Source: Fennellomyces sp. T-0311 | Lineage: Eukaryota; Mucoromycota; Mucoromycetes; Mucorales; Lichtheimiaceae | Assembly (NCBI GenBank): GCA_025266875.1 | Contig: JALLLT010000005.1 | Coordinates: 1,240,001-1,304,000, forward strand | Length of the DNA: 64,000 nt | Direction of reading: 5' to 3' | Shown: positions 1 to 64,000 of the stretch, piece by piece | Layout: the number at the start of each line of letters is the position of its first letter | Position numbering within the stretch: position 1 is the first letter of the stretch | The notes under the pieces: generated by a model | Told to the model about the DNA's origin: nothing | The model's input: only the letters and a program-made list of their open reading frames with translations | The model's database searches: none | Program-made: the position numbers and the translations under genes

Positions 1-616
1 GATTGGACCACGCACAGTTCTCTCGCTTGCCGTCTTTGTGGAATATGTATTGCTCATCACTGTTGTATGGTTTTTCTGAGAAAGTGTACACCATGATCTC
101 CTCCAATTTAAAGGCTCTCTTCTTCGTTTTGTCCAGAACGAGATGGTGAAGGTTCGCATGTGATCGTTTCAAAGGCTTGAGTATTCCGGTAGCGTTCGAG
201 TAGACAACAGCGTCCTTGTTGACGAAATAACGAGGATCCGTGGTAACCGGTAATCTCGCGTGACAGACTGGTACCAGCTCTTGCTCCTCCACTGTGTTCG
301 CAATAGACGCGTCTTTTTCGCGTTTGATAGTAACCGCGTCTACAGAAGCAAGCTTTAGAACGGTGTATGCACATCAAGCATTTAGTACCTTTAGCAGCTT
401 TATCATCGGTACTCTGAGTATCGTTATGTTCGTTGCTTGGTTTCGTAGGTTTACCGTGCTCCCTCTCGGATTCTGGACAGAATAGTAACATGAAATGATT
501 TCATTCATTATGGCTGATCCTTGATTACCCTGCGATTGCTCTTCCGTAGTATTCTCATCATCGGATCCTGTCTTCTGTAAAACACGCATTTTCGTTTCTG
601 TCTCGGATTCAGTCAT
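1..616 (-). CDS. 5' part of an uncharacterised protein gene, cut by the window edge
   Basis: Three exons fit on the minus strand: 616-529, 472-389 and 339 to beyond position 1. Introns are 473-528 (GTAATC...CCAG) and 340-388 (GTACTA...GTAG), and the frame stays open to the window edge. The N-terminal 55 or so residues are acidic and low in complexity (MTESETETK...). They are followed by a more ordered part with TTDPRYFVNKDAVVYSN and KRAFKLEEIMVYTFSEK. I do not recognise the family. The start at 616 was preferred over an in-frame ATG at 658 because the bases just before it look like a splice acceptor, so the upstream ATG may lie in a 5' intron. The 3' end is outside the window, so neither length nor function can be given. 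Confidence 0.6.
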
Positions 617-1284
617 TCTGAAGTGGAAACAGCACAAGAAATTCGCGATGGTTGTCACAGGACTTTTCCAAAATAGTCATGACGCTCTAGACTCTCCGTA
701 GTCCGACCGTCCGTGGAATTACTTCGTAAAACATACAGGGATGGCTTCATTTAACTCTACTATACAAGTTAGCTTTGCGGTACGAAGGGCCTGCGTAGAG
801 ATGAGATGGCACTGATGCAAATATGATAGAACTGGTGTGGTAAAAGCGGGGCTGGTTATCCAAAGAGTTGTTGTCATTCTCCCGAAAATACCTTCCATGT
901 GACACTTTGCAGCACACAACCAATGGAACAACAGGCTATAAGTCACATAAACCAAAAGAGAAATTACTTCGTCATGCTCAAGATACTTGTTCATACCAGC
1001 AACTTTTCTGACATATTAATACCGACTCACCCAAACTACGATGTGTGCTTTCACAAACAACTAACCAAGCTATATAATTACCTAATAGTCATGTCCACTT
1101 GCCCTAAAAGAGATCGCCCGGAAACAAAAGACTCGCTGTTGTCCCCGACACTATAGCTTGAACCTTTTCCTTCGCTTTGAAACGCAAGTATGAAGGAATC
1201 AGGACAATCTCACAAAGCGAGTAAGCTACAAGCAATCCGAAACCACAATGACGCGTAAATTAAGCTGCAATATTTGGCCATAGA
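617..1284. other. Intergenic stretch, nothing recognised
   Basis: Only short overlapping ORFs without family resemblance occur here. No repeat, RNA gene or coding relic was recognised. Confidence 0.4.
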
Positions 1285-1960
1285 GTCTTCCACAAACGAT
1301 GATTACGATGCTGCGATTGACAGTTGTCTACAAGCTTTAAAATGATTCGGTACCCTGAAAGTTATCGCCTTTGGTGTGTGCATTTCTGCATACGAAATGG
1401 AAGATTTCTTCAGCAAGGCAATGAAGGTCGCCGAGAAAATTATTGCGTGCACACCATTGGCTGCTGCCAGGTATTTGTGTGCTAGAAATACTCTAGCAAT
1501 GCATGGAAGGCACGAGCGGTAAGACAACAGTATGATAAAGGCACGAAGATGGGTCCAGTTGACGGTGCACAATGTGTATCCCTCGCGAAACGTAAAATAA
1601 TATTCACGATCCAAGTTGATAAACGTATCGGTTTCCTTATTACCTCATTACCATTAGAAATTACATAGCTTATAATCGAGAAACTCGTTGACGACGAATG
1701 CGGCATTGATGTTAATCTATACTGTTTGGATGTATCGTTAAAGTGTCCCCAGATTTTTGTTTTAATCGTACATCTACATGGTGCCTTTGGCAATCATATC
1801 AGACCATTCATACTCGCTTCAACAATCCACGCATCCGGTTCAAAAAAAATCTGCAAGCTCTGCAATTTGGCACGACCTTATTAAAAAGTGTGAGCACATT
1901 CTCGATAGTTTGGTCCTAAACTGTAGTAAGAAATATAATATAACTGTAGACATAATGATT
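1285..1960 (+). pseudogene. Decayed F-box/TPR gene
   Basis: Read in shifting plus-strand frames, this stretch matches the intact F-box/TPR protein encoded at 29052-26967. It has FANDDYDAAIDSCLQAL against FANADYDAAINSSLQAL, KAMKVAEKIIACTPLAAARYL against KAMEAAEKMIECAPTAAAGYL, and INKRIGFLITSLPLEI against INKRLDFLTLLPIDVA. The resemblance carries on through the F-box into the part before the LRRs. Several stop codons and frameshifts interrupt it, so it cannot make the protein. The C-terminal LRR part was not found. It is probably an old duplicate of the family at 18.8-29 kb. Confidence 0.75.
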
Positions 1961-3214
1961 ACCAAAGTGAACATCGGTGTTGGTGTTGCTATGGCTATAT
2001 ATATACCGGTCTCCATGGCTACAAGCTAATTACTATGATAATGGAGCTTTTCTGCTGAAATATGCATTCAAAGATGATTTTGTAAGCATTTTTATATTGT
2101 ACACTCGATTTCCTACTTTTAACTTCCTGCTCTCTGTGTTTTCAAACTTGCTGTATTCAGGCTCTACTTCTTGGTCAATTCTTTTCCAAGTAAGCCTATT
2201 TTTTGGCCATATATCGATCCCAAATCATGTTTGCAGCATATCATAAACTGTCTCGTATTGCTCTTTGCTTGTACCTTGGAAAAAAGATGAAAATTACTCT
2301 TCTTAAAGTAAACTTTTCCTGCATCGGTAGATTGACTAACTACCAATATCACTGGACCCGTGCTATTACACCAAGGAAATTCAATCCCTGGATCCGTTTC
2401 TATTCAAAGAAAAAGGCCTTCAAGATGATTTTCCAAGGCACTAGCTTTGGTTTTTTGGACTTTTTGGACTTTTCTCACGTTCGTATCTTTTTTATTTCAT
2501 GTGTTATCCTTACTTAGACATTTTATTTAGTATGCTTTTCAGCTCTGAATTTCTCCATTTGAATGTTTTTGCTCGATTTTTGTTTAGCGAGAGGTGATTC
2601 TTGTTCGATCATAACTCGATCCCGAATTACGCTAGAAGCACAAGCGCAATGGTTACATAAAGTGCTAGCTTTGGAATATATAGCACAATAGTTCAAACAT
2701 ACTCTCATATCACAAGCACGCCTTGTAAATTGTTTAACCGCCAGAAATTGCATTATTTCAAATAAACTTTTTCCTGGGCCGCTAATATTCTTAGTCGTTA
2801 TTATGACGCGGAGTGCCTTAAAAATTCTGTACAAAACGTACCTATATATCAGCAAGATTCAATTGTTGGTCATATTTACCCCCGAATCAACTTTATGTGG
2901 TTCTTTGGGGGCTAAGGCTACTTAAATAGTTGCTTAGGAACATTCAACAGCGCCCTGAATATAAAAGCGCTATTGCCTACGATCACAATACTTGCTATAC
3001 ATTTCATATGGGTGGTATCAACAACACAGTGTTTAACTTCCATATACTTTTCTTACTACCATTGATTTGTCTGCTTTTGGCATACGTGCTCGAACCGATC
3101 GTTTATCCTTGTTAAGCTACGCTATTTTGAGAATATAATGAAAAGGTGATGATGGAGAATGTAAATTGCTCAATAACAGTATCCATCAACTACGCGACAA
3201 GAAGGTGGGTAAGT
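1961..3214. other. A/T-rich intergenic DNA
   Basis: Only short ORFs without recognisable products are present. The stretch lies between the F-box/TPR relic and the HET relic and may contain unrecognisable decayed gene sequence. Confidence 0.35.
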
Positions 3215-4531
3215 CACCGAAAAATGCTACGTATGACGAAACTTTTTGGTAAATACTCTAAGACTTTCGTGTTGAATTCCTATGGTACGACAAGATATAC
3301 ATCGACAGAAAGCAACGCGGTGAAGCAGCGCGAGATCCAACACGTGCACCTTATATACAGCAACGCACGCTACACCGTCGCCTTGATTCCCGAAATATAC
3401 ATTGACGATCCAAAGGAATGCGAAGGATAACACTGGTTGACTACGAATGCTATAACATCATACACAATTTCTAAACAGTTGTTGGATACGTCATGGTGGA
3501 AGTGCAGCTGGACCCTCGAAGAGTTGATGATGTCGCCACGGCTCTTGATTGTCGGACTGAGTACGCATCTGTGGATCCTTGTAAGCGCTAAGCAAAATCC
3601 AGCGATGAATGATATAGGCTTTTTGTCTGAGAATCTTCTTGGATTCGAAGACAAAACTAAAAAGTACGAACTAGGTCCTCAATTATGCTCATTGTCGGAC
3701 AAGCATAAAAGAGGATGATAAGATATACCCATTGACCAACGTTTTCTATAGGATTGAATCTACGGTAGACATTGATTACGACAGCGACTTCAGAGTTTTG
3801 GTGAACAAATTTTACCGCGAACTTGCCCAGCACAACCTTTTTTTCATGTGCTTCGGATCGAGCATATATGACGATGAAAAACCATGATCCACATCGACAA
3901 TGGCTCGTTACAATTTTCCTACTTGGACTGGTGCCCACGGATTGGATCCAAGGGATCCTGTTGCCGACATACCCTTGAAATCTGAACGGCACTACAGCAT
4001 CGGTCACAATATGCATTTACATAAAGTGTAAGAACTGCACCGTACGACCCTTCCAGTACGATGATGATACCGTATTTTACGATGAAGAGCAAGCGGTGAG
4101 AGCAGAAAATGCTGCCAAAAGAATTATAGTCTTTATGGATGACCTTGACGGTGATGACAAGTTAACGTTAGATTAGAGTCAAAGGAGTATGTGTGACGCT
4201 ACAGATTACTTACCTACCCATCACTGGAAACCGGATCAAGGCTTTCCACCAATTGTACCCCTTCATTGGCGGAAGACTACGAGGAATGTGTTATATTGGC
4301 AATTTATTTCACATTGCTCCCGGAACTATCTTTCCAAATGAAGATTAAAGCAGTGCTATTACTAGTGATCGGTGCTATCTATCATCTGTTGTAAAAAAAG
4401 GCCAACAAAACTTCAAGATACAAGGCCATTGGTATTTTCGGTACAATGAATCACACGAAAAACCCCAGGATTTCTTGGGCAAAGTATTTATAAACCTTTG
4501 CGATGTCCCGTAAGAATATACTATTGAATAG
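3215..4531 (+). pseudogene. Decayed HET-domain gene
   Basis: This is a broken copy of the intact HET gene at 48195-49835. Colinear matches in several frames include REIQHVHLIYSNARYTVALIPE against REIKQMHLIYSSARFTVVFIPE and CSWTLEELMMSPRLLIVG against RSWTLEELMMSTDILVVG. A THHWKPDQGFPPIVPLHW stretch corresponds to THYWKTDQPTFTSPILPLS, and a C-terminal stretch (EKPQDFLGKVF) ends at a stop in the position equivalent to the intact gene's end. Many stops and frameshifts are spread along it. HET domains occur in fungal non-self recognition (heterokaryon incompatibility) proteins in Dikarya; their role in Mucoromycota is not established. This copy is not functional. Confidence 0.85.
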
Positions 4532-4669
4532 AACGATTGGCGGCTTTTATATGTAAAGCGAGCTAATAATAGATAATAGTGATAACTCTTATATATTGAA
4601 TATTATATGGTGCAAACGATTTATATCTCAATTTTTAAATTCGGCCGCTGAAGTATCCGTTGCTTACAT

Positions 4670-5800
4670 TACAGATCTAAATCAATATATTGTCCACCAC
4701 TAATAGTAGCAGCATTCATAACGGCCTGGATTTCCGCCAACTCTTCACTGGATAAGTCCACTTGACCACCCTTGAAATTTTGCTCAAGATACTTGACTCG
4801 GTGCTGGGAATTACGAAAAAGTCTTGTCCTTGACTTAACACCCACGCCAATACGGGTTCGGCGGAAGATACCCCTTTCTTTGCTGCAATGCCTTGAACTT
4901 TGTCCACCAGCTCCTTGTTTTTTTTTTTTTTTTTGCAAAGTTCTCAGGCAAAAGCGCGGGTTTGTACGACGCTAGTCATCTTCATCCAGATCATCCCGTG
5001 ATTTGATTGCACCTGTCGAGAATCTACGTTTTAAAGGAGAACTTTTATCCCCATGTTAGTATCCAGTATTTTCTTCACTTGGTCTCTCAGCTAACTAGCA
5101 AACAATGGATACTCTGAGTTCGCGTGCGGTTGTAAGTACGTATTAGTTTCGATATTCAAAGCCCAAGGGGAGTATTCGACTTGGACAGCGATAATGAAGT
5201 GCACTTTATGAGCACAACGCAGTTCGTCTGGAGTCATTTCCGAAAGACCAATGTACCGAATCTTCCCTTCGTTTACCAGTTCAACTAGATCATTACTGTT
5301 TCTTCAATAGGACTACATAACGGCTATTAGCAAAGCTTATAGTATGATATTGTACTTTATCCATTAACTTACATATCAGGACCCATGCAATGCATATAAT
5401 GCAAGTCAATTGTATCAACACCAAGGCGCTTCAGACTGGCTTCGCATGCTTCACGAACATACTCTGGCTTTCCATTGCATCCAATAAAGTCACCGGCCTC
5501 GTTACGCAAGATTCCGAATTTAATGCATAGGAACATCTTGTCGCACTTGCCCTCTCTTGCAGAGAATTTGCCGAGAAGACGTTTGTTTCCACCAAGACAG
5601 TATCAATCCGCCGTGTCCTAGAAAGTGAATCTGAGATCGACTATTCGGTTCAGGACAGTAATGATCTCTTCATAGTCATGCTAAAGTGAAACATGTTGTT
5701 AGTGTCACGCGTGCTAATTTTTTTTTTAGAAATTGACTTACCCCATGGATCCAATACCAACTGGGTCTGTCAAGAGACCAAGCTTGCGAGGGTTGGCCAT
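4670..5800 (-). pseudogene. Decayed aldo/keto reductase gene
   Basis: Minus-strand segments in several frames assemble into an aldo/keto reductase of the yeast Yak/AKR13-like type. The start (MANPRKLGLLTDPVGIGSMG) is at 5800 and is followed by a good GTAAGT intron. Then come AGDFIGCNGKPEYVREACEA, a stretch ending DTIDLHYMHCMGPD, EGKIRYIGLSEMTPDELRCA, SNTPLGL/YSPWAL in two frames, and a C-terminal SEELAEIQAVMNAA. In-frame stops lie near 5070-5300, and an 18-base T run (4917-4934) falls inside the coding region where the family continues through NFAKN. The active enzyme would be a cytosolic NADPH-dependent oxidoreductase; this copy is dead. Confidence 0.8.
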
Positions 5801-6300
5801 AATAGAAATTGGGTGATAACTGAGCGTTGATGTTAGAGCTACCGCGCAACTAGACCATCAGAATAAACTACTCATGCGGATCTATTTGCTTGAAATAGAA
5901 AAAATACTGGTGAGGGATCTTGTTTGTCTCAGTGCTTCAGTGAATACATCACCTTTTCATGAAACAGCTTACCCAAACAAGCAGCGAATGTACGACATGC
6001 TTTGCTCCGAAAGGTTCCCAAACCCACCCGTTTTACGGGAATGGGTCAAGCTCGGCACGAGTGGCTGGACATCCGGTCAAGGAAATTGTCGACGTCCACA
6101 TGTATATGTAGAGGGACGGCGCTTGCCAAACTCCAACACCACCGGGAATCTAGCAAGGGGAATGAAGCAATCGGAAGAAGCCAAGTCGGCACATCACTGG
6201 TTGGGCAGGCCGTCTATTTTGAAAGCTATATTAGTAAAATAATATATTGTTAGTGTGATGTCCATTATCATTTTGCAAATGATATATTCGCAAAGGTTCT
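5801..6300. other. Intergenic, unassigned ORFs only
   Basis: An open stretch of 122 codons at 5874-6242 (+) has no recognisable family and no coding neighbour, so it was not called as a gene. Confidence 0.3.
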
Positions 6301-6745
6301 TTTTTTAGGCGCACTGTAAGCGTCGAGTTTTATTTCAGACCACGCCATAATGAGTGGTGGAATCCCAAAGGCTCGCGCTTTACACAGATACAGCACGGAT
6401 TCTTTTTGCACATAGACTAGGTGATCTATTTAGATAACACGAATTTTCAGGAAGTACTGGTCATTACCGGACCTGGTTGGAGGCAATAGTATATCTTATT
6501 GGACGTGCGTACTGGCAGCCTTGACTTGGCCTGTCGGTTCATTCATATGTACTTCCGGAGAAAAGATGGTCACGAACGGTATATCGAATTACATTATCAA
6601 CCATTTCTCTGGCTTACGGAAGCTTTGGCTTCTCGGCCTTTATAAATTATCAGCGATACGGTCGAGGAAGTGGTGGAGCGAATGACGAGTCTCCAACGCT
6701 TAGGATGAAGGAGGAGCCCTTCTGAAGCCTTCTGTTGATAATTTT
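6301..6745 (+). pseudogene. Probable relic of an F-box/LRR gene
   Basis: Plus-strand frames near 6550-6700 read NGISNYIINHFSGLRKLWLL followed by GLYKLS. In another frame comes DTVEEVVERMTSLQRL. This is the spacing and leucine pattern of the LRR arrays in the F-box proteins of this window. The pieces sit in different frames with stops between them. The assignment rests only on LRR-like pattern, not on an aligned paralogue, so it is tentative. Confidence 0.4.
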
Positions 6746-8104
6746 ATCCTCTTTCCTGACGGACACCGCTACACAGTCAAGCAGCCTTCTAGACCATTGG
6801 AATCAAAACTTGTTAGACATTTTACGTAAGTTCAATGTAATAATCCTATTTACGTTGATAAGCTTTCAAAATTTCCTGGAAGATCCCTCCTTTCATACAT
6901 ACGTACAAGTCTGTGTGGTAGTATGTCTTGATAGCACACATTCATCGGATAAGCTGTCCTCCACTGTAAACGTCCGTTCTACTATGTCTAATTGGGAGTA
7001 CATGGCTTTCTTTATCGAATGGATATGTATAAAGAGCCTTTTAACTAGTTTCTGCACCTTAAAAGTTTTCTTGCTTAAGCGTCGTAAACGAAATGGAGTA
7101 CAATATAAACGCGCTTAATTAAAAATGAATTACAGTAGAGATATTGTTGTGGTGTAGTCGTGTTATGAAGCTACCACAAACTGTTGTTACTGCGACAAGA
7201 ACTTATGGGGAAGTTGCTACTGAAATGTAAAAAGGAAATTTAAAATATAAAAGAAAAGGGTTAGTTCGTTCTATAAGGTGTTAATATGTCACGCAGGAGT
7301 TCTCGATTGGGCTTATGTAATGCCAACTGCGATGTGGTTTTTAGTCCTAAGTGTTGAGAACAGCGGTTCCTCGGAACAAGCTTATGAGTCTCGGTAGGAT
7401 ATAAGAGTCTTAAAAAGGATAGTCCGGTGATCGGAACACAAGAAAAATAAACAATTGAAAGCTAATTGTCAAAAAGTGAAAGAGAAAGAGAACTTGTTTT
7501 TATTGAAGAATCAGAATCCGGCTATTTATATGGTCTAACTAATGTAATTTCTAACTATGCATCGTAGCTGAGTACATTGCAAGGTGAATTTGGATATCTT
7601 TTCGTTGCCTGGCTAAGGGCATTGTTACTGTCTATATTGTGAAGTTACTTGTGAAGAGGTCGCGTAATTTTTAATGGCATTGCGTTACCATGGACGGTGC
7701 GTTGTAATGGTGCACTGTGATCTGTTCTGCTCAACGGGGCTGTGTTTATTTTTACAAGCTAAACGTAAATTTGGAAGGATGGTTCTAAGTAAACTCTTGC
7801 CTTGGTATTAACCTTTTTTAGTCACTTGTTGAAGTCTTGTCAATGTGTATACTAGAATATCCACTGCCTTAAGTACTGCTATTTATTGTTCCTAACAATA
7901 TATTTGAATCTTTTTTTTTGTACTAATAATTATATATATCCTTGATAACTTTGGAGAGGGAGCAAAGAAGAAAGTCAAGAGGGCTATTTTCCCATGCCGT
8001 TCAAAAAGCGGCGCCACAATATGAAAATACCAAAAAAAAGCTAATATATTACAGTGGAAGATTATGCAAGGGAAAAGGATATAATTGTCTATTATGTAAG
8101 GTAG
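6746..8104. other. Intergenic stretch, nothing recognised
   Basis: A/T-rich sequence. A 127-codon plus-strand ORF at 6735-7118 has no family features. The part nearest 8104 is the 3' flank of the Asteroid-type gene on the minus strand. Confidence 0.35.
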
Positions 8105-10159
8105 TTATTCATCTTCGAAATTGCATCCAAAACTCAGTACGTCGAATATGTTCTTTCCTGCTTGCTTCGTATTACTCGTATTATTTGATGTAGCCGCTCG
8201 TTTTGCACTTTTGTTATTCGAGCCATTGTTCGTTCGTTTCTTGATATTGCGAGGTGTCAGCCAATCAGTTTCCGTTGGGATATGAAGGGGTATCCGGTAA
8301 TCATAGAAGTCGTCGATGTAGAAGAGTAAGCCGCTGGTGGTGGCGCGATACAGTTTCCAAAAGGTGCCACTGAGGTCGTGAGCGGCATTACCGAGTAAAC
8401 TACCAACATTGAAGCCACGCCGGGAGAGCTGCAGGTACTGATGCATGCTTATGCCATCATACATGCGCTCAAGCATCCCTTTTCCCTGGAGGTGCTGTAT
8501 ACCAAGGACCTGCCCAAGCAAATGTGAGCAGTAAACAATATTTTGGTACTGTGCAGTGAGATGCAGCATCTGCTTTTTCAGGGCTGGTTTTGCATTGTTA
8601 TGCTCAGGCCACTTGTCTGTGCTAGTCAATGATGCCATTGCACCCACGATCATTCCAACGACTTCATGATTTTTCAATTGTGTTCCTTGTTGTCCGCTGC
8701 GGCATATCAAGAATCGCATGCAAAATACAAACGATTGCAGTTCGTCGCCCAAATCAGCCAAGTATTCCCCAATATCCTGGGAAAAATGTAAGTCTCGCAA
8801 AAGTTTCCATGCTGCTTCTTTGTCGTTGAATATTTGTTCAATCGGCGCGCCCAATTCTTCCACAGATAAGCCATCCACCATAATTTCCTCCATATGGTGC
8901 TTTTCCCGGATGCATTCTCGCACTTGAGGCGTGGATCCATTGTCGCCCAGCAATAAGGTGTATAGACATTGACGCAGCTGTCGACACAGGATCCAGCTCG
9001 ATTCTTTTTGGAAATCCTCGATAAATAGAGTTGCCCAAAATGTGCGTGTAGCCAAAATATCAACAATCGATCGGCTCATTTTTCCGGATTCCGAGACCTC
9101 TTCCTTGGATTCTTCTTGCTTTTGGCCCAGTAGTGTACTGTCTGGATCATAACGATGGACCGATGCAATCAATGCTTGTTCCAATCCATCCACAGATGTA
9201 TTTCCTCGTGATTCCTTGATAACGGTCTTGAGTTGATCGGCAATCCCAGACAAATCTTGCTTATCCATGCTACGCAGAAACTCGGCAACGCATTTGGGCC
9301 AGAAGCTGATCTTATTCTTGACTGTCATGCTGTGAGACGAGCACCAGTCCATGATGGGATACCGGACAAGTTGTGGATCGAGATAATCGTTTCCGAGAAT
9401 AGCACCAAAAACCGGCAGTATATTTGTATCGAGCTGGAGGAGGGATGCCAGCCGTTGGGGATGATACACCGTTGCTTTGACTAGACAGCTGTCTTCGGTA
9501 TTGGTGATACTGAGTGTGTTGAGAGGGATGTAGCCTTTGCCAATCTTTGGATAGACGTGCATATCTGAATCTTTGGAGATGACGTATCCTTGACGTTCTT
9601 CTGCCAATCGAACAACATGGCCGTCTGCTTCTCCTTGACAAACCACAGGATCCAATCCCAGATCACGGATCGTTTGGATACACACATCGAGCATTAAGGG
9701 TGGGATCAAGTACATGTCGGCAGCAATTCCCCCGTCTTTGCCTTTAAATCCCTGGTTGATTTGGTCCAGATGAGTCAATAGTAGTTCGGCACGTTCAATA
9801 TATGATCGGTATCGCTTCATCCGAGTGTGTTCTTTATCATCCGGCAACGCACCGTCAAACAGAAACGTTATTTGGATTCCTGCTCGTTGTAGTGCCGCAA
9901 TATCATGACGGATAACTTCTGCAACTGCTCTGTATTGTCCTATAACGGGTTTGAGTCTCTGCTTTTATTATTCTCGAGCCGCTATTTTACCTCCATGGAT
10001 CCAACTGGTGTTGTTTTTCATTGCATAATGATACGTGAATGCGTTGCCGTCAATTATGAAATGTTGATCTGCTTTTTCTTTCGCGTCTGAAGACCATGAG
10101 CATTGATCACCGAGTGTGCCATGTTCATGCACAAACGCCGATAGACCAAATATTCCCAT
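8105..10159 (-). CDS. Asteroid-type XPG/FEN-like nuclease-fold protein
   Basis: Two exons (10159-9991 and 9924-8105; 66-nt intron) give about 662 aa. The start MGIFGLSAFVHEH is the usual opening of the XPG N-terminal region; an in-frame ATG at 10195 would only add a 12-residue extension. The N-terminal third has the PIN-like fold pattern: an HFIIDGNAF strand, ITFLFDGALP after the intron, then the XPG-I-like block DPVVCQGEADGHVVRLAEE and GYVISKDSDMHVY. This matches the Asteroid family (human ASTE1), where the XPG fold is combined with a long C-terminal part. Some catalytic acidic residues of true flap endonucleases are not obvious, so nuclease activity is uncertain. The C-terminus has a basic low-complexity stretch with NIKKRTNNGSNNKSAKRA, a possible nuclear localisation signal. 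Confidence 0.85.
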
Positions 10160-11051
10160 TGACAAAGGAAATGTCAAAGCGGGAGTAGTTTTCAAGCCAC
10201 CTTCAGTGTCACAAGCCGACTGGTGCTAAAATTCTGTGCTTGAAGGCTCTTTGCACACCGACTAGGTTTCGAAAAGTATACGCTATAAAGACAGACGTTA
10301 ACAGATATGGCTTGTGCCGTTTGTATCAAGAAAATTAGCCCAAAGCTTTGTCAAAGTGTAAATTCCTTGGTGTTGCATACCCTTTCAGCGCAGAAGGCTT
10401 CTTGTACGAAAAGGGCACTCGAAGCATTAAGCAACAAATCGAATATTTAACTTCTCGTTTAGCATTAGTAGTACTATGGCCAATTCCATGTAGGTATTCA
10501 ACACTAACTGTGCAGTTGTGGTAAATTTATGTTATTACCCATTAATCGTGCTGCAAAGCTAAGAGGTGTATAGTCAAAGTCTACACACGCTGTACAGTAC
10601 ATTCCCTACATATTCGGACGATAAATCTTTTCAGACGGACTCACTATATACTTGGAATTTATCCCAAGAGTGAGCACTCCTCAATCTAAAAAATTCATAG
10701 CAAATTGAGCTTACCAATAGATTGCAAAATGTGCTTTTTGCTCACCGATTAAATGAGGGCGTTCAGAAGAAAATAATTCATTTTTGTTATGGTGGCACCT
10801 CATGTGAAAATATTATTCAAGTCGCTTGTTTTGAAGAAGAATAGATGGAAGAGAGATGAATAATATGGCTGACAAAAGAAGTCTTTTATCGTTGTGCCAA
10901 GTATTCGCAGCAGTTGACCACATATTAGAAATAGTGTATACCAAAGAGGTGCAACAATGGCCGAGGCAAGGTGTTTTTGTTACATGAACGTATGAAAGTC
11001 ATATAATGAGTAGAAGCATGAAGTTGCGAAGTAGCTCTACGGCACGAGGAA
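10160..11051. other. Intergenic stretch, nothing recognised
   Basis: A/T-rich DNA between two minus-strand genes. It should hold the promoter of the Asteroid-type gene. No repeats or relics were recognised. Confidence 0.35.
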
Positions 11052-11435
11052 TTATGCATAGACAAAGTACATTAACAGTAGTAGCACTAGCAACAAAATG
11101 GACACAGCGTATGAAGCATTAATCCCCAGAAATAATTCTGGATTCTTAAACATGGAATCAATGCCGTATTGAAGATGATAACTACCATCTTCTATCTTGA
11201 ACCTCTCCATCACAATTGTAATAAACGTGAGAAAGCTAACCGATGTAAGCCACAATTTCATACATTTCTGATAGTACCGTAGGTACATATCAGAACACTG
11301 AACCCGTTTACCCATTGGTACCCAGCTTTGGTAATTATCCTTAGCGCTGAAAAATATATCCTTCAGTAGCTGCATTTTCAATGCGCACTTTCTAATGATG
11401 TAAACTTACCAGTTTTCGGCAATCTCCTTCTGCAT
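11052..11435 (-). CDS. Small C-terminally membrane-anchored protein with a C-x10-C motif (copy 1)
   Basis: Two exons (11435-11410 and 11346-11052) joined by a 63-nt intron (GTAAGT...TTTTTCAG) encode 106 aa. The first exon is only 26 nt (MQKEIAEN). A motif CSDMYLRYYQKC lies around residues 24-35. A strongly hydrophobic C-terminal helix (ASYAVSILLLVLLLLMYFVY) ends the protein, as in tail-anchored proteins. The gene at 14808-14379 has the same plan: a tiny first exon, the intron at a matching place, the C-D-Y-YY-C motif and a terminal membrane helix. The two are therefore diverged paralogues. I do not recognise the family. The paired cysteines could form a disulfide or bind metal; that is inference. 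Confidence 0.65.
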
Positions 11436-12860
11436 TCGGATGTCATGAAAAATTATATGTAAAAAAGTCTACGCAGATGGAGAAGAAGTAAGATCAAAGT
11501 GCGCTCGCTGATAAATCATCCATTTTATACTTTTCTTACGAAGTCTCCTCTGTTACGTAACAACAATCAACCCGCTTTAACTTTTTTTACTCGCGATGAT
11601 CAGAATGATCGACCGGCTTGAAGATCAACTTTTCTACACTATACCTTATTTGTGCTCCTTGTTTGACTTGTTAAAAAAAGTAAAGCTAAGTATGAGAGTG
11701 ACGAAGTTCCTATATTGGTAACGAACTACTATGGTTTCATAATTTCCTATGTAATGGAAATATGTTAACATTAATCATGAGCACATACGTAGCTTATACA
11801 AGTGCAATTCTAGAATAAAACTTTCGAATTGTTATATATTGCTTTTGCAAAACCAGATGTGCATTTAGCATCAAGTATAGGTATCGATGCTTTGAAAAAG
11901 ATGTTCCGATGTTTTGCATAATGGTGAGCTTTATTGCGCAGAGAATAGTGCTTTTTCAACTGTCGTTTCTGGCACCAATACAATTAAAATACAAAAGAGG
12001 ATCTCCATTAGCAAGCTCCAGATCTTCATCAGAAATGATAAATGTCGCATCCACTAATGCACAGAAGCCAGAAAAACTGAGTGGTATAAAATTACATTTC
12101 CAGCATGTTTCGCAGTAAAGTGCGTACATGTCCGCACGATAAACCTTGTCGAGCGCATTCTCTTCGTATTTATCTAGAACCCTATAACATAAGCGTTTAG
12201 ATTCCCTAATTTTCGGTTTATAGGAATTTGGGCGAACCAGCTACGTGCAAAATTTTTCTTTTCCTGATCGTTCTGATATTCTTGAGGTGGGAAAAGGGAG
12301 GAACGCAGTAATCTGGAAGGAATCATAGTTGAAAAGATTTAGCTTTGCTTACGATTTGATAAAAAAAAGAGTTTGAGAAAGAGAAGAACTGAATCTGGTG
12401 AAGATGATTCGCATGCTTTTTAGTATTGTTTCAGACATGCATGATTTAAACTCTCCAGAGTCTCACGCCGTTCCTTTCATATTTTCAGTAATAAAAAAGG
12501 CTCCTTGAGCTAGAAAATTCAGTTGTAGTATCGGCACCTTCTCATTCAGCTTCCTAAGCCTCGATCTCCTAATAAACTAAATTATAGAAAGGCTTCTGCT
12601 GCTATATTTTGTAATAATGTACGTAACATGAATCTACACTCCGACGAATTGATAGGTACAGAAACAACACCAGTAAAATGTTCTTGGGGTTCTTGCAGGA
12701 AACAAAATTTAATATGTCGTAATACATTGGACTGGCGACAAATATAAACAAGAGCTGTGCCGAATTGGAGTGGACGGGTATTTCTTATATGCCGCTTGTT
12801 CAAATAATCTTCAGAGGATCATGGTTTGTGTATGGATATTGCACCAGTAACGTAAACCTA
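11436..12860. other. Intergenic stretch, nothing recognised
   Basis: Only short ORFs without family resemblance are present. The promoter of the gene at 11435 should lie in the first few hundred bases. Confidence 0.35.
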
Positions 12861-12861
12861 A

Positions 12862-12970
12862 CACTTCAGAAAAATAAAATTCGGCCATTAAGAAATTCAA
12901 TTTGATCACTTTTTGAATTTTTCTTGAACGTTGACTTGAATTCTTTCTGAATTTTTTCTGAATACAGGAG
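12862..12970 (+). repeat. A/T-rich TGAA/TTTTT repeat patch, copy A
   Basis: Imperfect iterations of TTTTTGAATTTTTCTTGAA and TTCTGAATTTTTTCTGAA occur here. The same motif family, in the same orientation, recurs at 13725-13845, and the remnant gene at 13065-13670 lies between the two patches. Confidence 0.6.
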
Positions 12971-13064
12971 TAATAGCTAACGGGATCCATTATATACATA
13001 TTGCTTTTGCTCATAACCATTGGCATTGCCATCTTTATTAAAGCATATTCATCGCATTGCACAT

Positions 13065-13670
13065 TCAGTTTTGTTTAGCAGTGGCTTTCTTGGAGCGTTT
13101 GTTTGGTGCTGGTACTTCTTCTGCCGTTGCCATCCTCGCCATTTTGACCGCCTTCGCGGCTCGACCACGCTTTTTTTTCTATAAAACAGTAGTGTAAAGA
13201 TGATATTCATTTGTAGTTACTTGCAATACATACCTGTTGCCGTCTTGTCCTTGCCCTTGTCATTGGCAACTGGTTCCAATTCTTGATGCTCGTTTCGAGG
13301 TTTCGTGCGTCCGACCAACGGTTCGTCCTCATCGTCACTGGACAGCATAGCTTCGAAGTCGCGAACATCCGCGCCCAGCTCATGTACTGCATCATCATAT
13401 CTTTGCTGGTCGATTACATTGCATGTGCCTTGACTGCGAGATGAACGACATTCTCTTAGCAACTGTTTACAAAGCTCCTAACTCGAGCTCTACCGCACCA
13501 CAAAAATCAATGGCCCGTATCCGTATATGACAGAACCTGGAGCATCAAAGTACGTTGTTGTGGACATAAACGACATAGCTGGCTTTGCTGGACGTGCACA
13601 ATGATCGGATACAAGACAATACGTGTACTGGGTGCGTAAGAATAGTTCACCAAATGAAGGTCTGCCTATA
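13065..13670 (-). pseudogene. 3' exons of an uncharacterised protein gene (remnant)
   Basis: Minus-strand exons about 13670-13495, 13429-13240 and 13188-13065 splice plausibly. The first reads ...FGELFLRTQYTYCLVSDHCA and ...VIYGYGPLIFVVR. The second reads YDDAVHELGADVRDFEAML and an acidic SSDDEDEPLVGR stretch. The third is basic (KRGRAAKAVKMARMA ... NKRSKKATAKQN). The last junction is out of frame by one base at an 8-T run (13181-13188); seven would restore the basic frame. No 5' exons were found: upstream sequence turns into the TGAA-type repeat patch. I do not recognise the family. It looks like a nuclear or transposon-derived protein. It may be a decayed remnant, or the frameshift may be a homopolymer sequencing error. 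Confidence 0.5.
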
Positions 13671-13724
13671 GATTATAAATTGCACTATATGCGACAAAGC
13701 TAAAGTATTTAGTCTTTTTATCTC

Positions 13725-13845
13725 TGAATATTTTGGGAATATTTTTTAAATGTCTGAATATTCTTTGAATTTTTTTTGAACGACTGAATTTGCCACTGAA
13801 TATTTTACGAATGTCTGAACGTTTTCTGAATTTTTTTTCCTGAGG
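13725..13845 (+). repeat. A/T-rich TGAA/TTTTT repeat patch, copy B
   Basis: This patch contains repeated TGAATATTTT, TTTGAATTTTTTTTGAA and TTTTCTGAATTTTTTTTCCTG units. It matches in type and orientation the patch at 12862-12970. Confidence 0.6.
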
Positions 13846-14378
13846 TGCTAAGTTCAATTTAGAGCGGTAAATAACGTTGTTAAATCAGAGAGAAGCAAGT
13901 GTAAAAGACAAATATGTCAACGAGACTCAAAAAGGTAACTGATTTATTTCATATGTTTTGCTCTCTCTATTTATAATAAATGCTTATCCATGATGGGATT
14001 TCCTTAAGCCGGTGTTTCCGTGAGTGATGTGTAATGTCAACCTTATTATCATTGAGCAGTTACGGATTGTGATGATTGATAGGATGAATGCTGACAGAGC
14101 ATATCCGTGAAGAGACGCGTTGACCGGAAGGTCGTGTCTATGAGCAACCTGATTGGCTGAGTATTTGGTAAGCATGAAGCTCAACGTTCCGATGTCGGAA
14201 GTGGGAAGCGGCGGTAAGGATGGAAAGCTCTTATTCGCCGACGGACAGCATAGATGACAAAGAAGCTTGTTAGGGTGTGTTCATGTTGGATACAACAAAC
14301 GTCCCAGTTAAGCATTGTTTAAAAATTGTACGAGATGTGTATACCTCGTATAAAACATGCAGTGCTTAAAAAGTAGGG
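13846..14378. other. Intergenic stretch, nothing recognised
   Basis: No ORF, repeat or relic that I can assign. Confidence 0.35.
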
Positions 14379-14808
14379 TTACGAAAACTGGTACTCTACA
14401 GTACAGGGTCTTCTACTTGAGTAGAGTAACCAAATAAGCACTAGTAGTAATACAGCCACTAAAGCGTACAACGGATTTAGCGTTATTCCTTTTGGTGGTG
14501 GTTCTTCAATAATGGGTCCAATGTGATAGAAGTAAATATCATCTCTCGGTAAGCTGAGTGTCTCCTCCACCAGTTCTTTAAAATCGAGAAAGCTGAGAGG
14601 AGCAAGGTCGGATTCAGCGCAGCTTTCGTAGTAGTGTTTGTACACATCCATACAATAAATTGGGCCATCCACGCAATAGCGGTAATTAGCAACCAACCTA
14701 TGTAGAAAATGTTCCCTCAGTAATTTTCTTTTCGTTGTATGTCATATTAGTATATCTTTACCAGTACACAGCAAATGCTTTTCGATGGTCGTCGTAGTGA
14801 GTATCCAT
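14379..14808 (-). CDS. Small C-terminally membrane-anchored protein with a C-x10-C motif (copy 2)
   Basis: Two exons (14808-14762 and 14697-14379) joined by a 64-nt intron give 121 aa. The N-terminus is MDTHYDDHRKAFAVYW, and then comes CMDVYKHYYESC, aligned with CSDMYLRYYQKC of the paralogue at 11435-11052. A proline-rich linker (IIEEPPPKG) leads to a C-terminal membrane helix (LYALVAVLLLVLIWLLY) and a short polar tail. The shared gene plan argues that both are real genes. The function is unknown. The paralogues lie about 3 kb apart on the same strand, pointing to an old tandem duplication. Confidence 0.7.
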
Positions 14809-15338
14809 ATATGAAAACAGTAAGTGAACGATTTCTGAGTGAAAGAGTGTTTTCAGACAATTAATTTTCTTTTATCCTTTTCATACTTTTTCCGGATTGG
14901 TGACAACTTATCTATCACTATTGGACACTATACATCATACTATATTTAAGTCAAACAAGCTTTTTAGACAAGCTATGTTAATCCCGCTGATCCGCTTACT
15001 TTATATAAGTGCGTACTGATCATACAATATATCCACGTTCGTCATACTCTGTACCGCACGATGCTAATTGTAAATCTGGTATATAATAGTATATGTCATG
15101 ATCAAGTTTTCTCCATGATGAAAAACCCATATTAGTCGAAGCTAACAAGTATACCAATTTTGTTTATCCTCAACATACTGGACCATCGTTGACAATCATT
15201 TTACATACATCTTATCAATATGTTGTCACATTCCTTTTCATTATACACAATGCTCCAGAATTTAAAAGTTATATTCAACTTGACGAAGGGCAAGCATTTT
15301 CATGCGATAAAATCATGTATACATCTTCTTTCATGTCA
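14809..15338. other. Intergenic stretch, nothing recognised
   Basis: A/T-rich DNA that should hold the promoter of the membrane protein gene at 14808 and the 3' flank of the gene at 15339. No other feature was seen. Confidence 0.35.
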
Positions 15339-17234
15339 CTATGTCGTGCAATCCCCGAATCCTGGTTTCTGTCTCCTCCTTTTTTTCTTCTCAGCTGCAA
15401 TCCGCGTGAGATAACGACGGACGCGATCTGGAGCGAGCCTCAGCCGAATAAGAGCAGTTGTTAGGACTCGGAGATCTCTGTCGTGGCGCTTCCGCGACCA
15501 GAGGTTGTGTCCAGGAGTCTTGAACTCCCGCAGAGCATTGTTCATGGCACCGTTGAAGGCAAAGTCATCCTGCTTGGTGACAACACCAGTATACTCGATC
15601 GCCTTGCGTGTTTCCTGAAAGACGAATGATTTCATCTTTTCGTTCACGCTTGAACCGACGCGCCCTAAGCATAAAACATAACACGTTAATCGATGGAAAC
15701 GGAAAGTGTACACTGCGATGGCGTACCGGACAGCATGTTCGAGAAATGTTCAAACTGATACACGCAGGAATCTTCCAACTTGCCCAGATCTGGCGGTGTA
15801 GGTGACACATAGACAGCCGTTTTCGCCTCTGGTCCGTAATCAAAGCCAGGTACCAGAGCTTGGATATCGAAAATTGTGTCGTCGACAACAGTACCGCACA
15901 GTCGGGCTATTCTTCCGCTGGCAATCATATCAGTAAAAGCTGATACCCCGTTCGAAAGCTGTGCCATACACCTACCGACGCACAATTTCTCGTTTTCTAA
16001 TCGGTTCAAGAAGCCATCATAGGCGATTTCCCCTCGTAAAATAGAACGCAATGAAAACGTCATAGTTTCTGTGAAAATTACTGTTTCGCGTATTGAAGTG
16101 TCTTTGTTTTTGACCGCTTGGCTACCTTCGTCGTCGGTTTCTTGGTCATCGTTGTTAATGGATTCTTGATCGCTGTCCTGAACACACATGACTTCGCCCC
16201 ACGTACACGAGTCCAAGAAACCCTGCACTTCCTCATGCAGCCGATACCCTTCACTTTTGAAGTATTGAAATCGGTCGTAATCTTTATAACATTTTATCCG
16301 GTCAGCGAACCAGTTACGAGCCACGTCCATGGGATGCCGTTTTAGGATGGATGTTTGGATCTCGTCATAGATGCGAAGAACGTTTTTTCTTTTGTCGTGC
16401 TTGTTGTGCAGCTTTTCTAGCATCTTGACAGCTTTTTGCTTGCTTTCCGCTCCTTTAAATGTCTCTTCAATCTCTTGACGATGGAACCGCCTGACCCCGG
16501 CCTCAAACTCGCTGATGATCTGGTCTCGGGTAATACCTGTCCGAGACATTGTCACCTCTTCCTTGTCCACGTCATCCTCATTATAGCCTGTAATTGTGGC
16601 TACAGTAGACGATGGTGGAGCTGGTGTCGGCGTTGGCTGATGCTTTAACGGCTTCGGAGGCTTCAAAACAAGTCGATATGAGTATATCATTAGTTTAAAT
16701 GGGTAGTCAAAAGCCAACCTTGTACTCGGGCAGGTCGCAAAGTTGGAACCATTTTGTCTTCTCGCCAAGGTATGAGTCAGTATGCTGTAGCACACTAACA
16801 GTTGTCTTGCCAATTGGATTGATCACCTGCGCATGCTTTCTGGTAGAAAAGTAGAAAACACGCAGATCCTTTTGATGAGCAATGACTATGAGCAATATCA
16901 ACCCTTTTGCTTTAGTTGGTTGCGCGGTTCGCAAGAAAACGACATGATCAGAGTCACTGGAAAGCAGCCGTGTCAATGCCGAGGATTGGAAAACTACCAT
17001 GCCGCTTCTTTTAAGGGTCTTGTTTGCTTTGCGCAGTTTCTCAGCACCGGAAACAAAGTAATACAGACCACTGAAGGTTTTCTCGAGCCGATTGGCTGAG
17101 ATTGGTGGTGCTTCGATCTGTACCTCTTGCGAATGGCCAAAGGTCTTCTGCACAAGCGTAGGATTCAGTTGAAAAGAATGTGGTACAGTATGAAGCGCGA
17201 AACGTGAAAAAAGAGAGTCGACGCAAGCACGCAA
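15339..17234 (-). CDS. Uncharacterised 591-aa protein
   Basis: Three exons (17234-16719, 16660-15727, 15664-15339) with introns of 58 and 62 nt give an open frame of 591 aa. After the first exon a proline-rich linker (KHQPTPTPAPPSS) leads into a charged helical region with a possible coiled coil around EAGVRRFHRQEIEETFKGA. Next comes an acidic patch (ESINNDDQETDDEG). The last exon is strongly basic (KRHDRDLRVLTTALIRLRL ... KKKRRRQKPG). No catalytic motif that I know is evident. The basic tail and acidic middle suggest a nuclear or nucleic-acid-binding protein, possibly of transposon origin, but this is inference. The start is the first ATG of the open frame; other ATGs downstream are possible. 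Confidence 0.6.
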
Positions 17235-18799
17235 TTGGGCGTGTATTTTATTTGGTACTTCCTTATTACGTTAGGCTAACGTTGACGTCAAAGCATTGTT
17301 ACTTTTATTCGTAGTATCTATCATAATGGGCAACTCTATTGGCCATCCCTATTGTTTCAGTATGCGAACGAAGCACACGCTTCATGCATAGTTTGTACGG
17401 ATCAACTGTTTCTTATCGGCAACCAATGATATGCATAGACGGTGCAACCGACCAGCTTACGTTTTAAGTAGAATATCTTGCAGTAAACAGCGTGACAGAC
17501 ACCCAGTCAGTCAGCCGTATCGACCGATCTCTAAAGGCTGTTTCAAACGTCGTCAGAACGCCTAAACAAGGGAGTCCTTTTTGATATTGTTACACAAAAA
17601 CTTTCTATACCATTAACTGACAACTAGTGGCAAAGCCGAAACATCATAATATAGCAAGTTCTCTCCTGTTGAACGGCTTTTGTAATAATGACGAAAACCG
17701 AATACATAGGAGGATGGTTTGATATATTTTACGGCAAATCTGTGTGAGTAATCCTTCTGATAACAACCAAACATTGTTGTGTCAAATCGATGATCATTGG
17801 TATAGTCCTTCATCGATAGTACGTGTCCACACTGTATAATCTGTGAATTTATGTAGAATCAATCCGTCATAAAATAGCAAAATTTATTATGGATTAGGAG
17901 GTGCACGCTTGTAAAAGCCGGTGATCCACAGTGTAAGTCCGTTCACGAGAACAAATCAAATAACCATAGGCAACAAAATTACCAAGCAGCAAAGCTGAGA
18001 AAGGTAAAGTTGATTTTCGCATATCCGTCGCAATAACCTTCGTACACATTAGCACTATAAACTTCTCTTATTTAGCATGTTTAAAATTGATAAAGGTCCT
18101 TTATAAAAGAATGCATTTTCTCCATAGGTAGCACTTCCTTATCAAATATAGACCTTGAGCTCACCAGCCGATCGCGAAGTCTCGTTGTAGGTGTCCGTTG
18201 TTTTCTCGGCTGCTTCAGCTGTACTAAGATATCGAACTGTGCTTTGGGGGATACCATGAGCAAAAAGCAAATGAATAAAGGTCATCAGAAAGCGCTTGAG
18301 AAAAAGTATCTGCTTTTATTTTCCTTGTTGGATCTTCCCAACTGACCACAGGAAGACTGTTTGCAACCACTGTACTAGTATATTTCCTTGTTAACTTGGC
18401 GATAGAAAGGCTCACATAACATATGTAACCATACGGAGCTGTGAAACACAAACAACGCTGCAAAAAAATGACATATTTCCGCAACAAAGCAGATGTATCT
18501 CATTACAAAAGCGTTTACTGTATATTTAAAAAAAGTACATACCGAAAAAATTGAGACCAGAATAATTACCCAAAAGCACACGCATCAGGTCGAATTTCAA
18601 TATGTTTTTATGCAAGTATCAAACATTTTTAGGTTCGTTGTCATCTGACTGATATTGCTCTGTATAACAATGATATCCAGTTTGCGTACAATTCTTCTTT
18701 ACATATGCAATAGTTAAAAAAGGCAGACTACATAGGCATAAAAAAAACGACGGCTCTTTGTAAATGGAATATATAACTACTAGGTTTCTTGCTATATGA
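17235..18799. other. Intergenic stretch with unassigned short ORFs
   Basis: Minus-strand ORFs between 18081 and 18581 include a hydrophobic stretch (FWVIILVSIFSVC) and could be exons of a small gene. No convincing splice chain or family was found, so none is called. Confidence 0.3.
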
Positions 18800-20896
18800 C
18801 TATGCTGTGTATTCTGTGAACTTCAATACGATGTGTGGTGCGAACGCGTCTTGGATTTGTACAGCCGTCAAATAGTAGATATTGTTGAGTTGCACTTCCT
18901 TCAAATTATTGTTTTGACCAATGTGCAGTAAGCTTTGTTCGGAAAGTTTCATATTTGACAGGTGTAGTTTTCGTAGTCGTGGCAAGCGGCTGAGCCCAGC
19001 TGAGAAAGTCTGTTCGTTATTCGCGGTCATTTTCGTGGTACAGCAGATAGCCAGATAGGACAGATTTTCGACAGCAGCACAAGCAAGGAGTACAGCATCA
19101 GCGATGTTCCCATCAACATACAGTCTAAGTTTCGTTAGCCCATGGCCATCGTTTCGCGGACGCTGAACACTGTGAAGGAATCGTAGGATAGATTGTTCCA
19201 AAAATCGTGCGTACTGCAATTGCAATGAGTTCAATTTCCGCAAATTGGAGAGTGCTAGGAATGCTGCATCAGGAATACGACCATGGACATTATTCAAGTA
19301 TATCGTTTTCAATTTAGAACATCGCTCTAAAAGCCGGGGAAGATCATTCACAATTGCCTTTGGAACATTTTCCAGGTAAAGTCTCACCAAACCATTCAAG
19401 GCAAGTGAAGAGAGATTGTCCCAGCTTTCTTGTTGTCTGATGAATCCAATACTCATTGGAAATTTGACATGCAACGAGCATAACGTCGAAGAGTGCTTGT
19501 CGATTAATGGCATTAATGGTAGCCTTGAAGTCAGATAGTATGCGCTTAGGCTCGTTAATCCAGAATGACTGCCAGGATAGACATCGACGAAGTCGTCCAT
19601 TCTTTGTGGGCCGTGTCCAATCTTTAGCACTTTGATGCTTGAGCAGTTCTCACTGACAGCTGTGTACATGTCATCTTCACATCCCTTGAGGGCCAGATAT
19701 TGAATGACTGGGGAACATTGGAAAAGAGGAACAAGCTCTGAGGTTTGCAAGGTGGTATAAACCGTTTGCAGCACTACTTTCTTCAGCAATGTCTTGAACG
19801 AGAGCACCAGCCCACTGAACGTAGGTCCTTCTCCGTTATCGTAAATTCCAATTTCCGTAAGGTTGCGGCACGCGTTGAGAATTAGGGACAGAGAAATGCA
19901 GTCTCCAAAAAAGTGTATATCCAATGAGGTTAATGTGCTTCCAATATTGGGCAGGCATTCGTGGAAGAGCTCGCAATAGTCCTCAAAGCCATGTTTGTTT
20001 TCTTTTATATAGTGTTGAAGATTAATACTCACACTCAAAGCGCACAGAAGAGACCTACTTATTGGATTTCGTATCTGGAACGACTGGAGGTTCGTAAAAC
20101 ATTTGGTACTGATCAACTTCAAGTATCCAGGCAGTTGTGGAGCATGTGGTAGAGACAGCTCTCTTACATGGTGGCTGACTAAAGGTAAAACGTACCACAT
20201 TCGTGCTGGAACATCAACACCATCAATATCCTCGATGCGGATCGTCCTCCAGCATCTGGGATATTCCAATAGTTTTTGTCGCCACACAGACGATACTTTT
20301 ATGCACGATACCAACGACCTTGCCGGGATCTGATCGACGATGATACCCATAACATCAAACGGAACTTTGGCAATAATATCGATTCGCTGATTCCGTCGTT
20401 CCATCGCACGCTGTTTCCCGTCATACAAAGCTTTGTATTGGTTGTCGCTTTGAGGAACGTTGCGTAGGCCATTGTCGAAAACTTTAATAGCTTTTGTTTG
20501 GTGCCCTTGATCAGCGTACCGGTGACCCATACACATATAGCCCGCTGGATCATGCGGTGCATATTGTATTATTGTTGACGCCTCGTCGAGCTCCCGTTTG
20601 TGTTGTCCTTTCCGTGCCCACGCCACCATTCGCATTTTCAGCAGATACACAAGTCGTTTTTGCAGGTCGTCAACGGTCCCCGAGGAATGGTCAATGACAG
20701 CATCGTAATCGCCATTGACAAACGCATTCTTGGCCAATAATTCGGCTTGCTGCCAATCGGTCATTGTGTTTTCTTTTTCCAAAGATGGGCTCGTGGATGT
20801 CATTGGTGTATCGTTTGACATTGGTCGTGGTAAGAGGGGCGTCAAATTGTTAAGCGTAGCACCATCGTCAAACATTAAAGGAGCGCTTCCGGCCAA
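18800..20896 (-). CDS. F-box protein with TPR-like N-terminus and LRRs
   Basis: A single-exon gene of 698 aa. Residues about 47-170 form a TPR-like helical repeat region (AELLAKNAFVNGDYDAVIDH, then YAPHDPAGYMCMGHRYADQG and KAIKVFDNGLRNVPQSD). Residues about 172-215 are an F-box (IIAKVPFDVMGIIVDQIPAR ... VSSVWRQKLLEYPRCW). The rest is a long run of degenerate leucine-rich repeats (for example LRKLHLSNMKLSEQSLLHIG near the C-terminus). F-box proteins with LRRs are substrate receptors of SCF ubiquitin ligases, binding Skp1 through the F-box. The combination with N-terminal TPRs occurs as a family in this window (see 26967-29052), plus relics at 1285-1960 and 21136-21330. The start at 20896 is the first ATG, but an ATG at residue 26 is also possible. 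Confidence 0.85.
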   Translation of the reverse strand: MAGSAPLMFDDGATLNNLTPLLPRPMSNDTPMTSTSPSLEKENTMTDWQQAELLAKNAFVNGDYDAVIDHSSGTVDDLQKRLVYLLKMRMVAWARKGQHKRELDEASTIIQYAPHDPAGYMCMGHRYADQGHQTKAIKVFDNGLRNVPQSDNQYKALYDGKQRAMERRNQRIDIIAKVPFDVMGIIVDQIPARSLVSCIKVSSVWRQKLLEYPRCWRTIRIEDIDGVDVPARMWYVLPLVSHHVRELSLPHAPQLPGYLKLISTKCFTNLQSFQIRNPISRSLLCALSVSINLQHYIKENKHGFEDYCELFHECLPNIGSTLTSLDIHFFGDCISLSLILNACRNLTEIGIYDNGEGPTFSGLVLSFKTLLKKVVLQTVYTTLQTSELVPLFQCSPVIQYLALKGCEDDMYTAVSENCSSIKVLKIGHGPQRMDDFVDVYPGSHSGLTSLSAYYLTSRLPLMPLIDKHSSTLCSLHVKFPMSIGFIRQQESWDNLSSLALNGLVRLYLENVPKAIVNDLPRLLERCSKLKTIYLNNVHGRIPDAAFLALSNLRKLNSLQLQYARFLEQSILRFLHSVQRPRNDGHGLTKLRLYVDGNIADAVLLACAAVENLSYLAICCTTKMTANNEQTFSAGLSRLPRLRKLHLSNMKLSEQSLLHIGQNNNLKEVQLNNIYYLTAVQIQDAFAPHIVLKFTEYTA

Positions 20897-21135
20897 CCGC
20901 TACCATCCCTCAGCACTGTCTACATGGCTTTATATAGAAAAGTTTCTCAAGGCGTTAGTAGTAAAGATTCTTAGATTCTACTTGGCTGTCGATGCGTGTG
21001 TATCATCGGACATGGGAAGGATCCCGCACCTGTCTTTCAAGTGATGTACGTAGCATGTTTTGCTTTTAAATACATTTTTATTTGTCTGCTATAGACAATG
21101 CGAAAAAATCATTCAGCGTTTTGTACGTCTTAACA

Positions 21136-21330
21136 TTATGATTGTTGCTTTAAGTGTACTTCGACGTAGTCCTCGAAATCCAACTTGATGTGGTGGAAGA
21201 GTACCTTGCATTCGTCCTTGGCGACGTACCGCAATCTGCTGGCTTCCACTCTTGTCAAGCTCTTATGTTCAGCAATGTGCAGTAATGTTTGCTCAGAAAA
21301 CGCCATATCCCCAAGATAAAGGCCATCCAA
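21136..21330 (-). pseudogene. C-terminal fragment of an F-box/LRR gene
   Basis: The 64-aa frame aligns with the end of the neighbouring 698-aa protein: GDMAFSEQTLLHIAEHKSLT against SNMKLSEQSLLHIGQNNNLK, and both end in a similar acidic stretch. No F-box or TPR coding sequence is found upstream. It is therefore the remaining tail of a tandem duplicate lying just upstream on the same strand. Confidence 0.7.
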
Positions 21331-22257
21331 TTACGATAAGCAAGCCTACGTTCGCTCTTGGCATTAGTTGAAGTGAAGGTTTGAATGCTGAGATATGTCT
21401 ACGTTTCAACTTTACCACACGCAATCACCCTTGTTAAGTGCATTTCTAGTCAATGAATTCACCTTGTCCCAGCCAGTTATTGCATTCTACTGATCGATGT
21501 TTGTTAATTTTTTTTTTTGCTCACTAACCTCCATAGTAGTGCTGCCAATAATGGTTACCTGGTACGCCCACACTATATGATCCGCCGTGGGAAGAATCAT
21601 CCTCTTCGTATACGAGTTGCTTAACTAGATTCTTGACAAATCTGCAACTAGGGCTCGCACTTTGGAGAGGCGTACCGGAGAATCTATCGATTATGCCCGG
21701 ACTTTAAGGCGCTACGGTCAAAGGTGCTCGCCCGAATAGAGACGCCTAAACGGGCACGGTCTTGTATATATGACCAAATGTCGGGCGCCCCAACGTGTTC
21801 CGTGGAACGAGTTGTCAGTTAGAAGCACATTTCAAATTGGATGTGCATAAATCAGTGAAACTGAATACTGATGATGTAGTAGCAAGTTGAGGAGATCAAG
21901 TAAATTGATGTCGATTAATATGTTAACTGTGTTAAAGCATTTTCAATGACGGTTGCTGCTCATGTCGTACAAAGAGGTCGTGAACAACGAAATGTTGTAT
22001 GCTTTGATATAATTGTATCTCCGTCTCTTTTCCACAGATTCGTGGGATATGACTCCAAAATATTGAGGATGAAGGAAGGGGGGTTAAGTAAAAAAAAGCT
22101 TCTTATTCAAGCTACTTTACACCATATGTAGTAACAGGATCCAAAAGCATCGACCAAATACTTTGCTAAAGTAATCAAAATCACATACACATATATGTAC
22201 TGTTCCAAAGAAAAAATCTGATTCTGATACTTAGAACTGGAATTATAAAAGTCTCTC
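21331..22257. other. Intergenic stretch, nothing recognised
   Basis: Only short ORFs are present. Older, unrecognisable F-box/LRR gene sequence may be here, since the fragment at 21136-21330 must once have extended into this region. Confidence 0.35.
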
Positions 22258-23052
22258 CTAGTTCTGAAACATTATATTTCGCATAATCTGCAAGTCACGT
22301 CCACCTAATGTATCGCAGCAGGTGCAGCGAACAGCCTTTGAAACTTCCCTTCCACAGCGGTAGCAACTATGGTTTTCTGCATTAGTTCTCGATTTTAACA
22401 GTCTGCAAACTATATTGCTTACAAAGTAGTAGAGCATTGACAATATATGAGATCGCAGCCAGTCTATACAAACGGGTTAAGCCATCACACATACATAAAA
22501 CGACTCTGTCCACAAAAAACCTACAGTGCGTTCAACAACGTGCCGACATACTGGGCAACGGGACCATCTATTCTCCAATGCCAAGAGTATGAACTTTGCT
22601 TCAGCATTCCTTTGTCTCCTTTGAGCATCCAATGACAACGGGGTGGCCACTATAGCAGGTTTGGTACTGGCTCTTTTCTTGATTGCGCCCTTGGAAGAAA
22701 TTGTAGTCACCTTGCTTGATTGATTTCTTTGTCCATTTCCAAGAACACGCCGCATTGATTGCCTACACCATAATGCAAGAGAACTGCAATACGATAGCGT
22801 CATCCAAGCTACTTCCTGCAGCTGGTAAGTTTGCTTGCAATCTGGCACCGGACAGGCGAGTGTAGGTTGTTGATCATCGTAGTCTTCTTGCCTCACATAG
22901 CGATTCAAGTACTCCTTCAAGCATAACTGGCAGACGTCGTGTGCACAACCATCAGTCGAGAACATCGAGGGAGCTGCGTTAGTCTCCGAACCGCGATATA
23001 TCTCGAGGCAGATGCAGCAATGAACTTCAAGATATTGTTTCACCACACGCAT
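22258..23052 (-). CDS. RBR-type RING protein (copy 1)
   Basis: Three exons (23052-22525, 22463-22423, 22366-22258; introns of 61 and 56 nt) give 225 aa. The start MRVVKQYLE matches MKVVKKYHR of the paralogue; a longer in-frame start at 23079 is less likely. A first RING-like domain has CCICLEIYRG, then GCAHDVCQLCLKEYL and CPVPDC. The C-terminal part has SRCPVCRHVVERT-GCDLIYCQCS-FCYRCG, which is the RING2 (Rcat) pattern of RING-between-RING ubiquitin ligases. The middle is short, so a full IBR domain may be missing. RBR ligases carry ubiquitin on a RING2 cysteine. Here the C-x4-C spacing after GCDLIYC departs from the norm (YCQC rather than xCxCG), so activity is uncertain. It is a tandem paralogue of 24422-23471. 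Confidence 0.75.
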
Positions 23053-23470
23053 GGTAAGGAGTGAAAAAAAAAACCGCATTTTGTTGGAGCGAGAGAAATG
23101 CTCATTTTGTGATCACGAAGTGGTCACATATATCTGTATTTAGCACCGTTTCCTGAAAAGCTTAAATCTATGGCACTCATCGCTGTGTTGTCTAAGGAAA
23201 CATTGTAAATAAGCTATCTTCACATATAAAAAGTACATCAATATGTTCGTTGAAAAAAAGAGACAACTTGGCGTGCTGCAAATGAAAACTCGGGCATATG
23301 AGGAACTCTATACAAAATGATAAGGTGCTATGGGTAAGAAAGTACAAGACCGAAATGATTTTAGGTCAGCCCTGCTGGTTTATCATGTATCTCAAAAGAA
23401 ACTTATATTTTGAAAGATCGCAAAGTACATATTCATTGTTGTTAGTATTGTGTTGCAAAAGTGAGTTATG

Positions 23471-24422
23471 CTAATTTTGAAACATTGCCTTCCGAACAGC
23501 CTGCAGCTCTTTTCCGTTAAACTTGTCTGGGCAGGCTGAGTGATGATAGCCGTGTTGCTTTCCACAACGGTAACAGCTATTGAGCATTATGTCAGTACGC
23601 AATAAAGGCTCCCAAAAAGCACTACATACAAATTAGCACCGCAACGACAGTAAATGAAGTTGCAACCAGACTGTAACAGGTATATTAGTTAAAAAAGGAA
23701 ATAATTTCAGACCAAAAACTCACGATGCGTTCGACGACATGTCGACAGTTTGGGCAGCGAGACCAATTTTTTGCCAATGCGAATTCCACGAATTCCTTTG
23801 TTGCGTCCTTTTGAAGCTTTTCAACAACATTCGATGATGATGGCATCTTGCTTTTCGAAATGACATTGAAGTGTTTGGCATCACTGGTTTGCGTCTTGGA
23901 CTTGCTGCTATCGGTGGTCGATGGTCGTGTTGTCTTTGGCGGTTTCACATTTCGGGCCTTGGGTGGTGGTTCGACCAAGCTGTTGAACAGTTTGCTACCG
24001 GGTACATTGTTGGCTAAAGTAGGTTGGTTGGAACGAGCCAAACCAGACTTTGTCACAGGCTTGACATTCAGACCGTCGACCTTTGTCACCGTTTTTGACT
24101 TGTCGCTGTCCTGCACAACACGAAGCGTCGCTTGTCGCCACCAAAATACCAACCGATGACGAAATGGTAGGGCTTTTGAAATAACTTGGTCAAGTTGAAA
24201 CGTTTCGGTACAGCCTTGTACAGGGCACGGGAGTGTTGATATTTGGTTGTCCCGTTGCTGGTTGACGGAATGATCCGCATAGGCATCCATGCATGATTGG
24301 CAGACACGGTGGGTGCACCCATCGGTGGAGTACAAGAAAGGAGTTGTCTTCGGCATCAACGGCTCATAGCACTCAAGGCAAATGCAACACTGCGCTCGAT
24401 GGTACTTCTTCACCACTTTCAT
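23471..24422 (-). CDS. RBR-type RING protein (copy 2)
   Basis: Three exons (24422-23724, 23670-23630, 23576-23471) give 281 aa, and intron positions are the same as in the copy at 23052-22258. RING1-like cysteines are in CCICLECYEP and GCTHRVCQSCMDAY, followed by CPVQGC. A lysine/serine-rich linker (about residues 110-215) separates this from the RING2-like end: SRCPNCRHVVERI, then SGCNFIYCRCGANFCYRCG. That fits the GC-x-I-x-C-x-C-G-x-x-F-C-Y-x-C-G pattern of RBR RING2 domains well. The likely role is an E3 ubiquitin ligase. The product is longer than copy 1 mainly in the linker. Confidence 0.8.
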
Positions 24423-25799
24423 GACTGTAAAATGGTCGAGGAGAAAGAGGAATGTATTTGAAACCCCAAAAAGAGCTTTTTATGTTTTGAGTAATCATAC
24501 GTAATTGAATCAATCACTGTTTCTCAAAGCCTTACAAGCATCTCCCATACCTTTCAGTCTCACGAAAAGTAGACCATAGAAGATCGAGATAATTTACACC
24601 GTGATATCAATCTGTGGGTGCCAGACAGTAATTGCATTGCGTATTTAGCTTCCCAAAAATAAGTGTAAAAACCGGCACACCTATGCATGAGACCATCAAT
24701 ATTTGTGGCTCCCCATCGCATAATAAATTTGCCGATTCAGCAACCATCTACAGACATCATTTCTCGGTTAGCCAGATGAATCTAATCAATTTTCACAATA
24801 ATTTCCTAGCAAGAAACACACACCACTGCTGCAAATATGGAGAAGATATATGTGACGAAGCAATGTTGCAACAACAAAAGCATGTGATATTTTGCGATCC
24901 ATGGACGTTGTACGTATACCGAGCACCCTTCGCCTCGCTTTTACTTTAAATGTAGACACCCGATCTTGACCCACCCTTCAAAATAAAGTGGAGTGTTTCG
25001 AGTTAAACAGGACACTTCTCCTTGTATGTTCATGATGTACGGTTGCCAGGTCATGATGAAATTCCGTTACGAAACGACATGCACAATCAGAAAGTTTCAA
25101 TTGTCTTTTTGGAAAAAGAACCTTAATGTGTTCACTTGCTCATACTACTTGACAACAGATAGAACAAATGTGCTTCAAGTCGTCTCAGCTGTCAAAACAC
25201 CGGAGCAACCTTGTGTAGCACGAACAATGGACCGTCTGAAGATGCGTCTGCAGAGTGTGTTTCAGGCTCCAGATAATTGATGAGCATTTGATATATGCTT
25301 CTACCATATATAATACGCGACGTTTTCTGCAGGAATTGTTGCATACATAGAGCAACCAATATACAGACCAACCATTTGGTACTTTGTCCATCAACGTGGT
25401 ATTGGGGTCGTTGTTTTTTTAAGTATGCTGGACAAGCGCCAGTTGTAGCAATTGCAATGTCGATACGGCCTATCACAACCAAAACCAGTTCAGAGCATTC
25501 AAATACCTCCAGCTTTATTGGCGCGTAACCAGTAGGGAGCACACACTTCGTCTTGTCTCAAACATACCTTTTGCATGTTCTGGATATGCTACATCCATAT
25601 TTTATCATGTCGTATTCTTCATAGACCATCAGTACCAATACTTGCATGACCTGTGTATGACTGTAGGGAGACATATAAGCTTCAACAAGTAACTTCGAAA
25701 GCACTCTCATTTTCGGATTACATGGCGTTCTGGTATCGGTGAATCATGAAGCGTGCTGTGAGGAGTACCATAGCCAAACGACTACCATCACAGAAAATG
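24423..25799. other. Intergenic stretch, nothing firmly recognised
   Basis: Short ORFs only. The N-terminal half of the RBR relic that follows (25800-26064) was looked for here but not found. Confidence 0.35.
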
Positions 25800-26064
25800 G
25801 GCTTATCAAAATGACATTGCCGATGGGACGGTCTCGTTGCCCACGGTGTCGGCACGCTGTTGAGCGCATTGTAGGTCATGTTGAAAAGTGGATGTCAATA
25901 TACACGATATGAGTCAACTATTTTTTATATATAGTACGGTTGCAATAGCATATATTGTAGATGTCATACTCAATTGTATGTAAGCCATTACTTGCGGGTA
26001 ATTCTGACTGTATACTTATTACTCAGTACTTATAGTTGTTACCGCTGCGGAAAGCAACTACAAA
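25800..26064 (+). pseudogene. Relic of a third RBR-type RING gene, opposite strand
   Basis: On the plus strand, RSRCPRCRHAVERIVGH matches SRCPNCRHVVERI of the intact RBR genes, including the point where both have their first intron. About 170 bases on, SCYRCGKQ matches FCYRCGKQ at the start of their last exon. Stops interrupt what lies between and after, and no RING1 part is recognisable upstream. It is the remains of a duplicate in inverted orientation. Confidence 0.65.
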
Positions 26065-26490
26065 TATGACGATCTGAATGAAAGTCAATTACATATAGTT
26101 CGAAAGGCAATGTTTAAGAAATAGAATGAATCAAGCGTTTCGCTTGACGTACGAGCATGCAGCACTGTTGCTACTTTGCATCGCGATCTATATGTGTAAA
26201 ATTACGTTTTTGTGAAAGGAAATTGCTTGTATAAAAAAGGGTTTTGTGTGAAACAGGGTCCACAAATAGGTTGAAATAAGAGAAATAGAAAGGGTGAGTT
26301 AACCAAATACAGATGCAAGCTCCTGACTTGGGCTTTGACAGGTATGATCAAGATAATTGAGGGCAAGTTAACTGGTTTATTTCGTTTGGTTCAACAGTGA
26401 TACTTATATGTTTCTGTGTATACACTGACTGTAGATAAAACGGGCTGTGCTGCGGGTAAAAGATGGGATAAGTAGGAAGCACAACTGGTA
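26065..26490. other. Intergenic stretch, nothing recognised
   Basis: No coding or repeat signal before the 72-bp tandem repeat begins. Confidence 0.35.
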
Positions 26491-26491
26491 A

Positions 26492-26695
26492 AAGATCCGA
26501 GTGCGGAAGAAGATAATCGAAGGTGCAGATGCACCATATAGTAGAATAGGACTGTTGCCTGGGAAGATCGATACAACGAAGAAGACCCATCAATGTGCAG
26601 ATGCACCGTATAATAGAATAGGACGGTAGCTTGGGAAGATCAGAATGAGGAAGAAGGTAAATCAATGTGCAGGTGCACCATATAATAGAATAGAG
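26492..26695. repeat. 72-bp tandem repeat, about 2.8 copies
   Basis: The units begin with AAGATC at 26492, 26564 and 26636, exactly 72 bp apart. Each contains GAAGAAG near the start and a core close to TGTGCAGATGCACCATATAA followed by TAGAATAGGAC. Because 72 is a multiple of three, the minus strand reads a 24-residue repeat (YSIIWCTC...) within an open frame. That follows from the repeat length and is not evidence for a gene. Confidence 0.85.
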
Positions 26696-26966
26696 GTCAA
26701 CCACAAGGGTCAAGTGCGTGCCGAAAAGAGAAATGGTAGCATAACGGAAAGGGACCGAGAAATTTTTTTACAACATATAAAGCTTGTAGGTGTGCACATA
26801 GCACAGTGGATGTCTGAGACATATTTTACCGAAGCAGCTCGATAGATTCGGTAATATCTGCACCAGAACCAATCTGTATCAGAGCTCTCCAGAGCCTTCT
26901 TTTTTTCCACATGTGTATTTTTTACATAGCCAAGTATACTAGCACACAAATATAAAGCCTCATACA

Positions 26967-29052
26967 CTATTTTAATTTTCTTTGCTTCAATCTTTTTCGA
27001 ATCCTCTCCTGAATGTGGTTATCGAACTGTGGGCAATCGATTTTGACTGTTTCAAGGTTTTTCATATTGTCAACCAGGCCTTCGACTGCATCAGCGGTGA
27101 TCTCTAACAGATTGGTAAGAACAAGTTCTCGTAAGCTTGATAGTTTAGTCAGCGAGCGTAGCACATCATCTGTGATGGTGTCTATATCGGCAAGACACAT
27201 GGCTTTTAAAGTGCTGTGGGTACTTGACAGATCTGTAAATTTCACCAGCCATTCGTTTGCCCACATACATTGGACAATATCGATTTCTTGCAGAGTTTTG
27301 ATGGCTGATATTGCTTCCAATATCGGATCCGGGACATCGTTACACTTGTGAAAGATGATCTTGAGCAGCGACGAAGTTTTTCCTTTGTTTGCGTGTCCGT
27401 CGAAAAATAGCTTCAGGCCAGCAATGCAGTCGTTTGACATTTTGGATAACGTGAGAATCCGAAGGTTGGGAAGCATCAAAAGAGCACTACCGAGTGTGCT
27501 ACCTGATACGTGGCTTAGTGACTGCAACATAGCAGATTGGAGTGCGTGGCAGTTTTGTATGACTGTTGCAATGATCGTGTGCATGTCCATTGAAAAGCCG
27601 TCAGTATAGGTCAGCTGTTTCAGGTTTACTCCTTTGATGTCCTTTAATCCAGCCCAGCGCTTAGATATATTGGGTCCTTCGTCAAAAAATGTAAAGGTTA
27701 AATTCTGTAGTGTTGTTTGGCTGCTGCGAAGGAGTCCAATAACATGCTCAGGTACAATTTCCTTCGTATACCGGATAGCGATTTGCTGCATTCCTGGTAA
27801 ATCGTCCACAGAAATACCAGGTTGAACTGGGACAGGGCCGTTGAAACCGAATAGCTTGAGTCGTGGACAGCGGTCAAGGATCATTTTTAATCCATCTCCG
27901 GTGCATTGTCCGATACGGAGTCCTTGTAAATTTGGGCACCGTCGAAGAATTGCATCAGCAACGTCGTTTGAAAGTGATTCTGAATTTAGCATCAACGTTT
28001 TGATGTTACATTTCCCTGGTATCTGGGGATCCTGGTCGCCAAAAAGCATGCGACCTTCATCGATCTGATACGAGAGCAATTTCAGTTTAGGACACGCAAG
28101 CAATAAGCGTCCCAGTGAAGGTGCCTGATCACCTTTCCCAACAACCATTATCAGCTTGGTCAAGGTATTCCCTAGTCGTGATAAAATTTTCAAGAGTGTT
28201 TCTGAATCTACATTCCAATCTTTGGCGCTATAATAAGCGAAACTGAAAGGCTATAAGTACTTGACACCCAAACTTACTGAGGGTTTCGAGCTGTTGTATA
28301 TTGCCAAATTGCCCGCTAGTGATAGCGTCGATGACCTTTTGCGACTGATGTGCCTCCATATCCTCTAGCCACAGACTCTTGACGTGCCTGCCCACCAAAG
28401 GAAGAAGACCAAAAAATGCTCTGTCCGAATCGGATCGTGATATAACAAAACTTGACCAGGCCAATGGATAATCAGCAATAATCGTTTGCCACGCTCTCGA
28501 CACATCCATGCACACTAGGTCAAAGTCGACATCTTCATCGTCACTAAGGATCTCGATTATAATATCCGCAACATCGATTGGCAGCAACGTAAGGAAATCG
28601 AGCCGTTTATTAATCTGGGCGTTGGACGCTGCTTTACGTTCTTCGAGAGACGCGTACCGTTCGTCGTCAACGGGTACTTTTTGTTGACCTTGCTCGTACA
28701 CTTTGACTGCATGTTCGTGCTTCCCCTGTTGCGCCAGTGTTTCCCCTGAGCGCAAATACCCAGCAGCCGCTGTTGGCGCGCACTCGATCATTTTCTCAGC
28801 TGCTTCCATCGCCTTATCAAACTCTCCTTTCATTGCGTACGCGGCTGCGCATGTGTCAAGGACCGAGAGGTGGGGTGCACCCAGTGTATCTAGTGCTTGC
28901 AGAGAGCTGTTGATCGCAGCATCGTAATCTGCATTTGCGAAAGATTGGACGCTTGAGTGATGGAATGAGATCCATGAGCAATTTTGAACTGCAGATTGGG
29001 TATGAGCTGTATGACCTGTTGGGAGATCAGGACCTTTGGATTTTTGCGCCAT
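26967..29052 (-). CDS. F-box protein with TPR N-terminus and LRRs (second copy)
   Basis: Two exons (29052-28278 and 28219-26967) give 675 aa. The donor GTAAGT at 28277 is clear. The acceptor that keeps the frame is the CCAAAG at 28220; the stronger-looking TATAG nearby would cause a frameshift. The TPR region spans about residues 35-150 (SFANADYDAAINSSLQALD, KAMEAAEKMIECAPTAAAGY, HAVKVYEQGQQKVPVDD). The F-box is near residues 158-200 (LDFLTLLPIDVADIIIEILS ... VSRAWQTIIADYPLAW). The C-terminal LRRs are clear (LPNLRILTLSKMSNDCIAG; LTKLSSLRELVLTNLLEITA). It is probably an SCF ubiquitin ligase substrate receptor. It is the closest match found for the relic at 1285-1960. Confidence 0.85.
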
Positions 29053-29554
29053 GGTAAAAGATAAATATTCATCGAGGCTGGGGAATCATGTACAACAGTC
29101 AATTATGCTGCGAGCGCCTCACCCACCTTTATATGGCAAGTATAAGCAGTAATTATAAATCTCAAGGTGTTATCGCATGACATTAAGAGGTAGATATACT
29201 TTGTATGCTTCCATTTATGCTGCTCTTCTTTCGACCCTTTTCAACGTACGCGCACCAGCTGACCTGGCTACGATAAATCCGGAAGCTTTCCAGATTCTCA
29301 TACGTAACTCCTTTTCCTTGACCACCACTGATACACTGTCAATACTTCCTTTTAATCGTACACGGATGGCACGGCGGAGAGGTCAATCCCTGATACTTCT
29401 GTGATAGCTGAAAGGCCGTATAGTTTTGCTGGTACGGACATATTGAAGTCACTATTAAGCCATTGAGTTCCTTGTATACGACTTTTTTTTTTTTATTATT
29501 ATTTCTACATTGCCAAAGCAAACAGGGGAAGTGAAAAACAGGTTTCTATACAGT
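29053..29554. other. Intergenic stretch
   Basis: This contains the promoter side of the F-box gene (minus strand) and the 3' flank of fumarase, including an A/T run near 29484-29503. No other feature was seen. Confidence 0.4.
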
Positions 29555-31439
<1,885 letters not shown>

Positions 31440-31849
31440 GTTGATTGATGTCAAAAAAAAGAAGGTTTGGCGTCAGACGGAGTCTTATAGTCCTTTTAGA
31501 CCAGGGTGACAAATTGGTCGACGGAACTTGTTTCACCTCCGAAAGATCCCGACGATGGCGAAGTGTGGGGCAGAAGAAGTATTTAGCATCCGTGCTCAAC
31601 CGATTATCAGATGGCCGGCCCATCGAGCACGCAAGCAGCACATGGGGGGTATCAATAGCAGTAGTCGTTCTTCTAGAAGATGGTCCATGCGTGACCGTGG
31701 GGACGGGTTGCCATGCAGCTTGTTTCATGAATCTGTGTCACTTTTGGCGACCTTTAACACTTATTCGAAGAATGCTTAATTCAAGACGCACATGATTGTT
31801 CGGGATCGGATATGATGATGATTATTTTATATATGAAAAAAAAAGCGAT
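31440..31849. other. Intergenic region between fumarase and RPN7
   Basis: The promoter region of fumarase, lying next to the 3' end of the Rpn7 gene. ORFs across it are not coding by any evidence I see. Confidence 0.4.
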
Positions 31850-33398
31850 TTAAACGTCAATAACTCTGCTTAGTTTCTGAACTCTATTCAGGAGCAAATC
31901 GCCCTGCTTTATGACCGTTTGGTATTGTGCGTTCTTTGCATCCGGCCGGTTCGTTTCAATCACACCATTTACCCGATCAATCACACAGTTGAGACGGCCT
32001 GCAGCGATGAACTTGTACAGATCACTGCAAAGCGCACAATTAGCTTTTGCACTGACCCAACTTGCTTCCTCCAAACTCACCGATCAATGTAATCTTCAGT
32101 GACACCGAACGCCTGTGCCATGCTAGCAATGGTCAAGGATCGGTAGCTTTCGAGTAACTGTGCGTAGGCTACGATTCGCATCTCACGGACATAGTAACGT
32201 AAATGCAAGTGCAAGAATCGGGAAGTACGGAGATGCGTGCGCTCAATATCAGCTAATCCCCGAAACACAATTAACTTCGGCTACACCCGAGCAAAATTAT
32301 CATCCACTTACCAAGTGCACGGAAGAACTGGGCATAGTTGCAGTTATACAAGCTTGTCATGTAATCTTCCAGATGCGGTATATCCGAAATGACCTCGAGA
32401 ATTTCAGGAGCATCTAGCACCTATTGCGCAAATCGGAAAAGTTGCATAAGCGTAATGAAGAAAAAAGAACTCCGTAATTCACCTTTTTCTTGATATCAAC
32501 TCGCTGCATGCTGATTAAGCTGGTCAAGACGGCGTATTTTACAAAGTCTTTGTAGGGCATCATTTCCGTGCTGGTGAATGTGCTTAAGGTGTCGATGAAT
32601 TGGTGAGCAGCGCCCTTGAAATCTCGGATCGACATCAAGTACACCCCCTCATATGCCTTAAGACGGTTGCGTCGGTCCCAATCGCCACCTTGTTCCACCA
32701 GTTCCTTCAGCTTTTCGATATTCGTTCGTACCATTACGTTGTCGTCGTAGAAGAATCCAATGCGGACCAATGTAAACACAATATCGATACGCGTGCCAGG
32801 TGTTATTGATTTCGTCAGCAGATCATTGTATGCTGCCAAGGCTCGTTCCTATGGAAACGGTTTTGTTACTAAGTGACTTTCTATCGTGGAACACTGCTTT
32901 CTGCTGAACCATACCTTGTCACCGATCTGCGCATAATAGTCCGCTTTACCAAGCAATGCTTCGTTGACTTCGGTTTCACCCATATTCTGTTCGGCATCTT
33001 CGACCTTTTCATCAAACTTGGCAAGATCTTCCTTGTTGACTGATTCCATTTTTGCAAATAAGGCCTGGTCGAAAGGTAGCTTGAGAAGCTCGGTCGTGTA
33101 TTTGTAGAATGGTGCCATTTCTAGAAATCAGGTACGTCAATCAGTTACGTGACAATGTTTCTTATTTCTTCAAGATATTTACTCTTTTCTTCAATGGCAG
33201 AAAGCAATTGTCGCTTGGCCTCATCCTTCTGCTCTGCGGGACCGTGTTGCAGAATAAAGCGATGGTGCTGTAATATAACCGTCAGTAACCGTGTCTGCAA
33301 ACAAGCGTAGGGTCGACATCAATGGGCCTGTAAATACATACTGCTAAGACAAGATCAGGGATTTTGGGAAGCTCATTTTCGGAAGGTACAGCCGACAT
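31850..33398 (-). CDS. RPN7: 26S proteasome regulatory subunit Rpn7 (PSMD6)
   Basis: Seven exons (33398-33342, 33267-33183, 33120-32915, 32848-32483, 32420-32312, 32252-32081, 32024-31850) give 389 aa, the usual length. Rpn7 is a lid subunit of the 19S regulatory particle. The N-terminus ([19 protein letters not shown]) is followed by HHRFILQHG, the Rpn7 helical region ([20 protein letters not shown]) and the C-terminal PCI domain. The PCI domain includes [40 protein letters not shown] and [20 protein letters not shown]. No oddities; all splice sites are canonical. Confidence 0.97.
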
Positions 33399-33596
33399 TT
33401 TTGCTGTGTAAAACGATGTGGTTCAGGAGTTGGTACGCGTTCAAAGTCAATGAACACGCAAGCGTCGGTCGCCTGTGACTTGACTATCCATTTTTGGAAA
33501 TTATCATACATACACAAGAGCCCTTTGATATGTTTGTGCATTTATTACTAAAGCATAGAGAGCTACATAATAACGAGTGTCCTGTATAGTCATCAC

Positions 33597-35689
33597 TTAA
33601 TAACGTCGCTTAAAGTTGAGGTATAAGTTCTTGGGAGAGAGAATAATCAAGCCGCTGGTCACGATACTTTCTTTATGGATCGAGTCCTCTGGGAGCGAAA
33701 TTTCGTACTTGCGTACTGGAAGAAAGTTCGTTAGATATACCAGATACGAAAAGCATGCGGAACTTACATAGCATAGGGATCAACACTCGCTGTTCGGCTA
33801 AGCTGAAATTCATGCCGATACACTGACGTGCTCCGTTGCTGAAAGGCACAAAGGACATTCCCAGTTTAGCGGCCTGGTCTGCTTCACCACCAGGAACGAA
33901 GCGTTCTGGATCAAAAGTCGCCGGCGATTTCCATACTGTTGGGTTGCGGTGACATTCAAAGATTTCTAAACCAACTCGAGTACCCTTGGGAATGAACACA
34001 CCACCAAGTTCTGTGTCTTGCGTAGCGGTACGCACGACTGTGCTTGCAGCTGGTCCACTGACACGCAAAGTCTATCAGATATGAACAGTTAATTGAATCT
34101 TGCTTTTAAATATATCGGGTAATACCACATACTTCCTTGATAACCATGTCGATATATGGCAACTGACGTGTTTGTTCAAGTGTGGGCATGACATCGTCTG
34201 GTTCGTCGCCGAGGACACCGATCACTTCCTCGCGTGCCTTTTGTTGAACGTCCTAGTAGCAAAAAGCGATGAATCTCTTGCAACTAGATGTGGTCTTTGA
34301 TTAGTAATACCATACCGGATGAGTAGCTAGGTAATAAGCAATAGCCGCAAGTGCATTAGCTGTCGTGTCATGGCCGGCCAAAAAGAAAATGCACAAGTTG
34401 CTCTGTCAAATTCGCTACCATCAGCTACAACATATATCTAGACCAGTACTATCGCTTACTCGTAATTCTTCATCCGACATTTTCCCGTTTCCTTCATTCT
34501 CGGCTTCGATCATAAGCGTTAACAAGTCCTTTTCGCGTTCAACAATATTGGATGCCTTCTTTTCCAGCAACTGCTGGCGCTTGTCGGTAATCATTTTTTG
34601 CATCATTGTCAAGAATTCATCGAGTTCTTCGTGCAATTTGCGACGTTCAGGAAGCAAGGAAAGCAATTTTCGGTCGATAAACGGGAAAATGAGATACAGC
34701 GGGTTAGTACTGCCTTTCATAATCGCCGTGTATCGGCGCACCCAAAAATTATCCTTTTCCGTAATTGCATTAAAGTTGAAATCTGTGCGACAGCGATCAT
34801 GAGTACAGACGAGTATTTAGAACGTGCATATCAAACTGACCAAAGCCCGCCAAACCGATCGCGTCAAGTGCCCATCGTGTAGTCAAGTCAGGAAAGTCGA
34901 TAGGCTGGTCAATCGATTCGTCCATCACCTTGAACAATTTTTTGGATAAGTTTCCAAAAAGTTCAACAGGCATGGATCGATGAAAGGCAGGATTTGTTAT
35001 CTGTTTTATGAAAAAAAGGTAAGTAACAATGCGTTTTTTTTATTGTTTACAAATAGTCATTACCATGCGCTGAGATTTCCACTGTTGCCCATTGGTGTAG
35101 GCTAGGTTCGGGCCGACTACAAACTTGCCAAACAACGTGCCAGCTCTGTCATTGCCAAGGGTGGCTTTTGGGAAAATGTCTATAAAGCCGAGGAATAGGT
35201 TTTTTAAAATCCAGTTGTAACACCATCCAGATGGGTCATTCATCATCCGCAGTTGTTTTTTACCTGTCCGAAGAAGAAACTTTTTTACAACGTCTGGTTT
35301 GTTTATGCGTACAGTCCACCCATTGTTATCAAAACGCTGGTTTGTTGTTTTGTGAATAAATTGCATAAACGCGGATGGATCGATTTTTAGAAACAACTTA
35401 CAACGTACATGCCGTGGTCTGATTTTAACGAAGCAGGCATGGTATACTTTTCGACCACCTCAGCAATTGGCACCTTTTTGATAAAGGCATTCATATAACC
35501 CCAAAACTCGACTTGAGGAATATGTCGCAGGTTACGTGGTGGGTTCGTGATTCTGTCGTACGTACGATACAAATAAAGCAGTGCAACTGCAACGGATATC
35601 GAGACTTTGTTCTTTTTCACCAAAAGCGCCACATCGTTCGACAGTAGCGGCAGTATGTACGTCTGATAAACGTTGAGCACAGCATCCAT
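33597..35689 (-). CDS. Cytochrome P450, CYP509-like
   Basis: Eight exons (35689-35402, 35336-35064, 35000-34841, 34782-34460, 34402-34316, 34252-34133, 34071-33768, 33715-33597) give 557 aa. An N-terminal membrane anchor lies near residues 28-42 (VSISVAVALLYLY), followed by a proline hinge (NPPRNLRHIP). The I-helix AGHDTT is near residue 357 and the K-helix ETLR at about 417-420. The FDPERF motif and the heme loop FSNGARQCIG (axial Cys about 501) are also present. All catalytic landmarks are intact, so this should be an active ER monooxygenase. The N-terminal pattern is like the CYP509 family, which is expanded in Mucorales; the family name needs a tree. The substrate is unknown. Confidence 0.93.
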
Positions 35690-36794
35690 CGTTTACTGTA
35701 AGCTAAAGAAAGATAAGAGACGAACCTGGGAAGTTTCTGAACATGTAATTATTTAAAATTGTTTGGTATGACGAACGCGATATGAGCCAGGATCACAAGA
35801 ACACGGAGTTGGTGGAATAGCCGAATTTGGCGCGTGGAGGGGCAATCTAGATTATCTATTGTTCTGGGCATTGGGATTTTTTTCTTTAGTACCACTCATC
35901 AGATATGAGCGCTCTTGGCCAAGTATTGATTAACAATGTATAAATATGTCCTGGCGATGAAGAAAAAAGTACCCTTAAGCATATACGTTATGGACGTATT
36001 GGCGCCGCTTTGATTCGGAGCAGTAATAGCTGTACAGCATGCGTGCTCGTGCAAAAAACGCCTTTCTTGTTTGGTCCGCGCACAGACTGGGTGAGCTATT
36101 GATAGGCACATGAGTGGCCCTCGATACACAGGCCATTAGGTATTCGAGAATGTGATTGAATTCATACAAAAGGACCACTACTTTCAAACAACACAATGCT
36201 ATGATGCTTCGATTGATTTTCGCGATTACATGGAGTATCTTCGAAATATGCATAATTTTCAAGTTTCTCATACATGTTCAACAAATTGGCTTTTATTGTC
36301 TCATACGCTTTCCTATGTTAGCTACTACAGTTATTTATAAAGAGCAAGTATATTACTGGCTCTTATAATGCTGGTAACTGGTTGTCGCAATCTAATAACT
36401 TTGCTTAAGCTTGTTGAGTATACAGGGAGCATATACGTGGATTGTGCTGTGTAGTTCAGGGATTACATTTACATTAGGAGACAGGAGTTACATTGTGGAG
36501 TATTACCAGCAACAACCTCTATATTGCCGCTTCAATAAAAAAAACCACTCAATGCCATAATATCTGTGGAGTACAGGTATCGTCAAGCCGCGGTATTATT
36601 TACGTTGCTACGAAACATATCACCATTATTATAAATGGTCTGTAGTCAGCAATCCACCCTTTGATTAGGTAAGGTGAGCCTTGAAATTAACAAGTGCCGC
36701 GCCAAAAACGACGACATAGTCGGAGTTGGTTGGAGGCATAGGGACGGTCAGCCTGCGCGAGGCTGGAATCCCCCTCTCTTTATTTGAAGACGCC
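35690..36794. other. Intergenic stretch upstream of P450 and eL43
   Basis: Contains the divergent promoters of the P450 gene (minus) and eL43 (plus). Short ORFs at 35899-36368 on both strands look non-coding. Confidence 0.4.
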
Positions 36795-37373
36795 ATGGTA
36801 AGCATATATCCATCCATCCATCCATCCATCCCTTCCAAGGAAGCAAAGCATCATGATAATCTAACGTGCAATGCTCTTTTATAGACTAAGCGCACTAAGA
36901 AAGGTAACAATAGCGGCCGGACTCATATCGAGATGTATCGACAATGTTGATTGACCCTTTCTTTTTAAAAACTATGGATTAGTCGGCATCACTGGCAAGT
37001 ACGGTACCCGTTATGGTGCCTCGCTGAGAAAGATGGTCAAGAAGATGGAAATCACTCAGCACGCCACCTACACCTGCACCTTCTGCGGCAAGGTATGTCA
37101 TGAGCATGTTTGGAGCAAGCAACGAAAAAATGCTAAGCGAAAAAAACTTTACGCGTGAATTAGGACGCTGTCAAGCGCCAAGCTGTTGGTATCTGGAAGT
37201 GCAAGGGCTGCAAGAAGACCTTGGCCGGCGGTGCCTACACCGTTTCGTAAGTTTCTATTGTTTTTAAGGGCTCAATATAGCAATAAGGTGATAACCCGGA
37301 ATTGTGTAGGACCTCTGCTGCCACCACCACCCGCTCGACCATCCGTCGTCTCCGTGAGTTGGCTGAAATCTAA
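36795..37373 (+). CDS. RPL43: 60S ribosomal protein eL43 (L37A)
   Basis: Five exons (36795-36797, 36885-36903, 36983-37092, 37164-37246, 37310-37373) give 92 aa, the standard length. The first exon is just the ATG, and the second is 19 nt. The protein begins [19 protein letters not shown]. Its C-x2-C ... C-x2-C zinc finger is complete (TCTFCGK, then WKCKGCKK), and it ends RRLRELAEI. It is a structural component of the large ribosomal subunit. Intron 1 holds a CATC microsatellite (about 36806-36830). Splitting the start codon onto its own exon is common for ribosomal protein genes in fungi. Confidence 0.97.
36806..36830 (+). repeat. (CATC)n microsatellite in eL43 intron 1
   Basis: Six consecutive CATC units lie within the first intron, 9 bases after the donor site. 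Confidence 0.85.
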
Positions 37374-37545
37374 GCGCGCGTTTTGATTTCTTTACTGTCG
37401 AAATAAAAAAAAAATAGCATGGTCATATTATCCAAGCGTAACTCTCCGAATGTTTGTTCCTGAGCAAGCAAAACATAGTGATTATAGATGCCGTATGAGC
37501 TTTTATTTTCTTTTTTTTTGTCATTGGAATTCTACAAAATCAAAC

Positions 37546-38053
37546 TTATTTGGTGGCAGCCATGATCTTGGGCGCGGCCTATGTAGAACGTAAATGCATT
37601 AAGCTCCCGTGATCCTGTTTCTCGTGTATACCCCGTATCCCAATACTTACACATTCGTCAGCGCAGTGCATGTAGTGGAAGAATTCCTCAATGCCTATGT
37701 AACAATCCCTGATCAATACGTTGACGTGTTTTCTCAAAAGATAAGCGACGTACAGTTTTCCGAAGAACCGTTCTCTACGCGCTCGTTGCATTCGTCAAGG
37801 TGGTGCTTCAAGGCAGCACAGTCCTTCTCGCAGGCTATTATCGCAATGTGAGGACGTCGTCGCGTGTAATGGCACGCCAATGTCACGTACCCTCCATGAT
37901 TTGTTCTTTAGGGTCCACGATTTCCTCCTCTTCTTCTTCCTCTTCCTCTACTTCTTCGACGACTTCTTCGACCTCCTCAACGGGCTCGGCGGCCTGTTCC
38001 TCTTCGGCGTATGCGGTGGGGAAGATGCTGGAGAAGATATCAGTCAGACCCAT
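37546..38053 (-). CDS. QCR6: Ubiquinol-cytochrome c reductase subunit 6 (hinge protein)
   Basis: Four exons (38053-37891, 37834-37754, 37694-37651, 37578-37546) give 106 aa. The hinge protein of respiratory complex III sits on the intermembrane-space side and helps cytochrome c interact with cytochrome c1. After MGLTDIFSSIFPTAYA comes a very acidic stretch of glutamates, typical of Qcr6. The paired cysteines follow: CEKDCAALKHHLDECNERV, a second segment with CIEEFFHYMHCADEC, and the end APKIMAATK. The gene is intact. A MULE transposon begins 190 bp upstream of the ATG, so any promoter elements beyond that distance have been displaced by 7.2 kb. Confidence 0.93.
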
Positions 38054-38234
38054 GATGTATATAATTAGAGCGGGGGGAGAAAGAACAAAGTGAAGTGTAG
38101 GTATGGCAATGTTTTGCCTCCCAGCGCAATGAGTGCTAACCCCCCGGCACTCGGCTAAGCCACCAATGAGATTGCGACGTCTCTTCCTCACGTCCCCCGA
38201 CGAACTTTCTTCCCGGGCGCCTCGTCGAATGACA

Positions 38235-38243
38235 CCATTTTAT
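38235..38243 (+). repeat. 9-bp target-site duplication, left copy
   Basis: CCATTTTAT immediately precedes the left terminal inverted repeat. An identical copy at 45450-45458 immediately follows the right one. A 9-bp duplication is the hallmark of Mutator-like elements. Confidence 0.95.
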
Positions 38244-38346
38244 GGGTTTTACCTCGCGCACACCAAATTTTTACCTCGCGCACACCAAACCACCCAGTCA
38301 CTTTAGTAAAATGTGCTGAGAATAGAAATCACCTTGCGCACACCAA
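38244..38346 (+). repeat. Left terminal inverted repeat of the MULE
   Basis: 103 bp identical to the reverse complement of 45347-45449. It begins GGGTTTTACC and holds two direct copies of CCTCGCGCACACCAAA near the tip and a third related copy at its inner edge. With further subterminal units these are probable transposase binding sites. Confidence 0.95.
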
Positions 38347-38475
38347 CTCACCTTGCGTACACCAACTCACCTCGCGCACACCAAATCACCTTGCACACAC
38401 CAAATCATCTCAAGCACACCAAATCACCTCGCGTACACATCAGATACATTTCGCATACCGAATATCTGATACACA
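38325..38475 (+). repeat. Subterminal repeat array at the left MULE end
   Basis: Units of about 19 bp close to CACCTTGCGCACACCAACT follow one another: three well-conserved (CACCTTGCGCACACCAACT, CACCTTGCGTACACCAACT, CACCTCGCGCACACCAAAT), then more degenerate ones to about 38475. The right end has only two such inner units, so the ends are asymmetric. Confidence 0.85.
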
Positions 38476-38677
38476 TCAGATACGCTGGAATGTAAAGCAC
38501 CTTATTGTCACTATGCGAGTATGACCTTAATTCGCTTTCGTATGTAGTACGGTGGTAAATATATGTGACGACAAGATATGTAAGATAATTATACGCTTCA
38601 GGGTAGAGTTGATTAGGATTTTTAACTAACACATGCGAAGTCAATGATTAACTTCGCAAACTCAGGTAATACAACAC

Positions 38678-41511
38678 TTACTCGATTTCATAGAAATACT
38701 GTTCACAAACAGCTTTCTCTCTGTGAAGGTACTTCCATGTTGCTTTATAGTGCCCTGGTATTTTCAAATCATCCCACGCTTTCTCGTGATATAGTGGAAC
38801 TGATGGCCATTTGATTGTGATAGCTGGGCGCATCGTAATCGAGTAGTAATGGTTGTTGACCAAATGTAGAATTATCGGTTGGGGCTTTGTTTTATCCTCC
38901 AAAGGCGTCAGTGGCAAGTACAATTTAGGAGTATGCTGGAAAGGAGTTCCTGTGGCGAAGAAGGCGATCGGTGTACCTAGCGCATCTGCTGCTACTTGTC
39001 CCATGGTGCTTGCATCAAACCAGAAGCTTATTGGGCAAGATGATGTTCGCTTATGGGCAGTGTCTGGCGTGACGCCATACTCAAGCACTGACAGAAGCCG
39101 CTGGTATTCGTCTTCGGAATTCATACAGACATATTTTCGGTAAACATCTGCATTACCTATGACGAGAGTGAGCATTGCTTCCTTGATCTCAATATAGCGA
39201 TCTTCGTCTTTAAAGTACTGCGCAGCAAGTGCGCGCCATCCACACCAACCATCACCGCGTACTGTGATGGTGGCCGATACTGCATGTCGTGGTATGCTGC
39301 TATGTACCCAGCTGAAGCAATAAGTAGGAACATGTTAAAGCTCGCTAGCAGGTATCACATTTTTCGTACTTACTATGGCACAGAAGTTGCTATTTCTTTT
39401 CTGTAGTTTCGCTTCTTTGGCCAGAGCTCTTCGACATCAGCTTCATCGCCTCTTCTCCGTTTCTTTTCGACGCCTGATGCAGTATACCCTCGATCGGCCT
39501 TGCTTTCCTGCACTTGTCCGATCTCCTTCTTTTCTTTCTCAAGAAGCTTTCGCTTCTCTTGTTGCTCGGAGACCTCAAATGCCGATGGTAGTCTTGCATT
39601 TTTAGTGCCCTTCGGTCTACCTTTGGTGACAGTGTGGACGGGATAGCGCAAGTCATCTACATCGATTGGCGTGAAAGTCTCGAGTGTGCACTTGAGAGCT
39701 GCAATTAGATCTGCACGCTGCTGGCTATCACTTAAGCTCTTGTAGAGCATTGTAATGGAGTGCATGCTTTCAGCAAACTCTGTATCTACCGCTTCTTCAA
39801 CAGCGTCAGAAAGCGGCAAAACGTCAACATTTTCTGTAAAGATCGGTAAGTAGAGCCAAAAATATGTTACGAGCTACTCGATATAAGTACCTGTTCTTGA
39901 TTTTAATAGCCATCTGGTACCAATACAGCTTAAAGAGATAGCTTGAGATCGATCTGCTGGAAGGGTGTGCTGGCATGGTAGAGAATAGTTAACGTTCCAT
40001 GTACAATCGCAACCTTCCTCGAGAGCTTTTTTCCGATCATCTTCGTCTAGTGCCCAGCTCTTATAAAGCTCTGCCTTTATACGGTGGATTGCAAAATGGC
40101 AAACGGAGCCTTGTAGTGGCTGGAGAGCCTTACGCATGTCGTTGTCAAGGTAGCCGTCTTCAGCTTTAAATGGTAAGAAGCTGAGGAGCTCCTTGTTGTA
40201 AATGTACTCCTCGGAAAAGTCCTTGGTTTTTTTTAAAAGCAATGTTAGCAGCAAAGTCATAAAGATACTACGCGACATCATACATTTTTTGTCAAATATA
40301 TGTGAATTCCCTTGAAGAGTTTGAGTAATCGACCAGGTGTACTCAGCACTTGTTTAATTCCCCAGTGTGCACCTTCAATTCGCTGCGTAGTACGGGCACC
40401 AAGGTGGACATGTTTTTCTGTCCATGCACCGGCCCAACGGTCTTTATAAGCTTCCATGCTATTTTCATTTATATGTATTAAATTCATTGGTGCGCAAAAT
40501 ACTGTTTGTTATTTACCCGTCGATATACTTGGTTAACTCTTTGAACCTTTTGTTTCCGATAATCAACCTTCTGAACGTAGCAATAGCGTCATCGAAATCT
40601 TGAGTGGAACGTCCCCATATCATGTTATCGACGGCACCAAGGATCTCTACATAGTTTTCGGAATCGCGTGTAAAGCCCTTGGAGAGATGGGTTTCAAAGT
40701 TTTTTTTAATGTGCCATGCACATAACGTATGAGGAGTGTCCGGGTACACTGCACGTAGAGCTGCACCTAGAGCCTTGTCATCGTCAGTGACAAAGATGCC
40801 TGGGTTGATCGCGCCATTATCGAAAACGACAGACTTTAGCTGTCTCAGCAACCATTCGTAGGACGCCTCTTTTTCGTTTGAAATTAAGACCGAACCAATG
40901 TAAAATGATCGAAGCGACTTGGACGATTGGTTGGACGCGAGGTTATCGATACCGACAATGTTGACCAAAGGCATTTTGTTCGTCACAGTTTCGTAGGTCG
41001 CATCGAGAACAATGACCTCACTAAACCGTCTGGCCCGCTCAATACTTTTCTTGTGCGTCACAAAAAGCTTGTCGATCGTATCTTCGGTTTTGCTGTAACG
41101 CAATAGATACCCATGGCTTTTAAGATAGTCATGAAGAGTACGTGCTTCAGACTGCTTCATCGCTCGTGCCACCTCTTCCCTGATTTTATACACATCTTTG
41201 GGTATCTGTGTCTGCTCACCATTCGCTCCGGCCGTTTGGCGCAAGATCTGAGCAGGTGTGAGCATGTTTTCAGACATTTCGATAATCTCAGCCCTTTTCT
41301 CTGGATCATCGTTCCGGTATTCGTGGTAGACCAGCTTACTGGTCGCCATAGGATGGGAATGCTCAGAACATTTAAGGGTTGCCCTCCAAAGACCGTCGGA
41401 TTTCTTTTGGGATGCATAAACTAGCCAGGGACAGCCGATTTTCTTAGAGGGACGAATGGGGTTCTTTTTCACAACTCCATTGCTGCACTTATGAGACCCT
41501 TCTTTGACACC
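38678..41511 (-). CDS. MULE transposase with SWIM, AT-hook and OTU-like domains
   Basis: Exons 41511-40517, 40458-40284, 40221-39891, 39833-39374 and 39311-38678 form 864 codons in one frame. The order is as follows. The second half of a FAR1-like zinc finger (KIGCPWLVYASQKKSDGLW, KCSEHSHPM) comes first. The MULE DDE domain follows, with catalytic aspartates in VIVLDATYE and GIFVTDDDKALGAAL and the C-x2-H of TLCAWHIKKNF. Next is a SWIM zinc finger (CDCTWNVNYSLPCQH), then an AT-hook (KGRPKGTKN) and a basic stretch. An OTU-like cysteine peptidase region ends it, with GDGWCGWRALAAQYF supplying the Asp/Cys and LVNNHYYSI the His. The 5' end is unclear: an in-frame stop lies just before 41511. The missing FAR1 half is found at 45287-45039, suggesting a 3.5-kb intron. 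Confidence 0.9.
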
Positions 41512-41526
41512 CTACATTATGTAGGG
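41510..41526. repeat. 17-bp palindrome at the inner boundary of the transposase gene
   Basis: CCCTACAT-T-ATGTAGGG has perfect 8-bp arms around one central base. It overlaps the proposed acceptor of the large transposase intron, next to the DNA block carrying the tyrosine recombinase gene. Confidence 0.8.
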
Positions 41527-42047
41527 CATATAAAGCGGACTTCCTGTGCGTCCTGGACGCGAGTCCTCAGCCACGAGCGGACCTGAATCCCGTATGCATC
41601 TTTCCAAATTGGGCACATAACCCGCGCGGTAGCGCAGAAGCTTTTGACAGATCGTAATCGCTGAAGCAACTTTCATAATAAAAATTATAGTATCAGTCTA
41701 AAAAATTGAATGATAGTAAATAAAAATATACAACATTCTATTTAAAAAAGCGCGTCGAACATATGACGGAAAAGAGTGTACAAAAATGATGCAAAGGAAG
41801 GCTGGGTGAGGCGCTGAGCTGCGCCGCAGGCCGCAGTAATTTAATACTTCTTTGAATGAGTGAGGCTGATTTAAGGCGTATCAATGCGAAGAAGGACTTG
41901 ATGAGCCTGCTGAGCCTGCGGAGGGATGAGGTCTTCTAGGAGGCTGAGCCTTATGCTGGGAAAGGGGAAGATATATAAGCTAGCTTTCTGTAAGGGCTCG
42001 ATAATCACAATTCATCTATTCTGCGTACACGCCTTGTATCATCTACC

Positions 42048-44508
42048 ATGCCTAAACAACAACACGAATACGTATCTGCTTTATACAACCTCAATCCCTC
42101 GCCATCTGAGGAGCCTGTTGAAGACCAGACTAGCAGCCAACCGGCCCATAGACCTGGTCCTCGTAATGTCGCTGAAATGAACCTGGCCATGCAACAATCA
42201 AGACAGCGTACGCAAGCCACGACGCAGGCGCTTCGTCCCAATTCCACCAAGCTTGCATACTATCCAAAAATGAGTGAGTTTTGTTCATGGTGCGACACAA
42301 AGCCCTTCCAAGTCACTACTCGTTATCAAGTCAACGGCGACAAACTGCACCTATTTCTGGAAGAATATGTAAGTACAGAAGCAGATGTATATGAACTTTT
42401 CGCTCATATATTATATACTCTTCTACGTATACAGGTCCTTACGAGGCTCCGTCGATCTACGCACGAAAAGCAATCGGAAGGTGTTACCAACGAAGACCCA
42501 AGTGGTGAAGCGGATACTGACGACCCAGAACTGGCCGCTGACCGAGAGAACGTACTCGGCTTTAGCTCCATCGAACAGTACGTTAGTGCGATCACCAAGC
42601 TCTTTCACGACCAATGTAGCAACAACACGAACACTGTGACCAACCATCCGCGAATTCCAGACGTCAAGTCACTGCTTAAAAACTCCAAGAAAAAGCAAGC
42701 CAAGAGACGCAAAACAAACTATGAAGACCGTGCTGCCGGGTCCATTTTGGATGGGTACTCAACAATGGAAGAATTGACTAGAGTCATCGATTACTTTCTG
42801 GTGAAGGACAAGCCCGAGCACTATCGCAATGCAGTCATGATGCTTGTGTCGCACTTTGCGCTCATGCGTGGCGACAATGTTCGAGAGCTCGAGTTTGCCG
42901 ACATCCACACGATTCCCCTCCAAGGAGAAGGACCTACGCCTGATATCCAATGCCCTTGTTTGGTTCTGCTTTTGTTTCATGGAAAGACAAATCAGTTTGG
43001 TAAAGTCGAGCACGGATCAGCCATTCGATGTGCACAGGTTGAAACTTGTCTTTGGATGGCACTCGGTCTTTACTTTTTCTACCGCTGGCACGTTCGCAAG
43101 GAAGACTTTCCCAAAATGATGGAGCGTGAAGACTGGTTCGATATCAAGCTGTGCAGTAGCGAGAGCCGTGATTCTGTCGACCTCACCCAAAGTATGACGC
43201 CAGCTGCTCATTCCAGAGCTTTCAAGAAGGCGTTCAACGAGTGCAATATCAGATCAACATCTATTACGCACGCAGGTAGAAAGTCGGGTGCAAAAATGGC
43301 TGATCTGGGCGAGGCCGGTGATTCTGCGATTCGACGAGCTGGGCGGTGGACAAACGATGCGATGGAAGGATCATATCTGACAAACCTACCACGGCGTCTG
43401 TTGCGAGCTATGGCAAAGTTTGATCCCAACGGAAAGACTTTCTGGTTGCCCCGTGATACCGTCCAACCCCCCGAGTCATTGCAGCAAAAAGTTTTCCCTT
43501 GGATTGAGGAGCGACAAGAGAGAATTAACCAAGGCCAAGGTGATGGGAGTGTTGCCGCCGATGGGTTCCTGAAGATGTTACGTGCTTTACGTATAACATT
43601 CTTGCAGGATTCCGTGCCGATGAGGAAACGCCACCCGCACTTATCTATTTGGAAAGCAGACATCTTCAGAGATCCAAGTTACCTGGATTTTGCAGCGTAA
43701 GTATAATACCAGTTGTAGAAGATATACATACTTACTAAGTATCTTTTGAACTTCCAGTAACCTCGAAAGATCCATTGACGATTCCCCACCACCAGAGGAT
43801 CTCACCCTGTCTAGAGCAATGCCGCACTTGCATACGTACCTTCAACAGATGTACGCGGATATATCTCAACGACTGAATCGCATTACGGAGTCGCTCGAAG
43901 AGCATACGCAAGTGTTCAACCAGTTCATGGGTGACCTTGCAAATGGACGTCTCACGATCTCGGTGCAATGGACACCATCCACTTCTACTCCTGCCACTAC
44001 TTCGGCCTCCTTTCCTCCTGCCACAACGCCACTTACTTCCACTACTGCCTCTGCTTCGACGTCCTTTCCTCCTGCTTCCACGGCACCGTTCACTTCCACT
44101 GCTGCTGCTGCTTCGTCCTTTGTCGACACCTCTTCCACCCCCCAGCCACCATTCTACAGAATAAGCGACGGCGTGAAGACTGTACAGGATCTTTGGCGTG
44201 AATATCACGACGGTTTGTCCGGTCATCCTGCTATCAAGGACCTGGAACTTCAGTGGGGTACTGCGTGGCGAAAGGATCAAATGAAGAAGTTCAGCCGGAG
44301 AAAGCGCGTTGTCGACGGGATCAAAGCATTCATCGAGCACCACGGCTTGCAGCAACAGGAACCAGCTAATGTGTTGGATATGGTTGAGTACTGGCGCACG
44401 CACCCAAAGGCTGAGTGGTGCCACCGTGGGCTGATTAAGGAGAAATCCTTGAACTGGATGGGTGACAATAAAGAGACATGGCAAAATGTAGAGATGCCTC
44501 CTCTTTAA
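42048..44508 (+). CDS. Crypton-type tyrosine recombinase with GCR1_C-like DNA-binding tail
   Basis: Exons 42048-42368, 42435-43696 and 43758-44508 give 777 aa. The first intron (66 nt) is stop-free and in phase, so a 799-aa form is also possible. The catalytic core has the features of Crypton/Ndc10-like tyrosine recombinases. These are the first Arg in LMRGDNVRELEFADI, then CLVLLLFHGKTNQFG, the H-x-x-R box in THAGRKSGAKMADL, GRW, and the nucleophile candidate Tyr in GSYLTNLPRRLL. A Thr/Ser/Pro-rich linker leads to a C-terminal GCR1_C-like domain (SDGVKTVQDLWREYHDG, then RKRVVDGIKAFIEHHG). All four key residues appear intact. A TATATAAG box lies about 75 bp before the start. It sits inside the MULE, opposite to the transposase. 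Confidence 0.85.
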
Positions 44509-45038
44509 AAATATTTTTCGCATCGTTCTCGTTCATATAATAATAAAAAAAGCACTTTTTGGCATATACTACAAACACAATATGAAGTTCACTCAATACA
44601 TTCAATGAATGACAGGATAAATTAGATGGATCCTTCCTTACGATGGCCATCCCAAGATGGATCGATCAAGCTCTTCCTCAAATGCATAAAAAATATAAGC
44701 GTGTCTAGCCAGTAAAATTGCACAGGACTTGGGGACAAAATATGCACATATTAACCCTGGCTCAGGGTTTTACGCAGCCATAATGACCCAATTTTTTCAA
44801 GACCCGCTGGACTTGGCGGGACTTGCCAGGACTTGTGGGATTGATAAGTAATAGTAAGTAACAAAAGTCACGTTGACTTGTATACATAATATAGTATAAT
44901 AAATATGTCAACCTCCTCGAGCACTTCTGTATCGTCATTACATGCTGTATCGCCAATTTTGTTTTCACCGCCATTCTACAGACACAGATTCACATATAAA
45001 TGGGCGGCTTTATAGATATCTTTATTTTTCGTAACTAC
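44509..45038. other. Internal MULE sequence 3' of the recombinase gene
   Basis: A/T-rich, with an inexact GGACTTGGCGGGACTTGCCAGGACTTGT repetition at about 44809-44836. A minus-strand ORF (44974-44762) has no recognised family and was not called. Confidence 0.4.
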
Positions 45039-45287
45039 CATTTTCTTGACTTCATACGATTCTTTCTCATCATTCCCGGCTCCCAACTGTTTTTTAGTGC
45101 GGTGACCACGAGCCTCACCACCATGACCACAAATAAAATTCGTTTTCACCGTGCCTTGGTTAGGGTTCATGTTGCTTGCACCAATTTTTACAGTAAAGCC
45201 TCCCTCTTTAGCCACTGCCTTAAGGTCCGCGTAAAGTTGCTCCCGGTTCAAGTAAGTTTTTTTGGTAATGGACTCCATTAATGACAT
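45039..45287 (-). CDS. Probable first coding exon of the MULE transposase (FAR1-like half)
   Basis: The minus-strand frame MSLMESITKKTYLNREQLYA ... GGFTVKIGASNMNPNQ ... TNFICGHGGEARGHR has the layout of the N-terminal FAR1-like domain of MULE transposases. It lacks the second half (the GCPW...HSHP part). That second half is exactly what begins the frame at 41511. Taking 45038 (GTAGTT) as donor and the ATGTAG before 41511 as acceptor keeps the frame and yields a 947-aa transposase with a complete FAR1 domain. The intervening 3,527 bp would then hold the recombinase gene on the other strand. If not spliced this way, the ORF runs on to 44976 as a 103-aa protein. Confidence 0.6.
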
Positions 45288-45346
45288 TTTGATCTGATGA
45301 TCTTAAGCAAAAAACTTTTGACTGAATTTGGTGTGCGCAAGGTGAT

Positions 45347-45449
45347 TTGGTGTGCGCAAGGTGATTTCTATTCTCAGCACATTTTACTAAAGTGACTGGG
45401 TGGTTTGGTGTGCGCGAGGTAAAAATTTGGTGTGCGCGAGGTAAAACCC
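45347..45449 (-). repeat. Right terminal inverted repeat of the MULE
   Basis: Perfect reverse complement of 38244-38346. Two further inner units of the 19-bp subterminal motif lie just inside (about 45326-45365). Confidence 0.95.
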
Positions 45450-45458
45450 CCATTTTAT
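45450..45458 (+). repeat. 9-bp target-site duplication, right copy
   Basis: CCATTTTAT, identical to the left copy at 38235-38243. Confidence 0.95.
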
Positions 45459-45466
45459 ATGTTACC

Positions 45467-45673
45467 ATGCTCGGTAACCTAGCAACCAAGCAGCGACGTA
45501 CTATTTATGGTATCTCATTTGCTTTGGTGGTTCTATTAGCGGCTATCAATTACACCACGCGTCATTCATCTCCAAACCATCATGTCGCGTGTGTACGTGA
45601 ACCAAATACGTTGCTAAGAAAGCTTTCTGCACCTGATTTATTTGGCATCAAAAAATCTCTAAATCGAACATAA
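45467..45673 (+). CDS. Small single-pass membrane protein
   Basis: A 68-aa frame starting MLGNLATKQRRTIYGISFAL, with one hydrophobic segment (about residues 15-28) preceded by basic residues, as in small mitochondrial or ER inner-membrane proteins. I do not recognise it. The ATG lies only 8 bp past the transposon's target duplication, so its whole promoter and most of its leader are now the MULE end. Before the insertion it would have been divergent to QCR6, some 0.2 kb away. It may be a non-coding chance frame; the N-terminal pattern and codon usage make a gene plausible. Confidence 0.5.
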   Translation: MLGNLATKQRRTIYGISFALVVLLAAINYTTRHSSPNHHVACVREPNTLLRKLSAPDLFGIKKSLNRT

Positions 45674-45942
45674 TGCATCACACACCGTTCCTTCATATAA
45701 CTTGTATCTATAACCTCATGGACAATCTGTCACTGGAGTATACCAAATGTTCTTAAAATGTATGACCGCTAGACCTTTATAAGTTATCTTGTTTGATCCT
45801 TCGTCAGCCTGCATTGTCAGTTATGCTTAGATATTTTCAGTACTTGAAGACGATACCAATGAGCCACAGCATAAGAGACGGAAAATAGTGACCGGAAAAA
45901 TGCATGCTGTTATGTGGGACATACAGCAGCAGACTATATTAT

Positions 45943-47970
45943 TCATTCACGCCTTATGGTTACATTAGAGAGCTTTTGAGTACTATACTGATTACGATAT
46001 GATAGTTGAACATCCCAACGGCCCTTACTGTAAGCATCACTATCTTGCACAGTTTCTTGATTTACCAGGGCATTCACTTGCTCTGGTGAAATTGGATTTC
46101 CATTCTCTCCGGCAATAACCGGATTGTCAAACGACATAATAGTCAACAGTGTCTTTTTGGACAGTAGTCGCTGTAGTCCTTCTTTGCTAATCCGTGTCGC
46201 GTAGGCGATATACCCATCCCATCGTGCAGCGAACGCAGTTAGTTGTGGTAAATCTGCGATACTGTCAAGCACAATATACGGCAATCGACGTATATTACGA
46301 AACACCAGTGACTCGATAGCCGTTTCGCTGAGGGTCCGAATGAATTCTGCTAGGTACACACCATGCAGAGAATCTGTTTCCAAGTAAATGTCCAGGACTT
46401 TGAGAGTTGGTATCGTGGCGATTGTTTGGAGTATATTGCAATCGAGGGCGAACGCAATCGAAAATCGAATCACTTCAAGACTTGCGTTTCTAGCCAGGTA
46501 GTCGAATAGATGAGTCGTACCTGCTTTGACTTCTGATGCGGTATGGTTATGATCGGATCCACTACCATTCACTTCAAGATGTTTCAATCGCTTCAGGCCT
46601 GTAAATTCCGTCGGCAGCTTGAAATATCCATTAAAGTTCGCTATAACCAACTTTTCCAAGGCAGGGACATTGTTGAGCATGGCGTTGAGTGAAAATCCAT
46701 ATGGAAGCTGTGACATTCTCCAGAACAAGACACGTAATCGATGCATTGTATCCAGAGGATGAGTCACTGCAAGTAAATCGAACGAGAAGTCCAAGTCAAG
46801 AATCTCTAACGAGGGGCAGTGATTGAGCAGGGCAATGAGAGGGTTTGCATTACAGTGACTGGCTCTGAATATCATTGTACGGAGCTTTGGTAACTTGAGC
46901 GATGAAATTGCAGACATGAAGGAAATATTCATCCCAGTTTTGCGGATGGAGAGAAATTCCAAAGTGCGTTGATTTCTTGTCAAGTGTCGGGCTAATTGAT
47001 CATCCAGGCTTTCTGTGCTATATGCATTAAAGTAACGAAGCCCAGGTTGGTCGCTAATGTAGGCATTTGGATCGTCGGCAACCCGCAGAAGATTGCTATA
47101 GTTAGTCTGGCTCATTCTGAGGACAGTTATCTTGGGACACCAAGAAAAAACCAAGTCGAGATTCGTGGAAATGGAACCGCTCGAGAATCTCGGCCGTGGG
47201 TGGTTCCCTATGCCAATGAGCGATCGCAATTCAGGGCACCTCTTCAAAACGCGTACGATCTGGTTCTCTTCCATAATAGCGTCCAACACCAGATGTGTGA
47301 TCTTTGAGGGGTAATCGATTCCTTTTTTGGACGATTGTATATCATCACTTGTTACTAGGAAATTGCATTCTCGGCATGAAAAATGTGTAAGTTCTGAGCA
47401 AGTATCCAGTATAAATGTCGGCATAATGCTGGATTGGCTCTCTGTCAGCTTCAAGTGTGTCAAATGCGGTGCCAGTTGTGCTAGCGAACTGAGGAACTTG
47501 GCTTGATCGGTGATACTCCAGCGCAACAGTTCTGATAGTGTACACCGTATCGTTAGAGAATATTGGATAACATCCAACAGAGTTATCTTACCAAGAGACG
47601 TGACTCCAGTGCATCCCCAGTCCTGAAGCTTTTGCATAAGTGCATACATGTATGATTCCTCATTGAGAAGCTCGGTGGATCCAATAGTGACAGTTTCAAC
47701 ATGGCTTCCAAGACAACGTTCGCGGCGTCCATGTGTCACAGACAAATCTCGTGGATCGAGTTGCAATTCCATCCATATAGATTGTGCGTACTGCGGAGTG
47801 AATCCGTACCAATCGCGGCAGACAGCCATGCACACCAGACAATCTTCTTTATTCAGGTAAGAGAAAATCTCAAACACAATGTCGCTAGGTAATGTGAACA
47901 TTGTTTCGACGAGTTGGTCGTGAGATTCTGTTGACAAAATACCGGATTGCGCCACTTGCGTCCATGGCAA
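45943..47970 (-). CDS. F-box protein with leucine-rich repeats
   Basis: A single-exon gene of 675 aa. The F-box is near residues 25-70 (FTLPSDIVFEIFSYLNKEDC, VCRDWYGFTPQ). Unlike the copies at 18.8-29 kb it has no TPR region before the F-box. The rest is a long LRR solenoid (for example ALEKLVIANFNGYFKLP, LTGLKRLKHLEVNGSG). The likely role is a substrate receptor of an SCF ubiquitin ligase. It is divergent to the HET gene at 48195, with only 224 bp between the two starts, so the two may share regulation. Confidence 0.85.
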   Translation of the reverse strand: MPWTQVAQSGILSTESHDQLVETMFTLPSDIVFEIFSYLNKEDCLVCMAVCRDWYGFTPQYAQSIWMELQLDPRDLSVTHGRRERCLGSHVETVTIGSTELLNEESYMYALMQKLQDWGCTGVTSLGKITLLDVIQYSLTIRCTLSELLRWSITDQAKFLSSLAQLAPHLTHLKLTESQSSIMPTFILDTCSELTHFSCRECNFLVTSDDIQSSKKGIDYPSKITHLVLDAIMEENQIVRVLKRCPELRSLIGIGNHPRPRFSSGSISTNLDLVFSWCPKITVLRMSQTNYSNLLRVADDPNAYISDQPGLRYFNAYSTESLDDQLARHLTRNQRTLEFLSIRKTGMNISFMSAISSLKLPKLRTMIFRASHCNANPLIALLNHCPSLEILDLDFSFDLLAVTHPLDTMHRLRVLFWRMSQLPYGFSLNAMLNNVPALEKLVIANFNGYFKLPTEFTGLKRLKHLEVNGSGSDHNHTASEVKAGTTHLFDYLARNASLEVIRFSIAFALDCNILQTIATIPTLKVLDIYLETDSLHGVYLAEFIRTLSETAIESLVFRNIRRLPYIVLDSIADLPQLTAFAARWDGYIAYATRISKEGLQRLLSKKTLLTIMSFDNPVIAGENGNPISPEQVNALVNQETVQDSDAYSKGRWDVQLSYRNQYSTQKLSNVTIRRE

Positions 47971-48194
47971 TTAAAGTTTATGGCTTGGTAGCAAATGTTA
48001 CACTTTGCTGTACAAGAGAAGGGAGCCTATATAGCTTTTTCTTTTTCTCTGCACTTTTTTTGGCTGCTCTCTACTTCACCGCCCGCAACGAAGCATCATC
48101 AGCTACGGTATAGTAACATAGTATACATCGCAGTAAAGTTTAACCAGCGTATAATTACACGCACAGATAGATTGTCCAAGACATTATTCCCAAA
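47971..48194. promoter_or_regulatory. Shared intergenic promoter region of F-box/LRR and HET genes
   Basis: The 224 bp between two divergent start codons must carry both promoters. It contains a pyrimidine-rich stretch (48030-48062). No specific factor site is claimed. Confidence 0.5.
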
Positions 48195-49835
48195 ATGTAC
48201 ATCGAGTATCATACTCCACAGCTTGTGACAAACCGTCTCCATCCCAGCGTTTGGACAAAATCAAAACGAGCTGGGGGGATATACAGACCTACATGGCTTA
48301 TTCGAGCATCCGATTGGCAAAAGGTCCCTGGCACCGAAGCGAAAAACGGATATTGTACTCTATCGTATTGCTGGGAGCAATCAGGTGAAATTGTCACAGC
48401 CGAGAACGGCGACTCCGTCTGTGTTGATGAGCCACACCACCAAATTACGTACCAAATGGCGTTTCCGCCTTTGATGTGGTTTACAGGAAAACCGAAAACA
48501 TTAGGCACAAAGAAAGTGACTTTTGAAGGTGTTCTTCAGCAAATTTGCAAGGATCATAAAATTGACTATCTGTGGTACGACAAAGTATGCATCGACCAGA
48601 CAAACAAAGAAGAGAAGCGACGCGAAATCAAGCAAATGCATCTTATCTACAGCAGCGCACGCTTTACGGTTGTTTTTATTCCGGAATTTGCCATAACCAC
48701 GTTCCAAAGTACTTTCTTATGGCCGATAACTGGACGAACCAGCCCAGCAGAAGTGAAGTGCTTTGAACGAATATATAGTTCATTGTGGTTCACGCGCAGC
48801 TGGACCCTTGAGGAATTGATGATGTCAACAGATATTTTGGTAGTTGGTCAAAATGCGTATACGTGGTACCTCAGAACTCGAGACCACGCAACTATATTTT
48901 TGAAGCAGTGTGATTACTTTACAACCCACATGCTTGGATACAAGGACCAAAATGTGAAAAGCGCGAGCCAGATTCTTTATTACGCGCATTCACGGACAAG
49001 TAGCAAAGAGCACGACAAGATATTTTCACTGGCAAATATTCTCAGCGACGTAGTATCCATCGATATGGATTACGATATCGACATTGTAACAATGGCTCAC
49101 GGATTTTATCGACGACTGGTCCAACGGGATCTTTCTATAATGTGTTTTGGTATGCGGTCGGTTTCGGACGAACAAGGCATAAAAACCCTGCCTATATCGC
49201 CCGCCACATTCAGCTCTTATGATCTTCCTTCATGGACAGGTGTTGCCGGACTGCATTCCCCGTATCCCGTAGCCGAAATTACACTGGACCAATACCAGAC
49301 ATATCATATGGACGATCATTCGCACTTGCACATCACCTGCCGGTTCCATAGTATTCGCCTCAAGCGATACGATGACCCTCTTTACAGCTACTTTGGCGAC
49401 AAGCGCAAAGAACGAGCACGTGGCAACAAGGCGAAGTCTCTCCAAGGTTTGAGTCAATGGCGAATGCTTGTTTTTGCAGGCTTTTACGCTACACATTATT
49501 GGAAAACCGACCAACCAACTTTTACTTCTCCCATTTTGCCACTTTCGCTGACCGAAGATTGCGAAGAGTGTATTATTCCAGCAATGCTATTCGACATCGC
49601 AGGGTTTACTAGATATTATGTTGATCCTTTCGGTTTTAAAACAAATACTGGTTTCTGTCACGCCTACATGTTGCCGGTTTTGAAGAAATCGACCAGCAGC
49701 CAACTCTACAAAGTTGTTGGTTCTATTTTACTCAAGATCTACCGTCGCAAGGAAACCCCCGAACACCCTCATGAATTTCTAGATCGTTTATTTACCCCTC
49801 TTTGTGCTGAACCCAAAGAGTTTATCATCGAATAA
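48195..49835 (+). CDS. HET-domain (heterokaryon incompatibility) protein
   Basis: A single-exon gene of 546 aa. The HET domain shows its three usual blocks: YCTLSYCWE near residue 55, LWYDKVCIDQTNKEEKRREI near residues 126-145, and RSWTLEELMMS near residue 203. In Ascomycota HET proteins trigger cell death on fusion of incompatible hyphae. In Mucoromycota the domain is present but the function is untested. The frame is intact, and the conservation of blocks in the relic at 3215-4531 supports it as a real gene. The C-terminal half has no recognised domain. Confidence 0.9.
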   Translation: MYIEYHTPQLVTNRLHPSVWTKSKRAGGIYRPTWLIRASDWQKVPGTEAKNGYCTLSYCWEQSGEIVTAENGDSVCVDEPHHQITYQMAFPPLMWFTGKPKTLGTKKVTFEGVLQQICKDHKIDYLWYDKVCIDQTNKEEKRREIKQMHLIYSSARFTVVFIPEFAITTFQSTFLWPITGRTSPAEVKCFERIYSSLWFTRSWTLEELMMSTDILVVGQNAYTWYLRTRDHATIFLKQCDYFTTHMLGYKDQNVKSASQILYYAHSRTSSKEHDKIFSLANILSDVVSIDMDYDIDIVTMAHGFYRRLVQRDLSIMCFGMRSVSDEQGIKTLPISPATFSSYDLPSWTGVAGLHSPYPVAEITLDQYQTYHMDDHSHLHITCRFHSIRLKRYDDPLYSYFGDKRKERARGNKAKSLQGLSQWRMLVFAGFYATHYWKTDQPTFTSPILPLSLTEDCEECIIPAMLFDIAGFTRYYVDPFGFKTNTGFCHAYMLPVLKKSTSSQLYKVVGSILLKIYRRKETPEHPHEFLDRLFTPLCAEPKEFIIE

Positions 49836-50492
49836 ACTGTCCAACATACGTATTTTCAAGAAAAAGCCATACGCTCACCCATAATTCCATGTGCTCGCTG
49901 TCTATCACTCTATTCAAGGGAATAACCGGTGGATGTGGCCGGGACCTACTATATCCATCGCTTGTCTGGCACACTCACAAAAACACTACTCTGTATTAAT
50001 ATGTAGTGCCACCAATTTTTTCTTAGTTTTGCTTCAACGCACTACGCACCTTATTAGTGAACGTACTGAGCATGACGCATGAAGGTACAAGCTGAACAAC
50101 GCTGGCGTATTTATTGCTCAGGTTCCTATGATGGGCCGTGCAGCACTCTTCCTATCAAACCATGTGGTGCCTTGTTAGTATCAACGTCCATTTACACACG
50201 TAGGTACGGGGGAGCATAACTGGAGCTACGTACACCACAATTTAGGGGAAATGAAAGTACCAAGTGAGAGAGCGCCGCATACGTACTGGGCTGAGGTGAT
50301 TATGAAGAACACGAGACGCGTTTGTTTATTTTTTGTGCAAAAAAGAGGACTACTATGGATATTCGAAGCCAACATCCATCGTGAATAAGACAATGCCTGA
50401 CTTTATTATGGCACATCTACAAGTGTTTGAGGTATCGTTTAAAGTTGTTGCGCTATCACCACCAGCAAAGGAAAAAGGTATCTCGACCAAAT
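49836..50492. other. Intergenic stretch between convergent HET and DCN1 genes
   Basis: 3' flanks of both genes. No other feature was recognised. Confidence 0.4.
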
Positions 50493-51682
50493 TTAGGATT
50501 GCTGCTGCATATGCTCGACAAACTACAATTCAACGCAATCAGCAAAAATACGCGCGTTTTAGTCAGAGCAGTGAATTCTTTTTACCTCGTCGATCAGGAT
50601 GGGCCAAGCACCCTCCGAGTCGTGCGTGCTAAAGTCAATGTCTGGCTGACTAGCGAAATCATAAAACTGTTTTTTTTCCCGCAGCATAATTAACCCGTGT
50701 GTCCGTATCGCGCAACAGAGCTCGATCCAAACTTACCAGGCTCCAGGTATCGCGAGAGATGGCTTTTCCATGCTTTTCCTACATGAGTGGACAGATCAGA
50801 ATCCCCACAGCGGCGTTTCGATGACAACAACGCGCACTCACTTCCAAAAATGTGATCCAGTTTTCCAGAAAGCTGAATCGACCGGTCAACAACAAACGCC
50901 ACAACTCGACGGCGGCTTCTAAGGCTACGATGGGCGTGTGAGTGGGTTAAGGTTTTTTTTCGCAGCAACGCATCTCGAAAACACGTACACAGACTCTTTT
51001 GGCCAGTCTGCCGGCCAAGAAGGAAGGCATAGCTGTAGACTTTTCGGAAGCTCTCTGGATCATTCATCTGTTCGCGGAGGGACGGTAAGGCTTGTCTTAA
51101 CTTTGGAATGGTGTCGCACTGGAGCCGGATCATGCCCTGGACAAAGTTCTTGTGGCCGAATTCACCCATACGTTCTGATCCGAGATGATAGGAAACGAGC
51201 AAGAACTCTAGCTGTGTTGGTTCGATATCCAAGTCATTGCAAAGCTTCATTGTTCCGTCAATCATGATCATTTCCTTGCTATCTGGATCTGCTGCGTGTT
51301 CAGTTTGATAACAAAAAGAAGAAGGGTTCTGGATCGTTTACCTCGGTACGTTGAGTATGTTCGCTCCACCGTTCGGATATCGCATCCAGTGGAAGGCGCA
51401 ACCATCGCTGCCTCACCGCCTCCAGACTCGTAATAAGCATTCAAAGCAACATTGACATCCCAATTGACACTCTTCAGCCGCTGAACAGCCTCATGGTCAC
51501 TGCGAACAAGTCAGTGGGGGGTGGGGGACTCTTTTAGTTGCAAGTTTAGGTGTACCTCATGCCCGTAAACTCGACCAAGTTTTTTACTTTTTCCTGCTGA
51601 TTCGCTTTCAACGTTAGCTGGTTCAAGTCAATGTCAAGTCGCTTGGGAGCCCCTTGCTAATCACACCGCTTACTGAAGCCAT
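50493..51682 (-). CDS. DCN1: DCN1-like protein (defective in cullin neddylation)
   Basis: Reading back from the stop, exons are 50522-50493, 50666-50586, 50778-50737, 50924-50842 and one ending at 50989. Two upstream exons carry the UBA-like domain (EKVKNLVEFTGM, SDHEAVQRLKSVNWDVN). The PONY/DCUN1 domain includes MIMIDGTMKLCNDLDIEPTQ, LLVSYHLGSERMGEF, SYAFLLGRQTGQKSL, ELWRLLLTGRFSFLENWITF, and the end DEFVEHMQQQS. The protein promotes Nedd8 transfer to cullins, which activates SCF ligases. The very first exon is uncertain. The ATG at 51682 (MAS) would need an implausible 17-nt intron to reach the UBA frame, so the true start may be elsewhere or the sequence may hold an error. Confidence 0.85.
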
Positions 51683-51817
51683 TTTTAAAGTTAAACAAGT
51701 TTTAAAAGGAATAACGAGTGCCCGTCGGACATTGCCCAGATTTCCACTTTACAAATTTTGAGCCATCGCTCGTTTACCGCCCTGGGGGCACTCTCTTTTC
51801 AAATAACATAATAAGCA
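51683..51817. promoter_or_regulatory. Short divergent promoter region of DCN1 and AIM24
   Basis: Only 135 bp separate the two proposed starts, so the promoters must overlap. No known motif is claimed. Confidence 0.45.
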
Positions 51818-53574
51818 ATGGCATTTATGCGTACGCGCATGTTGGATGCCCCATTGCGGGCAATCGTTCAGCAGCAGTACAGGACTTATGTAGGACTCGC
51901 GTATCACGAAGCAGCTCAGCCTGAACATCAAGTCGCTCATGTTACTGGCGTCCAAACCGTCGATCGTTCGCTAAAGTCATTCCAACACACGTCGTCGACC
52001 AGCCAAGCTTCGAGTGGCATTTCGTCTATTGGTCAAGGTAGCGCGTATGTTCGCCAATACCTTGTCTGCGTAGTTAAAACTATTCCATAGACGCCGCCTC
52101 GAAAAGTACCGCCGAGCCCTTGTTTGAGGTGATATCCTCGGGAGTGGGTACGTGTTTTATTTTTTCTTGCATAGTTTCCGTCGTTTCACAGGTAGAGTAA
52201 CCTTTTTTTTACGCTCAGGATCCGCCCTTTTGATCAAGGTAAACGAACTGCGGTGACACTTTTGAATTCCAACTGACTTTACGGATAGCTTCCGCCGGAT
52301 ACGGAAATCACTGCAGCAACAGGATCAGCGGTTGGTGCGTCTAGCCGAGTACGTGGTTTCCATAGATTCAACGAGAAGCGCGTCACCCTGACAACAAAAC
52401 TTGTGTAGGTTACATCAAAACTCTCACTCGACGATAACTCGGCAGTCAAGGCAGTTGCTGGCAAGCTTGTCGGCGAACCCATGTTCTTCCAAAAGGTGAG
52501 CAATGACTCAAAAACACCTCATCGATTTGATCTAACGCTGCGATTGACAGTACTACACGAAACAAAGCGCTGGCGATATCCTGCTGGCGCCCAAACGTAT
52601 CGGTGAAATCGCCATTGTCAATATTCGTGGTAGCACCAAATATGCTTTGAGAAGAGACGCCTTTTTAGCAAAGACAGAAAAAGTTACGCTTGATTTGGGA
52701 CTGAACGGCGTCAAGGGCAAAGATACGGTGAGTTGAACAGACCAGCTACGGAGACGGTGTATATTGATTTTAGTTTGCAGGGTCTTGTCAACAAGCTCGT
52801 GCACACCGTCAGCGGTCCAGGAACCATCGCAGTTTCGCATTATGGTGGACTATACCGGCTGTCATTGAGTGCAGGCGAAGAATACCTGGTGAACCCAAGG
52901 TAAGAAGTGATCCATTTCCGAATAGAGAGAGAGACTCATGTCAATATGATAGAAACCTTGTGATGTGGGATGTACGAACCGAGCCAACCAAACTGCACCC
53001 CGCCAACCCTCTCATTCCTTCACCACGATCGCCCCTCAGAAAGTACACGTTCGTTCGAAACATCGCCGATAGTCCATCGATGCAGCCCCGATTGCAGTAC
53101 ATGAACAGCGTTCTCAAGACACTGCGTAATTACATCTTGGGTGCACCCGTATGTCGATCCGCCAGTCTTGAAAGTAACTTTCACTCACTTTATTGTATCA
53201 TAGGATTTTGTGCGTCTCAAGGGTCCCGGTGATATGTACTTGGCATCAAGAGTGGAGCCACGCTTCGAAAAGGCTAGAATGTGAGTTTTCTTTATATATG
53301 CAGTTTAAAAAGCAAAAAGGTTCATTGAACAATGGTTATTAGTATGAATGCGCTGGCTGCTGCCAATGACTCACTTACCCAAGCATTCGAGCCATCAGCA
53401 CTGTTCCCTGCTGCTCCGGCAGAGAACTATACACATGCCTATTCCTCAAAACGAAAGCAACATCCAGGCTATGCCAGTGGAAAGTCGATCAACGGTGTGC
53501 CTACGTACTATGCCGAGGTGGGCGCAAAGGGAAAGGTCACCTTCATCGCCAACAGGCCCAGCGAATCTGCATAA
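51818..53574 (+). CDS. AIM24: AIM24-family mitochondrial protein
   Basis: Ten exons (51818-52037, 52091-52147, 52219-52238, 52289-52348, 52409-52495, 52551-52727, 52781-52899, 52953-53148, 53204-53280, 53343-53574) give 414 aa. The N-terminus (MAFMRTRMLDAPLRAIVQQQ) looks like a mitochondrial presequence. The AIM24 (DUF124-like) beta-rich body includes PLFEVISSGVGSALLIKLPP, TSKLSLDDNSAVKAVAGKLV, GDILLAPKRIGEIAIV and GPGTIAVSHYGGLYRLSLSA. Aim24 in yeast is a mitochondrial inner-membrane protein affecting MICOS stability. A 62-nt intron at 52349-52408 removes a stop codon that would otherwise break the frame. Complete and apparently functional. Confidence 0.85.
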
Positions 53575-53667
53575 TAAAGTGTTGTTTATATGATCCAAAG
53601 CGAGCACTGTCATTATGCAATATGCGTTTTAATTATGTGTATATACAGAATAGTAATGCGTATGAAA

Positions 53668-55385
53668 CTAATCGTCCCATCCTCCCACGTCCAATCCAGT
53701 GCCCGTCTCCTTTTCCTTTTGGTTGAGCAATACATCCACCACATCGACATTCGACTTTGCGGCCTTCTTTTGATTTGCTGTCATTTCCACAACGCCAACC
53801 ACACCAGACCGTTGCCGCATTGCATCCGAAACCGCCCGAACCGATTGTTTTTCACCTTCCTGCTCAGCAGCTGCGTCACTGACAAAGAACTGATCGCCAT
53901 CCTTGCGTTTCTTTTCTGTCTTTTGACCAGCCACGGACTCTTTACGCTTCTTGGGTTCGGTTGATACCTTGCTGACCGTCTTTTTCCTTTTCACTTCCTT
54001 TGGTTCTTCCACTGAGTCGACCTTCTTCTTGACTGCCTTTGCAACAACCTTCTTTTCGTCAACACTTGTTTTGATCACCTTTTCGGCTGCGGATTTTTTG
54101 GTTCTTTTGATTGGCGTCGTATCGTTGTCTTCGTGACGTTGCTTCTTTGCGCGACTTGCGACTGTCTCATCGTCGAATCGAGTACGCTTCTTCCTTGGTG
54201 GTGGATCCACTTGCATCCTATCCTCCTTCTCTGCTTCCTGCATCAACTTTTCGTGTTCTTTGGCCAATCGTTCACGTTTCAGACGCTGTTTCTTCTCCAC
54301 CAATTTGGGATTGGCCATTTGTTTTTCTCGTCGTTCGAGGAACTTGGCGTCAAAGCGTTCACCATCAAGAATACGAAGCGACGGCACCAAATTCCGGATC
54401 TATCCTCTCTCTCAGTTTTCATTGCCCACGTGTTAAACTTCTTTTTTTCTCCCAACTTACCGTAGTTTGATAATTGTCCTTTTCTGCAATCGGGTTGCCC
54501 TTCAAATTGAGGTTTGTCAGCTGCAGAAGAGATCCAAGAGCTGCCAGTTCCCTGTTCACATTGTAAGTCATATTTCTCGATTCCCAACCGTTGGGTCACT
54601 TACTTCCACGTCTTCAAATTGTTATTGCCCAAGTCGAGAATCTCGAGCGAGCTGCAGTGTCGCAGGGTATCTGGTATCTTTGAAATCGCATTGTCGTTCA
54701 CTCTGAGCTCTTTGAGTGCTGTGTTGGAGGAAAAGTCGGGCAGCTCTTGGATTTGGTTGTGGCCCAAGGATAACTTTGCCAGATTAGTCAATGCCGGTAA
54801 CGATGGCAACGTTTTGATCGCGTTATGTGACAACACTATGCAGATCACATGAGTATTTTTTTTTAAAAAAAAAACACCATAGCAACAATAAACGACGTTT
54901 ACCTAACGTGTTGAGACCCTTCAACGACGCTATTTGATCCGCATCCACTTTTCGGATACTGTTGTTATTGAGAATAAGCGCCTTTAGGTTCGCGAACGTG
55001 GTGACAGCAGGATCGATCCGGTTCCATTGATTGCGACTCACGTTGAGAACTTTAAAGAAGGGCGTGAGCTACATGCGCGTTACAGAAAAAAAAACCACTC
55101 TCTCTCATAAACTCGTTTACCAGTAAGTTTGGGTAGATCGCTTAGACCTTCCAAGGAAGACAGACTGTTGTTTGACAGGTTGAGCAATGTTAATGCAGTC
55201 AGGTTTTTCAATGGCGCAAGTGAACTGCTTGACAACGCGTTGACGCTAAGATTGAGTTTTCGCAAGGCGGCACACTCGGAAAGATCGTCCATTGAGGAAA
55301 TATCCTTCTTGGAAGCATTGATCTCGGTGATCTCTGCAAGCGGCTTATCGTACCACTGCGACAGTACTTCTGTTGTCAATTTCAT
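53668..55385 (-). CDS. LRR protein with lysine-rich C-terminal tail
   Basis: Five exons (55385-55121, 55049-54903, 54835-54604, 54551-54461, 54399-53668) give 488 aa. About residues 30-250 form SDS22-type leucine-rich repeats (LRKLNLSVNALSSSSL, LTLLNLSNNSLSSLEGL, LKALILNNNSIRKV, LAKLSLGHNQIQELP, LEILDLGNNNLKTW). The array ends in an LRR cap (NLVPSLRILDGERFDAKFLE). The remaining 220 residues are highly charged, with Lys/Glu-rich repeats and several putative nuclear localisation signals (PPRKKRTRF; KKRKES). The combination suggests a nuclear or nucleolar scaffold protein. I do not know its precise function. Confidence 0.85.
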
Positions 55386-56282
55386 AGCAAAGAGCTCAAA
55401 GGAAACAAAAAAAGCGCTTCTCCGCTCGCCGCATTTATTTTTTGGGAACAAGCATTTGCAGAAAGCCAGTTGACGGTATCGAAAAAGAATCAGGGCAATA
55501 GGCTTTGGTATAGCCATGGGCCCATTGTATGACCCTTTTCTAGAAAAAAAAAGTTGGTTCGCTTGCAACCCAAAGACCCTTTGCCTGAGTGTGTCCAAAG
55601 TGAAGAGTATGGCAAACGATTTGAAAAGTTTCGACAGCGACCATCGATCCCCTGGGTACTGTCAGGACGCCAAGGAGCTTGTGTTTCATTGGCGTCGAAA
55701 AACGAACAGTCGCCATAGAGCAAACGTTGCCAATGTGACGGAACAACCAAAAGTCATACTCTTCAGGTTACAGCATGCAAGTGGAGGCGACATTGTTGGC
55801 CATCAAGCCGCACGATCCATACGCCCACGGGGAACATGAGCCGCTGTGTGCCACATTGGAGCAATGTCATCAAGTCAGTAGGCCATCCGGACGATGATGC
55901 GGCTAGAAAGGCAGCAAGTCGGCCCTTTTTGTTTGTCACACGCATGTAAGCTTCTTCTTGCAAAATAGATATGCATGGAAGGCATGGGAAAAGCGCCAAC
56001 ACAAATGCGATGATACATTATCACATGTACAAAAGTAATCCGGGGCTCCACAAACGCTGATGTGGACCTGCTCCTTTAGTTTTCGATGGCAAGCGGCACG
56101 AGCCAATAGAGCCGTTTAATATTAAAGAGCGCAGGCGGGGCGAGCCATTGCAACCGTAAGCACGAATTTGCCTTAAAAGGTTCCTGCGAACTTTCTGTCA
56201 GCAGAAACTCTTTTTCTTTTTTTTTCTCATCGCCTCAGTCTTTTGATTCTCATTCCTTTTCTCCACAACTCCATTCAGAACC
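55386..56282. other. Divergent intergenic region upstream of LRR protein and ALDH
   Basis: The promoters of both flanking genes must lie here. A pyrimidine-rich stretch (about 56208-56238) directly precedes the ALDH start, as in strongly expressed fungal genes. ORFs here on either strand are unconvincing. Confidence 0.4.
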
Positions 56283-58451
<2,169 letters not shown>

Positions 58452-59493
58452 GTCATCTGTCCCAGCGTATGTCTTTTATCCCATCCATGTTACTTTATCA
58501 AAAAGAAAACAATACCTGCACCGAGTCTGTTATCTGTATTGAAATCCAACTTGCTCCAAAAGGAAATCATTTCCATTCGTGGATTCCGAATGAAAGGTGC
58601 TTTATGCCTTCCATGGATTTATATACTTTGCTCCGTGACGATCATCGACGTAACTCGGACGCTCCTTTGCCATGGTTTTTTTTTTTGGTGAATGGACACG
58701 CCAAGTAGCAACGATTATGCGTCAATGTTTGTGATACACCCCAGCGCATTGACTCGAGTCAGTAAAATGGAGTAAACGGAATCGGTCATTTATGAATACG
58801 ATAAGGCGGACTTCTATTATGAAATAGAGTCGTTGGCTTGATCAGAAAAGCAAAAGCGCTGGGGCATTACGTAGCTATTTTAAATCATTCCGACTTATGC
58901 ATTGGACTCTATACCCGGTGGGTGTGCTTCCATTTCGAGCAAGCCATCTTTTCCGAGGCATCATCTTCACAGCATCAAAAGGAAGCGTCTGAAAATTGTA
59001 GCCTACAGTGGAAGGGTTTGCGATAACCCGTTATCTCTTTAACACCTACATATGGATCCGAATTTAAGCTCAGAATAGCCGCATGTAGAGTTGGCGCATA
59101 ACTTTCATCCATGCATGAACAATCTGATAAAAGCAAACAAACTAACGGATCTGATACAGAAGCGGCAACCAGGCGCATTTGCCGTGCACACCATTGGTTA
59201 CATGAACATGATCGCTGAAGATCAAGACTGGACGGATTGTTTTAAAAGCTGTTTCTTATGCATGTATAGGCTCCTCTCCCATTAGTGCAGTGTTGCTTAG
59301 GAACACAAAGGAATGAAACCAATACTTCACGTGGTCAACCGACCTGCAATCGATGAAAGCTCTGATAGTTTGCTGATAACGTCACTTTTCTATTTTAACC
59401 GCTCAGAAAAAAAAAGTACATAAAGGTTTTTTTCTCAGGCTTTTTTTACCCCTTTTTCCTTCTCATCTCACTCTTTCTCTCTCAGACTAAACA
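58452..59493. other. Intergenic stretch between ALDH and arginase
   Basis: 3' flank of ALDH and promoter of arginase; a CT-rich leader (59428-59486) precedes the arginase ATG. Short ORFs at 58838-59285 have no family resemblance. Confidence 0.4.
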
Positions 59494-60552
59494 ATGACAC
59501 GAACACCTTTGATCAAATCCAACCAAGTATCGATTATCGGGGTACCTTTCAATGGCGGGCAACCACAAAAAGGCGTTGAAAAAGGACCGCTTCGTCTGGT
59601 GGAATCTGGACTGGCAGAGCAGCTAAAAGAGCTCGGATTGGAAGTGGAATATGAATCCAACGCTCATATTAGCGAGTTACGGCCCGCATCGGATCCCGAC
59701 GTCATGAATTTGAAGCAACCCAAGTTTGTTTCTGCAGTGACACAAAATGTGGCCCAGCAAATACATGAGCGTGCGAAACAAGGCAAATTTGTTCTCACGC
59801 TGGGTGGTGACCATTCAGTGGCTCTGGCGACAGTGTCTGGTGTGTTCGGTGCTTACCCTGATGCTTGTCTCATTTGGGTGGATGCTCATGCGGTAAAAAG
59901 GATGATGACGTTTGCAAAAAAAAGAGGACGACAAACTCACATGATCGTAAAACAGGATATCAATACACCGGAAGCAACTGAATCTGGAAATATCCACGGA
60001 TGCCCCCTGAGTTTCTTAATGGGACTGTCCACGGATCATCCCGACTTCCAATGGGTCAAGCCAGTGCTCAAGGCAAACAAGCTGGCCTACATTGGCTTGC
60101 GTGATTTGGACAACTTTGAAAAAAAGACAATCAAATCGCTGGGTATTAAGGCTTTCACCATGCATCATGTCGATAAATGGGGTATCGGTAAAGTCGTCGA
60201 CATGGCCCTGGATCATGTGAACCCAAACAGAAATCTACCAATCCATCTGTCGTTTGACGTGGACGCTTTGGATCCTTCAGTGGCACCCAGCACTGTAAGT
60301 TTAAATTTATATATTAAAAACGTCACGCTTCCATATTTCCTTACAAGTCTATATTAGGGTACACCCGTACGTGGTGGTCTGACGTTCCGTGAAGGTCATT
60401 ATATTTGCGAAGCAGTTGCTGAAACGGGTCTCCTCGTGGCCGCTGACATCATGGAAGTGAACCCTGCACTTGAGGATGAGGAAGCTGTGTTTCAAACCGT
60501 GCAAGTGGGCTGCTCATTGGCACGCTGTTGCTTGGGAGAGACATTGCTTTGA
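59494..60552 (+). CDS. CAR1: Arginase
   Basis: Three exons (59494-59892, 59956-60294, 60358-60552) give 310 aa, the normal length. Arginase hydrolyses L-arginine to ornithine and urea in arginine catabolism and needs a dinuclear manganese centre. The metal-binding motifs are GGDHS, DAHAD (split by intron 1 as DAHA|D) and [18 protein letters not shown]; the signature ends [12 protein letters not shown]. The 63-nt first intron has no stop and a length divisible by three, but it would break the DAHAD motif, so it is certainly spliced out for function. Retention would give a 21-residue insertion in the active site. The C-terminus is [16 protein letters not shown]. Confidence 0.97.
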
Positions 60553-62362
60553 ACAAATTGTTGTATTGCGTATAAATTAGAAACCTGCGCGTAATATTCT
60601 GGAAACGGCATACGCGGATATAAACTACTACTTCTAAAAAACCAGTTTGCTTGCGTTGTATTTCTTTTTGTTAATATCGCACTTGTGCTTGGCCATCCCG
60701 AGGACGCGCCTACATAATACATCCGACATATGGGGCAATTCTTGATATCGCGTCGAGCTTGGAAACGTCACTTAGTTACCCACAACGAGTCCCACGAAAA
60801 ACGATTTGGCCGGCAGAGGTAGATGCTGCGCCCCCGCCCAAGCACTTGGCTTCCCAGCTTCCCGGTGGGAAGTGTCGGAAAACGTCCATAGTGGCTGCAC
60901 CGAATTTCCCAGTAGAAAAGATTGACTATGTAGTACGTGGGTTTCCGTACCTTTGGTTAACCAATCTAATCTTAGCAAAACGTGCATACGGTTCGGGCAA
61001 CTGAAAACCCTGACAACAACGCGACTTGCCCTGATCAACATTTTTCACATGCCAATGTTTTGCTTTTCTGCAGGATATGGAGTAAATATAGCTGCCTCTA
61101 CGAAACACCTGATGTTCCTCCCCTTGCCATGAAGCACATCCATTTTCCCATGTAAAGTCATTTGTTGCGAGTAAACGAGTTTGCCCGAAATAGTGGTATT
61201 GGACCAGTTCAGCTGCTGCATTCAAAGATAATCAGCATCATCAAAGTATGCTCTGGCTCAATCATGTGAAACTCCCCGAATGGAGCGACTTCCTCTAGGA
61301 AAGGAGGATGTGTGGATCATAATAGAGAGACATGGCACTTTTGAAATATGTTATTATTAACAGTAACAGGATTAAGGAACTCTGCATGCACAAGGTTAAT
61401 TTTTCGGTACATGGAATCGAAGAGCATGTTTGATCGAAAGAGCCGATAGTGAGTGTTTCGGTATTGATAGGTTGGAAGGACTTTATCGAACATCAAAGCA
61501 TTTAAATCGGTGATTTGCTTTTTTGCGTGGTGAGTGCTCGTTAGGCCGGCTATTTGTATCTTCCAATGAAATATTCTGCAGGTACTGACGGCAAGCATTT
61601 GACGGTGGTGTCATGGGCCCAGTAGTTTAGTTTGCATATTTGACTGTCCTTGAAATCGTAACCAGGATCGTATACAATCAAATGTGCCGAGGACAGTACG
61701 TTTGCAAATCCTTTGAGCTCGCCATCACCAACTGGGCACGCTACCCTGATATGAGGGTTTCCACCAGAAACAAGGTACTGTTTCATTTGTCAGTTTTAGG
61801 TAGCGTAAACGAACCAAACGCTTAACAACCGGTTCACGGAATGGGACGGATATTGATTCAAACAATTTCACTTGATTATTATGCCTATTAGTGAGACATA
61901 TATTACTTATGCACAGGCGCCATTCATCAATAAGCACTACGTGACATTACGGTCTGGAATATCCAAATCCTTGCCCATGGAATAAACCGGTTGCGGGGCG
62001 TATATTTTGAGTAAGTCCGCGAGAATGCTCCCAGGATCGATGTCAGTAACGTCATAACATCAAGCTTGTTTTTTGCTTCCTGGACGCTTTTCAGTGTATC
62101 CGGGACAACGGCACGTATCGTCAAAACTGTCAATCCCCGCATGTGAGACAAAGATTTCATGTTGGTGTCAGGCCCTTCATGCCGCACTAAAAAGCACACA
62201 CAGGTACCGAACGAAAATGCCCGGGAAGGTCACAGTTGATACGCGTCGAAAAACATAATATGAAAGGTTGTTCTTTGGGCAGAAAAAGGAAAAGCAGGAT
62301 TTCAACCAGTATAAAAAAAAAGCCTTGGAACCGCAACCGTTTGTCTCTTCATTGCAGTTACC
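60553..62362. other. Mostly non-coding stretch with unassigned fragments
   Basis: Minus-strand frames near 62199-61927 (MKSLSHMRGLTVLTIRAVV, and DPGSILADLLKIYAPQPVYS in another frame) and 61786-61317 look protein-like. They do not join into one gene or match a family I know, and frames change with stops. They may be remains of a decayed gene. Confidence 0.3.
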
Positions 62363-62758
62363 ATGTCAATTTACATTTTCATCGCTTTCCTCATTTTCGT
62401 TGTTGTGCTTTATGCCAACCGTGCTTCCAGAACCGCATCTCCTAGACTCACTCCACTTGCTAAACTTAATACTGTTCCATTGGCCGATTCTTTTCCTTTT
62501 CCCTCCCCTTATTGTTCGCCTGAAGTCACTCCTACTCCTCCACCGTCTACCGCTTCCCATATTATACTCCCCCGCATCCGCATCGGCAACCACACTTTGG
62601 AGTGGGATTCCGAGCTTGATGTGTGGGAAGAGGAGCAACAGCGCCTCAAAGAAGTGTGGTGGCGTCGCGCTCCCGAGTGGAGAGCGCAAGCTGACGCTGG
62701 CGATTGGCGTCGCTTTGTCTTGGCGCGCAATGCGACCCAGCGCTTCTTCGGTAAGTGA
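62363..62758 (+). CDS. Small protein with N-terminal membrane anchor
   Basis: A 131-aa frame starting MSIYIFIAFLIFVVVLYANR, a clear signal-anchor. A proline-rich linker with TPTPPPS and a Trp/Arg-rich, probably helical domain (LEWDSELDVWEEEQQRLKEV, VWWRRAPEWRAQADAGDWRR) follow. G/C content and codon usage are higher than in the surrounding DNA, which supports a real gene. The last codons run into GGTAAGTG, which could be a splice donor, so the annotated end may be wrong and more exons may follow. The family was not recognised. Confidence 0.55.
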   Translation: MSIYIFIAFLIFVVVLYANRASRTASPRLTPLAKLNTVPLADSFPFPSPYCSPEVTPTPPPSTASHIILPRIRIGNHTLEWDSELDVWEEEQQRLKEVWWRRAPEWRAQADAGDWRRFVLARNATQRFFGK

Positions 62759-62829
62759 AATGGTTCTTTTCAGGGCTTGTGCTGTATGCTAATATCAGTT
62801 ATGCGGAATAGGTTAAACCTTTGTGCACA

Positions 62830-62966
62830 AAAGCAAAAAAAAACAAAAACAAAAAAAAACAAAAACAAAAAAAACAAAAACAAAAAAAACAAAAACAAAA
62901 AAAACAAAAACAAAAAAAGTATCAAAACAAAAAAAGTATCAAAACAAAAAAAAATAAAAAGTAAAT
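62830..62966 (+). repeat. A-rich (ACAAAAACAAAAAAA)n microsatellite
   Basis: About 135 bases of C-interrupted A runs, with units of about 14-17 bp, and two copies of GTATCAAAACAAAAA at its end. Its plus-strand reading (KTKKNKNKKNK) is a by-product of the repeat. Confidence 0.9.
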
Positions 62967-64000
62967 GTTTTGCATTCAACTTTTTGATCTTCAAACATTC
63001 ATCCATAATATCACACTTTCAGCTAGTGAAAGCTGTCTTCTGAACTTTATAGAATTTATTCCTAAGATGTTAACGCGTCTTTTTGCTTAAACATGCATCA
63101 CGTTAAAGAAGATTGGAAGAATCCTACATGTAACGTCGCTGCACTATCGGCAAATGAATATCCTGGAAGGTCCATTGGCCATTAGATGACTGAAACTTGA
63201 GCTTGAGAATAATTATATACCTAACGTGCACAAAATCATTTTAGAGAGCAACAAAAAAGGAAACAGTTTGACTTCTGAAGTTATCCCAACCGAGCTATTC
63301 AGGAAGCACAGCCATATGGTCAAACTACACATTCTAAGAACCATATGCACCAAGTGGGATTATCACAGCAGAATATACTGCTGGAGCTTTTCTCAAAAAC
63401 TGGTAAGAAGACTTTTGCGCCGATATCGAAGTCAGTAGAAGCAAGCCATGGTTACGATGAACTACCGAAGTGCAGTTTCGGTCTTGATATGAATTTGTAT
63501 GAAATAGAAAACAGCGAATTTCAATAAAAACTGACTACTTGACTTTTTTACTGACAGGTCATTTTCACATCTGTAATAACTAGAGCTATATCATACAACT
63601 ATTTATTGCTTTTCGTGATAAACTTATAGAAGGTATACAAGAGTACGTTATAACTTTTAAACTAGAGCTTTCAGGCACTTAATTGATGAGATATCAGAAC
63701 TTCAAAGAGATTGAATGCATCTTTTTTGCCGAAGTGAATCAACAGTACAAAGAATTAAAAGAGACTTATAAAAGTACCTTTGAAGTTTCGTATATGCTTT
63801 ATTGAATGCAACGCTCTATACTTTTATATCTTTTTGTGTATTGAATCAGCGATGGCAATTTAGATAGTGTTTCGTCTTCAGAATTGCCTGAATGGATAGA
63901 GGACGTAGAGGATCCTTCCCTTTGTTTTGATCATGCGGTTCTGAGGATATCTTTGGCCGCATTGCTATGTTGGAGTCAATTCCATGTCCTGTTGAGTTTA
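62967..64000. other. A/T-rich DNA to the window end, nothing recognised
   Basis: A plus-strand frame at 63226-63438 and smaller ones are present but unsupported. No relic or repeat was identified. Confidence 0.35.

Follow-up and report, generated by a model that had tools for sequence, protein, structure and literature searches.

The 64-kb window (the whole stretch of DNA analyzed here, part of contig C128 in a genome of 45.6 Mb and 182 contigs) contains a complete Mutator-like element (MULE) of 7206 bp at 38244 to 45449. Its ends are 122-nt terminal inverted repeats (TIRs; 38244 to 38365 and 45328 to 45449, both given on the plus strand) that are 98% complementary, and the 9-bp target-site duplication CCATTTTAT is read directly on the left (38235 to 38243) and on the right (45450 to 45458); the MULE ends, the single outer duplication, and the 7.2-kb length noted in an earlier sequence-only reading are thus real. 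The MULE is coded on the minus strand, with an accessory open reading frame (ORF) of 218 aa (38678 to 39334) that has a weak Peptidase_C65/OTU likeness (Pfam E 0.12, below the cut-off) and a GDGWCGWRA motif, which we take to resemble OTU/C65 proteases; a second ORF (39874 to 40353) from the ORF list that has no Pfam match; and the transposase main exon (40513 to 41511), with a MULE domain at E 1.4e-22 in Pfam. A likely first coding exon of the transposase lies at 45039 to 45287 (in ORF 44976 to 45302), separated from the main exon by a putative intron (41512 to 45038) that would be about 200 bp long without the Crypton described below. The intron was placed from sequence and reading frames, with its donor picked by eye, guided by how long a related MULE protein is; the match of that protein to the first exon falls short of significance (E 0.083).

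Within the putative intron, on the plus strand, lies a Crypton recombinase gene (42048 to 44508), in which two short introns (42369 to 42434 and 43697 to 43757) are recognized by eye from splice motifs; joining the exons would give a 777-aa protein. Pfam matches identify an NDC10_II recombinase domain in the frame starting at 42048 (E 8.5e-47) and a GCR1_C DNA-binding tail in the ORF at 43750 to 44508 (E 2.3e-19). The frame itself contains the catalytic Arg I (LMRGDN, 42867 to 42869, plus strand), the H-x-x-R box (HAGR, 43269 to 43280, plus strand), the tryptophan of GRW, and a candidate nucleophile Tyr (GSYLTNLP, 43374 to 43376, plus strand). These residues were compared across 14 recombinase frames, comprising that of the window and 13 from other places in the genome, hand-picked from NDC10_II matches and L024. 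K, H, W, and Y are present in all 14, the HxxR arginine in 13, and the first arginine in 12. Alignment A1 holds 10 of the 14 frames, with L047, L049, L050, and L051 excluded (three of which carry the substitutions), and R104, K143, H238, R241, W264, and Y273, which we take to be the positions of the tyrosine-recombinase signature, are invariant in it (n = 10). NDC10_II is found in 10/10 A1 members and Phage_integrase weakly in 3/10 (best E 0.024), and a PDB search with the A1 profile finds Ndc10 at E 2.8e-12. The same profile matches Cre at E about 0.7 across the HxxR-box stretch, but this is a hint only, because an unrelated ferritin scores equally well (E 0.82). A single-sequence structure prediction of the recombinase gave a pLDDT of 35, and the patterns of the recombinase gave no match in viral contigs. 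As judged from its sequence, the window recombinase is an intact CryptonF-type tyrosine recombinase that has kept its catalytic residues. The sequence-only reading had called a Crypton-type tyrosine recombinase from an Arg box, H-x-x-R, GRW, a Tyr candidate, and a GCR1_C-like tail; all of these are present, and the two Pfam domains together with the expected catalytic residues support the call.

Fungal Cryptons (CryptonF) reportedly go back to Goodwin et al. in 2003. According to Kojima and Jurka 2011 (PMC3212892), they combine a tyrosine recombinase and GCR1_C with 6-bp terminal direct repeats and no long terminal repeats, and the window element is the same in each of these respects. It is a 3327-bp unit, GTAGGGCAT...GATTGATAA (41521 to 44847, plus strand), recognized as the segment common to other loci and to a tandem pair. 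Its terminal direct repeats, TATGTA and TAAGTA, are of the short kind expected for CryptonF (4 to 6 bp) and alike at five of six bases. It has no TIRs or long direct repeats: apart from one 10-bp match (E 8.4), no self-match begins within the unit's first 120 bp. When the window MULE was compared with 19 fetched stretches, some of them overlapping, the matches corresponded to 41518 to 44850 (+/- 6 bp) or to parts of it, and the rest of the MULE gave no match of ≥40 bp in those 19 stretches. The ends are constant within the window's Crypton family (left, GTAGGGCATAT...; right, ...TTGATAA). Six full units were compared: the window copy, L010a (of a pair on C135), and L011 (on C99) have no differences over 3327 bases, and relative to the window copy the other three carry 1, 31, and 52 differences; on this comparison the family is recently active. 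Searching the genome with the recombinase gene gave 24 matches, fragments included, and NDC10_II is found at 74 places, which merge into 66 loci. The presence of about 66 recombinase loci in this one 45.6-Mb genome sets it apart from the general CryptonF description; Cryptons are described as being of very low copy number in most hosts (PMC3212892), they had already been reported from Rhizopus oryzae (PMC3212892, PMC2699053), and they make up 0.42% of the R. oryzae genome (PMC2699053).

On contig C135 (100399 to 107059; L010), two units of the window's Crypton are arranged head to tail with a spacing of 3327 and differ from each other at one base. The junction between them reads GATTGATAAGTAGGGCAT, with the core TAAGTA. 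Such a junction would be predicted by a circular form of the element, or by integration into an existing right end, and is not proof of a circle. The tandem junction also bears on whether the recombinase could be a domesticated Ndc10/Gcr1-like host gene that was captured by the MULE, an idea encouraged by the naming of NDC10_II and GCR1_C after host genes. The retained catalytic residues and the junction both argue against it, and the many mobile copies with their precise ends rule it out, such that we give this origin virtually no credence.

The relationship between the two elements is revealed by other copies of the MULE. Siblings were found by searching with both MULE halves, and their number is a lower bound; in all nine that span the Crypton site (all fetched) TATGTA is intact and the Crypton is absent. 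Because the nine siblings are empty, the nesting is a single event in the assembly (1 of 10 spanning copies found), and because the Crypton is a separate element with identical copies elsewhere, the arrangement is a simple nested insertion. The sequence-only reading had offered two explanations, of which a Crypton jumping into a MULE is the one borne out, by the empty siblings and the separate identical Crypton copies; it had also proposed that MULE copies with a clean empty site at about 41.5 to 45 kb would show simple nesting, and such copies are what we find (9/9). On the transposase strand, about 6 bp separate the Crypton from the downstream AG acceptor of the main exon, and in the Crypton-free MULE every frame that could connect the main exon with the N-terminal ORF meets a stop. 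Since no stop-free frame joins the ORFs, the insertion site is most likely within the intron of about 200 bp. The window MULE shares its transposase domain, 122-bp TIRs, and 9-bp target duplication with Mutator-like elements, but a Crypton splits it within a likely intron, at a point where its siblings are uninterrupted. Our main reading, to which we assign a probability of roughly 95%, is that a recently active CryptonF element of 3327 bp integrated at TATGTA in the likely intron of the MULE transposase gene, with exchange presumably at the GT shared by both partners.

The other proposals of the sequence-only reading, that the two systems move together as a single unit and that MULEs of this lineage have adopted a second enzyme, do not survive these comparisons: the spanning siblings lack the Crypton (9/9), and identical Cryptons occur elsewhere without this MULE. 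The idea of a stable composite, in which a MULE lineage took up the Crypton recombinase for joint movement, does have a precedent in MarCry-1_FO, a Crypton-mariner composite of Fusarium oxysporum of which four copies with mariner ends are analyzed in the 2011 paper (PMC3212892). MarCry-1_FO resembles the window element in placing a Crypton within a TIR transposon that has its own DDE transposase, but there are four copies with a mariner in one case, and one copy with a MULE and empty siblings in the other. That the 7.2-kb unit is intact and has just one duplication outside it would also suit a composite, as would the further MULEs of this genome that hold or adjoin Cryptons; however, a host/Crypton junction tested on C161 is likewise single-copy, and several copies sharing both enzymes at one place, which a stable composite should provide, were not found among the siblings. 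We consider a stable composite highly improbable. Under simple nesting, the MULE would move by its own transposase, with the Crypton as a passenger in any future MULE jump; there is no sign among the copies found in this genome of a jump that carried the Crypton along. The Crypton-MULE pair, therefore, combines familiar parts in a familiar type of arrangement and is in itself ordinary, and the interest of the locus rests on the map of Crypton integration rather than on the pairing.

Ten of the 66 Crypton loci have a MULE-domain match no more than 8 kb away (150 matches scored, of 196 candidates), and of these the window, two loci on C161, and those on C120, C157, and C108 were inspected, with C130, C138, C25, and C98 left out. 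On C161 (53478 to 65504; L053, L055/L056), a different Crypton with a unit of 3167 bp forms a head-to-tail pair between 375-bp inverted repeats that are 98% alike, in a 12-kb MULE-like element with a MULE domain; a 9-bp duplication was looked for outside these inverted repeats and none was seen. At this site the C117 sibling is empty and the C96 sibling (77%) also looks empty; the core CTATGTATAT gives no exchange position because it is identical in target and element. On C28, the Crypton of locus L013 adjoins an N-terminal portion of a different MULE transposase (E 8e-15 in BLASTP against the window MULE); the counterpart sites on C98, C172, and C152, which lie about 1.2 kb from MULE domains, are empty. 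From their sequences, the C161 and C28 cases are events separate from that of the window, in other MULEs with empty siblings and, at C161, with another Crypton. C120 was rejected as a nesting, as its 96-nt inverted repeats (L052, 5866 to 5961 and 9167 to 9262) exclude the recombinase match, and so was C157, where the Crypton lies outside the MULE ends; inverted repeats of >24 nt were sought in 9 kb at C108 and none were found.

These neighbors raise the question as to whether Cryptons actively prefer MULEs, through target motif, chromatin, or introns, as opposed to landing by chance and surviving there. Three nestings are in or beside MULEs (window, C28, and C161), and five more sites (L011, L013, L014, L015, and L019) are in sequence that recurs in the genome. 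However, the hosts include a Tc1/mariner-like element, another Crypton, and three unassigned repeat families (L011, L014, and L019), and only 10/66 loci are within 8 kb of a scored MULE-domain match. Apart from the window, five of these neighbors were inspected: both C161 loci are nested, neither C120 nor C157 is, and at C108 long inverted repeats are lacking; moreover, this 3.9-kb MULE alone offers 18 TAYGT sequences. As survival of insertions in repeats accounts for the pattern, an active preference for MULEs seems unlikely to us.

Because several other insertions also lie in repeats, their targets can be read from siblings. The target is TATGTA for the window (9/9 siblings), TATGTT for L011 (4/4 fetched siblings, of 6 spanning), TATGTA for L013 (3/3 siblings, of 3), TATGTC for L014 (3/3 fetched, of 5), TACGTA for L019 (4/4 fetched, of 5), and TATGTG for L020 (4/4 fetched, of 5); L020 counts for the right end only, because its left flank differs from the sibling repeats. 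For L012, also right end only, the target is TACGTA within another Crypton copy, and for L015/L016 on C151 two of three fetched siblings have CATGTA and the third CATGCA, the filled left end being TATGTA. L010, whose flanks match only themselves, the truncated or rearranged L017, L018, L021, and L022, and the 65 to 67% relatives L023 to L027 were excluded from this set of junctions. TAYGT is present at 7/8 known targets, against a background of 0.23% of window positions with both strands counted. A preference of Cryptons for splice sites, suggested by the resemblance of TATGT and TAAGT to 5' splice donors, was considered and rejected: by eye, the bases ahead of the sites do not look like a donor, and the MULE of the window runs on the opposite strand.

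Comparison of filled and empty sites reveals how the bases of the two partners are distributed. At all eight known-target sites the right end carries the Crypton's TAA, where the third base of the target is T or C, and a target base other than A at position 6 is found again at the right end (T, C, and G; 3/3). The left end has A in spite of a non-A sixth target base at both sites with both ends resolved: L011 (target TATGTT) and L014 (target TATGTC) have TATGTA on the left, and TAAGTT and TAAGTC, respectively, on the right. At L019 (TACGTA), the C of the target is retained at the left end. This pattern of inheritance places the exchange between positions 3 and 6, where both partners have GT, and 19/19 informative end bases at positions 3 and 6 fit this model; by hand arithmetic, and assuming independence, the chance of 19/19 under independent random repair is (1/2)^19, about 2e-6. 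Inclusion of the L015 first base at both ends gives 20/21, and the misfit (T as opposed to C in the siblings) may be copy variation or an exception. In the window, the left core TATGTA (41518 to 41523, plus strand) would accordingly be target at positions 1 to 3 and Crypton in GTA, and the right core TAAGTA (44845 to 44850, plus strand) would be Crypton in TAA and target in GTA. These filled/empty pairs differ from the CryptonF description in that element and target share only part of the 6-bp repeat, with exchange at GT.

A plausible route is that the recombinase excises the Crypton as a circle with the core TAAGTA, and that the circle joins a target TAYGTN with exchange at the shared GT. The products would be a left end of TAYGTA and a right end of TAAGTN; run in reverse, the reaction would regenerate the target. 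A six-base heteroduplex overlap predicts that either end should receive a complete core from one parent, yet TATGTA, the left end of L011 and of L014, matches neither the target nor TAAGTA; the classical tyrosine-recombinase overlap of 6 to 8 bp therefore does not explain these junctions simply. We tentatively suggest, at somewhat less than even odds, that there is no such classical overlap, and that either strands switch at the central GT (≤2 bases) or one strand pair is exchanged, with replication completing the process. If true, half of the "6-bp direct repeat" at each end would come from the target and half from the element.

A circular intermediate of Cryptons is addressed in Kojima and Jurka 2011 (PMC3212892), and a proposed circular form of Starships had not been shown, according to a 2025 paper (PMC12506042). 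The Starship captains (for example, that of Sanctuary) in the same paper are fungal tyrosine recombinases with short direct repeats, like the enzyme and element here, and the 3' repeat may move along with the element (PMC12506042); Starships are set apart by description, being giant cargo elements as opposed to 3.3 kb with one gene. A search of open-licence literature for Starship crossovers found nothing, and the listed titles and abstract openings of that literature contained neither a Crypton in a MULE nor a base-level Crypton crossover map, which is weak evidence of novelty. The value of the present set is that filled and empty sites from the same genome and the same young Crypton family fix both ends and predict the circle junction, and a TAAGTA circle with a TAYGTN target would be a ready substrate pair for studying integration of eukaryotic tyrosine-recombinase transposons.

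Several of the sites have features of their own. At L020 (C122:158546), the right flank matches the siblings and the left does not, which suggests a rearrangement at the Crypton, and at L012 (C35) the Crypton has apparently inserted in reverse into the TACGTA of another Crypton copy, with part missing. The host at L015/L016 is a Tc1/mariner-like transposase frame, an echo of MarCry, with an HTH_Tnp_Tc3_2 match at E 0.048 (below the cut-off) and a frame end, IIFIDEAGFNM, that we take to be a Tc1/mariner-like transposase motif. Adjoining the MULE in the window, a 554-aa open frame (48171 to 49835) contains a HET (heterokaryon incompatibility) domain (E 5.2e-17).
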